The position numbers and the translations under genes were made by a program. This document shows positions 1-59,846 of a stretch of DNA of 59,846 nt, piece after piece (positions within the stretch are counted from its first letter, which is position 1; the number at the start of each line of letters is the position of its first letter). The stretch is from positions 1-59,846 of IMG/VR virus record IMGVR_UViG_3300030099_005700; one strand, 5' to 3'. The notes under the pieces are model-generated. The model did not search any database. It had not been told where the DNA came from and saw only the letters and a program-made list of their open reading frames with translations. The stretch is from a virus.

Positions 1-1
1 C

Positions 2-58
2 AAATCGATTGTGTCGCTTTGCCAGCGACACATCAAGAAGCTAGAAGACAAAGCCTAA
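2..58 (+). CDS. C-terminal fragment of the gene at 58912-59529 (repeat copy)
   Basis: The first 58 bases repeat the end of the gene at 58912-59529: 18 sense codons ending KKLEDKA and a TAA stop at 56-58. It is not a separate gene but the same coding end seen twice because the window overlaps itself. On a circularised map it should be merged with the right-hand gene. Confidence 0.9.
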   Translation, partial: KSIVSLCQRHIKKLEDKA

Positions 59-81
59 CCCTAACCCTGTCCCCCTAACCC
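59..81 (-). other. G-quadruplex-forming run, telomere-like
   Basis: Four C-runs (59-61, 65-67, 71-75, 79-81) are separated by three 3-nt spacers (TAA, TGT, TAA). The complementary strand therefore fits the G3+N1-7 quadruplex pattern with uniform 3-nt loops, very like vertebrate telomeric sequence. It overlaps the left arm of the terminator hairpin, so hairpin and quadruplex would compete. That a quadruplex forms is inference. Confidence 0.5.
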
Positions 82-106
82 TGAAAAGGGTTAGGGGGAC
101 TTTTTT
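69..106 (+). terminator. Rho-independent terminator
   Basis: A perfect 14-bp stem (69-82 with 87-100) is closed by a GAAA loop and followed by six T (101-106). It lies 11 bases after the stop codon of the gene that ends at 58 and is the natural terminator for the gene at 58912-59529. It isolates that gene from the early promoter at 424. Confidence 0.93.
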
Positions 107-147
107 GTGCCCTCGTCCCTGCATGGGGGCGCGGGCATTATTGTTTT

Positions 148-207
148 AGTCCGCGTGTCAGTCCGCGTGTCAGTCCGCGTGTCAGTCCGCGTGTCAGTCC
201 GCGTGTC
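148..207. repeat. Five tandem 12-bp repeats
   Basis: The unit AGTCCGCGTGTC occurs five times head to tail without mismatch, and passes directly into the next repeat family at 206. Nothing here codes. Perfect short iterons next to a terminator and ahead of the early promoter suit a replication origin, a packaging site or a binding array for a phage protein; which one is unknown. The copy near the right end lies at 59619-59678. Confidence 0.93.
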
Positions 208-272
208 AAACGTTTTACCAGATTCTCGTCAAACGTTTTACCAGATTCTCGTCAAACGTTTTACCAGATTCC
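206..272. repeat. Three tandem 23-bp repeats carrying AAACGTTT
   Basis: Two complete 23-bp units (206-228, 229-251) and a near-complete third (252-272) begin TCAAACGTTTTACC and end AGATTCTCG. Each contains the palindrome core AAACGTTT (208-215, 231-238, 254-261), the same core scattered between the early genes. That links this array to the same putative DNA-binding factor. Confidence 0.93.
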
Positions 273-339
273 CCGATCCCTGAATCCTGAACCCCGATCC
301 ATGATCCCTGTATTATTCAAAGACATAATTAAACCCTCG

Positions 340-372
340 TCCACACCTCGTCCACACCTCGTCCACACCTCG
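340..372. repeat. Three tandem 11-bp repeats
   Basis: The unit TCCACACCTCG is present three times. At the right end of the window the same array continues into a fourth unit when the contig stops, so its copy number is variable or was collapsed in assembly. The rest of 107-423 holds only a run of related CCTGAACCCCGATCC-like words at 271-310 and an AT-rich stretch before the promoter. I see no gene between 59 and 461. Confidence 0.9.
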
Positions 373-423
373 TTTATAGACCATAACTCGTTGAAACTAA
401 ATTTGTTACATAAAAGAAAACTA

Positions 424-452
424 TTGACAAAACCCCCTTTATTTGGTATAAT
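424..452 (+). promoter_or_regulatory. Early promoter P1, consensus sigma70 type
   Basis: TTGACA (424-429) and TATAAT (447-452) are separated by exactly 17 bp, a perfect match to the bacterial housekeeping consensus. The right half of the spacer (CTTTATTTGG) and the flanks are shared with the promoter at 6561-6589. It should drive the early + strand genes from 462 onward with host RNA polymerase. The predicted start point, near 459, is almost on the first possible start codon at 462. Confidence 0.93.
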
Positions 453-461
453 GTATATACA

Positions 462-1214
462 GTGAGAGAAGAACCAAAAACAAAAACAAAAGCACTGGCC
501 AACGAGCCAGTCCAACAAGCGTTGGATTCCGGTAAAACGTTTGACAGCTTGCCATCCCCTGCGAGACACGTTGAGCAAGCGCATCTCGTGGGAGTGAGCC
601 CCCACCTCCCCAAACGCCCCAAGCAGGGTGGGAGGCGCGGCAAGCTCACCGCCCAGCAAAAGTGGCAACGCTGGGCCAGTATGCTGAGTAGGCCTGCTGC
701 TGCTAGGGCATACTACGCCAAGCACCACAAGGATATTGACTCCATCCGGCTCCATCCCAATGAGGTCTGGGCTAACACTCCTGTTGAGAAAGAGGAAGTG
801 TCAGACCCCCTCGAAATATACGAACACGCCATGAGAGTGTGGCGCGCCGCGTGTCGTAGGCGGCGCAAGCTGATTGCTCACGGGAGCGCGCTGATGGCGA
901 AGCGCGGTGGTTTCAAACGTTTTATGGAACACTGCGAAAAGCATCCAGATATTTATGAGCTTGCAGATGGCAAGCTTGCAGCCGTGCGACCCGCCCCCAA
1001 GCAACCGGAGGAGCCAGAGGAGGCCCGCGTCGCGCCGCCTAAGCTGGATGGCCGGACAGGATTCAGGAAGCAGGCTTCCAAGAAGACCAAGGCCCTCACA
1101 GATATCCAGAAGCGCATGGCAGAGGAGAAGCGCAAGGCGGAGGCCGCGAAGGAGGAGAAGCCGCGCCCTGTGATGAAGCACCACACCACACCTAACCCTT
1201 GGCTCAACCGTTAA
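462..1214 (+). CDS. Early basic protein, function unknown
   Basis: A 250-residue frame if the GTG at 462 is used. I do not recognise the family. It is rich in Lys, Arg and Ala with basic clusters (RAACRRRRKLIAHG and a Lys/Glu/Ala-rich tail), as expected of a nucleic-acid-binding or host-takeover protein, but that is inference. As first gene behind P1 it should be among the earliest expressed. The GTG lies about three bases after the predicted transcription start, so the message would be leaderless; the next in-frame ATG is far inside (near 681). The stop codon is embedded in a GTTAAACGTTTAAC palindrome. The frame also carries AAACGTTT at 535 and 915. Confidence 0.75.
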   Translation: MREEPKTKTKALANEPVQQALDSGKTFDSLPSPARHVEQAHLVGVSPHLPKRPKQGGRRGKLTAQQKWQRWASMLSRPAAARAYYAKHHKDIDSIRLHPNEVWANTPVEKEEVSDPLEIYEHAMRVWRAACRRRRKLIAHGSALMAKRGGFKRFMEHCEKHPDIYELADGKLAAVRPAPKQPEEPEEARVAPPKLDGRTGFRKQASKKTKALTDIQKRMAEEKRKAEAAKEEKPRPVMKHHTTPNPWLNR

Positions 1215-1223
1215 ACGTTTAAC
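1210..1223. promoter_or_regulatory. AAACGTTT palindrome (site family, first intergenic copy)
   Basis: GTTAAACGTTTAAC is a perfect 14-bp palindrome covering the stop codon of the preceding gene. AAACGTTT cores occur at about 208, 231, 254, 535, 915, 1213, 1568, 2355, 2801, 3497, 5270, 5861, 6644, 7827, 8934, 11597, 13874, 34155, 36086 and 58866, mostly in the left arm. One copy would be expected by chance. Operators of LacI/PurR-type regulators have a similar AAACGTTT centre, so a repressor or silencing site is plausible, not shown. Confidence 0.8.
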
Positions 1224-1308
1224 ACACAACAGAAAATGAAACAGATACACACAGACAAGCCCGATGCAGCAGAAGACCAATCTCTAGTAAAACAACAGAA
1301 ACAAAAAC

Positions 1309-1569
1309 ATGATAATGTCACAAGAGCAGCGCGATGCTAACCGCGCCAAGAGAATGGTAGAGTTGGAGGATCAGATCCCCAATATTCTGCGTTGTGTGGA
1401 GGTGCTGAAGCAGCATTGCCACACACTGAGTTACATTGAGAGTCTCGATGATATCAGAAACCTGCTGTCTAAAATAGCAGAAGCTGAGGAAATCCCCTTT
1501 GCCCTTATCATGTCTATTTACAAACATGATTTCTGGGAGTCGCATTATCGGGGGGTTAGAACTAGTTAA
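1309..1569 (+). CDS. Early protein, function unknown
   Basis: An 86-residue soluble, mostly helical-looking protein (RDANRAKRMVELEDQIPNI near its start). A second ATG at 1315 (MSQEQRD) is an equally good start. I do not recognise it. It follows the 462 gene after about 95 bases and again ends inside a GTTAAACGTTTAAC palindrome. The leader is A-rich with no Shine-Dalgarno sequence. Confidence 0.72.
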   Translation: MIMSQEQRDANRAKRMVELEDQIPNILRCVEVLKQHCHTLSYIESLDDIRNLLSKIAEAEEIPFALIMSIYKHDFWESHYRGVRTS

Positions 1570-1578
1570 ACGTTTAAC
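1565..1578. promoter_or_regulatory. GTTAAACGTTTAAC palindrome
   Basis: A perfect 14-bp palindrome overlapping the stop codon of the preceding gene, identical to the sites at 1210, 2798, 3494 and 6641. It belongs to the dispersed site family described at 1210-1223. Confidence 0.8.
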
Positions 1579-1650
1579 ACGTTCCCCACTGCATCTCCCC
1601 TGTTGGGTGGGTGCAGAGGGGAGTGTATTAGATATACACCACACAGAGAA

Positions 1651-1806
1651 ATGAAAATGAAGTTGCTATTGCAAGCGATAGACCTCCCGCCAGCGGAGGC
1701 AGATCACTGCGAGGTGCGCCAGTCTACCCAGACCTTGGCCATCACCGCAGAAGACATGGTGGATCTCACGATCCATGAACCCCTGACCCTGAACCCTGAG
1801 TCATGA
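1651..1806 (+). CDS. Small early protein, function unknown
   Basis: 51 residues from the ATG at 1651 (MKMKLLLQAIDLPPAE). An upstream in-frame TTG at 1603 would give 67 residues, but the ATG preceded by CAGAGAA is preferred. Acidic, no recognised domain. The stop overlaps the ATG of the next gene (ATGA at 1803), so the two are translationally coupled. Confidence 0.6.
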   Translation: MKMKLLLQAIDLPPAEADHCEVRQSTQTLAITAEDMVDLTIHEPLTLNPES

Positions 1807-1985
1807 GCCTCGAAGAACTAATCAACAAGAAGTGGGACAAGGACGATCAGTCCAATCTGTCCATCGAGGAACGCAAGGCTAATGCTGTTGACCTCATCAG
1901 CAAGAAGCCTGAGCCAGTGCAACCTGCACCCTTGGCCCCGTTCCGTGCAGCCCTTGAACAAGCATTCGAAAGGAAGAAGTCATGA
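1803..1985 (+). CDS. Small early protein, function unknown
   Basis: 60 residues with a charged N-terminal half (LEELINKKWDKDDQ) and a Pro/Ala-rich C-terminal part (EPVQPAPLAPFRAALE). Not recognised. It overlaps both neighbours by ATGA junctions at 1803 and 1982, so three genes form one coupled unit. The start sits in a GAGTCATGAG context that recurs at many starts in this phage. Confidence 0.65.
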   Translation: MSLEELINKKWDKDDQSNLSIEERKANAVDLISKKPEPVQPAPLAPFRAALEQAFERKKS

Positions 1986-2356
1986 GCGCAACATTCTATC
2001 CTGCCAAGCAGGAATCGGAGAAGGCGTGGACCTTTGTGGAGGTTCCCTATGAGGTGAACCTCAGTAACTCCAACACACGTTTCGTGTTGGAGGCATTGGG
2101 GTTGGACTCCAACTTTGAAGACGCACGAATCTCGCAATCGCGGGCGATCATAGATGATGCCAACGCAAAGGAACAGGACATCGACGACTTCATAGAGAGG
2201 TGTCATGTGGTGCTGCGTGGTGGTATTCCTGATGGTGCCTCGCACATATCGAGGTCGAGCGATGAGGAAAGGTATATCCTCCACAAAGTAGCGATGCTCT
2301 TGGTGTCAGCTACATTGGGGGAACAGGGTGGGGCAACCCACTGGTATTTCGCTTAA
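1982..2356 (+). CDS. Early protein, function unknown
   Basis: 124 residues, soluble, no recognised domain. Start in an AAGTCATGAG context and no Shine-Dalgarno sequence at normal spacing. The stop codon lies inside a TTAAACGTTTAAC palindrome. Coupled to the gene upstream. Confidence 0.7.
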   Translation: MSATFYPAKQESEKAWTFVEVPYEVNLSNSNTRFVLEALGLDSNFEDARISQSRAIIDDANAKEQDIDDFIERCHVVLRGGIPDGASHISRSSDEERYILHKVAMLLVSATLGEQGGATHWYFA

Positions 2357-2365
2357 ACGTTTAAC
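2352..2365. promoter_or_regulatory. AAACGTTT palindrome
   Basis: CTTAAACGTTTAAC, one base short of the full 14-bp palindrome, sits between the stop of the preceding gene and 10 bases before the next ATG (2376). Binding here could block transcription of the downstream genes or access to the next start. Confidence 0.75.
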
Positions 2366-2375
2366 AGAACAAGTC

Positions 2376-2810
2376 ATGAGTGAGAACAACATGAAACAAA
2401 AGATAGAGGAGATTAAGGAAGCGATGGTCGAGAGTCTGGCAGACATTATGCTTGGCGAGCGCATCCCCCTTGACTTCTTCCATGAGAAGACGGCGGAGAT
2501 CCTGTATCCCGCAAACAGGAAGATGACCAAGACGATCCTGCGGAAGATAGTTAATAACTATCGGTTCCTATTGATCGACCCTAGTCCAATTCGGAACAAG
2601 ATCCTTGAGGTCTTATACCCTTATGGGTTGCTCCTAGATGCCTACGATGCCCCGCCGCCTCCCTCGCACCAATACCCTTTGAGAAGGTTGAAGAGTATGG
2701 TCAAGCAGTGGAAGTGGGAAGAGGCGAACAACCACCACATCTATAGTGGGGATGCTTGGCGTCTCTTATTTAAGTTGATCAAGAGTGAACAGAACCAGTT
2801 AAACGTTTAA
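2376..2810 (+). CDS. Early protein, function unknown
   Basis: 144 residues from the ATG at 2376 (MSENNMKQKIEEIKEAM). A GTG at 2328 would extend it into the previous gene and is less likely. N-terminal helical stretch, no recognised domain. The start has the recurrent ACAAGTCATGAG context. The stop is embedded in a GTTAAACGTTTAAC palindrome at 2798. Confidence 0.7.
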   Translation: MSENNMKQKIEEIKEAMVESLADIMLGERIPLDFFHEKTAEILYPANRKMTKTILRKIVNNYRFLLIDPSPIRNKILEVLYPYGLLLDAYDAPPPPSHQYPLRRLKSMVKQWKWEEANNHHIYSGDAWRLLFKLIKSEQNQLNV

Positions 2811-2811
2811 C
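2798..2811. promoter_or_regulatory. GTTAAACGTTTAAC palindrome
   Basis: A perfect 14-bp palindrome over the stop of the 2376 gene and 11 bases before the next start (2823). Same spacing as at 2352 and 3494, which argues for a repeated functional unit of palindrome, short A-rich spacer and ATG. Confidence 0.8.
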
Positions 2812-2822
2812 AGAGACAAGTC

Positions 2823-3431
2823 ATGAGTAAAACTACAACAGACACAAGACCGTTGTTGCTCCCCGATAATCCCTGCATATGGGACTTCAAATCAGATCAC
2901 GCACCACGCGAGGATCGTAATCCCACAAGGATCATGCCGCCTGAGTTGAAGATCCTTTTGCCTAAAGATCATCCTTCAGTCATAGATGAGATGGAGGATC
3001 TGGAGAAGAGAAAGCGAAGGTGGAAGTTATCTAAAATAACCTCTCGTGTTTGGGAAGACTGGGAGTGGAGGGAAAGGAGTATAAGGAGATGTGGTGTGCT
3101 GGACTTTGTGGCCACTTACCTTCATAACGAGATTCAAGATATATGTGGCACCGACATATACCATCATGCAGATGGTGAGCTTGATCTTACTTTAGGTATG
3201 CACAAGGTAATCGTAGAGCATAATGGCAAAAGATATGACTGCGCTATACTGGTGTATCTATCTCCTGAAGGCGGGGGAGGTAGACCTCAGTATCGGTCCC
3301 TCGTAGTGCTGGAAGATAGGGCCGATGACCTATGGAGATTCCTAGACCTGCGACCACGCACCTTTGAACTGCAAGATGGGGGGTCAGTTGACCTGTTATG
3401 CCGACATAGACCAAGACGGTTACACATTTAA
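2823..3431 (+). CDS. Early protein, function unknown
   Basis: 202 residues, charged, with a Lys/Arg/Glu/Trp-rich middle (LEKRKRRWKLSKI) and basic C-terminus. Not recognised. It starts in an ACAAGTCATGAG context directly after a palindrome, in the same early transcription unit as its neighbours. Confidence 0.72.
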   Translation: MSKTTTDTRPLLLPDNPCIWDFKSDHAPREDRNPTRIMPPELKILLPKDHPSVIDEMEDLEKRKRRWKLSKITSRVWEDWEWRERSIRRCGVLDFVATYLHNEIQDICGTDIYHHADGELDLTLGMHKVIVEHNGKRYDCAILVYLSPEGGGGRPQYRSLVVLEDRADDLWRFLDLRPRTFELQDGGSVDLLCRHRPRRLHI

Positions 3432-3442
3432 CCAAACAAGTT

Positions 3443-3556
3443 ATGGAAGAAAAAGACACATACCAAAGGGTAGCACACAGGAGGACGAAGAGAGTTAAAC
3501 GTTTAACGAAACAATCTCATGAAACAAAACAAAAGAAAACTGGACCTTGGTCCTAA
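3443..3556 (+). CDS. Possible 37-residue basic peptide
   Basis: A short frame (MEEKDTYQRVAHRRTKRV...) starts in an ACAAGTTATGG context like its neighbours and fills the otherwise empty 87-base gap. Its 3' end overlaps the next gene by 38 bases and reads through the palindrome at 3494. It may be a real basic microprotein or chance; only context supports it. Confidence 0.3.
   Translation: MEEKDTYQRVAHRRTKRVKRLTKQSHETKQKKTGPWS
3494..3507. promoter_or_regulatory. GTTAAACGTTTAAC palindrome
   Basis: A perfect 14-bp palindrome ending 11 bases before the ATG at 3519. Part of the family described at 1210-1223. Confidence 0.8.
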
Positions 3557-4157
3557 GCGTTGGTTCCGCCGTAACAAGCGGAAGAAGCAAAGCATGGTAG
3601 CTCGCATGGCCCGCATGATGAATGACCTTGTAGACTCCGTTGTGCTCCGAAAGGGATTACCCAAACACGTAATAGAAATTACTGTGTGGGAAACCTGTCA
3701 CCGTAGCTCTGAGTATAGTGATTGTTCTGATAGCCCATTCAGTCATTCGCATGAGTTCTCTCAACAGGACTACGCACTCGAAACCATGTGGGTGGAGTAT
3801 GTAGAGAGATGCGTAAATTGGGAAAGGAACCCTGAAGCCTGTATGTCAGAGTTTGATTTCAAGACTGAACTCATAAGGCTAGGGGAAGTCGAGCACGGCG
3901 ACCAACCAGACCTAGGTATCTTTAGTCTTGGGGAGAAGACCTACTATGTAGATACCAAGACCCGCGCCCTGTATCGTTTTGCCGATATACTGGGGCAATC
4001 CCACGTTTACCATCGTCCGTGTGTCCATGATCCTAGTCATGCTGACCTCAGAAAGAAGGGCAAAGACTTCGGTAGTCTTGATCAAGTTCCGTATCCAGTG
4101 CTCAACCGCATGAGATCAGATGTTTTGGCAAGTGTCACTAGGTATATGGAAAGCTAA
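3519..4157 (+). CDS. Early protein, function unknown
   Basis: 212 residues with a strongly basic N-terminus (NKRKLDLGPKRWFRRNKRKKQ). The C-terminal half has a conspicuous set of Asp/Glu/Lys residues (EVEHGDQPDLGIF then YYVDTKTRALY) that could be the E...D...DxK arrangement of a PD-(D/E)XK nuclease, but I cannot confirm the fold. Otherwise unrecognised. Starts 11 bases after a palindrome. Confidence 0.7.
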   Translation: MKQNKRKLDLGPKRWFRRNKRKKQSMVARMARMMNDLVDSVVLRKGLPKHVIEITVWETCHRSSEYSDCSDSPFSHSHEFSQQDYALETMWVEYVERCVNWERNPEACMSEFDFKTELIRLGEVEHGDQPDLGIFSLGEKTYYVDTKTRALYRFADILGQSHVYHRPCVHDPSHADLRKKGKDFGSLDQVPYPVLNRMRSDVLASVTRYMES

Positions 4158-4169
4158 CCTGCAATAAAT

Positions 4170-4724
4170 ATGAAACAAGAAATAGAAACACTAGAGGTAA
4201 CTCTGTTCTTTGACAGATACCTGCCTGACAATAGGGCATCTGAACAACTGATGGATGACATCACCCAAGCAGTCGAGGATGCAAAGCCAACTGATGCAAC
4301 AAAGGACTTTCCTACTGCTGACGTTATCAAAACAGATGAAGGCCCTCTCTATAAGAGAGACTTCTCTTGCACGTTCGGGGCACCGAAACCACATGGACCT
4401 ATGTGGAAGGTGCGACTGAGATGGATACGGGATATCTTTCGGTTAAGCATTGGCTACCGTATGATTGACTGGCTCAAGTTCTGGGAGTGGGGGCCTTGGA
4501 TAAAACCAAGTTTCTCAACCTATAATAGAGTAAGGTGTGAAGTTACGATCCAAAGTAACTGGCTCTCTCAGTTTCTTGTGCAGGAAGGCAGGTGCCATCC
4601 TATTGAGGAGTTTGATGTGTATGCTCTGTATAAAGAGTTTAATAAGATCGAAGGCTTGTGTGGTATAGAAGCCTTCGGTTCTGCCGAAATGCCACTTCAC
4701 CCTGATGGAGAGGACGATGAGTAG
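4170..4724 (+). CDS. Early protein, function unknown
   Basis: 184 residues, rich in aromatic residues in the middle (WLKFWEWGPWIKPSF), acidic at the C-terminus (HPDGEDDE). Not recognised, no confident membrane segment. Start in an A-rich leader (GCAATAAATATG). It ends 18 bases before the kinase-like gene. Confidence 0.7.
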   Translation: MKQEIETLEVTLFFDRYLPDNRASEQLMDDITQAVEDAKPTDATKDFPTADVIKTDEGPLYKRDFSCTFGAPKPHGPMWKVRLRWIRDIFRLSIGYRMIDWLKFWEWGPWIKPSFSTYNRVRCEVTIQSNWLSQFLVQEGRCHPIEEFDVYALYKEFNKIEGLCGIEAFGSAEMPLHPDGEDDE

Positions 4725-4742
4725 CCAACCACTTAATGAATC

Positions 4743-5279
4743 ATGAATAATACATGCTACATCCTGCGCGGTTTACCGGGCACAGGTAAGTCCACGCTCG
4801 CTAGACTATTAAGCGCAGCCAATAACCCTGAATACTGTCTCGACAGGTTCTTTGTCCGAACCTTCTCTACTGATGACCTGTTCATCAATGAGGAAGGAGT
4901 CTACGAGTTCGATCCGTCGCTGCTAAAACAGCATCACGAAGAAAACTTGAGGCGGGCTATTGAGTTCTTCAACCTGCACCCACGACCGCACCAGACTCTG
5001 GAGGGTGAGCACTGGGTACAGATCGCCATCATTGACAATACAAACGTCCAGCACTGGGAGTATGAACCCTACATTACAGCCGCTGAAGAAGCAGGGTGGG
5101 ATGTGCAGATCATCCCGCTCGCGTGGAATTACTATGACATACCTGAATATGCAAAGAGGACAAAGCACGATGTGCCTGAAGAGGCGATCCGACGCATGGC
5201 AGACAGGTGGGAAGACCTCCCTAAGAAATACGTATGCTTGCGGAACTATAAGGGTAAATCATTACGCTCAAACGTTTAA
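4743..5279 (+). CDS. P-loop kinase, polynucleotide-kinase-like (AAA_33 / N4BP2 type)
   Basis: 178 residues with a clear Walker A motif (GLPGTGKST, residues about 10-18), a following STDDLF strand, a HHEENLRRA helix, the IIDNTNVQHWEYEPY segment and a C-terminal lid motif (HDVPEEAIRRMADRWE). This order is typical of the AAA_33 family that includes phage polynucleotide 5'-kinases and NEDD4BP2-like proteins. Likely role: ATP-dependent phosphorylation of a nucleic-acid or nucleotide 5' end, for instance in RNA or DNA repair against host nucleases. No phosphatase domain follows and I see no partner ligase. The stop overlaps an AAACGTTTAAC site. Confidence 0.8.
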   Translation: MNNTCYILRGLPGTGKSTLARLLSAANNPEYCLDRFFVRTFSTDDLFINEEGVYEFDPSLLKQHHEENLRRAIEFFNLHPRPHQTLEGEHWVQIAIIDNTNVQHWEYEPYITAAEEAGWDVQIIPLAWNYYDIPEYAKRTKHDVPEEAIRRMADRWEDLPKKYVCLRNYKGKSLRSNV

Positions 5280-5280
5280 C
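5267..5280. promoter_or_regulatory. AAACGTTT palindrome
   Basis: CTCAAACGTTTAAC overlaps the stop of the kinase gene and lies one base before the next ATG (5282), directly where a ribosome would bind. Confidence 0.7.
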
Positions 5281-5281
5281 C

Positions 5282-5449
5282 ATGAGTAGCCAACCACACA
5301 TACCCTACGTCACGTTAGATGGAGAGGAGATCCGTCTGGATAATGTCGAGTTCCTTAACATAGAGGAAGACTTTTACGGACGGGATCTCGTTACGTTTAA
5401 CTACGAAGGGGAAAGACACCAATCATATATCATACACAAACCACACTAA
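5282..5449 (+). CDS. Small early protein, function unknown
   Basis: 55 residues (MSSQPHIPYVTLDGEEIRL...), acidic, no recognised domain. It fits exactly between the kinase gene and the 5452 gene. Its first 16 bases (ATGAGTAGCCAACCAC) are duplicated at 4717-4732, where they open a 9-codon frame ending before the kinase gene. Confidence 0.65.
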   Translation: MSSQPHIPYVTLDGEEIRLDNVEFLNIEEDFYGRDLVTFNYEGERHQSYIIHKPH

Positions 5450-5451
5450 CT

Positions 5452-5721
5452 ATGAAGATAAGAGAGATAAAAGAAGAAGTAGAAAGCTGGGACTGGAACC
5501 TCAACATCTTTGAGATATACGATAAGATGAAGGAGGAGTTCACCGACGATGGTGGCCGACACCTGCTACTCAACTATGCATTTGAATACTACAACCATGA
5601 CCGAATGCTAAAGGAGTTAATGGATGCCCTTAACGTAGAAGTTGAGACGCAAGAAGCAGTACGGGGGTACTTCGGTATGCACCCGAACCGACCCGCAAAG
5701 CTGAAGCATATGCCCGCATAA
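5452..5721 (+). CDS. Small early protein, function unknown
   Basis: 89 residues, charged and helical-looking (MKIREIKEEVESWDWNLNIF). Not recognised. Starts two bases after the previous stop and ends four bases before the next start, so it is part of a compact early operon. Confidence 0.68.
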   Translation: MKIREIKEEVESWDWNLNIFEIYDKMKEEFTDDGGRHLLLNYAFEYYNHDRMLKELMDALNVEVETQEAVRGYFGMHPNRPAKLKHMPA

Positions 5722-5725
5722 ACAT

Positions 5726-5983
5726 ATGAGTGACCCAATAGACGTAAGACAATGGATGCCGTCGATACGGCGTATGGCCAAGCAGAAGCTACCCCTCGTC
5801 ATAGCGCAGGAAGAACTACGCAGGGAACGGGAGGCTACTAAGAAGCTAACCGATGAGATAAAACGTTTAGCTAAACGAGCACGAGAATGCGAGCAGGGGG
5901 CTACTGGTCTGTGGTTAGTGAACCATGCATCCTGTTTAGAGAGAATTGTATCTGAATATGAGAACAAAGATGAATCCCTTTAA
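5726..5983 (+). CDS. Small coiled-coil protein, function unknown
   Basis: 85 residues, rich in Lys, Arg and Glu (EELRREREATKKLTDEIKRL), with heptad-like spacing suggesting a coiled coil. Carries one AAACGTTT site inside the frame (5861-5868). The 3' end overlaps the next gene by 26 bases. Confidence 0.65.
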   Translation: MSDPIDVRQWMPSIRRMAKQKLPLVIAQEELRREREATKKLTDEIKRLAKRARECEQGATGLWLVNHASCLERIVSEYENKDESL

Positions 5984-6308
5984 GGGGAAAGTAGCGACAG
6001 CCGTCCTCGATCTATCAGACGAGAACGGGAAGCGGACTGGTGTGCAATACCACAATACTATTATTGTGGAGTTCACCGACCATGAGATAAAGCTGAACGC
6101 CACAGACCCTGATGGGGAATCGTGGCACACGCCTACAACCAAACTACGCATGAACCAAGTATCCCAACAATATGATCTTGGCTTCCATGTGTATCAGAAG
6201 TATGGGAGCTGGTGGGTTGAACCCAAGAGCCATGCCCATCAGAGCAGACCCCAGAAACCTCGTGGGGCAAGGATGCCCTACATTGATGGCATGACTATTA
6301 AGAGATAA
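5958..6308 (+). CDS. Early protein, function unknown
   Basis: 116 residues from the ATG at 5958 (MRTKMNPFKGK), or 112 from the ATG at 5970; a TTG at 5946 is less likely. A beta-rich N-terminal half and a basic C-terminal tail (HAHQSRPQKPRGARM). Not recognised. Confidence 0.65.
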   Translation: MRTKMNPFKGKVATAVLDLSDENGKRTGVQYHNTIIVEFTDHEIKLNATDPDGESWHTPTTKLRMNQVSQQYDLGFHVYQKYGSWWVEPKSHAHQSRPQKPRGARMPYIDGMTIKR

Positions 6309-6313
6309 CTACC

Positions 6314-6553
6314 ATGAACCTAGAACAGCTAAAGGAACTCATTCACGGAATCGGAGACGACACACTCTGCGAGATGACAGGTGAGACAGGTCTGGCACCG
6401 GAAGAGAAACAGAAAATAGATGAAGCCATAGAAGGTTTGCGCGAAGTAGCACAAACGGCTTTGGAATTCATGCCGGAAGGTAACTCTATTATCGAGATAG
6501 TAGAGGCGCGTAATGATCTTATAGATGCTTTTAATTTATCTTATGATCAGTAG
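6314..6553 (+). CDS. Small acidic early protein, function unknown
   Basis: 79 residues, acidic (MNLEQLKELIHGIGDDTL...). Highly acidic small early phage proteins are often DNA mimics or host-protein inhibitors, but nothing specific supports that here. It ends eight bases before promoter P2 and closes the first early block. Confidence 0.68.
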   Translation: MNLEQLKELIHGIGDDTLCEMTGETGLAPEEKQKIDEAIEGLREVAQTALEFMPEGNSIIEIVEARNDLIDAFNLSYDQ

Positions 6554-6560
6554 AAAAGTA

Positions 6561-15200: not shown

Positions 15201-18200
15201 ATTGAGAAAGGCCTTCTCTTTCTTTTTTAACTCCGAAACTCTGGGGTCTGAATCCCCATATTTCATAGCCTTTAGCCCTTCGTAACCTTTATACTTCCCT
15301 TTAGAAAAGACCCCCACGGGCAGCTCTAAGGTGTCGAACATACCTTGGAACCGCGCAATAATGTCTTCAGGAGTGGTATTCTCATCGATATCATTGAGAG
15401 ACGCGTCAAACCGACGGGTTATAACATCAAATCCAGCATTAGGATCACGCGGGTCAAAGGGCATGTGTCTGGCGCGAGCGGCACCCCCATTGGCCAAGAA
15501 CCTAAGCTCATGGGCCATACGGTTAATCATAACCGCCAACTCTGGATTATCTTTTTTGAGGTTATACCTAGCGGACATCCTACGGAATACCCCTGCAATG
15601 TACCGGAGCATTATGCGGAGAGTGCTTGGGCTAGATTCGTAAAATGCAATATCTTCTTGGGTAGTGTACCCACGAGTCACCCTCTTCAAGACACTGAGTA
15701 ACTTCTCACCCATGACTTGCCGCATAGTCTCTAAATCGTTGTCAGCAATACCTTGTTTAAGGGCAGCGCGTAACTCAGGGTTGCGGGTATATTCGTCTAT
15801 AAACTCGTTGAATTCTGTTTCACTAAACGTGTCAATCAGAGTATCCAGTTCCGCAAGGGGGATTGCTTTGAACTCTGCTATGTGCCCCAGCTCTTCAGCA
15901 ATAATGGAATCCATGATGCCTTTAAGGTGCAACTCGTTCTCGACTATTGCACTCTTAGCAAACAAAGTTCTCACTAGATTCTCCCGAATCACATAAATGA
16001 CGGGGACTCTCTCCCCGTCTTTCTCAACTACCACAGAAGCGAATGCTTCGTCAGGCCTACCTGAAAAAATATCTGGGGCATCGGCGGCAGTATCTACCAT
16101 CGACACTGCAACAGAAGGAGGGATACTACTCAAAGACTCTTCTACAAGTGCTTGGATTTCGGCCTCCTGTTCAGGAGTCATTTCCCCAGCTTCAATCCCG
16201 CCTTCAGAGCCAAAAGGACTGAACCTCGCCCCAGAGGGGGAAGTCCGCATAAAGTCGAGTTTCAATACATTTCGATAGCGGGACCGAGCCCTATCAATCC
16301 TATTATCCATGTCACCGAAGGGCGTGGTCTGCCCTTCAGCGTTCCCAAGATTAACAAAGTCTATCAAATTATCAAAAGCCTCGCGGAATTTGGCGTCCGC
16401 TCTGACCCCAAACAAATCCAAAATAGCATCGGCTATGCGGCGGAACAGGCTACGTTGTTTATCTTTAGGCTGTGTGCTTTTAAGCGTTCTTTGAAAAGTG
16501 GCTGACGAGAAGAACGTCGCCACAAACTCGTCGAGACTCCCCATAGCATGGTCAAACTCCAGATTTTCTGAAGCTTCGTTTCGGGACTGGGAAGAGATCT
16601 TGAACAAACCTTCTAGTCTCTTCTTAGCCCCGCGTTGTTTGGGGGTAAGCTCAGATTCTGGCTTGGCTAGAAGATCTACAGTGAAGGCATGTATATATTC
16701 GTGGAGAAGGACGGACTCTACCCCTTGACCATAAAACCCCGACAAGTTTATGCTGACCATCTGGGAACCATCTTCAAAGGTGGTGTGGTTCCCCGCAGAC
16801 CCATCTGGCACATCATATATAGAGAACTTGACGCGAGAAAGAAGCTCTGGGTTTCGTAGCAAAAGTTCAGCTACCAACCGATGCTGCCTGTTACGACTGG
16901 ACTTCGCAATCTTCTGCAAAGCGTCGATTACTGAAGAAGGGTCACCAGATTTTAAGCCCAATCTACTTACCACACTTTGGTTTTTGCGGCGGTAGTAATT
17001 GAACTTCTTCCCAAGGAAAATTGAGGGGGCATGGTTTACACCCAGCTTCGCGAGAACTTCTCTAGCGATGTCGTTAGTAAGTTCTGCCTTTCGGGGGCTG
17101 AACATAGGAACATACGATCTAAATATGTTTATGACATTCCAGTTTTGTTTCATCAAGACCTCTTCGGAGGCCACAGCCTTATTTAGACGCGCTACAAAAT
17201 CTGATGTTCTGTGGTTGACTCTAGCGACATTAAGGAGATGCTCAAAAATACGAGCGGGTTGGGTTTGTTCAAGAACATGGGGAGGGGCAGAATCGCCTTC
17301 AACGGCTACGACGACGCGCTTCAGCGCATCAGTAAAAAGGTTTTGTTCCCTAATAGTGTTGGGTCCGCGTGCCCTTAAGTAGTTCCTTACGTCTACCCGC
17401 ACAGACTCCACCGCATTCTCCATGTCAGCGGCATCGAGCATTGTGGCCTCCCGCCAAAGAGACTGGACTTCTTCTCCAGTAAGGTTCTCAACACCGAATT
17501 CTTGAATTTCAGGAATCGGCAGATCCTCTTTGTCTATATCTTGTTCAGCAGCTAGGTCTTGCTGATCAGCCTCAAATTCAGTTACAGTTTGTGAGGCGTC
17601 GAAAGAAATATTGGTGACATCTGGGAACAGGAGTGCCCGCCGACTAATAAGCCTCTGCCGAGCCCTATTACCTGCATCGCGAATTATAGCGTAAAGATCA
17701 ATTGTATCACCCTTAAGGTATTTTATATTGTCTCGTGCTTCTTTAGCAAAATATTGACGAATAGTTATTTCTGCCCAGTTATCAGCAAGAGTTCTAGAAG
17801 TAGGGGTGGTTGTAATTATAGGCCTGTCTTTACTATCAGGAAACCCATATTTCAGTAAGAAGGCCGCTTTGCTTTCGAGGCTGTTCGCGTCCTCTACGAC
17901 CAACCCGTCCTCCATCCGTCGGACTGGCACAGGGTTAGCAAACCTAGGAGGGGTATATGACACTATCTCTTCGAGATGCATATGCCCAGCTAGCGTTTCC
18001 GTTTCTATTTCAGGGTCAAGCTCAAGGACATCAAATGACTTCTCCCCTTCTGCAACTGTCCTCGTTCTAAGAGAACGGGAACCATAACCGGGGGCTAGCA
18101 TCGCTTTATGGAGGATTGTGTAAACTTCAGCTAAAGCCATAGCTCTAGCTGTTGTGTACTCCTCAAAGGAGACACCAGCTCCTTCACGGAAGGCCTTTAC

Positions 18201-21200
18201 ATTTAGTATCCGGCTTATCATGGAGCCAAGAGGGCTAGTCGTACTGCCAGTAACTATGCCCGTATACTCTTTCGCAAACAAAGCATTCAGGGGGGCGGTG
18301 GGTCCTCCTCTTTCTTTCCTGTCTCGCTCTGCGTCGAAAACTACCAATTGGTCCCCAACAGGCTCTCCTTTATTATTTGTCGGGCCCAATTGAGCATTAA
18401 GATAACTTGGGACAGCGTTCCGCTCAAAAGCCGCGTTTATCTTTAGGTGGCCCAACAAATATTTTGAAAGGTCAGACTGGAGGGTGTCTTTGTAAACTAT
18501 GGACCTTTTAGTAAATTCAAAACCCGCTACAGGGGCCTCGACATCTACAGCAAAAAATCTTTTTGTTTTCGTAAGGTCATCGAACTTTTCAACAACAGCA
18601 ATAGCTGGGTTGCCGATATACTCCCCATCTTTTATGTAAATATCGGGAACCCTTACCAGAACTTTCTCTTTTCTGAGTAATGCAGCAACGCTCGCAGGGT
18701 GGTTATTAAACACTCCAAAAGCTGTGTCGTGATGCCACTTAGTGTACCTTTTATCGTCTTTAGATTCCCCAGACAAATTTTTAGCCTGAGTATCAGTTAG
18801 GCCAACTGTTTTAGCTGCTTCAACTGCTTTAGCAATCGTGGGTACAGGGTAGCGCCTTTTAATACGGTTGTTAATCGTTAAGGTAAGAGCCTCTCTTGTC
18901 CACTTTCTAGTCTTTGGGCCAGCGTCGCCAAGTAATGTGGCGATTTTGAATGTAGCATCAGGGAACCCATAGGGGGTTTTTTTCGTTATATCCACTGGGA
19001 TGCCCGACCGGACATGTAAGTGTATAAGTTCGCGTATCCTGTCGCGCAAAACTCTGTCTGAGAATGAGTCAGGGCTTTCGGTGGCTTCTTCGGTGACTTC
19101 CGCGTCAATGCTATCGGGGTCATTATCAGCGGTGTCTTCGGGGGTATTAAACTCTTCGCGATATATTTTTTGAGACTCTTTAAATATGTCGTTTAGATGG
19201 GGCTCTAGCTCTTCTCTCGTGTAATCATTTTTGAAATCGGACAATAGCTGTTTCGTCCACGCGTCGAAGTTAGCTATTTTTCGGGCTATATATGCCGCTC
19301 CAATAATAGCTAAATCCGAAAGGGTCGTTGGGTCGAGGCCTAGATTAAAACGAGAACGTTTTTCGCGTAGGTTTCGTCTGGCTTGTTCAGCCTTCTTTTC
19401 CATTCTTTGGGCGAAAGCTTCTACCTTAGATATTTCTGAAGTCTCGTCTGTTTCTACAACAACATCGGCCTCCTCACGGGCTTGGGCAATGTCTTCAGCA
19501 ACAGCCTTCAAGGCTTCCACGGCGTCTTCAGAATCCAAACCTGCTGCATTTGCGTTGTCAGAAAACTCGTTCAGGTCATCCTCTGTTATTACAAGCTCTT
19601 CTTCTGCTTCAGCGGCGGCTACTCCCTCCTCTTGCAGCTCCTGCTCTTGTTTTACTTTAGGGGACAGTTCAAAAGTAAGAGCCTGAATAACGCCCTCATG
19701 GGCTTCGGTAACCCACTCGCTAAACGGCTTATCGGTGACGTTTTTTATTTTCGTGGCTTTGCCACCAAATATTAAACCGACAGGGTCTCCTTGGGGCCCT
19801 ACTGTCTTGGATTTTTTAACGGTAACCCCCAAGGCCTTTAATTTTTTGTTAAGCGTTGCTAGAGTAAGCTCCCCTTTAGGGGGGTTTTTGAGGAGCTTAT
19901 CCTTTTGCTTTTGCAAAGCCTCTACAATCAAGCTGTGTTCTGCTTCTGAGACCTCTGTCTTAGAAGATGAAGCAATGAAGGGGGTAGTGGCATATTTTAC
20001 TTTATTCTCTAAAAGACGTTGATACAGGTCGGCTGGGAGTTCTGATTTAAGAGCCGCTAGTTGGTTGGTGTTCAGAGAGGGCATAGACCCCTCTGCCCCT
20101 GCTACTTCAGGTGACTGGATCCAAAAGCCCCCCACGGTCCTTTGGAGAGTCGTTGGTTTTCGCACCATCCTCTTACCTCTTTGCGTGGTAAACCCAAATC
20201 GTCCGTAGAACTCTTTTAGTTTTTCTTTAGATGGCCCACCCTTAAACGCTTGTACATCAAGGGTAATGCGAGTGCCAGTTGCGTCTGCGATTTCAGCAAG
20301 GCGGGCCATAATCGCAGTGCCCGCCCCTTGCTGTTGTAGCGTAGGCGCAACTTTGATAACATCGAGGTGGACTGTTTTTCCGCTAGTCTTTCGGAGGTCT
20401 ATCAACTCTGACGCTGTGGGGGCCGTGGCACGTTGACGTTCTCCCCCCGTTTGTAGCCTCAATTGAGGCAGTTGTTTAGTCTCTGCCTCATACATTTCCA
20501 TGAAACCCTCAGATCCTGACTTCTGAGTTTCGGGAGTACGGGATTCAGGTGCTGCGTCTTCATCGTCTTTCCTCTCTCGTGCTTCTGCTTCTGCTGCCTC
20601 TTCTCTTTCCAGTGCTTCTACTGTAATTAGGTCTGAAGGATCTAGGTCTGGTCTAGTAAGCACTTGCGCAGAAAGATCTTTGAAGTAGTCCTCTATTTCG
20701 ATAGGGGTCGGAACCCTAACCTGAGGCACAGGTATTATCTGACCTCCTTCACGGCCAGAGGTTCTGATTATTTCTTCCTCAGCAGCGGCTCCATGTTGTT
20801 CGGGAGTCGCTTTAGATACGGCGTCTACTATTTGATCCGCTGCGTCTTTCTTGATTATGTCCCAAGCCTCGTTGATCTCCTGCATTACTTGCTCCGCTTC
20901 AGGAGCAGGATTCACATCAGGGTGATTTGTACGTACTAAATTCCGGTAAGCAGCTTGTATCTGAGCAAAAGTAGCGCCCACAGCCACGCCTAAACGGGCA
21001 TAGGCTTCAACAACATTTTGGGGTTTTTCTCTTTCCTCAACAGGGGTGATCTCAGATGGTTCGGTTTGCTCTTGGGTTTGCTCTTGGGTTTGCGCGGGTT
21101 CTCGTGGGCCACTTCGGTAAAAGGGGTCGGTGGCTCTTTCTGGGTCGATGTTTGCCCTTTCCCTTTCGTCCATGATGTCCTCAATAGCATCTGCTGTCGC

Positions 21201-23723
21201 AGGACTGTCTAGATCTCTTAATTTCTGGCCAGCTTCTCTGGCGCGTTGTGTATTTATCTCCTCCGCTATTCGTGTGGCCACCTCTCTTTTAGCCGCCCTC
21301 TCACTAGTAACAGCCGACCCCCGTGCGGCACGGCCCAATGTGTCTCTAAAGAGAGGCATGCCCAAGCCAAAGGCTCCCCCATAAGCAGCAGCAATATAAG
21401 CGCCCGTGACTCGATCTGTGAAGGGCATGTCTTCTCCAGTGAACCCCGTCTGAATGAAGCTATTGATGAATTCATCCAGTCCTTCTTCTAAAGCCTCGTC
21501 AGCAAAATTTTTCCCGTAACGAAGCATCGCATTTGTAGGGACAAATTCTTTCCAAGATCTTTTAATCCCCTCTGCGGATATTTTTGCTAAAGCCGCGTCA
21601 TAGACATCATCGGGTAATTGCCCTAGTTTCTGGATACTAGATCTGTGAGCAACCGTGTTGGCGACAGTGCGTTTAAGCTGTTCCCTTACTTGGGAAGTAC
21701 TAGCGCGACCAATAATAAAATCTTCTACACCGCCCATTCCAATGGCGCGGAAACCTAAAACAAGACCCCCTGTAACAACAGACGCCATGAGCCCAGCCCC
21801 CAGAGCCTTCTGGTGTCTTTCTTCAGACGGCATATCATCAGGCAAAGCACTGTAAACAGAAGCGTAAGTCATGCCTCCACTGCGGGTCGCAGCAGGCACA
21901 AACATGGCGGGGTAAAGCGTAGAATTCTTGGCTACTACTTGATTGTACTTTTTGATGACATCCACCGCAGTGGCTTTCTCGAAAGCTTCTCTCGTGGCCT
22001 CATTGGCAAAACTTTTTTTCTTCTTACCAAAAGATACAATGAGGTCTTTCGCTACAAGACGTTCGGCAGCTTGCTCTGCGGTTTCTAGCGCACCCCCAAT
22101 CGTTTTTCTTTTCAAGGAACCTGCAAGAATACCTGTAGCTATTCCTTTGGTAGTAAGTTTTGCTCCGGTTTTAAGGCCAAGATAACCCGCTCCACCTACA
22201 CCAGTAGTTGTTGTTAAGGCTGCTGTAGCAGTAAGGTCAACGGCTACAGGGGCGATCATGGAGGAAAGAGTCGTAACCCAGCCTACCTTGTCCCCCATCA
22301 TGTTTGCTAACCGCGCCCGCGCAGCACGGTCCCTCTGATTTTTAATAAGTGTATCTTGGGCGAGTTTGTTTGGCTCGCCATCAAAACTTGTAGCGGCTAC
22401 CCCCAAAGCAGCCACTGTATCAGTAAAGGCGTCTGGCACAGACCTCAGGACCGACCCTACGAACTCATTCCTAAACTCATTGTAATCATTGTTCTCAAAA
22501 AACTCGTCAAAAATTTCGGACTCTTCTTTACCATCGAGCAAGCCTTGGGCGACTGCCTCATTCCATTTAGAAGACAGGTATGTCCTGTTTATGACTTCAT
22601 TAAAGTCATTGAACATAGCACCATTAAGCCTGTTGCGACGTCGTAGTCTTAGCTTCTCTTTTTGCGGACCAGAGTAATCTTTAATGGCTTCTTCGAACAA
22701 AGACTTCTTGGCAAGGAGATCGCCATGCATGACCATGTCGCCATAGCCGTAAGTCCGAACATTGTTTGAAAGATTGCCCTCATCAAAGCGAATAACTCCC
22801 GACGACATAGCCATTTCCCCGACCATGTAATCCACAGCGGCGAAGCGGTCTTTTAAAGGAATACGTGAGGTATCAGGAAACAAGTACTCAAGCTCTTCTA
22901 CTACGTCCGCACGAAGTTCTTCGTTCAAAGACACATTGACCCGATCATCAGGAACGCCGAGCCTCTGTGCATAACGATGCATCGCACCTGTCAAGGATTC
23001 TGTGTCTTGGTCACTTCCAAGTGCAGTGTTTATCGCAAGAATAGCGTCTTCATAATGGGCACGTTTGTGTAAGGGAACCCCGCTATCCTCAAAGGGGGTC
23101 ATCGCTTGTTGTACCCCCCGTATGTCACGAGCATTAAGGAACCCCGCATCTACACTTTGCTTGTAAGCTTCGTAAGGGGTAAGACCATCAGCAGCAGGAC
23201 CACTCTTTAAATAATAACCACCATCAGGCCTAGCAACGCGGACAAACGGAGACCCTCCATCAGAGCGGATCTTATCTACAGCATCCTCATAATATTTATC
23301 GACCATAGCCGAAGCTTCTCCAAAAAGAGCTTCTTCTTGAGCCAGATAGTTTGGATCGGCGTCCCCCTTATTTTTTATTTTTATAAAAGCGTTATATGCC
23401 CTGATTGGATCCCCATCATCAGAACGGGGGTCTATGACATTCGCTCTAGATACAGCCTGAGCTTTTTCTTCATAAGAAGGGGAGTAATCCCTACTAAAGG
23501 CCTCATTTATCTGATCTGCCGTTAGCCCACTACCCCCCTCATCAGTAGGGGTTGCCAAAGCTTGCCCCAAGTTCCGGTCAATTATCCCCGCTATTTCATC
23601 ACTATATTTCCCATCTTTGAAATAAGATTCTCGTATGTAATCCGCGTGGGCGATTCTACGATCAACGGGGTCATCTAGGTCACTAGTGAGTGACCAATCA
23701 TCGAATTTTACAAGCTCAGACAC
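12159..23723 (-). CDS. Giant polyvalent virion protein (J domain, GNAT-like, zincin, LPD38-like)
   Basis: 3854 residues from a GTG start; about a fifth of the genome. Three hydrophobic Gly/Ala-rich segments (about residues 478-540, 632-668, 765-805) could span a membrane. A J domain follows, with HPD at 934-936. A GNAT-like domain has QQQGAGTA near 1129. A zincin motif HEYIH lies at 2341-2345, with a downstream EFVATF that could supply the third ligand. A related segment near 2610 reads EELGH, lacking the first His. The C-terminal region (about 3280-3560; SEYASVVTPFLRFKTEVFR) resembles LPD38 of polyvalent proteins. Likely packaged in the capsid and injected with DNA: inferred from size, hydrophobic segments and the virion-gene neighbourhood. 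Confidence 0.85.
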   Translation of the reverse strand: MSELVKFDDWSLTSDLDDPVDRRIAHADYIRESYFKDGKYSDEIAGIIDRNLGQALATPTDEGGSGLTADQINEAFSRDYSPSYEEKAQAVSRANVIDPRSDDGDPIRAYNAFIKIKNKGDADPNYLAQEEALFGEASAMVDKYYEDAVDKIRSDGGSPFVRVARPDGGYYLKSGPAADGLTPYEAYKQSVDAGFLNARDIRGVQQAMTPFEDSGVPLHKRAHYEDAILAINTALGSDQDTESLTGAMHRYAQRLGVPDDRVNVSLNEELRADVVEELEYLFPDTSRIPLKDRFAAVDYMVGEMAMSSGVIRFDEGNLSNNVRTYGYGDMVMHGDLLAKKSLFEEAIKDYSGPQKEKLRLRRRNRLNGAMFNDFNEVINRTYLSSKWNEAVAQGLLDGKEESEIFDEFFENNDYNEFRNEFVGSVLRSVPDAFTDTVAALGVAATSFDGEPNKLAQDTLIKNQRDRAARARLANMMGDKVGWVTTLSSMIAPVAVDLTATAALTTTTGVGGAGYLGLKTGAKLTTKGIATGILAGSLKRKTIGGALETAEQAAERLVAKDLIVSFGKKKKSFANEATREAFEKATAVDVIKKYNQVVAKNSTLYPAMFVPAATRSGGMTYASVYSALPDDMPSEERHQKALGAGLMASVVTGGLVLGFRAIGMGGVEDFIIGRASTSQVREQLKRTVANTVAHRSSIQKLGQLPDDVYDAALAKISAEGIKRSWKEFVPTNAMLRYGKNFADEALEEGLDEFINSFIQTGFTGEDMPFTDRVTGAYIAAAYGGAFGLGMPLFRDTLGRAARGSAVTSERAAKREVATRIAEEINTQRAREAGQKLRDLDSPATADAIEDIMDERERANIDPERATDPFYRSGPREPAQTQEQTQEQTEPSEITPVEEREKPQNVVEAYARLGVAVGATFAQIQAAYRNLVRTNHPDVNPAPEAEQVMQEINEAWDIIKKDAADQIVDAVSKATPEQHGAAAEEEIIRTSGREGGQIIPVPQVRVPTPIEIEDYFKDLSAQVLTRPDLDPSDLITVEALEREEAAEAEARERKDDEDAAPESRTPETQKSGSEGFMEMYEAETKQLPQLRLQTGGERQRATAPTASELIDLRKTSGKTVHLDVIKVAPTLQQQGAGTAIMARLAEIADATGTRITLDVQAFKGGPSKEKLKEFYGRFGFTTQRGKRMVRKPTTLQRTVGGFWIQSPEVAGAEGSMPSLNTNQLAALKSELPADLYQRLLENKVKYATTPFIASSSKTEVSEAEHSLIVEALQKQKDKLLKNPPKGELTLATLNKKLKALGVTVKKSKTVGPQGDPVGLIFGGKATKIKNVTDKPFSEWVTEAHEGVIQALTFELSPKVKQEQELQEEGVAAAEAEEELVITEDDLNEFSDNANAAGLDSEDAVEALKAVAEDIAQAREEADVVVETDETSEISKVEAFAQRMEKKAEQARRNLREKRSRFNLGLDPTTLSDLAIIGAAYIARKIANFDAWTKQLLSDFKNDYTREELEPHLNDIFKESQKIYREEFNTPEDTADNDPDSIDAEVTEEATESPDSFSDRVLRDRIRELIHLHVRSGIPVDITKKTPYGFPDATFKIATLLGDAGPKTRKWTREALTLTINNRIKRRYPVPTIAKAVEAAKTVGLTDTQAKNLSGESKDDKRYTKWHHDTAFGVFNNHPASVAALLRKEKVLVRVPDIYIKDGEYIGNPAIAVVEKFDDLTKTKRFFAVDVEAPVAGFEFTKRSIVYKDTLQSDLSKYLLGHLKINAAFERNAVPSYLNAQLGPTNNKGEPVGDQLVVFDAERDRKERGGPTAPLNALFAKEYTGIVTGSTTSPLGSMISRILNVKAFREGAGVSFEEYTTARAMALAEVYTILHKAMLAPGYGSRSLRTRTVAEGEKSFDVLELDPEIETETLAGHMHLEEIVSYTPPRFANPVPVRRMEDGLVVEDANSLESKAAFLLKYGFPDSKDRPIITTTPTSRTLADNWAEITIRQYFAKEARDNIKYLKGDTIDLYAIIRDAGNRARQRLISRRALLFPDVTNISFDASQTVTEFEADQQDLAAEQDIDKEDLPIPEIQEFGVENLTGEEVQSLWREATMLDAADMENAVESVRVDVRNYLRARGPNTIREQNLFTDALKRVVVAVEGDSAPPHVLEQTQPARIFEHLLNVARVNHRTSDFVARLNKAVASEEVLMKQNWNVINIFRSYVPMFSPRKAELTNDIAREVLAKLGVNHAPSIFLGKKFNYYRRKNQSVVSRLGLKSGDPSSVIDALQKIAKSSRNRQHRLVAELLLRNPELLSRVKFSIYDVPDGSAGNHTTFEDGSQMVSINLSGFYGQGVESVLLHEYIHAFTVDLLAKPESELTPKQRGAKKRLEGLFKISSQSRNEASENLEFDHAMGSLDEFVATFFSSATFQRTLKSTQPKDKQRSLFRRIADAILDLFGVRADAKFREAFDNLIDFVNLGNAEGQTTPFGDMDNRIDRARSRYRNVLKLDFMRTSPSGARFSPFGSEGGIEAGEMTPEQEAEIQALVEESLSSIPPSVAVSMVDTAADAPDIFSGRPDEAFASVVVEKDGERVPVIYVIRENLVRTLFAKSAIVENELHLKGIMDSIIAEELGHIAEFKAIPLAELDTLIDTFSETEFNEFIDEYTRNPELRAALKQGIADNDLETMRQVMGEKLLSVLKRVTRGYTTQEDIAFYESSPSTLRIMLRYIAGVFRRMSARYNLKKDNPELAVMINRMAHELRFLANGGAARARHMPFDPRDPNAGFDVITRRFDASLNDIDENTTPEDIIARFQGMFDTLELPVGVFSKGKYKGYEGLKAMKYGDSDPRVSELKKKEKAFLNASEKLSNAKIAAFQKIRERYPQIDEALISKATGSSENVIVDPDFRQELRESYWSWRKDLKAKVEAGDAEATEFTRENIKAKYRELVVDPMRKERERLQEQVRKDINAAQENIRQIAPDLAESILELRLLLDAFSLVMKKTFGLEGKVMAKVESQVGIYLTRQYRVFEEEGFRDRIMSDKTTEAFTEAYEYMRRQWIRTQAKKIRAKARNEGESMTVEESLEKSKQELEQASDTGRDPIHAMMSTYLKAMEKRTKGEAYRLPKGVGRSLLNNLRRREQVPPPLQKLMGVYGPEEGINNLARSLTVVAEMTAKQAYFNNLAELGAPKSDTDEDAFVFTHEQLTNRPELDPESYVNMRTGEAYVYGDKVQATTELESTYDQTYNYYIHEDMFDDLKRMYSPDIAESNLSTSKQKLASFGEGLRLLTGAALTAKTLGSVTFYMRNVLGNLFFFAPAQGFGPVSMARIATRSTVIGRAIKDPKAFDEYYAELTGLNVIGQDLYSSLIRDLLKKPKNVSSVLKEIESLNKIVEKSKGLSDKVIKPVMERLQALSQSVDAFYKIGYYELEKENLLKAKQWDIDNNTDSIDANAPAGYRSLSDYDLKYLAAQKVRRTSQSYADAYHLVEKIGKSEYASVVTPFLRFKTEVFRILENTYKLARQEMKSTNPVVRLRGVRRISGVSTVILGVSAGLPTLLAHLAGVGEEEDELLRGSSPEYKRFNTFWYNPQSLLGIKSKELRSWDMTFVNPFAIGVDPLLRFSEHAFRGNSERGFEEAFGSLMQTFMDENIFLSSVVDVSRNVRSDTGGPIAEKGEGALGFAKKLGYVFSEAYAPRTPTKLAQAAYQALYAGASPDPAKSAKALLIGEITPVKPYKYDPETHYLRYLQRARDERNRASSLRNILKSKGQLSEGQIRRSIRKWIKVRREVDQRIYSSYIGAQGLGLTPQQARRVMSEKALGMGKRRQSYIVRGRRERDVLPTPFIEQVIGLTPDGVVGKQRLRIALDEIRKSGPRIQVLETID

Positions 23724-23753
23724 AGCTAAGTCAGGTTATATGTTTAATTGCAG

Positions 23754-24830
23754 TTAATCTCCACGAGGGGGGACTATAGCCCCACGAATGTCTCTCTCAT
23801 CTCTGGTGTCTTCCAAATCACGAAGAGGGTCTTCGAAGTCGCCCCCTACAAAAGCAGCTCTTGCATCGTCTACCGCGTCTTTTAAGTCCTCAAGAAGCTT
23901 AACATCGGATTTAGGGTCGGTGCGGGGGTAGGCCTTCCTTACTTCTTCTTGTGTTCTGTTTGTCCGTCTGGCCAGCCTGCGAATCAACCGATTTCGGTAA
24001 ACAGAGTTAAATCTGATAGGGGGCTGATTTTCGATAATAAACAGAGTCCTCTGCTCATTTGTTTCTAAAGCGTCGTAAGCATCTCTTACTTCGTCAGACG
24101 CTGTTTCAAGGTAATCTTGAAAAGAAAAATCTTTTACGTTTGCTGATTGCACTAAAGAAATATCTTCTTTTAAGACTTCCTCTTTTTCCGCCCTTAGCGT
24201 CTCTTGCTGGGCAATATTTTGAGCTTCTTTTTGCTGTTCTCCCAAAACAGTAATGGCGTCATCAAGAGACATTCTTCCACGAAGAAGTTCAGCGCCTGCT
24301 TTTTGAGCGGAGGAAGACGGCATTGACAACAACCTGTTACCTATCTGGGCGGCTCCTTCTTCTAGTTTTGTAGTCTTTGCTTCTTGTTCAGCGCGCGTTC
24401 TAGTCTGTTCTATAGCCGTATTATATACTTGCTCAAACACAGGCACATTAAGTAAAGCCTGAGGGTTCTGTCGCCCTATCTCTTGGATTTGATTCTTTTG
24501 TTCAAGGGGTGGAAGCTCACTACTTAAAACAGCGTCGATCTGTTCATACAAAGCAGGGTTATTAAAATCGCGTTGAAGCCTTTGCTCTTCTTTTTTGCGT
24601 TTAAACTCTAGCTGGGCATTCTTATATGCTAAATCCTGTGATTGCAGACGCATGATGTTGTTGTCTAAATTCATCAAGCGATCCTGCAAAGGAGCAATGT
24701 TCTGGGTGTAGTTAGCTTGAATCCGTCGGACCTCTGATGCGCGCATTCCAGACTCAGGAAAAAAGTCTCCCATGCCGGAAGCGACCTTACTGGTCTGGAT
24801 TACGTCGTCGCTGTTAAATTCAAGGGCCAT
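23754..24830 (-). CDS. Coiled-coil internal virion protein candidate
   Basis: 358 residues, Glu/Gln/Arg-rich, with long heptad-like stretches (LEFKRKKEEQRLQRDF; EAQNIAQQETLRAEKEE). No enzyme motif. It lies 30 bases upstream of the giant gene in the same operon. Short-tailed phages usually encode several internal or ejection proteins together, so this is a candidate core or ejection protein. The function is inferred from position only. Confidence 0.72.
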   Translation of the reverse strand: MALEFNSDDVIQTSKVASGMGDFFPESGMRASEVRRIQANYTQNIAPLQDRLMNLDNNIMRLQSQDLAYKNAQLEFKRKKEEQRLQRDFNNPALYEQIDAVLSSELPPLEQKNQIQEIGRQNPQALLNVPVFEQVYNTAIEQTRTRAEQEAKTTKLEEGAAQIGNRLLSMPSSSAQKAGAELLRGRMSLDDAITVLGEQQKEAQNIAQQETLRAEKEEVLKEDISLVQSANVKDFSFQDYLETASDEVRDAYDALETNEQRTLFIIENQPPIRFNSVYRNRLIRRLARRTNRTQEEVRKAYPRTDPKSDVKLLEDLKDAVDDARAAFVGGDFEDPLRDLEDTRDERDIRGAIVPPRGD

Positions 24831-24832
24831 AT

Positions 24833-26065
24833 CTATAGGGAAGTTCCCATCTGGTTGCGGAGGTTCTGGTAATCTCTCATGCGTTGCTGCGTAGCACCTA
24901 TCAGGTTTATTCGTTGCCTGCGTTCTTCCTCTTCACGGGCGAGACGTTCAGGCGTAGAAATAGCACTTCCTTCATTAGAGCGTTGGGTGGCTGCTTTTCC
25001 AAACATAGCAAACCCTTGCGCAGCCGCCCCTTTACGGATTAGCTTGCGACCTGCGCGATCCATAGCTCCTGATAAACGGCCTAACTCACGAGGGGTCTGG
25101 CGTAGAGAGCTACCGGAACCAAGTGGGCGGCGGTTCGGGTCGTTTCTTTCTTTGACAGCAGAAACAAAAGCTTCTCTGCTAGCAAAATCTTTTTCTCTTA
25201 AACCGCCAACATCAAGGCCTTCTATTTCTTTAGCTCTTCTTTTAGCTATCTGGTCTTTCTTATCAAGTTGTTCAGCCAGACGCTCTACTTGAGCAGTTAC
25301 ATCAACGGGCTTAGGGGTCGTATCTTCCTTTAGTTTCCGTTGGTCGTAAGCCGTGGCTAGTCTGCGGGCTTCAATTTCTGCAAGCTTGGCTTTGTTTCTT
25401 TCTGTGCTTTCTTTGTAACCTCTTATTCTTTCTTCCCGCTGAAAAGCTCGCGCATCTTCTTGTTCAGAGGCGCTGAGTATCCCGTCGCCATCACTGTCAA
25501 ATGCAAGGTCGTTTCTTGCCGCCTCTTGCTGATCTGGTGAAAGGCTTTGTTTTCGTTCTCGTGGGAAGGCTTTAAGTCTTAACGCCTCTTCCCGCTCTTG
25601 CTGATATGGTGCAATGTTGCTTGCGGGGCCCGTTACAGACCTCCCCATAGGGCCAAAAAACTTGGGTTTAGGAGTAAAGTCGTCACTATCATCTTTAGGT
25701 CGCCCGCCAGCAGTGCTCCTAGCCAGTTCGGTTTTTATTTTTTCATTTTCACCGTCTTCTTTATCTCCGGTTAGCTCCCGAACGTTCGATTCAAAATCAA
25801 CTTCAGGCCCTGTGGGGACTACAGAAGGTTGGAAAGCCTCAACAGTTGCTGTGCCTACTGCTTTGCCTGCTGTGCCTACTGCTTTGCCTGCTGTGCCTAC
25901 TGCTTTGCCTGCTGCTGGAACTGTTTTAGTGAAAAACTTACGGGTGCCTTCAGATACCCCTTCAACTACCTCTCCAAGTGAAGTTGTAGCACCTGACCCT
26001 TGAGGCCGAAGTACCCTCACGTTTTTCTTCTTCTTCTTCTTATCGTCTTTGTCTCCGTTAGCCAT
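24833..26065 (-). CDS. Virion-cluster protein with an EF-hand loop
   Basis: 410 residues from the ATG at 26065; a TTG three codons earlier is less likely. The N-terminus is a Lys run (DKDDKKKKKKN), followed by three exact AVGTAGK-type repeats encoded by tandem DNA at about 25842-25910. Residues 190-201 read DSDGDGILSASE, a canonical EF-hand calcium loop with acidic or oxygen ligands at positions 1, 3, 5, 9 and 12. The rest is charged and low-complexity. Probably a structural or ejected protein that binds calcium; not recognised beyond the loop. Confidence 0.75.
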   Translation of the reverse strand: MANGDKDDKKKKKKNVRVLRPQGSGATTSLGEVVEGVSEGTRKFFTKTVPAAGKAVGTAGKAVGTAGKAVGTATVEAFQPSVVPTGPEVDFESNVRELTGDKEDGENEKIKTELARSTAGGRPKDDSDDFTPKPKFFGPMGRSVTGPASNIAPYQQEREEALRLKAFPRERKQSLSPDQQEAARNDLAFDSDGDGILSASEQEDARAFQREERIRGYKESTERNKAKLAEIEARRLATAYDQRKLKEDTTPKPVDVTAQVERLAEQLDKKDQIAKRRAKEIEGLDVGGLREKDFASREAFVSAVKERNDPNRRPLGSGSSLRQTPRELGRLSGAMDRAGRKLIRKGAAAQGFAMFGKAATQRSNEGSAISTPERLAREEEERRQRINLIGATQQRMRDYQNLRNQMGTSL

Positions 26066-26067
26066 GA

Positions 26068-26361
26068 TTACCAAAGGTGTTTACAAGCCCAATAGCGGGC
26101 AGTTGTTTTATCTTTTGCAGTTTTGCAGTTATGCCTCGCTCTAAAATTAGCGCGGCGTTTAGGGTTTTTGTGTTTTCGGAAATCGCTGTAATCACGATGT
26201 CCGTACGAAACCTTTTTAATCTTGTCGCCCTGTTTGCCTAATACGACGAATTTTTTCTTCGAGCCTTTAGGCGCTCTTTTAGGCTTATTAAACCCAGCAT
26301 AGGTCTCTCCCATATACTGAATTCTACCAGAAGGCAGGCGCTTAAATCTTTTTGCAGCCAC
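26068..26361 (-). CDS. Small basic protein, DUF5754-like
   Basis: 97 residues from a GTG. The C-terminal half, with FVVLGKQGDKIKKVSYG, RANFRARHNC and ARYWACKHLW, matches a small basic family widespread in aquatic phages and large DNA viruses that I know as DUF5754. No biochemical function is known to me. First gene after the intergenic region that carries the 83-bp element. Confidence 0.8.
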   Translation of the reverse strand: MAAKRFKRLPSGRIQYMGETYAGFNKPKRAPKGSKKKFVVLGKQGDKIKKVSYGHRDYSDFRKHKNPKRRANFRARHNCKTAKDKTTARYWACKHLW

Positions 26362-26368
26362 AAGGTAT

Positions 26369-26397
26369 AAATTACCTTTTTACCTTAAAAATGTCAA
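26369..26397 (-). promoter_or_regulatory. Candidate promoter for the giant-protein operon
   Basis: On the - strand TTGACA (26392-26397) is a perfect -35 box. Seventeen bases on lies TAATTT, a poor -10 box, inside GGTAATTTATACC. The position, just upstream of the small basic protein gene, is right. The weak -10 box keeps confidence low. Confidence 0.4.
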
Positions 26398-26424
26398 TTG
26401 TAGCAAAAATGCAGAAAGGCAACC

Positions 26425-26507
26425 AAAAACTCCCCTTCAGAATTACTTGGTACTGATGATAAGATCATTGGTACCATATGTATTTGGGGAGGACTTTTTG
26501 AGTTCGG
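26425..26507. repeat. 83-bp imperfect palindrome, copy A
   Basis: An 83-bp element nearly identical to 58350-58432. The centre is a stem of TGGTACTGATGAT and ATCATTGGTACCA around AAG. The outer arms are AAAAACTCCCC and GGGGAGGACTTTTT. It begins A-rich and ends T-rich, so RNA from either strand would look like a terminator hairpin. It starts two bases beyond the terminase stop codon, so terminating the terminase message is the simplest role. Confidence 0.85.
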
Positions 26508-26508
26508 G

Positions 26509-28296
26509 TCAGGAAAGTAAACTCGTATCTGTGTTCTGAAGAGCCTTACCCAGCGACTCAATTGTAACCCGTTTCCTGAACCCCGTACCCTGATCGTCTT
26601 TCGGTGGATCAACTGCCACGAGTCCTAGTCGTTGGCGCGCACAGTCCAGCGCAAGGAATGCTGCGTCAGCCAAGTCAGGACTTCGGCCGAAGCGTGACTT
26701 GAAGTCTGGCTTGGATTCAATTTTCACTTTAAGGGAACCAGTTTTGATCATATCGTAATTACGGGCGCACATCTCTTGAGCAAGGTCGGAGCTAATCCCA
26801 TAGATCTGTCGGGTCCGCATAAGTTCCTTACCCACGAACCACAATTCAGATACGCGGTTCATGTAAAGTTCTTCTCCTGTGAGCTGGCTGTTCATAGAGA
26901 CGCGCTTGTCAGAGGCCTTCCCACCAAACGTCACCCGCATAAAGTTAGGTGACCACTCGCCCGCCAGCACATCACAGAAAGGAGCGCCCGCACCAGTGGA
27001 ATCCACCGCTACATTCTCAGGACTGACTCCCTTTCTCTTACAATGGTCAACAATCTGCTGAACAATCTGGTAAGTGCGCGGCACCGCCTTGTTTGTTGCA
27101 TCATCATTAAGGTGGATCGCATCAGTAAACTGGCAAACGTACTGCCCATTTCTGGCATAACCCACCTCAGCAATCGACAAGATCGTCCGGTCGCCCCCAT
27201 TTGTAAATGCAGGGTCAATACCAGCAACCATTGTGGGCTTGCCCTCCCACTCTACCTTACCCATTGCCCCACAGTTAGTTAGCTCAGATTCGGCATAAAT
27301 GCCCGTCGTCTCATCACTATCGAAAAAGATAGCCCTGACCATTCGCATGTAGCCTCTTGATTCCGGCCCCAGTAGTATTCGGTCCTCCTCCAGTTTTGCA
27401 GCAGTCGGGAGCCAAGGATACTTGGTCTCGCCTAAAAGGATGTTTGGGCTGCGTTCTCCATCCAGTCGAATATATTTCCCGCCCCACTTGGTATCCCACT
27501 CATCTGCGGATTGTATATCTACAGACTCCCAGCCGTCTTTCGGTTCGGACCAGACCCCGAAAGCGTCGAAACGACTGTTGGGGTTAGCCATCCCAATCAT
27601 TTGGAAATGGGGGTTTTTTGATAAGTTCGTCAAGCCTGCCTGAAGAATGGCCTGAGACAGCTCAGACAGCTCATCCCCTACTAAGATAACTCGCTTCTGT
27701 TTTATACCAATAAACTTACCTACCGCTTCACGGGTCTTGGACTTTTCAGCGGCGATAAGAGACAAGCCTGCTCGCTCAATCAGGTTTTCTTTCTCATCAA
27801 CATACGCAGCATTTCCAATTGAATCCCGAATCTTGATCGGGGCACCATCAATCACTGACAGTAGCGATATAACAGATCCCCATATACGTTTACGTGCTTC
27901 ACGCAACGTAGTCGAAGTCATCAGGATAAGAGTATCGCGCGGCTGGGATAACCAGTTCACTATCCCCCAAGCAGCCATTGTGTGTGATTTACCGGATGAG
28001 GCTGATCCCCCTATGGACAAATACTTGTTGTGTATAGCCGCTCTGATCATTTGCTCTGCCCAAGGATGGCGCACCATCATAGGTTCTGGCAGATCATCAT
28101 GATTCCACAGCTCATCACATATTCTCCAAAAGTAATATTCACGAGCTATAGGGCGGGGATGGTGAGCAAAACCATACAACAGTGCCGTTATTAAACTTGT
28201 AGGCGGGATTAACAATCCCCCCACATCCATCTTTTTTGTTTTAGGGTCGATACGCGGCTCTATAACGCGCTTGCGTTTGGTTGGATCGGACGGCAT
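26509..28296 (-). CDS. terL: Terminase large subunit
   Basis: 595 residues. The ATPase half has Walker A SIGGSASSGKS and Walker B RVILVGDELSEL. The nuclease half has GIDPAFTNGGDRT, VAVDSTGAGAPF and a C-terminal SPDLADAAFLALD, giving the spaced acidic residues of an RNase H-like nuclease. Together these define the DNA-packaging motor ATPase and nuclease that cuts and pumps concatemers through the portal. It is divergently oriented from the probable small subunit across a 32-bp gap and is followed by the 83-bp element. Confidence 0.95.
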   Translation of the reverse strand: MPSDPTKRKRVIEPRIDPKTKKMDVGGLLIPPTSLITALLYGFAHHPRPIAREYYFWRICDELWNHDDLPEPMMVRHPWAEQMIRAAIHNKYLSIGGSASSGKSHTMAAWGIVNWLSQPRDTLILMTSTTLREARKRIWGSVISLLSVIDGAPIKIRDSIGNAAYVDEKENLIERAGLSLIAAEKSKTREAVGKFIGIKQKRVILVGDELSELSQAILQAGLTNLSKNPHFQMIGMANPNSRFDAFGVWSEPKDGWESVDIQSADEWDTKWGGKYIRLDGERSPNILLGETKYPWLPTAAKLEEDRILLGPESRGYMRMVRAIFFDSDETTGIYAESELTNCGAMGKVEWEGKPTMVAGIDPAFTNGGDRTILSIAEVGYARNGQYVCQFTDAIHLNDDATNKAVPRTYQIVQQIVDHCKRKGVSPENVAVDSTGAGAPFCDVLAGEWSPNFMRVTFGGKASDKRVSMNSQLTGEELYMNRVSELWFVGKELMRTRQIYGISSDLAQEMCARNYDMIKTGSLKVKIESKPDFKSRFGRSPDLADAAFLALDCARQRLGLVAVDPPKDDQGTGFRKRVTIESLGKALQNTDTSLLS

Positions 28297-28328
28297 GATG
28301 GAACTAGATATAAGTCTATTTATTTAAG

Positions 28329-28931
28329 ATGGCAGGGAAGAACGACGGCAATACTGAAATAGTCCAAAAAGCTTTGGAACTAAATTCACAGGGAATGACT
28401 AATGCAGCTATCGGACGCCATCTAGGTGTACACCAGAATACAGTAAGGAGATGGTTTCGTAAACTGGGGCTTCCCCCAAAAAAAGCAGGCTTTAATTTAC
28501 CTAACGTAACCCCTGACAAGGACGAGCTTAAAGAAAAACTGGAAGTAAATCTTTCGGACATGACCCAGCAAGCCGCCACAGAAGCTCGTCTGGCGGCTTC
28601 AGAAAAAGAAGATCAGATACTCGCAGAGATAGCGGAATCACAGAATTCCCCTGCTGATAAATACCAGCATTACGTTGCCGCCGCTGGAATTAAGCTTTTG
28701 CGAGACAGCATGAACCTAGTGCGCGGGCCGAGAACGATACGAGAGATGTCCGAACTGGATCAATTGATTCGACGCAACCTTGGGCTTAATGCCAAAACAG
28801 GTGGGGGTGGGGGCAGAATGCAGATAGATATTTCAATTTTAAACAACTCTACTGACCAAGACGGGAAAAAACGGGTCTCCGATAAACCGATCATAGACGT
28901 AGAGGAAACCAAGAAGAATGAACTGGAGTGA
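28329..28931 (+). CDS. Probable terminase small subunit
   Basis: 200 residues. The N-terminus is a clear helix-turn-helix (MTNAAIGRHLGVHQNTVRRW, residues about 23-42), followed by a long charged helical region and a Gly-rich stretch (TGGGGGR). Small terminase subunits have this HTH-plus-helical layout and bind the packaging site. Its head-to-head position with terL supports the call. Against it: the two subunits are usually co-oriented, so a transcription regulator is the alternative. Confidence 0.68.
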   Translation: MAGKNDGNTEIVQKALELNSQGMTNAAIGRHLGVHQNTVRRWFRKLGLPPKKAGFNLPNVTPDKDELKEKLEVNLSDMTQQAATEARLAASEKEDQILAEIAESQNSPADKYQHYVAAAGIKLLRDSMNLVRGPRTIREMSELDQLIRRNLGLNAKTGGGGGRMQIDISILNNSTDQDGKKRVSDKPIIDVEETKKNELE

Positions 28932-29190
28932 TAGGTTCTCTTTAGATTTTAACGGGCCTGAAGATGTTGAAGGCCATTACGCAATAACAATCCTAGATGA
29001 GCTGGCTGAAGCATATATGGGAGTGATACGCCACCCTAACGGGCCACCTATTTCTTGCTACAGCCACGAACTGTCGGCGCACATCTTATCTAAGAAATGG
29101 CACATCACAAAAAAGTCGGCTTCTAATTTAATTGACTATATTGCCCAAAACGCTAGTGGTGATAGCGCACCTGCGTTTTTAAAAACCTGA
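28918..29190 (+). CDS. Small protein, function unknown
   Basis: 90 residues, acidic N-terminal half (MNWSDRFSLDFNGPEDVEGH), helical C-terminal half. Overlaps the preceding gene by 14 bases, so the two are coupled. Not recognised. Confidence 0.68.
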   Translation: MNWSDRFSLDFNGPEDVEGHYAITILDELAEAYMGVIRHPNGPPISCYSHELSAHILSKKWHITKKSASNLIDYIAQNASGDSAPAFLKT

Positions 29191-29196
29191 TGCCCG

Positions 29197-29436
29197 ATGT
29201 TCCAGCAACGCCATGTGGTAGAGAACCCTTCGGTCCTGCGAAGAGAAGACTTGTTTGAAAACAAGTTTGTTTACCGTGTAGTCATTGCTAAAGGGACATA
29301 CTACCGCGTTATACCCTCTACATGGAAAGAAGTGTGCTTCATGCGCCTTTTAGAAAAAGGGCTGACTTACGAAGTCCCTTACGACGGTGACGGTCTTTTG
29401 ATTGCTAAAAAAGCAATACCCTCAGATGAACACTGA
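29197..29436 (+). CDS. Small protein, function unknown
   Basis: 79 residues, beta-rich (KFVYRVVIAKGTYYRVIPSTW). The ATG at 29197 is used here; an ATG at 29190 in another frame is not. It overlaps the following gene by 11 bases. Not recognised. Confidence 0.65.
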   Translation: MFQQRHVVENPSVLRREDLFENKFVYRVVIAKGTYYRVIPSTWKEVCFMRLLEKGLTYEVPYDGDGLLIAKKAIPSDEH

Positions 29437-29758
29437 ACAACTCCTCCTGATACACGAAGAAACGTGTAAAGCCGCGCACGAGATCATGCGCCAGAAGAAC
29501 TCTGACTACACAGGTGGGTCCGAAGCCACTGATGCCCTTGAGAACTTCAAGGCATCTCGATCCTTGGGACTGCACCCTGCAACCGGACTCCTGCTTCGTG
29601 TACAGGATAAGCTGATGAGGATTCGCTCATTCGTGGCTGATGGAAAACTGCGGGTAGTAAACGAATCTGTAGAGGACGCATGCGATGACATTGTCAATTA
29701 CGCCATCCTCTGCAAAGCCCTCTTGAGAGAGGAAGCAGAAAACAAAGATAGAGAATGA
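29426..29758 (+). CDS. DUF1599 / Nmad1-like protein
   Basis: 110 residues from the ATG at 29426; a TTG at 29402 is less likely. QKNSDYTGGSEATDALENF, then HPATGLLLRVQDKLMRI, then SVEDACDDIVNYAIL follow the pattern of DUF1599, also called nucleotide modification associated domain 1, found in phages. The family's reaction is unresolved to my knowledge; neighbourhoods suggest nucleotide metabolism or base modification. Lies in a compact cluster with the resolvase. Confidence 0.72.
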   Translation: MNTEQLLLIHEETCKAAHEIMRQKNSDYTGGSEATDALENFKASRSLGLHPATGLLLRVQDKLMRIRSFVADGKLRVVNESVEDACDDIVNYAILCKALLREEAENKDRE

Positions 29759-29976
29759 TGGATGCTACAACTAAAGAAGCTAGAAAGATTGTGTGCGCTA
29801 GTGAATGCAAAGTGTTAGCTACATGGTTGCAGGGGAGGGCCAAGTTAATCGAAGAGGGTCTTACCGATGATGAAAATACTTTAGCAATCCTTGGCCGGTA
29901 TGTTGGCAGAATTAAAGCTGACGTAGACAAAGCTGGTTGGGTCGCTGAAATAAAAGCACTAGATCACGACGAGTGA
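29755..29976 (+). CDS. Small protein, function unknown
   Basis: 73 residues, helical (MMDATTKEARKIVCASEC). ATGA overlap with the preceding stop and overlap with the resolvase start, so it is coupled to both. Not recognised. Confidence 0.65.
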   Translation: MMDATTKEARKIVCASECKVLATWLQGRAKLIEEGLTDDENTLAILGRYVGRIKADVDKAGWVAEIKALDHDE

Positions 29977-30467
29977 TTGTTGGTGTAGACAACGGTCTTG
30001 ATGGCGGGCTTTGCGCTATCGCACAATTCGACGGTAGCCTTATCGACAAGATTGCCATGCCTTGCCGCCAGCAAAGCAAAAAGCGTGAGATTGATATCTG
30101 CAAGATTCACAAGTGGTTATCAGATTTAAACACGCCTTTTGTTTTAGCTATTGAAGAACCACTGGCACATGCAAAGAGTTCGCAAGCCGTGCGCTCTATG
30201 GCTATTTCATTTGGCAAGTTACTGGGTATGTCCGAGTGCAAAGGATACGATGTAATAAGAGTCAGTGTCCACAAATGGCAAAAAGCCATGCTGGGATACA
30301 TCCCTAAGGGGAAAACAAAACAGGCGGCACTAGACAAGGCGCAGGAACTTGAGCCATCAGAGAACTGGCTGAAGAACAAAAGATGCCGCACCCCCCACGA
30401 CGGCATGGTGGATGCTTTTCTCATAGCCCATTACATCAGAGAAAGAAAAAGGTTGACGGAAGTCTGA
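29973..30467 (+). CDS. RuvC-like Holliday-junction resolvase
   Basis: 164 residues from a GTG overlapping the previous stop. GVDNGLDGGLCAI at the N-terminus, AIEEPLAHAKSSQAVRSM in the middle and TPHDGMVDAFLIAHY near the end supply the Asp, Glu and Asp residues of the RuvC/RNase H fold. Likely cleaves four-way junctions formed during replication and recombination, clearing DNA for packaging. Confidence 0.85.
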   Translation: MIVGVDNGLDGGLCAIAQFDGSLIDKIAMPCRQQSKKREIDICKIHKWLSDLNTPFVLAIEEPLAHAKSSQAVRSMAISFGKLLGMSECKGYDVIRVSVHKWQKAMLGYIPKGKTKQAALDKAQELEPSENWLKNKRCRTPHDGMVDAFLIAHYIRERKRLTEV

Positions 30468-30518
30468 CTCCGACCTATTCTGCCCCTGCACTTGTCTGTG
30501 CGTGTGTGATGTGTACTA

Positions 30519-30600
30519 GGCGCTGGCGGTGAGAAAAGACGTTTCAGAGAGAATGGGTACCCACGATAGTTCTCCTCGTAGCGAAAACACCGCCAGCGTT
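30519..30600. other. Structured intergenic element (long stem, inner hairpin)
   Basis: In a 192-bp gap without a gene, CGCTGGCGGTG (30521-30531) pairs perfectly with CACCGCCAGCG (30588-30598) across a 56-base interior. The interior has its own AGAGAA...TTCTC pairing around GGGTACCC. A T-rich stretch follows (30606-30622). It could be a small RNA, a leader structure for the helicase operon, a transcription terminator or an origin. Confidence 0.55.
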
Positions 30601-30659
30601 TAGAAAAAAGTTGATTTTTTTATTGGGGTAGGGCGCGGTCTGTGGTAAGGGCATAGGCA

Positions 30660-30920
30660 ATGCCAAAATACATCACACCACAAACAGTGACTCATTTCTT
30701 TGAGGTTCACGAGATCCCCACACCAGAAACGCTATCCCTCTGGCGTAAGGCTGTTGAGCCTGCTTTCCAGCTAGGCTTTCGCATAGGGAGAACTGAAGAC
30801 GACAAAATAGTCATCATTACACCAGAGCGGCACCGTAAGGTTTACAAGGGCTTTGGCAAAGCCGGATACCAATTGGGCATGGTCCTTATGCACGCAATGT
30901 TTAGTAACCGCTTACACTAA
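30660..30920 (+). CDS. Small protein ahead of the helicase, function unknown
   Basis: 86 residues (GFRIGRTEDDKIVIITPERH in the middle). Not recognised. It overlaps the helicase start by one base (TAATG), so the two are coupled and may cooperate. Confidence 0.68.
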   Translation: MPKYITPQTVTHFFEVHEIPTPETLSLWRKAVEPAFQLGFRIGRTEDDKIVIITPERHRKVYKGFGKAGYQLGMVLMHAMFSNRLH

Positions 30921-32212
30921 TGAAAACTCTATTCCCGAAGCAACAGGTAATCCACGACTTCTTTGTAAACCAGCAAAGACAGGGCAACAATACATGCGAA
31001 ACATCTGACACCGGAGTAGGCAAAACTGTAACCGCTTGCCAAATGGCAAAAACGCTTGGCCGACCCGTAGCAGTAATATGCCCAAAAGCTGTCGTGCCTT
31101 CGTGGGAACGAGAGATGGCTGAGACGGGACTCAGCCCTGTCTTTGTTCTTAACTTTGAGAAGCTCCGCACAGGACGAACTCCCCATATGAAAAAAGCTGG
31201 GAAGAAAATCATGAGGTGGGACTTACCCGAAGATACCCTTGTCTTGGTGGATGAAATCCATAAGTGCAAAGGGCCTTACACCCAGAATGCCCAACTCGTT
31301 ATTTCTCTTATACAGCAGGGGTTTTCGGTACACGGGATGTCGGCTACAGCGGCAGAAGATCCTACCGAGATGAGAGGGCTTGGGTACATGTTGGGGATGC
31401 ATTCTCTTAACAAAACAGAGAACGGTCTTCAAAGCTGGTACTCATGGATGTTGAAAAACGGATGTGCCCAGAATGAGTGGGGTAAATGGGAACTCATCAG
31501 AAGGTCTGTGCTACCGCAACTACGCGACCAAATGTACAACAAGAATGTAGCCAAGCTAACAGCAGCAGATTTCCCCGACTCGTTTAAAAACAACCGCGTA
31601 ATTATTGAGACCATTGAGTTCAGTAACTCCTCCAAAATCAGGTCTGCTTACAAGAAAGCAGGGATTACTCCTGAGATTGTCCAACAGTATATTGAGAAGG
31701 GTACAGTTGAAGATAGCGACCACGTACTCGTAAACATCCTGCGCGCCCGTCAACTGGCAGAATCATTCAAGATCCCCGACCTTGTTGAGATGACTGACGA
31801 TCTGGTAGCAGAAGGCAAGAGCGTTGTGCTTTTCGTAAACTTCTCTGACACAGTTCAGACCCTGTGCCAGAACCTCAACTGCGGTAGAGTCGAAGGAGGC
31901 CAGTCAGCAGAAGAAAGACAGAAAGCCATTGACCGCTTCCAGAATGATGAAAAGCATGTCTTGGTTGTGAACATCGCGGCAGGAGGTACTGGCATATCCC
32001 TCCATGACACTAAAGGTAATCGCCAGAGAGTTTCGTTGATCTGCCCATCTTTCTCAGCAAAGAACCACCTCCAAACTCTGGGGCGTATCCACCGCAACGG
32101 TGCTAAGAGTGATGCAATCCAGAAGATTCTTGTAGCTAACAAGAGCGTCGAAGAAGCCGTGATGAAAGCAGTAGGTAAACGGCTGACAAACCTAAACATT
32201 CTCCACTCCTAA
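30920..32212 (+). CDS. SF2 helicase, SNF2/DEAD-like
   Basis: 430 residues with Walker A SDTGVGKT (about residues 29-36), motif II VDEIH (about 110), motif III MSATA, and the C-terminal lobe with NIAAGGTGISL and motif VI QTLGRIHRNG. Both RecA-like lobes are present, so it is complete. SF2 enzymes of this type remodel DNA or branched structures in phage replication and recombination; the exact substrate is unknown. Followed by the RecB-like nuclease operon. Confidence 0.88.
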   Translation: MKTLFPKQQVIHDFFVNQQRQGNNTCETSDTGVGKTVTACQMAKTLGRPVAVICPKAVVPSWEREMAETGLSPVFVLNFEKLRTGRTPHMKKAGKKIMRWDLPEDTLVLVDEIHKCKGPYTQNAQLVISLIQQGFSVHGMSATAAEDPTEMRGLGYMLGMHSLNKTENGLQSWYSWMLKNGCAQNEWGKWELIRRSVLPQLRDQMYNKNVAKLTAADFPDSFKNNRVIIETIEFSNSSKIRSAYKKAGITPEIVQQYIEKGTVEDSDHVLVNILRARQLAESFKIPDLVEMTDDLVAEGKSVVLFVNFSDTVQTLCQNLNCGRVEGGQSAEERQKAIDRFQNDEKHVLVVNIAAGGTGISLHDTKGNRQRVSLICPSFSAKNHLQTLGRIHRNGAKSDAIQKILVANKSVEEAVMKAVGKRLTNLNILHS

Positions 32213-32227
32213 ACAACAACCAACGAA

Positions 32228-32542
32228 ATGAACATTGACCTAAACACCAAAGAAATGCAGCAAGTCGTGTATAACGCGATAACCCACACGATAAGTGGGG
32301 CTATCCGCGACCTGTTTGATCCCGAAAACGTCAACGAACCAGTATTTATGCCGCGTCTTATTCGTGAAGCAATAATAGACGGTATAGATAAAGCCCTATG
32401 CACTGGACCGGATACTCGCAATGCCATAGAGATGGGCATGAAGCGAGGTGTCGAAGAAGCAATGCGGGGCACCCCGCCAATAGAAGACCATATTATAGAG
32501 CACATTACCGAACAACTAGAGGAAGCCCGCGATGAAGGATAG
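32228..32542 (+). CDS. Small acidic protein, function unknown
   Basis: 104 residues, helical and acidic (MNIDLNTKEMQQVVYNAIT). Overlaps the nuclease start by 11 bases. Not recognised; position suggests a helper of the nuclease. Confidence 0.68.
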   Translation: MNIDLNTKEMQQVVYNAITHTISGAIRDLFDPENVNEPVFMPRLIREAIIDGIDKALCTGPDTRNAIEMGMKRGVEEAMRGTPPIEDHIIEHITEQLEEARDEG

Positions 32543-33653
32543 CCCAGACCATAGTTCCAGAGGACACGCTGAGTTCTCCCCCTCTTCCCTGAAGTACGTC
32601 GCATCATGTGCGGGGTACGAGGGGAAGGACGGGACCAGTGCAGCCGCTGAGATGGGGACGCGCATCCACGAAGCGTTGGAAGTCCGTGACCCCTCTGCTC
32701 TCCACAACGAAAATGAAACAAGTATCTACGACCAGATTGTAGAGATGGAAACCGACTTCATGGGTAACTTCCCACCCGTGAAGGAAGAACACAACGAGAT
32801 CCAAGTTGATGTCGAACTAGACGGGACGGAAACATGGGGGACTTGTGACAGGTTTCTAATCCTTGAGTCCGGTACCGAAGCTGTAATGGCTGATTACAAA
32901 ACAGGCATCAGCATCATCGACCCACCTGACAAGAACTGGCAAGCCAAGGCTTATGCAGTTGGTGCCTTCCAGAAATACAAGAATATCGAGAAGATCGTCT
33001 TTGTGTTTTATGTGCCACAGCATAACGACTCTTTGCACCACACGTTCAGCCGTGATGACTTAGCTGGCCTTATTCAGGAGTTGAGTGATGTTATCAAGAA
33101 GGGCGAAGAAGTTCGGCCCAAGTGGGCCAAAGGAGAGATAGACCTCAAGGACTGCACCCCGACTCAGTACTGTCGGTTCTGCAAACACGAAGACGCTTGC
33201 CCTGCTTTGGGTGGGCTGGTCCTCGACGTAGCAAAGAAGCTCGACTCCACGATCCCTGATGTGGATCTGGAGAACATTGATGACCCTGCGCGTTTGTCAG
33301 AACTCTTCAACATCGCCAAGATTGTGGAGAACTGGGCTGCTCGTATCAAAGAGCGCACAATCGAAGCGGCCAAAGGGGGAGCAGAACTTGACGGCTTAAA
33401 GTTACGGTCAATGGGGCGCACCAGAAAGATTATGGACAATGAGACCTTTGCTACCATAGCAGAAGAGCATGGTCTGGAGGCCAGAGACCTATTGGAAGCC
33501 GCTAATTTACCCCTCGCAAAGATTGCAAAACTCGTTGGCGCTCAAGCGGAAAAAGGCGGGCGGCGAGAAAAAGAGTTGAATTTTATTGACGCCTGCGAAG
33601 AAGCGGGCATTATCCGCGCCTCAGACGAACGATTTACTATCGCGAGTCGTTAA
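32532..33653 (+). CDS. RecB/Cas4-like PD-(D/E)XK nuclease with Fe-S cysteines (DUF2800 type)
   Basis: 373 residues. MGTRIHEALE supplies the motif-I His. WGTCDRFLI and VMADYKTG (DYK near residue 121) supply the nuclease Asp and Lys, and NWQAKAYAVGAF the motif-III Gln. A cysteine cluster CRFCKHEDAC (about 212-221) together with an earlier SCAGYEG resembles the 4Fe-4S arrangement of AddB/Cas4-type nucleases. Probable role: DNA end resection for recombination. DUF2800 proteins commonly sit beside phage DNA polymerases, as here. Confidence 0.82.
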   Translation: MKDSPDHSSRGHAEFSPSSLKYVASCAGYEGKDGTSAAAEMGTRIHEALEVRDPSALHNENETSIYDQIVEMETDFMGNFPPVKEEHNEIQVDVELDGTETWGTCDRFLILESGTEAVMADYKTGISIIDPPDKNWQAKAYAVGAFQKYKNIEKIVFVFYVPQHNDSLHHTFSRDDLAGLIQELSDVIKKGEEVRPKWAKGEIDLKDCTPTQYCRFCKHEDACPALGGLVLDVAKKLDSTIPDVDLENIDDPARLSELFNIAKIVENWAARIKERTIEAAKGGAELDGLKLRSMGRTRKIMDNETFATIAEEHGLEARDLLEAANLPLAKIAKLVGAQAEKGGRREKELNFIDACEEAGIIRASDERFTIASR

Positions 33654-33677
33654 TCCAGAAACACGAAACAAGAAACA

Positions 33678-34331
33678 GTGAGTAAGAAGCAAGCAAGCAC
33701 TGCGATTGCAGAAGCACCTAAGTCAGAACTCGCCGCCAGCAATGCTAGTGGCATAGCCATCGCATCCAGCGATATCGACGTACCCCGTATCAACGTGGTG
33801 CAGAAAACATCCGACATCGAGGCTCCCTTGGGGGCCGTGGTGCTCGACAAACAGCATACCCTTGCTGAAGCGGACCAGACGGTCCCTGTAACTGTTCTTT
33901 CCGTCATGAAGGGGTGGCGGGAGAACATAGACTACGACTCCGACGAGATTCCTCAAGTGGCATACACTCAAGAGGACGCTAATCGGATCGAACAGAACAG
34001 CGAGTACGAGATGCTTGAATTCGCTGAGATCACCCTCCTGTTCCAGCAACCGGAGGGTAATGATGATGAGGCCGCGTATCCATTCGCCATTGGCGATAAC
34101 AACTACGCTATTGGTCGCATCAATGTAGCAAAGGACGCTTACCGCCAGACGTTCAAACGTTTGGCGACGTTCGCCGCCTTCAACCCGAAGGCTTCGCTAC
34201 AGCATCGGATCTGGGACTTTAAAAGTTCTTTGATCAGCCGTGGAAAATACAGTTGGTTCGCACCGTCTCTGGCTATCAGCCAAGCGGAGCCTACTGAAGA
34301 TGTTAAAGCCTTCGTAGAAACTTTTGCGTAA
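33678..34331 (+). CDS. Possible single-strand-DNA-associated protein
   Basis: 217 residues from a GTG. Low-complexity Ala/Ser-rich N-terminus (about 30 residues), then a compact region with PRINVVQKTSDIEAPLGAVV and a C-terminal WFAPSLAISQAEP. Its place between the RecB-like nuclease and the polymerase suggests a DNA-binding replication accessory, but I recognise no OB-fold signature. AAACGTTT lies inside at 34155. Confidence 0.6.
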   Translation: MSKKQASTAIAEAPKSELAASNASGIAIASSDIDVPRINVVQKTSDIEAPLGAVVLDKQHTLAEADQTVPVTVLSVMKGWRENIDYDSDEIPQVAYTQEDANRIEQNSEYEMLEFAEITLLFQQPEGNDDEAAYPFAIGDNNYAIGRINVAKDAYRQTFKRLATFAAFNPKASLQHRIWDFKSSLISRGKYSWFAPSLAISQAEPTEDVKAFVETFA

Positions 34332-34540
34332 TGGCTGATATATCTGAAATACCTGTATTAACTCTTCCCGAAGAGAACGCAGTTCTCTCTAGCGAAGCCG
34401 CGACATTGGAGACAATGATTTCGGAACTGGAAGAGAAGAGAAACGAAGCAGAGCTGACTATCCATAAACTGCGTGTCATCAGACAGGCGATCTTGGAAAA
34501 GTCTGAAGAGCTTCAAATGGAGTTACCAATAGACTCCTAA
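34331..34540 (+). CDS. Small coiled-coil protein, function unknown
   Basis: 69 residues, acidic with heptad character (LETMISELEEKRNEAELTIH). The start overlaps the previous stop by one base (TAATG). Last gene before a strong terminator. Confidence 0.65.
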   Translation: MADISEIPVLTLPEENAVLSSEAATLETMISELEEKRNEAELTIHKLRVIRQAILEKSEELQMELPIDS

Positions 34541-34550
34541 CACCCTTAAT

Positions 34551-34592
34551 AGCCCGCCCCGACTCATTTTCCATCGGGGCGGGCTTTTCTTT
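34551..34592 (+). terminator. Rho-independent terminator
   Basis: A perfect 12-bp GC-rich stem (34551-34562 with 34574-34585) and a T-rich tail. It closes the recombination operon and separates it from the DNA polymerase gene nine bases on, which must have another promoter or depend on read-through. Confidence 0.93.
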
Positions 34593-34600
34593 ATGATTAG

Positions 34601-36361
34601 ATGGAAACATATGCTCTGGACTTTGAGTCCTATTACGACAAAAGCTGCTCAATCAAGCAGTTAGGGCCTTTAGGATATTTCTCTCATCCCGACTTTGACG
34701 CATACATGGTGTCTATTGTTGGGGACAACGGTTACACTTTTGTGGGCCACCCCAAGGAATTCGATTGGGACATCCTTAATGGCAATATTGTATTATCACA
34801 CAACGCCTCTTTTGATGAGACCCTGTACTTTTTTGGGGTAGACAAGGGGTGGTGGCCCAAGATATCTCCTGCGGAATGGCACTGTACTGCGGATATGGCA
34901 GCAGCTTGTGGGCTTCCACGCTCACTTAAAAACGCAACCGCAGAAGCCTACGACCTTGAAGTGTCTAAAACAACAAGGGACAACATGGCGGGTAAGCGGT
35001 GGGAAAGTATGTCTGAGGATTTTCAGGCAGAAGTCAGCGAATATGCGTTGAAAGACTCAGAACTGTGCTTGAGGCTTTGGCAGGATTATAAGGACAAATG
35101 GCCAGATAACGAAAAGCTCATTAGTCTGACTAATCGCAGGATTATCCAGAGAGGGTTGCCGATGGATACTGACTTGCTGAAGAGGCAGCTTGAGACAATC
35201 AATCAAAGGCTTTTTGAGGCTGAGTCCAATATCCCTTGGGCAGGAGAAAGACCTTTACTTAGCCGCGCCGCATTCGATGAAGAATGCCTCAAGCACGGCA
35301 TAGAACCCCCTAAGTCTTTAGCCCAGACAGACTTGGATACCCAAGAATGGCTTCGGCAATATGGCTACAAATACAAATGGGTTGAAGCCGTTACTAGCTG
35401 GCGTCGAATCAATGCCATCAAGAAAAAATTAGAAGCCTTCGACTACGCGACCCTGCCAGACAGTAGATACTATGGGGGTTTAATGTATTGGGGTGGGCAC
35501 ACTGGCCGATTCTCTGGCAGTGGTGGTAACTTGAATTTGCAGAATCTTCCTCGCGATGAAATGTTTGGGGTCAACTTACGGCATATGATCCGCGCCCCAA
35601 AAGGCAGGAAACTGGTTGTTGTAGACCTGTCACAGATCGAAGTTAGGACTTTATGTTGGCTCGCAGGGGATCAAGTGACTCTGGCTGAGATAGCAAGCAC
35701 TGACGATATCTACGAAGCATTCGCAATCAGGATGGGCTTGTGGTCAAAAGGAGAAGGGTCTTTGAAAGAGAAAGACCCCAAATTACGCCATAAGGTAAAA
35801 GCTATTGTTCTAGGGTGCGGGTATGGTGCAGGGGCCAAGAAGTTCTCTGAGATGTATGATATGCCAGAGGATGAGGCTAAAGCCGCCGTCGATCTTTACC
35901 GAAACCGACTGTCATCCATCCCTAAATTCTGGAGAAAAGTAAATAATAACCTGAGATCTTGTTACAGCGCCAGTGCCCCTTATGAAGTCCTTTTACCATC
36001 TGGGCGTAAAATAAAATACGGCAGGACAAAACTCGTTAAACAAAATGGGCGGGCGGGGCATCAAGCCATAGTGAGCAGGAACGGCAAACGTTTGCCTATG
36101 AAACTGTGGGGCGGGATAGTGGCCGAAAATCTGTCACAAGGTCTGGCCAGAGACATATTTTCAGATATGCTTTTACGGTTGGAGGATGAAGGCATTAAAC
36201 TGATCTTCCATGTGCATGACGAAGTCATCATCGAGTGCGATGAACATGAAGCCGAAGAAACCCTAGAAAAAACAATTAGCATCATGTCAACGCCGCCGAC
36301 ATGGATTCCTGACATTCCTTTGGCGGCAGAAGGACAAATCCTCACACACTACCAAAAATGA
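34601..36361 (+). CDS. Family A DNA polymerase with 3'-5' exonuclease domain
   Basis: 586 residues. The exonuclease domain begins ALDFESYYD (DxE motif, residues 6-9) and has ALKDSELCLRLW. The polymerase domain has GHTGRFSG, motif A LVVVDLSQIEVRTL (about 338-351), a helix KVKAIVLGCGYGAGAKKF and motif C FHVHDEVII (HDE near 539). It is complete though somewhat short for the family. It replicates the phage genome with the primase-helicase encoded next; the two genes overlap by an ATGA junction. No Shine-Dalgarno sequence. Confidence 0.94.
   Translation: METYALDFESYYDKSCSIKQLGPLGYFSHPDFDAYMVSIVGDNGYTFVGHPKEFDWDILNGNIVLSHNASFDETLYFFGVDKGWWPKISPAEWHCTADMAAACGLPRSLKNATAEAYDLEVSKTTRDNMAGKRWESMSEDFQAEVSEYALKDSELCLRLWQDYKDKWPDNEKLISLTNRRIIQRGLPMDTDLLKRQLETINQRLFEAESNIPWAGERPLLSRAAFDEECLKHGIEPPKSLAQTDLDTQEWLRQYGYKYKWVEAVTSWRRINAIKKKLEAFDYATLPDSRYYGGLMYWGGHTGRFSGSGGNLNLQNLPRDEMFGVNLRHMIRAPKGRKLVVVDLSQIEVRTLCWLAGDQVTLAEIASTDDIYEAFAIRMGLWSKGEGSLKEKDPKLRHKVKAIVLGCGYGAGAKKFSEMYDMPEDEAKAAVDLYRNRLSSIPKFWRKVNNNLRSCYSASAPYEVLLPSGRKIKYGRTKLVKQNGRAGHQAIVSRNGKRLPMKLWGGIVAENLSQGLARDIFSDMLLRLEDEGIKLIFHVHDEVIIECDEHEAEETLEKTISIMSTPPTWIPDIPLAAEGQILTHYQK
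36083..36096. promoter_or_regulatory. Intragenic AAACGTTT palindrome
   Basis: GGCAAACGTTTGCC, a perfect 14-bp palindrome inside the DNA polymerase gene. Its arms resemble the PurR operator (GCAAACGTTTGC) more closely than those of the other copies. Confidence 0.6.
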
Positions 36362-38532
36362 AATACCGTTATATTAAGAATCTCCGAGACCATACAGCAC
36401 ACAAGACAACCGATCTCAGTAAACTCACTAAGAAGAAGCCCCCTTTCAAAACCAAAGCAGACTACAGGGAATGGTGTGCAGAGACTACAACAAACCATGT
36501 GTTTTATTCTACTCTGGAAGGCAGGGCACCGTCTAAACGGATAAGCAACGACAACCCTGTACACAAAATTTATGGGGTAGTTGCCGACTATGACGCTTCC
36601 GTTGATTGGGCCGCAATCGACAGTGACCTGAAAGTTAAGTGTGCAAAAGACAAAAAACCCACGTGGAGATCCAAGACACAGTCAGGATATCTGCGCCTTG
36701 TGTGGGAGTTCGACAAGCCCATACCTGTGGACCCAAACATGTTTGATACTTTTATGTCAAACATGATGAAGGCCCTGCAACTGGACAAACTGTTCGCAGG
36801 CTTTGATAGTTCCTCCCTTCGCGCAAACCAGTATTTTGAGTTGGGGGAAGATTGGGTGAAAGTGGATGGCTTGCTTTCTTCTAATATAATCCAAGCCGCT
36901 CTTACGAAAACGGTATCTGATAGGCCCCCACAGTCTGAGGATACTTCAATCCCAATCAATATCGTAGCTGAAGAAGTAGAGGATAGATTCCCCAATCGCT
37001 GGGTAGGGGACTTTGAGCTGGGGTCTCGCGGCCCGTTGTTCTGGATTGACGATGGGATAAATCGGGACGGGTGTCAGGTGGTAGAAGATGGCATTGTCTG
37101 CTATAGCGACCGTGCTGGCAAAGGGTTCATGTCGTGGCGCGACATCTTTGGAGCGGGGTTTGTAAAGGAATATGAGGAAAGGAAACTTGCAGGTCTTTTA
37201 GATGACTATTGGTTTAATGGCCGAAGTTTCTTCAAGGTTCTTTACGATAGCGCCGTATCCATACCTAAAGACCAACTAATACTAGAGCTGAAGCAAGCTG
37301 GGTTCTCCCCAAGACCAAGAAAGAATCAGCCACTTTCTGAAGTAGAGGGGGCCCTACTGACGGTCAGCAACCAGAATCGTATTGATGAGATCGCGCCTGT
37401 TGTATTCTCTCCTGACAGAGTTGTGGCATACAACGGGCACCGCATCCTCAACTGTTCTAATATCAGGCCCGTAGAACCAGATGAAGACGGGTGTGAGTCT
37501 AAATGGCCCTTCTTACATGGGTGGCTAAACCAACTATTTGTTGATGGCGAGCAGCCCGCGCTGCACTACTTCTACTCATGGCTTAAGCGGTTTTACGAGT
37601 CTGTTATTGAACGGGAGTTTGTTCAGGGGCAAGCATTACTACTGGTCGGCCCAACCAACAAAGGAAAATCACTGCTATCTAATAGAGTTATAAGTGGTCT
37701 GGTCGGGGGTTACGCAGACGCATCAGATTACCTGTCGGGGCAGACTAAGTTTAACAAAGATCTAGGCAGGGTAGCTACATGGGTAATTGACGACACTACT
37801 TCTGCGGCCTCATTTCGAGACCAGCGGAAAGCGACTGAGTTAATCAAACGCGCTGTAGCAAACCCGCGAGTGGAGTATCAAGCGAAGTATGCAGATGCCA
37901 TGAGCATTCCTTGGACGGGGAGAGTAGTCATGTCACTTAATATGGACATTAACAGTTTGTCCGTTATCCCTTCGTTGGATAGCAGCAACAGGGACAAACT
38001 AATGGCTCTTCGCATCAGTAACAAAGCCACCAGTAATTTCCCAAGAAACTCCATCCTTGAGAAAACCATCGAAGACGAACTGCCTTACTTCGCTAGATTC
38101 CTCATCGATTGGACAATACCCAAGGAGGTGGAGGATGTTGGTAGATTTGGAGTGAAGTCCTTTATCGATACCACTGTTGCTGATGCTGCTTATGACAACA
38201 GTAGCAGAAGCACTATTGCAGAACTTGTCGAGTTCTTCGTCAAGAGGTGTAGAGAACTGAATGATTCGATGACTCATTGGAAAGGTACCCTCACAGAGTT
38301 TCAAGTAGCTGTCCATGATTTCAATAATGGTCGCAACGTGGGGATGTCGAACAACCTTGAATTTGTGCGGCGAGGGATGTCCACTTTAGAGGAGGCAGGA
38401 AAAAACAACCCACATCTCAGGCCCGTGAAATCAAGAGGGAAAGGTGGGGGCAAACTATGGGAAATCAATCTTGATCCTTCTTTCGACATCGACGCGATGA
38501 CTCAAAGGAATCCGGTCGGCGCAGAGCTTTAA
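36358..38532 (+). CDS. Primase-helicase (AEP-like primase, SF3-type DUF5906 helicase)
   Basis: 724 residues. The N-terminal half has IYGVVADYDAS (DxD near residue 77), SGYLRLVWEFDKP and ANQYFELGEDW, in the order expected of archaeo-eukaryotic primases. The C-terminal half has Walker A VGPTNKGKS (about 430-438), VIDDTTSA as Walker B and RVVMSLNMD, as in D5/DUF5906 helicases. Likely the replicative helicase and primer maker. The end overlaps the convergent gene at 38465 by 68 bases. Confidence 0.85.
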   Translation: MKYRYIKNLRDHTAHKTTDLSKLTKKKPPFKTKADYREWCAETTTNHVFYSTLEGRAPSKRISNDNPVHKIYGVVADYDASVDWAAIDSDLKVKCAKDKKPTWRSKTQSGYLRLVWEFDKPIPVDPNMFDTFMSNMMKALQLDKLFAGFDSSSLRANQYFELGEDWVKVDGLLSSNIIQAALTKTVSDRPPQSEDTSIPINIVAEEVEDRFPNRWVGDFELGSRGPLFWIDDGINRDGCQVVEDGIVCYSDRAGKGFMSWRDIFGAGFVKEYEERKLAGLLDDYWFNGRSFFKVLYDSAVSIPKDQLILELKQAGFSPRPRKNQPLSEVEGALLTVSNQNRIDEIAPVVFSPDRVVAYNGHRILNCSNIRPVEPDEDGCESKWPFLHGWLNQLFVDGEQPALHYFYSWLKRFYESVIEREFVQGQALLLVGPTNKGKSLLSNRVISGLVGGYADASDYLSGQTKFNKDLGRVATWVIDDTTSAASFRDQRKATELIKRAVANPRVEYQAKYADAMSIPWTGRVVMSLNMDINSLSVIPSLDSSNRDKLMALRISNKATSNFPRNSILEKTIEDELPYFARFLIDWTIPKEVEDVGRFGVKSFIDTTVADAAYDNSSRSTIAELVEFFVKRCRELNDSMTHWKGTLTEFQVAVHDFNNGRNVGMSNNLEFVRRGMSTLEEAGKNNPHLRPVKSRGKGGGKLWEINLDPSFDIDAMTQRNPVGAEL

Positions 38533-39019
38533 TAGGTAAGTGGTAACCGTCACAAAGATAAGTAAACCCATCGTCGTCCGTTTCCCCCTTATGTTTGAAG
38601 TTTTTTTTCTTAGTAACGTGGTGCCTAGTAGCCCACCCCAACAACCAGACTTTCGATAAGTCCTTGTGTACTCTGGTAAAAAAATAAAGGTCAGCTTGCA
38701 GCTCTTTTTTACCTTGAGAATTAACACTAGCTAAGTAGTGCAGCTTAGGTTTCGTTGTGCAGGTCTTGGACTTAACGTCTACTTTTTTATTGTTGTAGAG
38801 GTAGTCGTGGGTGTAGCACTGCTCACCAACATGCTTAGAGGATTCAATATACTTACCAAAAGCGACTTCACCTAAAAACCCAGTCATGCGCCCTATGCCG
38901 TGGGTATAAGAACTGGGGGGTACCCCCAAGGATTTAGATCGTCTGAAAGCTTCAGCGACATCCTGTTCATCTGGATAGAACAAAACGAACCTGTTCTTTA
39001 ACTGGCAAAATTGACTCAA
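38465..39019 (-). CDS. Putative PD-(D/E)XK endonuclease
   Basis: 184 residues from a TTG that overlaps the previous stop. FLGEVAFGKYIE supplies a Glu and NKKVDVKSKTC supplies the D-x-K of a PD-(D/E)XK core; a Trp/His-rich LGWATRHH follows. Size and pattern suit a resolvase or restriction-like endonuclease, possibly for host DNA degradation or packaging. The last gene of the lysis operon; its 3' end overlaps the primase-helicase gene. Confidence 0.6.
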   Translation of the reverse strand: MSQFCQLKNRFVLFYPDEQDVAEAFRRSKSLGVPPSSYTHGIGRMTGFLGEVAFGKYIESSKHVGEQCYTHDYLYNNKKVDVKSKTCTTKPKLHYLASVNSQGKKELQADLYFFTRVHKDLSKVWLLGWATRHHVTKKKNFKHKGETDDDGFTYLCDGYHLPIKALRRPDSFESSRRCRKKDQD

Positions 39020-39255
39020 GTCCTATACTGGCGCGTTTTCTTAGCAATTGCTTTAGGCTGTTTAACAAATTGCTTGCCTGCTTTATTGCCTTTCGCTTTA
39101 GCGCGATTGGTTGCCGCTTTTTCAGAAGGAGTCAACGAAGCCCACGCAGCATCAGGAAGATATCTTTTTTTACCTTTGCTGGGTTTTTTATCTGAAGTGC
39201 GCCACTTTTGTTTCGTCCAGCGATCTAAAGATTTCTGTGGGTCTCTCTTTGCCAT
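39016..39255 (-). CDS. DUF5872 small basic protein
   Basis: 79 residues: KSLDRWTKQKWRTSDKKPS, RYLPDAAW, TNRAKAKGNKAGKQFVKQP. This matches DUF5872, a small Lys-rich family shared by aquatic phages and large eukaryotic DNA viruses. Function unknown; strong basicity suggests DNA binding, perhaps condensation in the capsid. Overlaps the upstream gene by one base. Confidence 0.82.
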   Translation of the reverse strand: MAKRDPQKSLDRWTKQKWRTSDKKPSKGKKRYLPDAAWASLTPSEKAATNRAKAKGNKAGKQFVKQPKAIAKKTRQYRT

Positions 39256-39449
39256 TACTTACCGACTTTTTTCATGGCTTCTTTGTGGGCTTGGCCAAAG
39301 GTCTTACCCGCCATCATTGCATTCCTCATCGAAGACATATGCGCTTTTGTGTGATGCACACTATGGCGCTTCATTGTGTCTTCTTGTCTCTTTGTAAGAG
39401 CTTTCTTTTTAAGGAGTTTTTCTCCACGTTTTTGTCTAGGTGTTTTCAT
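39255..39449 (-). CDS. Small basic protein, conserved in aquatic phages
   Basis: 64 residues, Lys/His/Met-rich (KRHSVHHTKAHMSSMRNAM). I have the impression of similar sequences in marine phages and giant viruses but can name no function. One of three consecutive small basic genes. Confidence 0.75.
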   Translation of the reverse strand: MKTPRQKRGEKLLKKKALTKRQEDTMKRHSVHHTKAHMSSMRNAMMAGKTFGQAHKEAMKKVGK

Positions 39450-39464
39450 AATAGTTGTTAGTAA

Positions 39465-39653
39465 TTAGTTTCGGTATCCGCCCCCCGCTTTTTTATAGCG
39501 GGCGGCTAGTAACTGCGCTTTCCGTGCTGACCATTGCCCCGCTTTACCGCCTTTCGTACCGCGTTTAATTTCATTGAACATACGGCGACGCATAGAAGGC
39601 TTAGTGTAATTGCCAGCTTCATTAACACGGGACTTATATTTCTTCTTAGGCAT
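39465..39653 (-). CDS. Small basic protein, conserved in aquatic phages
   Basis: 62 residues: KYKSRVNEAGNYTKPSMRR, GKAGQWSARKAQLLAARYKK, ending GGGYRN. The GQWSARKAQ pattern recurs in small marine viral proteins. Function unknown; likely DNA-binding from composition. Follows the lysozyme-like gene by four bases. Confidence 0.77.
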   Translation of the reverse strand: MPKKKYKSRVNEAGNYTKPSMRRRMFNEIKRGTKGGKAGQWSARKAQLLAARYKKAGGGYRN

Positions 39654-39657
39654 ATCT

Positions 39658-40266
39658 CTATGGGTTAAGAGCCTGTTCTACTGCTTCGGGGAAGCTCATA
39701 TCTTTAGCCCCTTCTGCTTTTTTTTGTCTCCTGATCTTATGCTCTTGAGCAAGAGCTTTAGACAGTTTCATCATCCGGGGGGCGATCCCCGTCTTATCTC
39801 TAAGAGATTCACGATATTCATTATTATCTAGGAATTCTTTTGATGCTAAATCGAACTCCCCTTTAGCCATGTGTTTTAAGGTTTTAGGGGAACCGGGGAG
39901 CCCTCCACGATAATACGAAGACACAATCTGAAGTTGCAGCTCTGGTTGGAAATCAAAGAAACCTTTTCCAAACCTATCCAAGACGAGTTTAATTTTTTTG
40001 CCTGAGTCTTTACGGGCCAGATCTACGACCTCTTTGTCGGTGAGAGTTTTGTTATAAAAGTCAGATTTCTCATAAGCTTTTTGAGAGCCGTCGCCAATTA
40101 AATGCCCCACACCTATAGTCCATTTGCCCTTACTATCTTTGTAAGGTTTCTTTATTTTCTCTTTGTAAGGGCCGACCTCTTCTGTCCAAAGCTCTTCCAT
40201 TAGCTTATCAATACTAAAAGCGGGTTTAAAAGGGCTCACTAATGCTGTTTTTGGTCCTTCAGGCAT
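39658..40266 (-). CDS. GH24-like lysozyme (muramidase)
   Basis: 202 residues. E36, D44 and T50 lie in YKEKIKKPYKDSKGKWTIGV, with a following GH, like the Glu-Asp-Thr triad and TIGxGH of T4-type lysozymes. Longer than T4 lysozyme because of N- and C-terminal extensions. No signal peptide. It would cut glycan strands of peptidoglycan. Because an amidase is encoded just upstream, this may be the second lysin or a virion enzyme opening the wall on entry. Confidence 0.8.
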   Translation of the reverse strand: MPEGPKTALVSPFKPAFSIDKLMEELWTEEVGPYKEKIKKPYKDSKGKWTIGVGHLIGDGSQKAYEKSDFYNKTLTDKEVVDLARKDSGKKIKLVLDRFGKGFFDFQPELQLQIVSSYYRGGLPGSPKTLKHMAKGEFDLASKEFLDNNEYRESLRDKTGIAPRMMKLSKALAQEHKIRRQKKAEGAKDMSFPEAVEQALNP

Positions 40267-40269
40267 TTC

Positions 40270-40569
40270 TTAATTATCTTTGAATCGTTTCGTGAATCTG
40301 TTCCAAGCGGGAAAAAAAATCTCATCCATACAGCGGACGATGGCTTCTTCTTCATATGTCTCACAATAAGTAAGGCCGGAAATACCTAGAGCGGCATGAA
40401 CCATCTCATGTCGGATCGTCTCAATGAGATCTTTCCCTTTCAGGGTTTTGTCTATCTCTATGAGTTTGCGGCGGTGGGAATACACACCATAGCAGTCATC
40501 ATCACCTAAATCTCTGAATCGGATTCGGACCCGAACCCCACCCATGGTTATGCTTTTGGGGACACTCAT
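40270..40569 (-). CDS. Small HExxH metallopeptidase, SprT-like
   Basis: 99 residues with HEMVH at 54-58 (IETIRHEMVHAALG) and downstream Glu residues (YEEEAIVRCMDE) as possible third ligand. A minimal zincin fold. Overlaps the amidase stop by four bases. A peptidase in a lysis cassette is unusual; it might cleave cell-wall peptides, a lysis regulator or a virion protein. Confidence 0.75.
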   Translation of the reverse strand: MSVPKSITMGGVRVRIRFRDLGDDDCYGVYSHRRKLIEIDKTLKGKDLIETIRHEMVHAALGISGLTYCETYEEEAIVRCMDEIFFPAWNRFTKRFKDN

Positions 40570-41117
40570 CCTCCTGCGAATCTTTCAATCGCACGGGCGT
40601 AGACCCCAACTAAGGCCCCGCGATTGTGGTTAATCATGTCCCACTCTTCTTCATTGCTCCCAAAAAATGGTTCAGCAATCACAGCTACAGGGCGCACCTT
40701 TCGCAACAGGTAGGAGCCACGTTGATTTCGTGTCCTTGGCTTCGGACCCCTAACTTTCATGTCGGGGAAAGAAGCGGACATTTCATCGCTTAAGATACTG
40801 GCAAACTTCTTGCCGCCTTTACTCGTGTGCCAGTAAAGCCATTCGTGCCCAGAGGCTGATGGACCGGCGGAATTAAAATGCAACTCAATGACTGCGTCGA
40901 TGTCGTCTTCTACCAGCTTACGGGCTAGGTAGTTGATCCCACCTACGTAGCTTTTAGCGGGGTATTGGTCGTATATTTTATAATCGACCGACAACACGCT
41001 GGAAATACGCCGCACGATATCGCGGTTGAAATCCCACTCAGAGAGAATGTAGTCGCCTACAGTATAGGCTCCTTGGTCTCTTAACCGAGAGTGTCCGACT
41101 GCCAATCCAATCTTCAT
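40566..41117 (-). CDS. N-acetylmuramoyl-L-alanine amidase (Amidase_3), endolysin
   Basis: 183 residues. IGLAVGHS supplies the first zinc His, AVIELHFNSA the second His, and VIAEPFFGSN the catalytic Glu, as in zinc amidases of the Amidase_3 family. Cuts the bond between glycan and peptide. No signal peptide, so it needs a holin for export; small membrane-protein genes lie directly upstream, overlapping by ATGA. Confidence 0.9.
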   Translation of the reverse strand: MKIGLAVGHSRLRDQGAYTVGDYILSEWDFNRDIVRRISSVLSVDYKIYDQYPAKSYVGGINYLARKLVEDDIDAVIELHFNSAGPSASGHEWLYWHTSKGGKKFASILSDEMSASFPDMKVRGPKPRTRNQRGSYLLRKVRPVAVIAEPFFGSNEEEWDMINHNRGALVGVYARAIERFAGG

Positions 41118-41278
41118 TTTTTAAGAATGCGATAGAGTGAAGCCAGCCCCACAGCGATGCCCACGATGAGCGACCCCACTCGTAGCCAGTATTCGAACTG
41201 CTCCTGCATACTTGTGATCAGCCCAATGACGGGTGCTGCCATTCCGATTAAAGAATCAAATATTCGGGTGTTGATCAT
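41114..41278 (-). CDS. 54-residue membrane protein, holin candidate
   Basis: MINTRIFDSLIGMAAPVIG... with one C-terminal membrane segment (VGSLIVGIAVGLASLY) and a basic end (RILKK). Starts overlapping the previous stop and ends overlapping the amidase ATG, so it is translated with the endolysin. Holin or holin-regulator role is inferred from position and size. Confidence 0.72.
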   Translation of the reverse strand: MINTRIFDSLIGMAAPVIGLITSMQEQFEYWLRVGSLIVGIAVGLASLYRILKK

Positions 41279-41499
41279 TTGTCGCTCCCAATAATAACCG
41301 CACGGCGGTATGAGTAGTCGCTGTGAAACTTGTGGTCTTTCCGACCCACCAAACTACCTTCGCAGAAATCATACGTTTTCCCCTCGATCAGAGTGATCGT
41401 CGGAGGATCGTACAAGGCGCTTGCGTTCGCGGTCGATGCGTTGGGCAACTCGTTCCATGAGCAACTTGCTAGCGGGATCACCAATAGATGCGAGAGCAT
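41275..41499 (-). CDS. Small lipoprotein, outer spanin candidate
   Basis: 74 residues from the ATG at 41499, preceded by GGAAG at good spacing; an ATG at 41559 would give 94. The start MLSHLLVIPLASC has a lipobox (LASC) and predicts lipidation at that Cys. The coding region overlaps the 41369-41602 gene out of frame, the nested architecture of Rz/Rz1 spanins. Likely anchored in the outer membrane and helping to disrupt it. Confidence 0.65.
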   Translation of the reverse strand: MLSHLLVIPLASCSWNELPNASTANASALYDPPTITLIEGKTYDFCEGSLVGRKDHKFHSDYSYRRAVIIGSDK

Positions 41500-41602
41500 C
41501 AAGACGATCTTCCAAGGCGTCGAGATGTCTGTCTCTTTGCAGTCGCACATATTCAACATAGGCTTGAAGAGCAGCAGTTAGCAGTTGGAAGAATGTCTTC
41601 AC
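41369..41602 (-). CDS. Small coiled-coil protein, inner spanin candidate
   Basis: 77 residues from a GTG overlapping the previous stop (GTGA). A moderately hydrophobic N-terminus (FFQLLTAALQAYVEYV) is followed by a heptad-rich region (LDALEDRLDALASIGDP, MERVAQRIDRERKRL). This could be an Rz-like inner-membrane protein with a periplasmic coiled coil; the weak membrane segment makes that uncertain. Confidence 0.6.
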   Translation of the reverse strand: MKTFFQLLTAALQAYVEYVRLQRDRHLDALEDRLDALASIGDPASKLLMERVAQRIDRERKRLVRSSDDHSDRGENV

Positions 41603-41778
41603 TTAGACTTCGCCTTACCCACATTCAGGGCGAGCCAGCTAATGACGCCTGAAATCCTTTGCACCCATTTGTTATCCGATTCATTCGGTGTCATGGTTGC
41701 GACTAGTGAGGCCACCGCAATAACGCTGGCTGCAATTTGCAGGAGTTTCTCTGCGTTCTCTGTAATGTATTCGATCAT
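41599..41778 (-). CDS. 59-residue membrane protein, holin candidate
   Basis: MIEYITENAEKLLQIAASVI... has a hydrophobic segment (LLQIAASVIAVASLVATM) and a second weaker one (ISGVISWLALNVG) with a basic tail (KAKSK). First gene of the lysis cassette, overlapping the next start. Two small membrane proteins in one cassette could be a holin and antiholin. Confidence 0.7.
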   Translation of the reverse strand: MIEYITENAEKLLQIAASVIAVASLVATMTPNESDNKWVQRISGVISWLALNVGKAKSK

Positions 41779-41789
41779 TGAATTAGGGG

Positions 41790-42809
41790 TTACATCATAT
41801 TGCTGGTGTAGTCACCCACACCAGAAGGGTCAAATTTTACAAGTGGTTTTGCTGCACCACGATGGGCGTCGAGCTGTTCGTCAAGGATAGCGCGGCAGAT
41901 GCCCCAGTGGTAATTGGCGCGTTCTAGATCAGCATTGTCTTCAGCGGTGGTCCCCAGTAGAGCATGTTTGATTGCGCCTAGACTTGAGATAAAGACAACA
42001 TCGGTGCTGTTTAACAGTTGCTTAAACTTTCTCTTGAGCAGCAGCCGCAAAGACATTGTGTCTGAGTCATTATTAGAAAGACGGTATCGGCGGTAACGAG
42101 TAACTTGGTTGGCTTGTTGAAGGTCAGTAGCCGCGACCAGAGAAACAGAAGATCCCTCTTCTTCCCAAGTTAGCTTAACGGGGGCAGACAAATCTTCTGT
42201 GCCAACACGGATTTCACTGATACTGGTTATATCATCAGCAGATGTAAGAAGCCCTGTTTCACCACCACAGGTAAACTTGCCCCCGTCCCCGCTAGTAGTG
42301 GCAGAGTCAGAAAGGGAAGTATTTGTGCCGTCAGAAAAAGTAACATGAACTGTACCTGAAGAAGGTAAAACTGAAGAGGGGCTAATAGGCTGTAGCTTCA
42401 ACTTATACGTTTTACCCGACGCGGGTTCTTCAACAGTAGGCGTATACCCATCGTCCACAATCCCCACTGCCTGCATAACATCCCCATCATCGTCGCGCCC
42501 AAAAAGCCTATAGTCGTAGAACTGAGCTTTTACTGACTGAGGATACGAATAATCAGTTGTACTGGAATCAGGGTCTAATACAGCAGAAATAATAGACTCC
42601 GCACTATCGGGGATAGTAAAAGTCGTAGATGATGTGGTTACTACATGCTCAAAAAGCAGGTCCCGCCACATTCCCATATTATAAAGACGAGGGAGAGCTA
42701 AATTCAGTTCTTTTCTAAACTGTGGGGTCCCTTCAACACCCTGTGCTGCGGGTGACCCGCATGAAGCTTGAAGGGCGTCAGTTACCCCTTGGACAGTCAA
42801 CGTGGCCAT
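41790..42809 (-). CDS. Virion structural protein, neck or tail-tubular type
   Basis: 339 residues. The N-terminal LNLALPRLYNMGMWRDLLFE and the C-terminal NADLERANYHWGICRAILDE resemble structural proteins of short-tailed marine phages in which a neck- or tubular-type protein begins with an ALPRLY/MWRDL motif. The central region is Ser/Thr/Gly-rich and likely beta. Last gene of the virion cluster before lysis. The exact role is inferred. Confidence 0.68.
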   Translation of the reverse strand: MATLTVQGVTDALQASCGSPAAQGVEGTPQFRKELNLALPRLYNMGMWRDLLFEHVVTTSSTTFTIPDSAESIISAVLDPDSSTTDYSYPQSVKAQFYDYRLFGRDDDGDVMQAVGIVDDGYTPTVEEPASGKTYKLKLQPISPSSVLPSSGTVHVTFSDGTNTSLSDSATTSGDGGKFTCGGETGLLTSADDITSISEIRVGTEDLSAPVKLTWEEEGSSVSLVAATDLQQANQVTRYRRYRLSNNDSDTMSLRLLLKRKFKQLLNSTDVVFISSLGAIKHALLGTTAEDNADLERANYHWGICRAILDEQLDAHRGAAKPLVKFDPSGVGDYTSNMM

Positions 42810-42872
42810 ATAAGAAAGTAACAGATGGGGGGTTAGGGGTCAAGATTGACGCCCCCGCGTTAGAGTTACTTT

Positions 42873-43901
42873 TTAAGGGGAATTAGTGGTGTGGAAGCGG
42901 TCCATGACAACCGTGTTCCAAGATACATCGTTAGATACATTTTGGTCAATTAGTGCATCTTCAGTGACGGTCCCCAATTTTATCTTATAGACGCCTTCAT
43001 CACCTCCTTCAGGCTGGCCTGTAGCATCGTTAGGGACTCCCGCAGCACGGCGATCTGTAGTGGTGGTGCCCATAGTAATGCCTCCAATAGCATTTCCTGT
43101 TGGGTCACCCACCTGAACCCAGCACTTTTCTACTTCGTTGGCTACATTCTCTGTATTAACTTTCCAACAAAGATAGACATCCCCGTAACCAACTAGCTGG
43201 TGGTATATGCTGGGGATTGTGGGGTCCATATCTTTCCAATCACTAGCCTCTGCGGGTTCTGGTCCGATTTTGGGGGTTACTTGTGTTATGTTACCTATAC
43301 CTGCCTGTTTTGCCCCGCTACAATATGTGATCTGAGCGGGGCTTATGGTGCAGGTGTGGGATAAATTACCGCTACTTCCTGAATATGTGCTGCCATCGGT
43401 GGCTTTAACCCCTGATGTCGTAGATTCGTTGGGGTTATCTGTCGTAGATTCGTTGGGGCTATCGGTATTAGTAGTCGACGGGGATCCTGTGTTAGTAACA
43501 GTGGACCCTGTAGACCCCCCGTGATCGTGAGTGCTAGAACCCACTGTAGCAGGATCAATCGTATGTGTATGAGAAGTTACGCCGTGCGTGTGATTAAAAG
43601 AATGATGATGATCATGTTCATGGGTATGAACATGTTCGTGGGCGTGATCTGCATGATCAGCAATCGTGCAGGTTAAATCTTGCTGATTGAATTTTAACTC
43701 AAAAGAATCGACCCGATAGTGTAGCTCCCCGTAAGCAACCTTTGCGCCACCATCACCGTGCATCAGTGCAAACGCATGGGGGCGGTGCAGGAGTTCTCCT
43801 GCGGATCTTTCGTAAGAATGACCAGCCCCTTCAAATGATCCCTGATGAGAACCATCAGGGTAATTTGGGTCAGGGATCGGATCTAGCTCAATGGGGGCCA
43901 C
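42873..43901 (-). CDS. His-rich tail protein candidate
   Basis: 342 residues from a GTG. The N-terminal part has WYRVD-type sequence (YGELHYRVDSFELKF), then 16 His in 45 residues encoded at about 43521-43657 with repeated H-x-H motifs (HAHEHVHTHEHDHHH), then Ser/Thr/Asn-rich repeats (DNPNESTT and variants). H-x-H stretches coordinate iron in the tip of T4 gp12-type short tail fibres. A metal-binding host-recognition or tail-tip protein is likely. Confidence 0.65.
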   Translation of the reverse strand: MAPIELDPIPDPNYPDGSHQGSFEGAGHSYERSAGELLHRPHAFALMHGDGGAKVAYGELHYRVDSFELKFNQQDLTCTIADHADHAHEHVHTHEHDHHHSFNHTHGVTSHTHTIDPATVGSSTHDHGGSTGSTVTNTGSPSTTNTDSPNESTTDNPNESTTSGVKATDGSTYSGSSGNLSHTCTISPAQITYCSGAKQAGIGNITQVTPKIGPEPAEASDWKDMDPTIPSIYHQLVGYGDVYLCWKVNTENVANEVEKCWVQVGDPTGNAIGGITMGTTTTDRRAAGVPNDATGQPEGGDEGVYKIKLGTVTEDALIDQNVSNDVSWNTVVMDRFHTTNSP

Positions 43902-43904
43902 TTA

Positions 43905-45254
43905 TCAAGAGGGGGTAAAAACAGTTATTACTTCTAGCAAGTAACCACCTCTGAACGGTTGTTGAGTAGCCGCCCCTATGAATGAAGGAGAAGGCCAGTC
44001 CGTTGGGTCAGAGGCCGTACACCAAGGTTTAGGAAAAGCATAGTCGCCTAGTTTGTAAACAGGGTCACCTGTTCCAATAAAATCTGTGAGAGTAATGGCT
44101 TCTGTAAGCACGTTGGAAACGCTAACGCTAAACTGAACCCCGCTGTAAGACGCGCTTGTAGTCTTAAAAACCTTCGGCGCGGGGGGAGTAAGGGGGTCTT
44201 TGCTCCATATCTGCAATACCGACATCTTAGTCGGGCCACTAAACCCATCCTTACCCTCTTTATTCCTGACAGTCACTGTGGTGCTACTACTGCCGTCTTT
44301 CTTGTTTGCAGTAGTAAATACCATGCCCCCAACCACAGAAGGCCAAGTATAATTACGGTAAGTGGTAAACTCACGGATTTTCTTGCCGTGAGTGCCATAA
44401 GTAGTGTGGTCCTCTGCATCTTGTGGGATTACATCCTGCAAAGTTACTTTCCACCAATCATGGCTTACCTGCTCTGCTTCATGGTTAATCCCTGATCTGT
44501 CCAACCCCCATACAGCCTCATCTTCCCAAGCTACTGTGCCTGCTGTCTCATTGGCTGGCGTATCAGCCCCACCTCCATGAGGTGCCCTGTATGTCTCTCC
44601 CCTGTAAACTAATTTCTCTACAGTTCGTAAAACGCCCTCTGTAGCGGGGTCCATTTTATGAGTGGATATGTCTATCCTCCTGAAATAGACTCGTTGTTCA
44701 ACTACGAACAAGCCATCCAATTCTTGATCACCTATTCTCTTCTGTTGACGAGTCAGCAGAATGTAATCTTTAGAGGTAGGGGTTTCATCAGGGTCGTCAT
44801 TGTTATCATAAGTAACAATGTCTTCCGCAGCAAACTGACTAGTCGGATCCGGCATAGTCTCCCCCGCCTTGTGGGAAGCATCTACATCTGAAAACCCAGA
44901 TCGCAACGTGACATAAGTTCTTACTACTGTGTCGTATTTGTTGCCCCCAATATCAGCTTGACTGAACTCAAAGTTGTAATCGTCCTGCGAGGCTCTATCG
45001 GCTGCGTAGTAATACTCATACATCAGGCCATTCGCATCGGCCTGCTTGACGAAGCACAACTTGTGGTTTGGGAAGTTCTCTGTGTCAGGGTGCGCGGTCC
45101 CGTAGACAGGGAGGTTAGCCTCTATTTCTGCCGGAGTATTACCAATCTTCTGCGCATCAACCGTCTCAAAGAATAGCAGATCGGCTACCTTCGGAGAAAC
45201 GAAGGAAAGGACGGACTGCCTCTGTGGGCTGGGCTGATTCCTAGATACGGGCAT
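43905..45254 (-). CDS. Virion structural protein, function unknown
   Basis: 449 residues, soluble, no enzyme motif, rich in aromatic and Thr residues and probably beta-rich. Not recognised. It lies between fibre-like and His-rich tail genes, so a tail or neck component is likely. ATG abuts the stop of the small gene upstream. Confidence 0.65.
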   Translation of the reverse strand: MPVSRNQPSPQRQSVLSFVSPKVADLLFFETVDAQKIGNTPAEIEANLPVYGTAHPDTENFPNHKLCFVKQADANGLMYEYYYAADRASQDDYNFEFSQADIGGNKYDTVVRTYVTLRSGFSDVDASHKAGETMPDPTSQFAAEDIVTYDNNDDPDETPTSKDYILLTRQQKRIGDQELDGLFVVEQRVYFRRIDISTHKMDPATEGVLRTVEKLVYRGETYRAPHGGGADTPANETAGTVAWEDEAVWGLDRSGINHEAEQVSHDWWKVTLQDVIPQDAEDHTTYGTHGKKIREFTTYRNYTWPSVVGGMVFTTANKKDGSSSTTVTVRNKEGKDGFSGPTKMSVLQIWSKDPLTPPAPKVFKTTSASYSGVQFSVSVSNVLTEAITLTDFIGTGDPVYKLGDYAFPKPWCTASDPTDWPSPSFIGAATQQPFRGGYLLEVITVFTPS

Positions 45255-45422
45255 TTAGTCTGAAACCTCCACTTCGGGTTCCGGCTGTGGTTCATCTACA
45301 GCAAACTTAGCAGCCAGTTGCGCTGCTGCGCCTGCCACGTTAAGTCCACCAGCTTTTACTGCGATATCGATGAGCTGGACCAAGGCACTGCGTTCGTTGT
45401 CGGATAGTTCGATTTTAGCCAT
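45255..45422 (-). CDS. 55-residue protein, function unknown
   Basis: MAKIELSDNERSALVQLIDI..., an amphipathic helical N-terminal half, an Ala-rich middle (NVAGAAAQLAAKF) and an acidic Pro/Glu end (EPQPEPEVEVSD). Fits exactly before the 43905-45254 gene with no gap, and a GGAGG lies before that gene's start. Not recognised; perhaps a chaperone for the adjacent structural protein. Confidence 0.65.
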   Translation of the reverse strand: MAKIELSDNERSALVQLIDIAVKAGGLNVAGAAAQLAAKFAVDEPQPEPEVEVSD

Positions 45423-45468
45423 ATGCGGGGCAACGTAAGGGGTGGGGGATCGGGGTTCAACTATTTTC

Positions 45469-47265
45469 TTAGGTGGAATACTTGTTAAGAATAAACCAGT
45501 TTGACCCGTCAGCTATTAAAGTAATTGATCCTCTGGCAGTCTGAGTGCCTATAATTATGCTAGAACCGTCGATGTTCTCGCTTCCTTCTGTTTGGATGTA
45601 AATATACTCAGAGTTGTCCCTGTTCTTCACATGAATCTTCCGGCCCGCTACGCAATCGGCTGACGCAAGCGTCAGGTAACGGAAGGTGCTCATGCTGTGA
45701 AAGAGGATCACCGAGTCGCTCCGCGTGGTGGTATAGTTACTGTCGTTTACTAACGTGGTGCTATAATTGAGGGCCTTGGAAAAGACAACCTGTTCAGTTC
45801 CGCCGTCTACGCGGAAGTATTCTGTCGTCGCAGATCCGGTTCCGTCGTCTGAGTAGAAGCGAATGTCGGCGTTTGTAGCATTCTGTCTGAGCGTCCAGTT
45901 TCCGGTGCTGTTCTCCCACTGGAGAGAGCTGCCAGTGTGCCGGACTGTTGCATCCGTGTCCGCACCAAGCTGTAGCTCGTCGTCGTCCCCGAGGCTGAGG
46001 TGTCCGTCGACCTTGGCATTGCCCGCGACCTCGAGCTTTTCGGAGGGATTATTAGTTCCGATTCCCAAGTTTCCGTCTTGGTCTATACGGACCTTCTCGG
46101 AATTATTCGTGGCAAACCTTACTCCGGTGTTTTCGTAATTCCAGAAGCTAACAAGGCCTCCTGCGTTAATTCCGAAAACGAGACCAGTGCTGCCGCCCAC
46201 GCCGGTGGAGTTGTTGTTGAAGTTGATATATGAGTTGCCCGCCGCTCCGTTGATCGTGAGATTTCTGTCGTTGTTGGCTTCAATGCCAATGCCTACGTTG
46301 CCGCCGAAGGTTCCGTTTCCGGATGCTGCAACGTTGCCGGAGGAGTCGATAGCGAGCATCTCCGCACTCCCCGGATTTGATCCAGTGTTAATCTTGAACT
46401 TATCGCCGTCGCCATTGTCGATTCCCGCCGACCATGCTTGAGCCGCAACCTGAAATTTCAGAGAGGCGTCTCCACCTCCCGCAGATTCAATCTCCATCTT
46501 GGCCGCTGACGCTCCGTAAAGGTGAAGCTGTTCCTGTGGCGTGGCGGTCCCGATGCCGACGTTGCCATCAGAAGACTCAACATGCAGGGCGGAGGCACTA
46601 GTCGATGACTTGACTGTAAAATCAAAACTGCTGGATGATGTTGCGTTTACAACAGCCCCGTTAGAACCAAGAGTTATTGTCTCACCGCCACCGCCAGCGC
46701 CATTGCGAAGAGTGAGTGCGCTTGCCGAGAACTCGATCCCTTGGTTATTTTGGCTAGCGGTTCCTGAAATGTTACCGTCTACGGTAATGTTACCCGTCAA
46801 CAGATTCCCTGCCGTCCCACTAAAGATCTCGTTGGAGTTCGTCGCGCTCGTCAGGAATGTAAACGCATCCTCGCTATCGTCGTAACCCATGAAGCCGGTC
46901 TTCTGGGCACCGTCGTGGTAAAAGAATTCTATGCCGCGATCTTTTGAGTCATCGAGCGCGTCAGTCCGCTGCTGACCACCAAGCGAGAAGATCGGGTCAT
47001 CAATCGTGATTACGGTTGAGTTGAAAGTGGTGGCATCTCCGTTGACCTCAAGCTCCCCGTTGACGAATAACTTATTGGCGCTCTGATCCCACTGCATGTA
47101 TTTGTCAGCGGTATCCCCGAAGAACTTTACGTCGTGGCCGGTGCCGTCAACGCCGACATTAAGGTCGCCTAAGATGGTGCCCCCTGCGTTCAGACCTATT
47201 GGCCCATCTGAAACTACGGTTACCTGATCGAGACTTTGAGTAACTGTGACTGACTCATTGGCCAT
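45469..47265 (-). CDS. Tail fibre or spike protein
   Basis: 598 residues, Gly/Asn/Ser/Thr-rich with repeated motifs: GNVGIGTATPQEQLHLYG, GNLGIGTNNPSEKLEVAG, and NKLFVNGELEVNGD near the start. This repeated IGT-xP-xExL pattern is typical of trimeric, beta-helical phage fibres. Probably the host-recognition fibre. It may change rapidly between related phages. Confidence 0.82.
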   Translation of the reverse strand: MANESVTVTQSLDQVTVVSDGPIGLNAGGTILGDLNVGVDGTGHDVKFFGDTADKYMQWDQSANKLFVNGELEVNGDATTFNSTVITIDDPIFSLGGQQRTDALDDSKDRGIEFFYHDGAQKTGFMGYDDSEDAFTFLTSATNSNEIFSGTAGNLLTGNITVDGNISGTASQNNQGIEFSASALTLRNGAGGGGETITLGSNGAVVNATSSSSFDFTVKSSTSASALHVESSDGNVGIGTATPQEQLHLYGASAAKMEIESAGGGDASLKFQVAAQAWSAGIDNGDGDKFKINTGSNPGSAEMLAIDSSGNVAASGNGTFGGNVGIGIEANNDRNLTINGAAGNSYINFNNNSTGVGGSTGLVFGINAGGLVSFWNYENTGVRFATNNSEKVRIDQDGNLGIGTNNPSEKLEVAGNAKVDGHLSLGDDDELQLGADTDATVRHTGSSLQWENSTGNWTLRQNATNADIRFYSDDGTGSATTEYFRVDGGTEQVVFSKALNYSTTLVNDSNYTTTRSDSVILFHSMSTFRYLTLASADCVAGRKIHVKNRDNSEYIYIQTEGSENIDGSSIIIGTQTARGSITLIADGSNWFILNKYST

Positions 47266-47267
47266 TG

Positions 47268-47633
47268 TTAAACTACTTCAGGGGTTATGTCGAAAGTTAA
47301 GCGTATGTGGTGAATCACTTCACCACTAGTAAAGGTGCTGTTATCGGCTATTCTTAAATCCCCGATTACAGTGATGGACTCATTAGGGAGGGCAGTAGAT
47401 TGGGCAGTCGTCCATTTTAAATTTATGTTGGGGGCACTAGAACCAAGAATAATTCGTAAACCAGAATTACCAGCAACTCCGGTTAAGGTGTCAATTATAG
47501 CGCCCGTCAAAGAACGACGGATAACAAGTTGAGCCGACTTATTAGAACTAAGATCAACAACACTACCTCCAGAGTCTTTAAATGTTACATCGATCTGCTG
47601 CTGCTGCCCGCGCTGTAATTGAATGTTAGCCAT
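47268..47633 (-). CDS. Small virion protein, possible fibre adaptor
   Basis: 121 residues, beta-rich, starting MANIQLQRGQQQQIDVTFKD. The pattern resembles N-terminal domains of baseplate or fibre adaptor proteins (BppU-like), which I hold only as a possibility. Two bases upstream of the fibre gene, so likely coupled with it. Confidence 0.62.
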   Translation of the reverse strand: MANIQLQRGQQQQIDVTFKDSGGSVVDLSSNKSAQLVIRRSLTGAIIDTLTGVAGNSGLRIILGSSAPNINLKWTTAQSTALPNESITVIGDLRIADNSTFTSGEVIHHIRLTFDITPEVV

Positions 47634-47639
47634 AGTTCA

Positions 47640-47867
47640 CTAATCAAGGGTGGGTGAGGCCCATTCTTCAGTTTGCAAAATAGCTAAGATCTCAGAATGA
47701 GTGTATGTTGTTTTGCCCGCCAGAAAGTCTGGGGTGTCTCCTTCAAATTTAACAAAGGTCTTATCTCCGTCTACGGAGAACCGCAAGGTGTCAGCAGAGG
47801 TTTCCATTACCTCACCAAAGTTGATGTCATCAACCTCGTCTTCGTTAAGGATTACGTAGGTTCTCAT
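47640..47867 (-). CDS. Small conserved phage protein, function unknown
   Basis: 75 residues: MRTYVILNEDEVDDINFGEV, TADTLRFSVDG-like and TFVKFEGDTP. I associate this pattern with small proteins beside phage fibre genes. The ATG overlaps the stop of the LamG gene. Role unknown. Confidence 0.68.
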   Translation of the reverse strand: MRTYVILNEDEVDDINFGEVMETSADTLRFSVDGDKTFVKFEGDTPDFLAGKTTYTHSEILAILQTEEWASPTLD

Positions 47868-48997
47868 GATGGAACGTCTTCTTCAATTGAGGCTCCGTTG
47901 ATCAACTCAGCCGTTGCACCGTTGATTTGTTTCACTGACACATTAGAAATTTTCATATACTTGCCTTGGCTTAGCCTTCTGCCTTCAAGGTAATCAATGT
48001 AGGAGTTCTTTTTGTAGACTAGTGTTTTAGTCCCATTTCCTGTTCCTTGCAGATAACCTGAAGAGGTGTTGTTTATTCTCACAAAGACATAAGCGTCAGG
48101 GTCGTCTGTTTCTACATCAAACGTAAGCAGATAAAAACTGTCGGTTGTAGGCGTTGCGGTGAGGATGCTGTTTTCAGAGGCAGAGGTTCGAAGATAAACA
48201 AACCATCCATTACTGTCCCCGCTTGCAGTGCGCTCACACCGCATGAAATTATCTCCAAAGGTCAGTGTGTTTCCGCTATACACATACCAGTTGTCTGAAT
48301 CATAGACGTCCGAAATGACCATTTCGCTACCAAGGGAGGTGTCAATTTGGTCAAACACAAACTTGTTATTGGTGCTCCAACCTGACCCATCAGCCACTGG
48401 ATCTGTTCCGTCCCCCATCCGCCACCATTTGGTAGGATTAAGTGATGAAATGTCAGAGGGCACCCCACTGTTGTAAATAGCTGACACATTGCCTGCGCTC
48501 AAAACACTGTCCCACACGGCAAACTCATCCATATTTCCCAACAAATATGCAAAATGTGTATAGCGAGTTCCAATGGTCAAGGTGGAGGCTGCTGTGCCTA
48601 AAGACACACTGCCCTTTGTGTTATCTAACGACCCATCAACGTAGAGTTTGCATTCACTCGCAGATGAACTGTAGGTGATCGCGATGTGGTGCCACGCATT
48701 GATTGAAATTTCTGAGCTATCGTCGAAGGCATTTGAGATTAATTTGTACCCGGAGCCTTGGTCAGACGTGTGGACATAAATCGCGCTTGTATTTGAAGCG
48801 TCTCTTGCGTCAAAAGCGTAACGTGTTCCCGCCGCAGAACGGTTAATCCAATAAGAAACCGTAAAGCTTGATGGCAGTTGATAATTGACGGTCATTCTGT
48901 CATTGGCCCCGTCAAACGCAGCCGAATAGGCGTTAGTAAACGAAACTAACGGCACAAAGCCGCCTGTGGACAAACCCGATGACAGTCCTAAACGCAT
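47864..48997 (-). CDS. LamG / concanavalin A-like tail protein
   Basis: 377 residues. The first 180 residues carry a LamG/ConA-like domain: FDGANDRMTVNY, SFTVSYWINRS, INAWHHIAITYSSS, KLYVDGSLDN and GNMDEFAVWDSVLS. The rest is beta-rich (YLLTFDVETDDPDAYVFVRI). Such domains bind glycans, so this is a likely receptor- or particle-surface-binding protein. Coupled with both neighbours. Confidence 0.82.
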   Translation of the reverse strand: MRLGLSSGLSTGGFVPLVSFTNAYSAAFDGANDRMTVNYQLPSSFTVSYWINRSAAGTRYAFDARDASNTSAIYVHTSDQGSGYKLISNAFDDSSEISINAWHHIAITYSSSASECKLYVDGSLDNTKGSVSLGTAASTLTIGTRYTHFAYLLGNMDEFAVWDSVLSAGNVSAIYNSGVPSDISSLNPTKWWRMGDGTDPVADGSGWSTNNKFVFDQIDTSLGSEMVISDVYDSDNWYVYSGNTLTFGDNFMRCERTASGDSNGWFVYLRTSASENSILTATPTTDSFYLLTFDVETDDPDAYVFVRINNTSSGYLQGTGNGTKTLVYKKNSYIDYLEGRRLSQGKYMKISNVSVKQINGATAELINGASIEEDVPS

Positions 48998-49296
48998 TAA
49001 GCAGCATTGTAAGCAATGACGCGGCCAGCCGCCAAAGTAAACCCGCTGATCTGCCCGTAGATTGTTACACCTTTGGGAATGGTATCAGCAGAGGCGACAA
49101 TCGTGTCTGTATTTGAAATAGCGGACCCGTCTACCTGACTCTTGTTCAACTCAGGCCATGTGATGGCACTAAAATAAGTTGCGTCATCAAGTGAGGTAAT
49201 AGCGCAAAAGTCGCCGGTCACAGGACTGCCCGCAGCCGTGACGTATGCAGCTCCGGCTTGTCCGAAGGATTGTTTGTCGATGTTCGTTGTTGCCAT
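48997..49296 (-). CDS. Small virion protein, function unknown
   Basis: 99 residues, ending GQISGFTLAAGRVIAYNAA, a C-terminal pattern common in small tail-region proteins of marine phages. No named function. The stop overlaps the LamG start by one base. Confidence 0.68.
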   Translation of the reverse strand: MATTNIDKQSFGQAGAAYVTAAGSPVTGDFCAITSLDDATYFSAITWPELNKSQVDGSAISNTDTIVASADTIPKGVTIYGQISGFTLAAGRVIAYNAA

Positions 49297-49313
49297 GATT
49301 GTTGGTTTTTAAA

Positions 49314-49751
49314 TTACGATGCTTCAGTTTGAACAAGGAGGTAGCGGAATTCTACGCTTTCGTTATTTCCACCACTACGGACTCTTACGTTGCTTAAATT
49401 ACCAAAACCTCCGTGTTTTGATCCCACTGAAAAAAGAGCCGTAGTTTGAGGTTTTACGATTAAATCGAAATTAGTGCCGCCGTCTAAAGAAATATTTAAA
49501 TTTTTGTAGTGGGTATTGGAGCCACCTGTTTGAACCGCTTCGTCGTTACGAATCAGAATCATTGCGTTACAGTTACTAGTATCTACTTCTCCAGTTACTA
49601 ATCCTGTGCTCGTCGTGGACGAGTCAGCAATGACTTGCGATTGAACGGAAAAACTGGTGGCAGTATCCCCTGAAGTAATTGAGTCAGAAAAATTCAGGGT
49701 AATATCGCCAACAGTTAGCTGAACTGTGTGGGCTATCGTTTTAGCGGCCAT
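49314..49751 (-). CDS. Small virion protein, function unknown
   Basis: 145 residues, beta-rich, Ser/Thr-rich (TFNSTV-free; e.g. VQLTVGDITLNFSDSITSG). The start has the TAAGTCATGG context seen elsewhere in this phage. Possibly a head-decoration or neck protein, from position only. Confidence 0.65.
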   Translation of the reverse strand: MAAKTIAHTVQLTVGDITLNFSDSITSGDTATSFSVQSQVIADSSTTSTGLVTGEVDTSNCNAMILIRNDEAVQTGGSNTHYKNLNISLDGGTNFDLIVKPQTTALFSVGSKHGGFGNLSNVRVRSGGNNESVEFRYLLVQTEAS

Positions 49752-49781
49752 GACTTACTTTACAAGGTTAGGGGATGTGAT

Positions 49782-50108
49782 TCAAGGCTTGTGCTTGGAC
49801 ATCATTTTCTCAACGACCATTAGAAACCCGCCACTTTTGCCTTCTTTATCCTCCTCCATCTTTCCGTCGTGACTGCTCATAACGTAATCGTGGACTGAAT
49901 CTAGATAGTCGTTGGCGAGGATGATCTTTTTTTTAACCCATTCTTCTTCAAGATGGGGTGTAGAACATCCAGATAAATGCTTCAAAAGCTCACACGCATT
50001 ATGGTGCAGGTGGTTAAGCTGATGCATGACCATCTTGTGGCCGTCATCAACTTTTCCACCCTTGGCTTCAGGAGAGTCCACAGGGACCATTTTACTTTCC
50101 CCTTCCAT
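49782..50108 (-). CDS. Small helical protein, conserved in aquatic phages
   Basis: 108 residues from the ATG at 50108, with a GTG just before it at 50111. Helical and His/Met/Lys-rich; HQLNHLHHNACELLKHL and ILANDYLDSVHDYVMSSH resemble a small family seen in marine phages. Overlaps the previous stop. Function unknown. Confidence 0.68.
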   Translation of the reverse strand: MEGESKMVPVDSPEAKGGKVDDGHKMVMHQLNHLHHNACELLKHLSGCSTPHLEEEWVKKKIILANDYLDSVHDYVMSSHDGKMEEDKEGKSGGFLMVVEKMMSKHKP

Positions 50109-50470
50109 CACTCCATCTCCCTGAACATTTTCAAGGCGAACTGATTAGGGTTGAGGTCGGCATAGTCTTCGTCAGCCATCTTTTCGGCAATCTGCTCCAT
50201 GAGCATAGCGTGGTCTTCGGACTCTGGGTCAAACTCTACCCCGAAGATAACCATGAAAAGCTCTTCGGCTTTTTGCATCAAGTCCTCTGGAGCTTCTTCT
50301 GGAGCTTCTTCTGGAGCTTCTTCTGGAGCTTCTTCTGGAGCTTCTTCTGGAGCTTCTTCTGGAGCTTCTTCTGGAGCTTCTTCTGGAGCTTCTTCTGGAG
50401 GCGCGGAAGCGGCGGATTCGACGGCATCGATAAACATCTGGGCGTCGTCCATATCTTTTTTATCTACCAT
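50108..50470 (-). CDS. Acidic protein with PEEA tandem repeats
   Basis: 120 residues. A 12-bp DNA repeat (TTCTTCTGGAGC on the + strand, about 50285-50400) encodes nine consecutive PEEA units after an N-terminal DDAQMFIDAVESA. The C-terminal part (DEDYADLNPNQFALKMF) is a folded-looking acidic tail. The repeat should be prone to slippage. Located just after the capsid gene's terminator, so perhaps a head-associated or decoration protein. Not recognised. Confidence 0.7.
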   Translation of the reverse strand: MVDKKDMDDAQMFIDAVESAASAPPEEAPEEAPEEAPEEAPEEAPEEAPEEAPEEAPEEAPEDLMQKAEELFMVIFGVEFDPESEDHAMLMEQIAEKMADEDYADLNPNQFALKMFREME

Positions 50471-50483
50471 ATCTTTAAAAGAA

Positions 50484-50519
50484 ATCCCGAACCCCGAAGG
50501 GTTCCTCAGGGTTCGGGAT
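50484..50519 (-). terminator. Rho-independent terminator after the capsid gene
   Basis: ATCCCGAACCC (50484-50494) pairs with GGGTTCGGGAT (50509-50519). On the - strand this hairpin is followed by TTTCTTTT, and it lies 26 bases after the capsid stop codon. It would limit read-through from the highly expressed capsid gene. Confidence 0.9.
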
Positions 50520-50544
50520 AACTATGTTAGGGTGTTATGACCTA

Positions 50545-51909
50545 CTATGCGGCGGCGGTATTAGTGTCGCGCTTGAAGATGACAACGTATCCGAAGCTGG
50601 TCTTAATTGGCTTCGATGCGCTGGCCATGATTCCCCGGAAGAAACCAATTGTGCCATCAGGATTGTAAGTGGCGTCGGGGATGTTAGTCCACTTGAAGTC
50701 GCCCTTATAATTGACGGGGTCGAAGGTGATTCCGTTGCCACCAGTGAGCGGTGCAGGGATCAGGGACTCCATGACGTTGTCAACAAGGACATAAGCGGCT
50801 TCAAACTCAGCACTTTCGTAATCTGCGTTCGGGACAACAACTCCACCAGATACAGTATAAGGATCGACTCTGACGAGAGTGTTTGCCTCTCCTCCGCGAC
50901 TCTTATAACGAGTGGTGAGATCGTCGACCAAGTGGTAGAAACCCCTGAAGCTTTTCTCAACACCAAGAGGTGCAATCAGTTCGCCAACTCGTGCATTGTT
51001 GTAACGCACATCATCGCGGAACTCAGCCTCAGTCTGAAGCTGGTAAGAAGCCTCAGAAGAAAGGACTACCGAGAAGATTGGGCGACCGTTCTCACGACCG
51101 TAGGCGTTGGTACCTGCACCAGCGCGAACAAGCTTAAAGTAAATCTTGTCCATGATGGCGTTGGAGATGTTAGCATCAGGCTCCAGTTCTCCAGTTCCGT
51201 CTCCTCCGGGCTCCGGAGGATCAAGGTCACCAGTCTTTACGGTAGACCCAGCTTGTGCCAAACCATCGGTAGTGTCTTCTACGAACGACTGCTTGTCCTC
51301 TACAGAAGAGATAAAGGTCGTGCTAGCAGACTTACAAAGAACGCAGTTATCAGCAAGGCGGTCATACTCGTCGCGGTAGCGATTTTCCCAGCTATGACGG
51401 ACAGACTCCTTGAGGAGGTCCATGATAGCGCGGAGCTGATCGGTACGATGAGCAGCATAACGAAGATCTTCAACATTGATCTTCGGGGACTCGACCGTAG
51501 CCTTTTTCAGGCTGTATTTCTTGAGTACCTGAGAGAAGTCAATTTTAGAAGTGCCTTCGTCACCAGTGTTACGAACATCCTCAATCTGACCATCGGTGAA
51601 GCCAGTCCTGCTGGAGGCTACAGCCGAAAGATTGATAGTATTCCAATTAAGTCCCAAAACGGGGGTCGCGTTCAACGCGCCACTCTTAAGTGGAAGTGCC
51701 CTATCGTAAACGAGGGTGTTGAGTTGATAGCCCATCCCGTCAGGGAAAGTGCTTTGTTTAACAAGGTCAATCCACGGGGAAGTGTGGAGAGTTGACTTGT
51801 GAATATCGTTACCGATGCGATTAGCTTCCTGAGTCAGGATAACGTTAATTGCATTGGCGTCATTTGCAAAAGTGCCGTCTGGAAGAGCGGCATTGGTTGA
51901 AACTCCCAT
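50545..51909 (-). CDS. Major capsid protein
   Basis: 454 residues from the ATG at 51909 (MGVSTNAALPDG); an ATG at 51954 adds 15 hydrophobic residues and is less likely. Features expected of an HK97-fold capsid protein: a helical N-terminal part, an RATDQ-like helical spine (YAAHRTDQLRAIMDLLKESV), beta-rich C-terminal half (FGYVVIFKRD). Identified mainly by position after scaffold and by its own promoter and terminator. I assign it as capsid by context, not by a diagnostic motif. Confidence 0.78.
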   Translation of the reverse strand: MGVSTNAALPDGTFANDANAINVILTQEANRIGNDIHKSTLHTSPWIDLVKQSTFPDGMGYQLNTLVYDRALPLKSGALNATPVLGLNWNTINLSAVASSRTGFTDGQIEDVRNTGDEGTSKIDFSQVLKKYSLKKATVESPKINVEDLRYAAHRTDQLRAIMDLLKESVRHSWENRYRDEYDRLADNCVLCKSASTTFISSVEDKQSFVEDTTDGLAQAGSTVKTGDLDPPEPGGDGTGELEPDANISNAIMDKIYFKLVRAGAGTNAYGRENGRPIFSVVLSSEASYQLQTEAEFRDDVRYNNARVGELIAPLGVEKSFRGFYHLVDDLTTRYKSRGGEANTLVRVDPYTVSGGVVVPNADYESAEFEAAYVLVDNVMESLIPAPLTGGNGITFDPVNYKGDFKWTNIPDATYNPDGTIGFFRGIMASASKPIKTSFGYVVIFKRDTNTAAA

Positions 51910-52000
51910 TGTATTAGATAGTAAAGTTAAGGAAAAAAAGACCCTTTCCCCCATTGTGGGGCCAAAGAATCAAACGAAGATGTAGGTGAATCCCGCTTCC

Positions 52001-52097
52001 TAGAACTATTTACATGGCTAGAGCAACCAGCAGTATTCGGGTAAGAGAGGCAAAGCTCTGGAGATGACGCGTAGAACTATTTAAGGCTAGAGCAACC
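52001..52097. repeat. Direct repeats in the capsid leader
   Basis: TAGAACTATTTA...GGCTAGAGCAACC occurs at 52001-52028 and 52072-52097, about 70 bp apart, in the 200-base leader between the capsid promoter and its start. GCTAGAG/GCTCTAG words also recur at 52161, 52287 and near 52730. They may be binding sites or leader structures tuning capsid expression. Confidence 0.7.
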
Positions 52098-52117
52098 TGT
52101 CATCTGTTATTTTTGGA

Positions 52118-52145
52118 TTATTACGTAAATCCTTAATTATGTCAA
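52118..52145 (-). promoter_or_regulatory. Capsid promoter
   Basis: On the - strand TTGACA (52140-52145), 16-bp spacer, TAATAA (52118-52123). It lies about 210 bases upstream of the capsid start, between it and the reversed lipoprotein cassette. A separate promoter for the most abundant protein makes sense because the scaffold operon is terminated before the capsid gene. Confidence 0.7.
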
Positions 52146-52195
52146 CCAGAGATTTATTCTGCTCTAGCTGCCTTAAGGGTGTATAACTCAAACAC

Positions 52196-52282
52196 ATGAT
52201 AGATCAAGACCCAACATTGGTGGCTATGCTGATAGTTTCAATAATTTTCCTAGTAGCCATAGCGAAAAGTCTGGACATGTGA
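52196..52282 (+). CDS. 28-residue membrane peptide (candidate)
   Basis: MIDQDPTLVAMLIVSIIFLV then AIAKSLDM: an acidic N-terminus and one membrane segment. It opens the + strand cassette within the - strand virion operon. A TATAAC box at 52182-52187 would put the transcription start nearly on its ATG. Very short, so only composition and context support it. Confidence 0.45.
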   Translation: MIDQDPTLVAMLIVSIIFLVAIAKSLDM

Positions 52283-52308
52283 TTTCGCTCTAGATAAAAG
52301 GCGGAGTT

Positions 52309-52518
52309 ATGAAACAAACATTATTCGTAATCGCGGCGGGATGCACCTTAGCAGTGTCTTCCTGCTCTACGATGGACTTGGGCGGGTCAGTACCTCTCCC
52401 ATTCACTGAGCCATCAACTTCAGCAAAGTTGGACCTTAATCTTCGACCGATGCCCCCGCGATTTTGTATTGGGGTGGACCTCGTTCCGACAGAAGAAGAA
52501 ACCCCTGAATCAGAATAA
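52309..52518 (+). CDS. Small lipoprotein in a reversed moron-like cassette
   Basis: 69 residues: signal MKQTLFVIAAGCTLAVSSC with a lipobox ending at Cys19, then a Pro/Thr/Glu-rich mature region (DLGGSVPLPFTEPSTSAKLD) and an acidic end. GGCGGAG precedes the ATG. It would be exported and anchored in the membrane. Reversed orientation, its own terminator and the lipoprotein signal fit a superinfection-exclusion or host-surface modifying moron; alternatively a stray outer spanin. The opposite-strand frame here is a shadow. Confidence 0.72.
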   Translation: MKQTLFVIAAGCTLAVSSCSTMDLGGSVPLPFTEPSTSAKLDLNLRPMPPRFCIGVDLVPTEEETPESE

Positions 52519-52521
52519 GTC

Positions 52522-52593
52522 ATGGCCTACGGAAACCCAAAACCAAAACCCAAGCCTAAGCCAACAAAGCCCAAAACAAAGGGCGGCTACTAA
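52522..52593 (+). CDS. 23-residue Pro/Lys peptide
   Basis: MAYGNPKPKPKPKPTKPKTK then GGY. The ATG follows the lipoprotein stop by three bases in the TAAGTCATGG start context. Such short Pro-Lys-rich peptides with a Gly-Tyr end occur in marine phages. It ends before the terminator at 52616. Function unknown. Confidence 0.6.
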   Translation: MAYGNPKPKPKPKPTKPKTKGGY

Positions 52594-52615
52594 TGTAACC
52601 CGCTTGGCAAACCAG

Positions 52616-52653
52616 AAAAACCCGCTTCGTTGCTCATGCGAAGCGGGTTTTTT
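52616..52653. terminator. Bidirectional terminator
   Basis: Five A, a 9-bp GC-rich stem (52621-52629 with 52639-52647) and six T. It ends the + strand lipoprotein cassette and, read the other way, the - strand scaffold operon. It lies between two converging units: a typical economical arrangement. Confidence 0.9.
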
Positions 52654-52699
52654 GTGTCGATCAAATCGACATGACCTTAGAACATGTCGATGTAAGGCC

Positions 52700-52807
52700 T
52701 TATCCTAGACACGACGCTAGAGCCGAAAAAACAAAATATAAAGTTATAGTGATAACAGCCCCCCACACAAAGGCTAGAAAAACGTAGAAAGGCCTACGAT
52801 CTCGCAT
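52700..52807 (-). CDS. 35-residue membrane microprotein after scaffold
   Basis: MRDRRPFYVFLAFVWGAVIT and so on: a basic N-terminus, a long membrane segment, and LASC at the end. ATG lies two bases after the scaffold stop, so it is coupled with scaffold translation. Unlisted small frame; supported by composition and context. Role unknown, perhaps lysis timing or membrane targeting of procapsids. Confidence 0.55.
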   Translation of the reverse strand: MRDRRPFYVFLAFVWGAVITITLYFVFSALASCLG

Positions 52808-52809
52808 CA

Positions 52810-54018
52810 CTAACTTCCTAGAGCGGCATTGATGCTATCCTCAAAGCTCATCTCACTCGTGACCCCTGCTGGAGTGGCAGAACTTTTGGTCTGCCCTGAC
52901 ATTGCAGGTTCTGCGGTCTCATAATCCGCAAGACGGTCAGTCAAAAGTTCGTTTTCTTTCCGCATCGACATATAGGCTTTGACGATATTGGGGAGAAGCT
53001 GGGCAGACACAGCATTAAAAGCGTGGTCTACAGGGTGGATTACAGAAGGATCATTTTCTGCGGCTTTAGTCTGGATTGCCTCCATATCTAAATCTTCCAA
53101 ACCAGAAAGAAAAGGTAGCTTTTGTTGCACTCTTTCAACAACATTTCGGGTTACATTAGCCCGCAACTTCGCTTTTTCTGCCGCCATTTGGGCATGCTCT
53201 TGCTCTTCTAGGGCTTTCGCTTCGCTCAAAGCGGCTTCAGCATTCTCAAGAAGATACTGCCGTCTCTCAACTATAGGTTCAACTTCTTCTATAATCCGAT
53301 AAATCTTGGCTTTGTCCCTATCGCTGGCGTCAGCGAGCAACTCATCAAGCTGCTCATCCTGTTGTTCAGGATCATCAAGGGCCAAAACGTCAACAAGAGC
53401 ATCAGGATCGACATTATATTTGTCCGCAATCTGGTCGGCCTGTTCCATTAAAGACGACAAAGGCTCAGTAATAGCCTCTCGGTAGGCGTTTGTAGACTCT
53501 AAATCAGACAACATCTGGCGTTGTTCAAACTCAGCGACTCTGCTTTGGAGTTGTTCTATATCTTTATTTTCAGTCAGGCCCGTTAGCTCTTTGATTTTAG
53601 CTTCATTTATCTGTTGTTGTTGCCGTAGGGCCTCTAACTCAGACTTACTAGACTTTAACTCAGACTTCAGTTGCTTGAATCGGGATGCAGCTTTCGGGGT
53701 CCAATCGTCCCCTATATCCTCAGTAAGAGCCTCAATCGGTTCTTCCCCGCCAGATTCTTCAGCGGCTGGCTCCTCAGCAGCAGGTTCTTCAGCGGCTGGC
53801 TCCTCAGCAGCAGGTTCTTCAACGGGTTCTTCAGCAGCAGGTTCTTCAGCAGCAGGTTCTTCAGCAGAGTCAGACGGTTCTGCATTAAAATTAGCAAAAG
53901 CTGCCTCTAAAGAATCCTCAAAAGAGAGGTCTCCAGCCCCTGCATCCGGCAGAGCTTCAATGTTTACTCCTGCCTCCTCTGCGGGGGCCTCGGCTACGGA
54001 TTCTGTATGTGGTTCCAT
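52810..54018 (-). CDS. Capsid scaffolding protein
   Basis: 402 residues, highly acidic. AAEEP repeats occupy residues about 53-90, followed by a long coiled coil (KQLKSELKSSKSELEALRQQ) and a helical C-terminal half. The N-terminal SFEDSLEAAF recurs as SFEDSINAAL at the C-terminus. Length, acidity, coiled coil and place just before the capsid gene are those of scaffolding proteins, which guide procapsid assembly and exit. The start overlaps the preceding gene by 25 bases. Confidence 0.85.
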   Translation of the reverse strand: MEPHTESVAEAPAEEAGVNIEALPDAGAGDLSFEDSLEAAFANFNAEPSDSAEEPAAEEPAAEEPVEEPAAEEPAAEEPAAEEPAAEESGGEEPIEALTEDIGDDWTPKAASRFKQLKSELKSSKSELEALRQQQQINEAKIKELTGLTENKDIEQLQSRVAEFEQRQMLSDLESTNAYREAITEPLSSLMEQADQIADKYNVDPDALVDVLALDDPEQQDEQLDELLADASDRDKAKIYRIIEEVEPIVERRQYLLENAEAALSEAKALEEQEHAQMAAEKAKLRANVTRNVVERVQQKLPFLSGLEDLDMEAIQTKAAENDPSVIHPVDHAFNAVSAQLLPNIVKAYMSMRKENELLTDRLADYETAEPAMSGQTKSSATPAGVTSEMSFEDSINAALGS

Positions 54019-54299
54019 TCGTCTATTGTCGGTTGTTGGCCAGAGTTTGGTTGTTTGGTTAGCTTTTCCAAATCATTGAAAGCATCTCTATAGCCCGCGT
54101 ACCAACTTAGTTTGTGGCTATTCTCTTGTGGGTCAGTCCCAATAGAGGAAACAGTAGGCCCAGCGGCTTCTTTTAAGATCGCAATAGCCTGCTGTAAAGC
54201 GGGTTCTTCAACAATTTCCCGCAACTTCGTAACAGCCTTTATATCTTTAAACCACCACTCCAATTTAATTGGAACGGTGGGTTTCTTTTTACTGGGCAT
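53994..54299 (-). CDS. Small virion-operon protein, function unknown
   Basis: 101 residues, basic N-terminus (MPSKKKPTVPIKLEWW), helical thereafter (WYAGYRDAFNDLEKL). Between the metallopeptidase and scaffold genes, overlapping the latter by 25 bases. I have seen similar YRDAFNDLE patterns in small phage head-operon proteins but can name no function. Confidence 0.65.
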   Translation of the reverse strand: MPSKKKPTVPIKLEWWFKDIKAVTKLREIVEEPALQQAIAILKEAAGPTVSSIGTDPQENSHKLSWYAGYRDAFNDLEKLTKQPNSGQQPTIDEWNHIQNP

Positions 54300-54312
54300 T
54301 ATGTTTGTTCTT

Positions 54313-55566
54313 CTAAGACAGTCTTCTATCTACAGCCTCTTGGAAAGACTCTTTACTCTCGACAAGAGAAGGGATCATTTCGCGGCTTATATCAAGAAAT
54401 CTTTTTCGTCTGTCTTTACCTTTTATTTTAATTGGGGCTTTTTCGCCCCCTTTCAGACCGTGTTTATCTACGTAATTTTCTTTGTGATACCCCTGACCTA
54501 TTGTCTTTAATCTCTTATCATAGTCGTCTAATCGTCGGGCTGCGATGTGGTGGGTTCTGCGGGACGCTGGGATGCTGGAGCCATACCTCATCTCCCGTAA
54601 AGTTTTTTTGATGTACTCCCTTTGTTTGGGGGTCATATCGTCATAATCATTGAGACCAAGACCAAACAATCTTAGTCCGGCGTCGATGTCTCTCTTAACG
54701 ACGGGGAACCGTTTACCGGTATGCGCCCTAGTGTCTTTCCCTGCGTATCTCACCGGAGGTGTCTCGTCGTCTTCCGGCCCATACAAAGATATGTCTTCAG
54801 CTTTAGGGTCGCTAACTGTATCGAGATATCCATAGAAACGGCTAACTTCTGAAGGTAGTTTTTTCCTGAAAGCTAGCTTTTCTTCTCTGCTCATGGCGTC
54901 ATACTCGGCTATTTTCTTATCAAACTTCTCAGGCGTATCAATACGTGCGCCAGTCTTTTGATATTCTAGCCTTGTCAACGCAGCTAGGGCTGGTGCAAAT
55001 TCGGAGGGGCTTGTTTCTGGGTAAGTTGTTTTCTGACGAGATAAATCTACGGGGTCGGTTATACTTTTTCTAGGCTTCTCCTTTCCTAGTTTATCATAAA
55101 AGGGGTATTCAGAAAAAGTCATCGCATGAGTCAGTTCATGGCCTAATGTGTCTTTAGGAGTGCTGACATCCCCCTTTAATATGGCATTTACCCTGCTATC
55201 GTATTCTGCTTGGGTTGGTTCTAACTCAAGCTCAAGCCAGCCTGCCGCAGGGTTACTTCGGGGATACGCGAATGCCGCGCCTCCCTCATCCACCGCCACA
55301 GCCTCTATAGATGAAAAATCTGGTTTAGCCACTAACGTCCTGTAGGTGTGGTCTTGAAGATGGACATTTTTTTCGTCTATATCTAAAGGGGGTAATCCTC
55401 TCGCACCCCTGTAATTGTTAGCCTTCTTTAATTCCGCTTCGACATTTTTTGTACTGCCGTAGCCTAAGTCAGCTAAAGCCGCTTTTTTATCTAGCACGGC
55501 TTTCTCTCCTCCCCTTAAACGGCGTAGGACTGTTGCTATATTAGCGGGTGTCGGTTTTTCGGCCAT
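54313..55566 (-). CDS. HExxH metallopeptidase in the head operon
   Basis: 417 residues. HELTH near residues 142-148 (DTLGHELTHAMTFSEY) and a downstream SPSEFAPALAALTRLEY that could give the third ligand define a zincin-type peptidase. Position between portal and scaffold is where head-maturation proteases are encoded, so it may cut the scaffold or capsid, but classical prohead proteases are serine enzymes. It could also be a packaged enzyme. Confidence 0.75.
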   Translation of the reverse strand: MAEKPTPANIATVLRRLRGGEKAVLDKKAALADLGYGSTKNVEAELKKANNYRGARGLPPLDIDEKNVHLQDHTYRTLVAKPDFSSIEAVAVDEGGAAFAYPRSNPAAGWLELELEPTQAEYDSRVNAILKGDVSTPKDTLGHELTHAMTFSEYPFYDKLGKEKPRKSITDPVDLSRQKTTYPETSPSEFAPALAALTRLEYQKTGARIDTPEKFDKKIAEYDAMSREEKLAFRKKLPSEVSRFYGYLDTVSDPKAEDISLYGPEDDETPPVRYAGKDTRAHTGKRFPVVKRDIDAGLRLFGLGLNDYDDMTPKQREYIKKTLREMRYGSSIPASRRTHHIAARRLDDYDKRLKTIGQGYHKENYVDKHGLKGGEKAPIKIKGKDRRKRFLDISREMIPSLVESKESFQEAVDRRLS

Positions 55567-55581
55567 ATCTTTTCTCTGGCC

Positions 55582-57807
55582 TTATGTTTGTTCTTCTCGG
55601 AACTCAAGAGCAGCCTTCGCATCGCGCATGGCTTGTTCCTGCTCAAACTTACGCTGCTTGATCGCCATATCGAGTTCCGCTTTCTGTTGGGCGATCTGCA
55701 TTTCAACCTGAGCCTTTTGCATCTTCATGTCAACTTCAGAAGGACCAGTTGGTTGTTCTCCAGATTCTTGGGCGGCTTGGGCCTGATCTCGCTGGATCTT
55801 CTCAAGGGCCTTCATCGTATTATTGATGGCCTCTTCAGCGAACTGCAATATCTGATTGGTCTGGGATACCAACCCTTCCAAAGCTGGATCACCAGCAGCA
55901 AACTGGACAGTCTCGCTGATATGCTGGTAAAGAGCCTGCAACGCTGGCAGCGCCTGCTGCGGATCTACCTGCCCAGCATTGATGCCCTCGATCAACTGCT
56001 GCAAGAGTGGGGCGTGTACCTGCAAATGTTGACCGTGTAATTCGTTGGATACAACTGGTACAGGCTGGCCCTGCTGCAATTGGCTATTCTCAAGAACTGC
56101 TATCTTCGTATCCACCGCTGGACGGCTTTCCACTTCTGTTGAAACATATCTGTCAGCCAAGTCGTGGCCCACGCGAGTGCTAACAATATCTCTAGTAAGA
56201 TTGCGACGACCAACATCATCGAATTGACCACTAATGCCCTGCAACTCTCGAAGAGATACAAGTCGGTTGGCGAGTGATCCGCTTCCAATGGAGCGAACCG
56301 CTTTGGTCCTTTCGACATCGAGTTTTTTGATGAATTCCGCATCTACACCTCGTTTCTCACATCTGGAATAAAAATCCTTTACCGCTGTATCCTGTTTCTT
56401 GGACTGGACAACACGCCTGACCATTTCACGCATCAGGCGATTCCAACTTGCATAGAACAGGTTAAGGGTTGCACCACTGATACGGGTAGCGACATCCATG
56501 TCCGAAACTACCTGCATCTGGTTCCTGTAAGGTGAACCCTGCTGGGGTCCATATGTACTGATTGTATCAGTATTTAACTGTAGTTGTTGCGTTAAGTCTT
56601 GCAGGGCGGGCTGAACAGCAGTTCCCAGATTGGGTATCGCCTTCTCTACGATCTTGACGTTAGGCGACATAACGGCGTATGCGCCGTAGAAAGTAAATTG
56701 TAACTCATCCAGTGAACGCTGGTTCTCTGGTTGGATCATCACGGCAGACGACAACATCGCGCCATCAATCTGCTGGCAACGCAAACGATTGCTGGTCTGG
56801 ACATGGTTAAAGATCCGCTGGCCCAGACCCCTGATGGAATGGTAGGTGCCGTTCGACCCAACACCATATGTGAACATGATATAAGCCTGTTCCGGTTTTT
56901 CATACCGGCTGGCTTTCTTATACATGAACTGCTTCGGGGTATCCTCCGCACAAATGTAATGGCTAATACTGCCGTCCATCTCCCTGACCCAGAAATGCAG
57001 GACATCCACAGTCGGGTTCTGGATGCCAGCGTGGATATCGTTGTTCTTGAACTCTGCCTGCAAGGACTCGTACTCACCAAGAAGACTACGATTTCCGGTG
57101 CGCCCAGTATGCTTAACATTCTTAACCATCACCCGCTTCACCTCATCCACATCCCAACCAACCGCTTTCGCCGCCTTCTCATTGCGAATGAACGCATACA
57201 ACTCATGCAGGTGGTACTGCCTCCTGCCTACTGCGACATCAATACTTTCTTCAGTAGCGGGCGTCTGGCGGGGGATCAGCATATCGGCAAAACTGCCGAC
57301 CTTGAAACGCCAGTCATCAGCGGAATCAAAATACGCGATACCCACACCGTGTTTAATAAACGTGGTGCAAAGACGCAGGTAAGAGCTGTGGAACTCAGGC
57401 CAGTTCCTGAAGAGATGGGTCAACTCTTCGGCAACAATTTCTTCCTTCGGCCCAGTTTCACTGCGCTCACCAGTAGTGGCCTTCACATCGACAAACCGCT
57501 CCAGCGAACTGTACAGATCTACATAAGCAGATAACGCAACATCCAGAATCCGCTGGGCCTCGCCAAAGTTCAAATTGGTTTTAAGCGACTGACCACTCAA
57601 GGCGAGCTTGCCCGTATTGTAGGGCGCGGCCCCATCGAACATCGCGTCTACTCTAGCGCGGTTGACCGCTGACTTCTCATCAGCCCTGTGCAGGGTTGCA
57701 AAAATATTAACCGCCGACTTTACATCTTTAAGGCGGGTAGTGGCGGGCTTGCCCTTTTCATCAAGACCCTCAAGGTCCAGCCCGTCTAATTCGTACATGT
57801 CCGACAT
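55582..57807 (-). CDS. Portal protein
   Basis: 741 residues from the ATG at 57807 (MSDMYELDGLDLEG); longer frames run into the previous gene and are disfavoured. VFDMWRR-like wing is absent, but GVGIAYFDSADDW, FGAYAVMSPNVKIVEKAIPN and the long C-terminal coiled coil with Gln/Ala repeats (MQKAQVEMQIAQQKAEL) are like large portals of short-tailed phages. Portals form the dodecameric DNA gateway bound by terminase. Position before peptidase, scaffold and capsid supports this. Confidence 0.85.
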   Translation of the reverse strand: MSDMYELDGLDLEGLDEKGKPATTRLKDVKSAVNIFATLHRADEKSAVNRARVDAMFDGAAPYNTGKLALSGQSLKTNLNFGEAQRILDVALSAYVDLYSSLERFVDVKATTGERSETGPKEEIVAEELTHLFRNWPEFHSSYLRLCTTFIKHGVGIAYFDSADDWRFKVGSFADMLIPRQTPATEESIDVAVGRRQYHLHELYAFIRNEKAAKAVGWDVDEVKRVMVKNVKHTGRTGNRSLLGEYESLQAEFKNNDIHAGIQNPTVDVLHFWVREMDGSISHYICAEDTPKQFMYKKASRYEKPEQAYIMFTYGVGSNGTYHSIRGLGQRIFNHVQTSNRLRCQQIDGAMLSSAVMIQPENQRSLDELQFTFYGAYAVMSPNVKIVEKAIPNLGTAVQPALQDLTQQLQLNTDTISTYGPQQGSPYRNQMQVVSDMDVATRISGATLNLFYASWNRLMREMVRRVVQSKKQDTAVKDFYSRCEKRGVDAEFIKKLDVERTKAVRSIGSGSLANRLVSLRELQGISGQFDDVGRRNLTRDIVSTRVGHDLADRYVSTEVESRPAVDTKIAVLENSQLQQGQPVPVVSNELHGQHLQVHAPLLQQLIEGINAGQVDPQQALPALQALYQHISETVQFAAGDPALEGLVSQTNQILQFAEEAINNTMKALEKIQRDQAQAAQESGEQPTGPSEVDMKMQKAQVEMQIAQQKAELDMAIKQRKFEQEQAMRDAKAALEFREEQT

Positions 57808-57841
57808 TAGAAAATTGATGATACCTTTACCATGATTCCTG

Positions 57842-58273
57842 TCAAGAGTTAGGGTAACAGGTGTCCATGATACGGGATAGGGGGATGTTGTGCTTTTTGC
57901 CCTCCGCACTACGCAATCTTACGTAAGGCTGATTCCCTCTATATGACTCCTGAACAATGAAGGGGTGCCTCCCGCTACCGCCCACAAGATTACTGACCTT
58001 CCACACCGCGCCATAGGGTGTGACTACGTAGTCTGGATAATCAGGAATCGGGGTATAGGAATCACGGGGCAGGGTTCGGGTGCGGGCTTCAGGATCGGTG
58101 TGCCGGATGCGGCGGGTAGAGCCGTCATCAGCCTTGACCTGTGTCTGCCACCCCGAATCAATCCAACTGCGAGCCATGCGCTTCTTGGTCTTGGTATTGT
58201 AGACGAACCCGTTGTCGGAAAGGGCGTAATCAGACGCGCCGGGAATAGGTGTAAAAACAGGGGATTGGCTCAT
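57842..58273 (-). CDS. NUMOD4-like DNA-binding protein
   Basis: 143 residues with two copies of a NUMOD4-like pattern, FTPIPGASDYALSDNGFVYN and YTPIPDYPDYVVTPYGAVWK, and a final NIPLSRIMDTCYP. NUMOD4 is a DNA-binding module of HNH homing endonucleases, but no HNH or GIY-YIG catalytic motif follows. It may be a stripped homing endonuclease or a regulator. First gene behind the promoter at 58282. Confidence 0.65.
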   Translation of the reverse strand: MSQSPVFTPIPGASDYALSDNGFVYNTKTKKRMARSWIDSGWQTQVKADDGSTRRIRHTDPEARTRTLPRDSYTPIPDYPDYVVTPYGAVWKVSNLVGGSGRHPFIVQESYRGNQPYVRLRSAEGKKHNIPLSRIMDTCYPNS

Positions 58274-58281
58274 GCAAAAGG

Positions 58282-58310
58282 TTGATAAACCATAGGGCCA
58301 AAAGGGTCAA
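58282..58310 (-). promoter_or_regulatory. Promoter of the portal operon
   Basis: On the - strand TTGACC (58305-58310), 17-bp spacer, TATCAA (58282-58287). The predicted start near 58275 is within two bases of the ATG at 58273, so the first message would be leaderless, as for the P1 gene. Confidence 0.62.
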
Positions 58311-58349
58311 CACTTTTCTTGGTACCGATGATGGCCAGAAATCGAAATG

Positions 58350-58432
58350 AAAAACTCCCTCCTAAATATACTTGGTACTAATGATAAGATCATCAGTACC
58401 ATATATATTTGGGGAGGACTTTTTGAGTTCGG
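58350..58432. repeat. 83-bp imperfect palindrome, copy B
   Basis: Same length and orientation as copy A at 26425-26507 with scattered base changes. Outer arms here are longer (AAAAACTCCCTCCTAAATATA against TATATTTGGGGAGGACTTTTT). It begins 15 bases after the stop of the 58448 gene (reading the - strand) and upstream of the portal promoter. A partial third match, TTGGTACCGATGATGG, occurs at about 58319. Confidence 0.85.
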
Positions 58433-58447
58433 TTTTGCAAACGCGCT

Positions 58448-58708
58448 TTATTTGCCCTGCGCTTCTTTGCGTTTTTGATACCTCGCTTTTTGTTTAGCGC
58501 GTATGCTGTTACGGTTTTTGCGGTAATATTCTTTATTGTAGTCTGCCCGCTTTTTACGCCTCTTTTTCCACTCTTCTGGGTCCAGCGCCTTGAGTAATTC
58601 CTCTTTGCGTTCGAACACATCCTTGTTGTTCCTGTAATATTCCCGCTGATACTGTAACCGTTTTTCACGGTTTTTGCGGTAATACTCTTGTTTTTTAGCA
58701 TCAGGCAT
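58448..58708 (-). CDS. Small basic protein with YYRKN repeats
   Basis: 86 residues, Lys/Arg/Tyr-rich, with YYRKNREKRLQYQREYYRN and YNKEYYRKNRNSIRA repeats. Such repeated segments are DNA-binding linkers in HNH and GIY-YIG endonucleases; no catalytic motif is present. Ends next to copy B of the 83-bp element, as the terminase does next to copy A. The longer overlapping frame at 58393-58770 is a shadow. Confidence 0.65.
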   Translation of the reverse strand: MPDAKKQEYYRKNREKRLQYQREYYRNNKDVFERKEELLKALDPEEWKKRRKKRADYNKEYYRKNRNSIRAKQKARYQKRKEAQGK

Positions 58709-58911
58709 GGCGCAAACAATCCCGAAATTGGGCGTTTGTCAAATTTTTTCATAAACAAGACCACACACACATACGGCGCTCGAGAAAAACGACACCCCCA
58801 CCCGTAGCGTCTTGATCCATGGGCCCTGATTCATGATTCGGGGTTCAAGGTGCGGGATTCCCGTAAAACGTTTTATGGAAATTCTGGCTCTTTGCTACCT
58901 TTCCAAGTGAT
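58709..58911. other. Intergenic region between divergent genes
   Basis: Holds no gene. It contains an AAACGTTT palindrome (TAAAACGTTTTA, 58864-58875) and CCTGATTCATGATTCGGGGTTCAAGG-like words related to those at 271-310. I see no clear -35/-10 pair for either neighbour. Confidence 0.6.
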
Positions 58912-59529
58912 ATGGAAAAGACCATACATCACACCACAGATAGCTCCCCTTTCGGGGAGGATGAGTTGGCAAAGATCAAGCCTTATGCCCCTCGACTGAA
59001 GGAAATTGCAAAGGCTTCTGACAAGCTTACCGATGAGCTTGCCCTTCTCCGCTCCAAGATGCGGGCGGACGGGTTAGACGATCGGAAAGTTTGCCTCTTC
59101 TGCAAGATCTCCTCCGGAGTTCTCGCAGCTTCCGACTACAAGGTCCCCTTCGCCCCTGAGGCAATGGAACTGACCTTGCAGGACGCTAAGGCGCGGAAGC
59201 TTAAGAAGACGCCTACCGTGCCGAATTTCAAGTTTCTTGGCACTGCCAAGGAACTGAAGACGGCGATTGCTCTTGCGAAAGAGCGCACCAGCGCCACGGG
59301 TCCCAGCGACCTTCCTGCCGACAAGGCGGGCGAAATGCTGGCGCTTGTTAAGGCTGGCGAAAAGCCCAAGCCTAAGGACAAGAGCGGTGCTGGCGAGGTT
59401 AGCGCCCTTGGCCGGATCGAATCTGACATCGCTAATGCGGTTGGAGATGAGAAACTGGATCTTGCCGGACTCAAATCGATTGTGTCGCTTTGCCAGCGAC
59501 ACATCAAGAAGCTAGAAGACAAAGCCTAA
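58912..59529 (+). CDS. Early-type protein, function unknown
   Basis: 205 residues, Lys/Ala-rich with a helical centre (LDDRKVCLFCKISSGVLAAS contains CLFC, a possible metal-binding pair) and a charged tail. Not recognised. Its ATG is preceded by CCAAGTGAT, no Shine-Dalgarno sequence. On the circular map it lies just before the terminator and repeats, upstream of the early promoter, and its end is duplicated at 1-58. Confidence 0.7.
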   Translation: MEKTIHHTTDSSPFGEDELAKIKPYAPRLKEIAKASDKLTDELALLRSKMRADGLDDRKVCLFCKISSGVLAASDYKVPFAPEAMELTLQDAKARKLKKTPTVPNFKFLGTAKELKTAIALAKERTSATGPSDLPADKAGEMLALVKAGEKPKPKDKSGAGEVSALGRIESDIANAVGDEKLDLAGLKSIVSLCQRHIKKLEDKA

Positions 59530-59844
59530 CCCTAACCCTGTCCCCCTAACCCTGAAAAGGGTTAGGGGGACTTTTTTGTGCCCTCGTCCCTGCATGGGGG
59601 CGCGGGCATTATTGTTTTAGTCCGCGTGTCAGTCCGCGTGTCAGTCCGCGTGTCAGTCCGCGTGTCAGTCCGCGTGTCAAACGTTTTACCAGATTCTCGT
59701 CAAACGTTTTACCAGATTCTCGTCAAACGTTTTACCAGATTCCCCGATCCCTGAATCCTGAACCCCGATCCATGATCCCTGTATTATTCAAAGACATAAT
59801 TAAACCCTCGTCCACACCTCGTCCACACCTCGTCCACACCTCGT
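59472..59844. repeat. Direct terminal repeat, right copy
   Basis: Identical to 1-373. It includes the gene end (to 59529), the terminator (59540-59577), the 12-bp repeats (59619-59678), the 23-bp repeats (59677-59743) and the 11-bp repeats from 59811. After 59844 the sequence continues the 11-bp repeat (TCC) where the left copy has TTT. Confidence 0.95.
59540..59577 (+). terminator. Rho-independent terminator (repeat copy)
   Basis: The second copy of the 14-bp GAAA-loop hairpin and T6 described at 69-106, directly after the 58912 gene. Confidence 0.93.
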
Positions 59845-59846
59845 CC

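What the first reader, a model, noticed from the sequence alone, without database searches (positions are those of the whole stretch)
52196..52653. Reversed lipoprotein cassette between scaffold and capsid
A + strand set (membrane peptide, lipoprotein with lipobox, Pro/Lys peptide) is inserted against the direction of the virion operon, with a terminator shared by the scaffold operon, while the capsid gene has its own promoter. This is moron-like. A phage lipoprotein encoded there suggests superinfection exclusion or surface remodelling.
Basis: partly seen in the sequence, partly recalled or inferred. Interest (0 to 1): 0.65.

Follow-up and report, generated by a model that had tools for sequence, protein, structure and literature searches.

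The report
Roaming phage lipoprotein cassette beside capsid
A complete, uncultivated phage carries a small, self-contained gene cassette for a membrane-anchored lipoprotein that sits in different places in related phages and probably blocks the phage's receptor, and next to it the capsid messenger RNA begins with two copies of a previously uncatalogued folded RNA.

Summary
On the + strand, between scaffold and capsid, lie a 28-aa membrane peptide, a 69-aa lipoprotein, a Pro/Lys peptide and a perfect 14-bp bidirectional terminator. The lipoprotein is under strong purifying selection (dN/dS 0.06-0.21) and about half of the related records surveyed have it (36 of 72). The cassette is moron-like: 16 related records carry it upstream of the portal gene, a close relative carries it behind the giant virion gene, and its terminator travels with it. 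Superinfection exclusion, as by T5 Llp or Rtp45, is the best functional guess but is untested and without sequence homology. The o-spanin alternative is weakened by a separate Rz/Rz1-like pair at 41.3 kb.

The capsid's own promoter is also real and conserved across the family. It starts an mRNA whose first ~115 nt are two tandem copies of a hairpin with a near-invariant GGUUGCUCUNGCC..AA.NAGUUCUA core inside strongly covarying stems. Nearly all close relatives have it, only before this capsid gene, and it matches no Rfam 15 family. This candidate cis-regulatory RNA is the more novel part. Its function is unknown; 5'-end stabilisation, put-like antitermination and a protein or ligand operator are the candidates.

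The parts
52196..52282 (+). 28-aa single-span membrane peptide, MIDQDPTLVAMLIVSIIFLVAIAKSLDM; no clear ribosome-binding site
   Evidence: Homologous 28-aa ORFs at the same spacing in L082, L083, L084, L085, L086 and L089. No such ORF in L088, L090 and L091, where the end of the gene (CTGGACA) directly follows the promoter.
52309..52518 (+). 69-aa lipoprotein, lipobox VSS-C19; mature 51 aa, 5.5 kDa, pI 4.2; conserved VPLPFT-P and PP(K/R)FCIG(L/V)D motifs
   Evidence: 21-member alignment A1, invariant C19, P31, F32, P49, P50, C53, G55, D57; dN/dS 0.06-0.21; no Pfam, PHROGs, NCBIfam, PADLOC or PDB match.
52523..52594 (+). 23-aa Pro/Lys-rich peptide, MAYGN(PK)n...GGY
   Evidence: MAYGK-type K/P-rich peptide at the same place in L085, L088, L090 and L091; not found in L082-L084, L086, L089.
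52616..52652 (.). bidirectional intrinsic terminator, shared by the cassette (+) and the scaffold operon (-)
   Evidence: Perfect 14-bp inverted repeat; z -4.9 and -4.7 on the two strands; a similar terminator with GTCGAT trailer follows the cassette at other sites.
52117..52145 (-). sigma-70 type promoter of the capsid gene, TTGACA-17-AATAAT
   Evidence: 11 of 12 matches. In relatives the -10 ends mostly 14-21 nt before the hairpin core; mean score 8.5 against 6.5 for random segments.
52060..52108 (-). first copy of the capsid-leader hairpin, at the predicted 5' end of the capsid mRNA
   Evidence: Covariance model R1, 61.4 bits; MFE fold agrees; covariation.
51988..52042 (-). second copy of the capsid-leader hairpin
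   Evidence: R1, 38.1 bits. Folded alone its energy is not below shuffles (z -0.03).
50545..51909 (-). major capsid protein (likely start ATG at 51909)
   Evidence: Relatives in IMG/VR at 39-82% identity; predicted fold best matches N4-type coat proteins.
52810..54018 (-). Glu/Ala/Pro-rich, coiled-coil-like protein upstream of capsid, presumed scaffold
   Evidence: Position and composition only; conserved with the capsid in relatives.

Best explanation
The insert is an accessory transcription unit (membrane peptide, lipoprotein, Pro/Lys peptide, terminator) that has moved as a block between intergenic sites of the virion gene region in an uncultivated phage family. In this genome it landed between the scaffold terminator and the capsid promoter, facing away from the capsid (shown by comparison). 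The lipoprotein is most likely exported, lipidated and held at the inner face of the outer membrane, where its short conserved mature part binds the phage's own receptor protein and stops further particles, or newly released progeny meeting debris, from adsorbing (inferred). It is not a regulator of the capsid gene: the capsid keeps its own promoter and structured leader with or without the cassette (shown).
For: Conserved three-part order in relatives. Purifying selection. Site changes: opposite strand upstream of portal in 16 records, scaffold-capsid gap in the window, L002, L057, L012, L014, L035 and L062, behind the giant virion gene in L085. Terminator and trailer travel with it. Half of the surveyed records lack it. 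Small size and lipid anchor match characterised exclusion lipoproteins Llp and Rtp45 (PMC9586334, PMC12685063). The genome has a separate lysis region with its own overlapping Rz/Rz1-like pair. The RNA leader and promoter precede the capsid in relatives without the cassette.
Against: No sequence similarity to any known exclusion lipoprotein was found. The structure prediction is poor (pLDDT 60). No + strand promoter is evident in the window. In L085 and several class-B genomes the gene lies on the late-operon strand, so it may be made late there, whereas T5 Llp is made early. The host is unknown, so neither the receptor nor even the outer membrane is established.
Confidence: 0.42

Rival explanations
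1. The lipoprotein is an outer-membrane spanin (Rz1-like) or another lysis factor working with the 28-aa membrane peptide.
For: Short, Pro-containing lipoprotein next to a membrane peptide; in L085 it lies at the end of the late operon, consistent with late expression.
Against: The membrane peptide has no room for the periplasmic coiled coil of an i-spanin and is missing in L088, L090 and L091. The lipoprotein has no C-terminal membrane span. The genome has a separate lysis region with endolysins and an overlapping coiled-coil/lipoprotein pair at 41275-41602.
Confidence: 0.13
2. It is a host-envelope effector of another kind, such as a receptor or outer-membrane modifier or a defence against other phages, not exclusion of the same phage.
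For: Patchy presence, roaming position and strong constraint suit any accessory advantage gene; the conserved FCIG motif could be a binding site for a host protein.
Against: No match in PADLOC, PHROGs, NCBIfam or Pfam; no enzymatic motif.
Confidence: 0.3
3. For the neighbouring capsid leader: the tandem hairpins act mainly as a 5' mRNA stabiliser and strong translation leader, like the T7 gene 10 leader (comparison from memory).
For: The hairpin lies at the predicted transcript start. The 60 nt before the capsid ATG are enriched in TTAACTT (18% against 0.6% genomic) with no excess of Shine-Dalgarno motifs.
Against: Pure stabilisation needs no invariant internal loops or conserved duplication; the core is nearly invariant while stems change freely.
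Confidence: 0.35
4. For the capsid leader: a put-like antiterminator RNA that modifies the transcribing RNA polymerase to read through the long virion operon.
For: HK022 putL is two stem-loops directly behind its promoter, about 70 nt, with base pairs starting at A3 (PMC9378689); the position here is the same.
Against: put has two different stem-loops, here one motif is repeated; no sequence comparison with put was made; no antitermination data.
Confidence: 0.25

Closest known systems
Superinfection-exclusion lipoproteins Llp (phage T5) and Rtp45 (phage Rtp)
   Same: Very small phage lipoprotein with short mature part (Rtp45 about 6 kDa, here 5.5 kDa).
   Different: No detectable sequence relation; Rtp45 has a Cys30-Cys38 disulfide, here the mature protein has one conserved Cys besides the lipidated one; target receptor unknown; no functional data.
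Moron / accessory gene cassettes in phage late regions
   Same: Self-contained unit with terminator, against the operon direction in the window, patchy and in variable sites.
   Different: Not compositionally foreign; found, as far as searched, in one uncultivated phage group; promoter unclear in the window.
Two-component spanins Rz/Rz1
   Same: Short lipoprotein beside a membrane peptide.
   Different: Partner lacks a periplasmic domain, and a better overlapping candidate pair exists at 41.3 kb.
HK022 putRNA and T7 gene 10 leader (for the capsid leader RNA)
   Same: Stem-loops at the very start of a phage transcript; T7 gene 10 is also the capsid gene (from memory).
   Different: Here one motif with a near-invariant internal-loop core is repeated in tandem; no Rfam match.

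Membership tests
Superinfection-exclusion lipoprotein (Llp/Rtp45 type) | small lipoprotein with signal peptide and lipobox | tested here: met
   Lipobox Cys conserved in 21 members; mature 51 aa. By pattern, no signal-peptide predictor was available.
Superinfection-exclusion lipoprotein (Llp/Rtp45 type) | homology to a characterised exclusion lipoprotein | tested here: inconclusive
   tblastn in 50,697 phage records at E up to 1 gave only two weak Rhizobium phage hits; no PDB chain by profile. Short proteins can hide homology.
Superinfection-exclusion lipoprotein (Llp/Rtp45 type) | binds the receptor and blocks adsorption | not testable with these tools
   Needs expression and adsorption assays.
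Two-component spanin | partner i-spanin with membrane span and periplasmic coiled coil, adjacent or overlapping | tested here: not met
   The neighbour is 28 aa and missing in L088, L090 and L091.
Unimolecular spanin | lipoprotein with C-terminal membrane span | tested here: not met
   The 51-aa mature part has no hydrophobic span and is acidic, pI 4.2.
Moron cassette | patchy presence and variable position in related phages | tested here: met
   36 of 72 surveyed records; three kinds of site.
Moron cassette | own terminator | tested here: met
Moron cassette | own promoter | tested here: inconclusive
   TTGACT-17-TATATT in L084 and L089, TTGACC-17-TATATT in L086; nothing above background in the window.
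Moron cassette | base composition different from the genome | tested here: not met
   GC 0.466, within the 5-95% range 0.426-0.536 of 399-bp stretches.
Any Rfam 15 family (capsid leader RNA) | match to the family's covariance model | tested here: not met
   No match to the leader hairpins in the window or L017 with E up to 5, apart from chance hits elsewhere.
put-type antiterminator RNA | two stem-loops directly downstream of the promoter | tested here: met
   PMC9378689.
put-type antiterminator RNA | suppresses termination through RNA polymerase | not testable with these tools
   Needs an in vitro or reporter assay.

The most novel reading that the evidence does not exclude
The tandem hairpins at the start of the capsid mRNA are a new class of structured RNA: a duplicated motif with a near-invariant internal-loop core that specifically binds a phage protein, host factor or the transcribing RNA polymerase and thereby sets the level or timing of capsid production. 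Its presence as one tandem pair per genome, always before the same gene, would make it a dedicated capsid-dosage switch across a large uncultivated phage family.
Probability: 0.45. Interest if true: 0.75.

Novelty: new member of a known kind. Interest (0 to 1): 0.52.

Why it matters
The lipoprotein family is undescribed and small enough to test directly: it would extend receptor-blocking exclusion lipoproteins beyond E. coli siphophages, and it shows such a gene moving among sites within virion gene modules. The adjacent capsid leader gives RNA biologists a sharply defined, strongly covarying motif with one location per genome and an obvious reporter gene. It was noticed only because the insert beside it was compared across relatives, which suggests that leaders of phage structural genes deserve a systematic look.

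Tried and rejected
Spanin reading: rejected as the leading idea (partner too short, separate Rz/Rz1-like pair). Homology searches for the lipoprotein in Pfam, PHROGs, NCBIfam, PADLOC, PDB and 50,697 phage records found nothing useful. AlphaFold of the lipoprotein was uninformative. Reading the duplicated 26-28 bp element as a bare promoter or DNA-binding repeat was rejected: spacing inside the motif varies by several nt, the flanking stems covary (score 0.508 against 0.142 shuffled, 0 of 500; sliding the partner drops it to about 0.12 or less), and G-U pairs outnumber A-C pairs 50 to 13 (p = 3e-6; in 72 clusters p = 2e-4), which points to RNA of the capsid sense. tRNA and Rfam explanations were negative. 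The pattern search in genome assemblies gave 7 stretches; two (Clostridia, Shimazuella) have no capsid and are probably chance. No named phage relatives: capsid, terminase candidate and portal candidate have no tblastn match in the phage collection. Literature searches found no description of this motif, in an open-access library only.

Full report
Setting. The window is a whole virus record of 59,846 bp with 373-bp direct terminal repeats, so probably a complete genome. Capsid, large terminase candidate and portal candidate have no tblastn match in 50,697 phage records, but the capsid has over 80 relatives among IMG/VR contigs. The predicted capsid fold is low in confidence (pLDDT 55); its best structural matches are N4-type coat proteins (Foldseek E 0.0097; Z 12.1 over 243 residues at 5.4 A). 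'Scaffold' and 'portal' are position-based names.

Observation. The + strand cassette is as described: membrane peptide 52196-52282, lipoprotein 52309-52518, Pro/Lys peptide 52523-52594, and a perfect 14-bp inverted repeat with T runs on both strands at 52616-52652. The capsid promoter TTGACA-17-AATAAT lies at 52145-52117 on the - strand.

The lipoprotein is a real, constrained family. Relatives range from 84% to 28% identity; the lipobox Cys, the PF and the PP..C.G.D residues are invariant in 21 sequences. Pairwise dN/dS where measurable is 0.06-0.21. In six relatives a homologous 28-aa membrane peptide lies about 113-136 nt upstream, and in four a MAYGK peptide follows. In L088, L090 and L091 the membrane peptide ORF is absent, with the end of the gene (CTGGACA) right behind the promoter, so the peptide is dispensable.

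The cassette moves. Of 43 capsid-bearing records, 20 have the lipoprotein; adding 29 further motif-bearing records gives 36 of 72. Records may be fragments, so this is a lower bound. In 16 records it lies on the opposite strand just upstream of the portal candidate. In the window, L002 and L057 it lies in the scaffold-capsid gap against the operon; in L012, L014, L035 and L062 in that gap along the operon. In L085, whose contig carries a portal 89% identical to the window's (L137), it follows the 3' end of the giant virion gene. L002 and L003, with capsids about 80% identical to the window's, carry it in different places. The terminator and a GTCGAT-containing trailer accompany the cassette at other sites. 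Some relatives show a + strand promoter, TTGACT-17-TATATT, 12-14 nt before the membrane peptide ATG; the window shows none above background.

Function of the cassette. Everything beyond export and lipidation, which are themselves read from the sequence, is inference. [quoted passage not shown]). PMC9586334 notes that small size seems to be a common feature of exclusion proteins. A spanin role is less likely because the genome has, at 39.6-41.8 kb, an amidase, a lysozyme-like protein, small membrane proteins and an overlapping out-of-frame pair (coiled-coil-like 77 aa at 41369-41602, lipoprotein 94 aa at 41275-41559) that looks like Rz/Rz1.

What the comparison exposed: a structured capsid leader. 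Aligning the scaffold-capsid gaps showed an element on the capsid strand, present twice, 52-81 bp apart in most relatives. Its core is GGUUGCUCUNGCC, a short variable loop with a conserved AA, then NAGUUCUA. The N-N pair appears as A-U, G-C, C-G and U-A. The flanks form a stem, mostly 5-12 bp, whose sequence differs in almost every genome (mean stem score 5.9 against 3.05 with shuffled partners, maximum 3.47 in 200). A covariance model finds 124 copies in the loci, as a rule two per genome (one in G020 and G039) and only before the capsid, in 31 of 32 whole records (four extra hits at E 0.2-0.5 are chance level). Counting pairs on 94 distinct copies: 83% of cells paired, 288 double changes, covariation score 0.508 against 0.142 in shuffles (0 of 500) and about 0.12 at most when slid. 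The alignment was fitted to the model, which favours the structure, but the independent scan agrees. G-U far exceeds A-C in the stem (50 to 13), so the capsid-sense RNA is the structured molecule. An exact-pattern scan of 2.9 million viral contigs gave 93 stretches; wherever enough downstream DNA is held, this capsid gene follows within about 110-275 nt. Rfam 15 has no such family.

Position of the leader. In most relatives a TTGACA/TATAAT-type promoter ends 14-21 nt before the first core, so transcription should begin at or just before the first stem. A third, less regular hairpin follows in many relatives, then an A/U-rich stretch enriched in TTAACTT with no Shine-Dalgarno excess. The more distant capsid clade (L064-L079) lacks the motif but has its own conserved leader of about 200 nt. 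The leader is present with or without the lipoprotein cassette, so the two are neighbours, not parts of one system.

Verdict. The capsid leader RNA is the more novel result and is supported by covariation, promoter position and strand bias, while its mechanism is open.

Noticed in passing
window 51988-52108 (-) and loci L002-L063, L080-L191: Tandem structured RNA motif at the 5' end of the capsid mRNA, strongly covarying, no Rfam 15 match; outside the coordinates of the finding.
   Followed up: yes
L064-L079, about 230 nt upstream of the capsid: A distant capsid clade has a different, very conserved capsid leader of about 200 nt with a TTGACA promoter; no Rfam match in L064. Capsids there are 90-99% identical, so conservation alone says little.
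   Followed up: partly
window 41275-41602 (-): Overlapping out-of-frame coiled-coil-like ORF (77 aa) and lipoprotein ORF (94 aa), an Rz/Rz1-like spanin candidate next to the amidase.
   Followed up: partly
window 12159-23723 (-): Giant 3854-aa virion-type protein with a DnaJ domain (E 4e-12) and a weak GNAT-like stretch.
   Followed up: no
window 1210, 1565, 2798, 3494, 6641: Palindrome GTTAAACGTTTAAC repeated five times in the early region, possibly an operator.
   Followed up: no
window 52700-52810 (-): 36-aa membrane peptide ORF directly behind the scaffold gene (TAGTGATG overlap); similar small hydrophobic ORFs seem to precede the capsid promoter in L029 and L111.
   Followed up: no
window 52024-52824: GCTCTAG, part of the RNA core, occurs six times here out of 13 in the whole window, including just upstream of the membrane peptide and lipoprotein; may be chance.
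   Followed up: no
window 1-373 and 59472-59844: Exact 373-bp direct terminal repeat, indicating a complete genome.
   Followed up: yes
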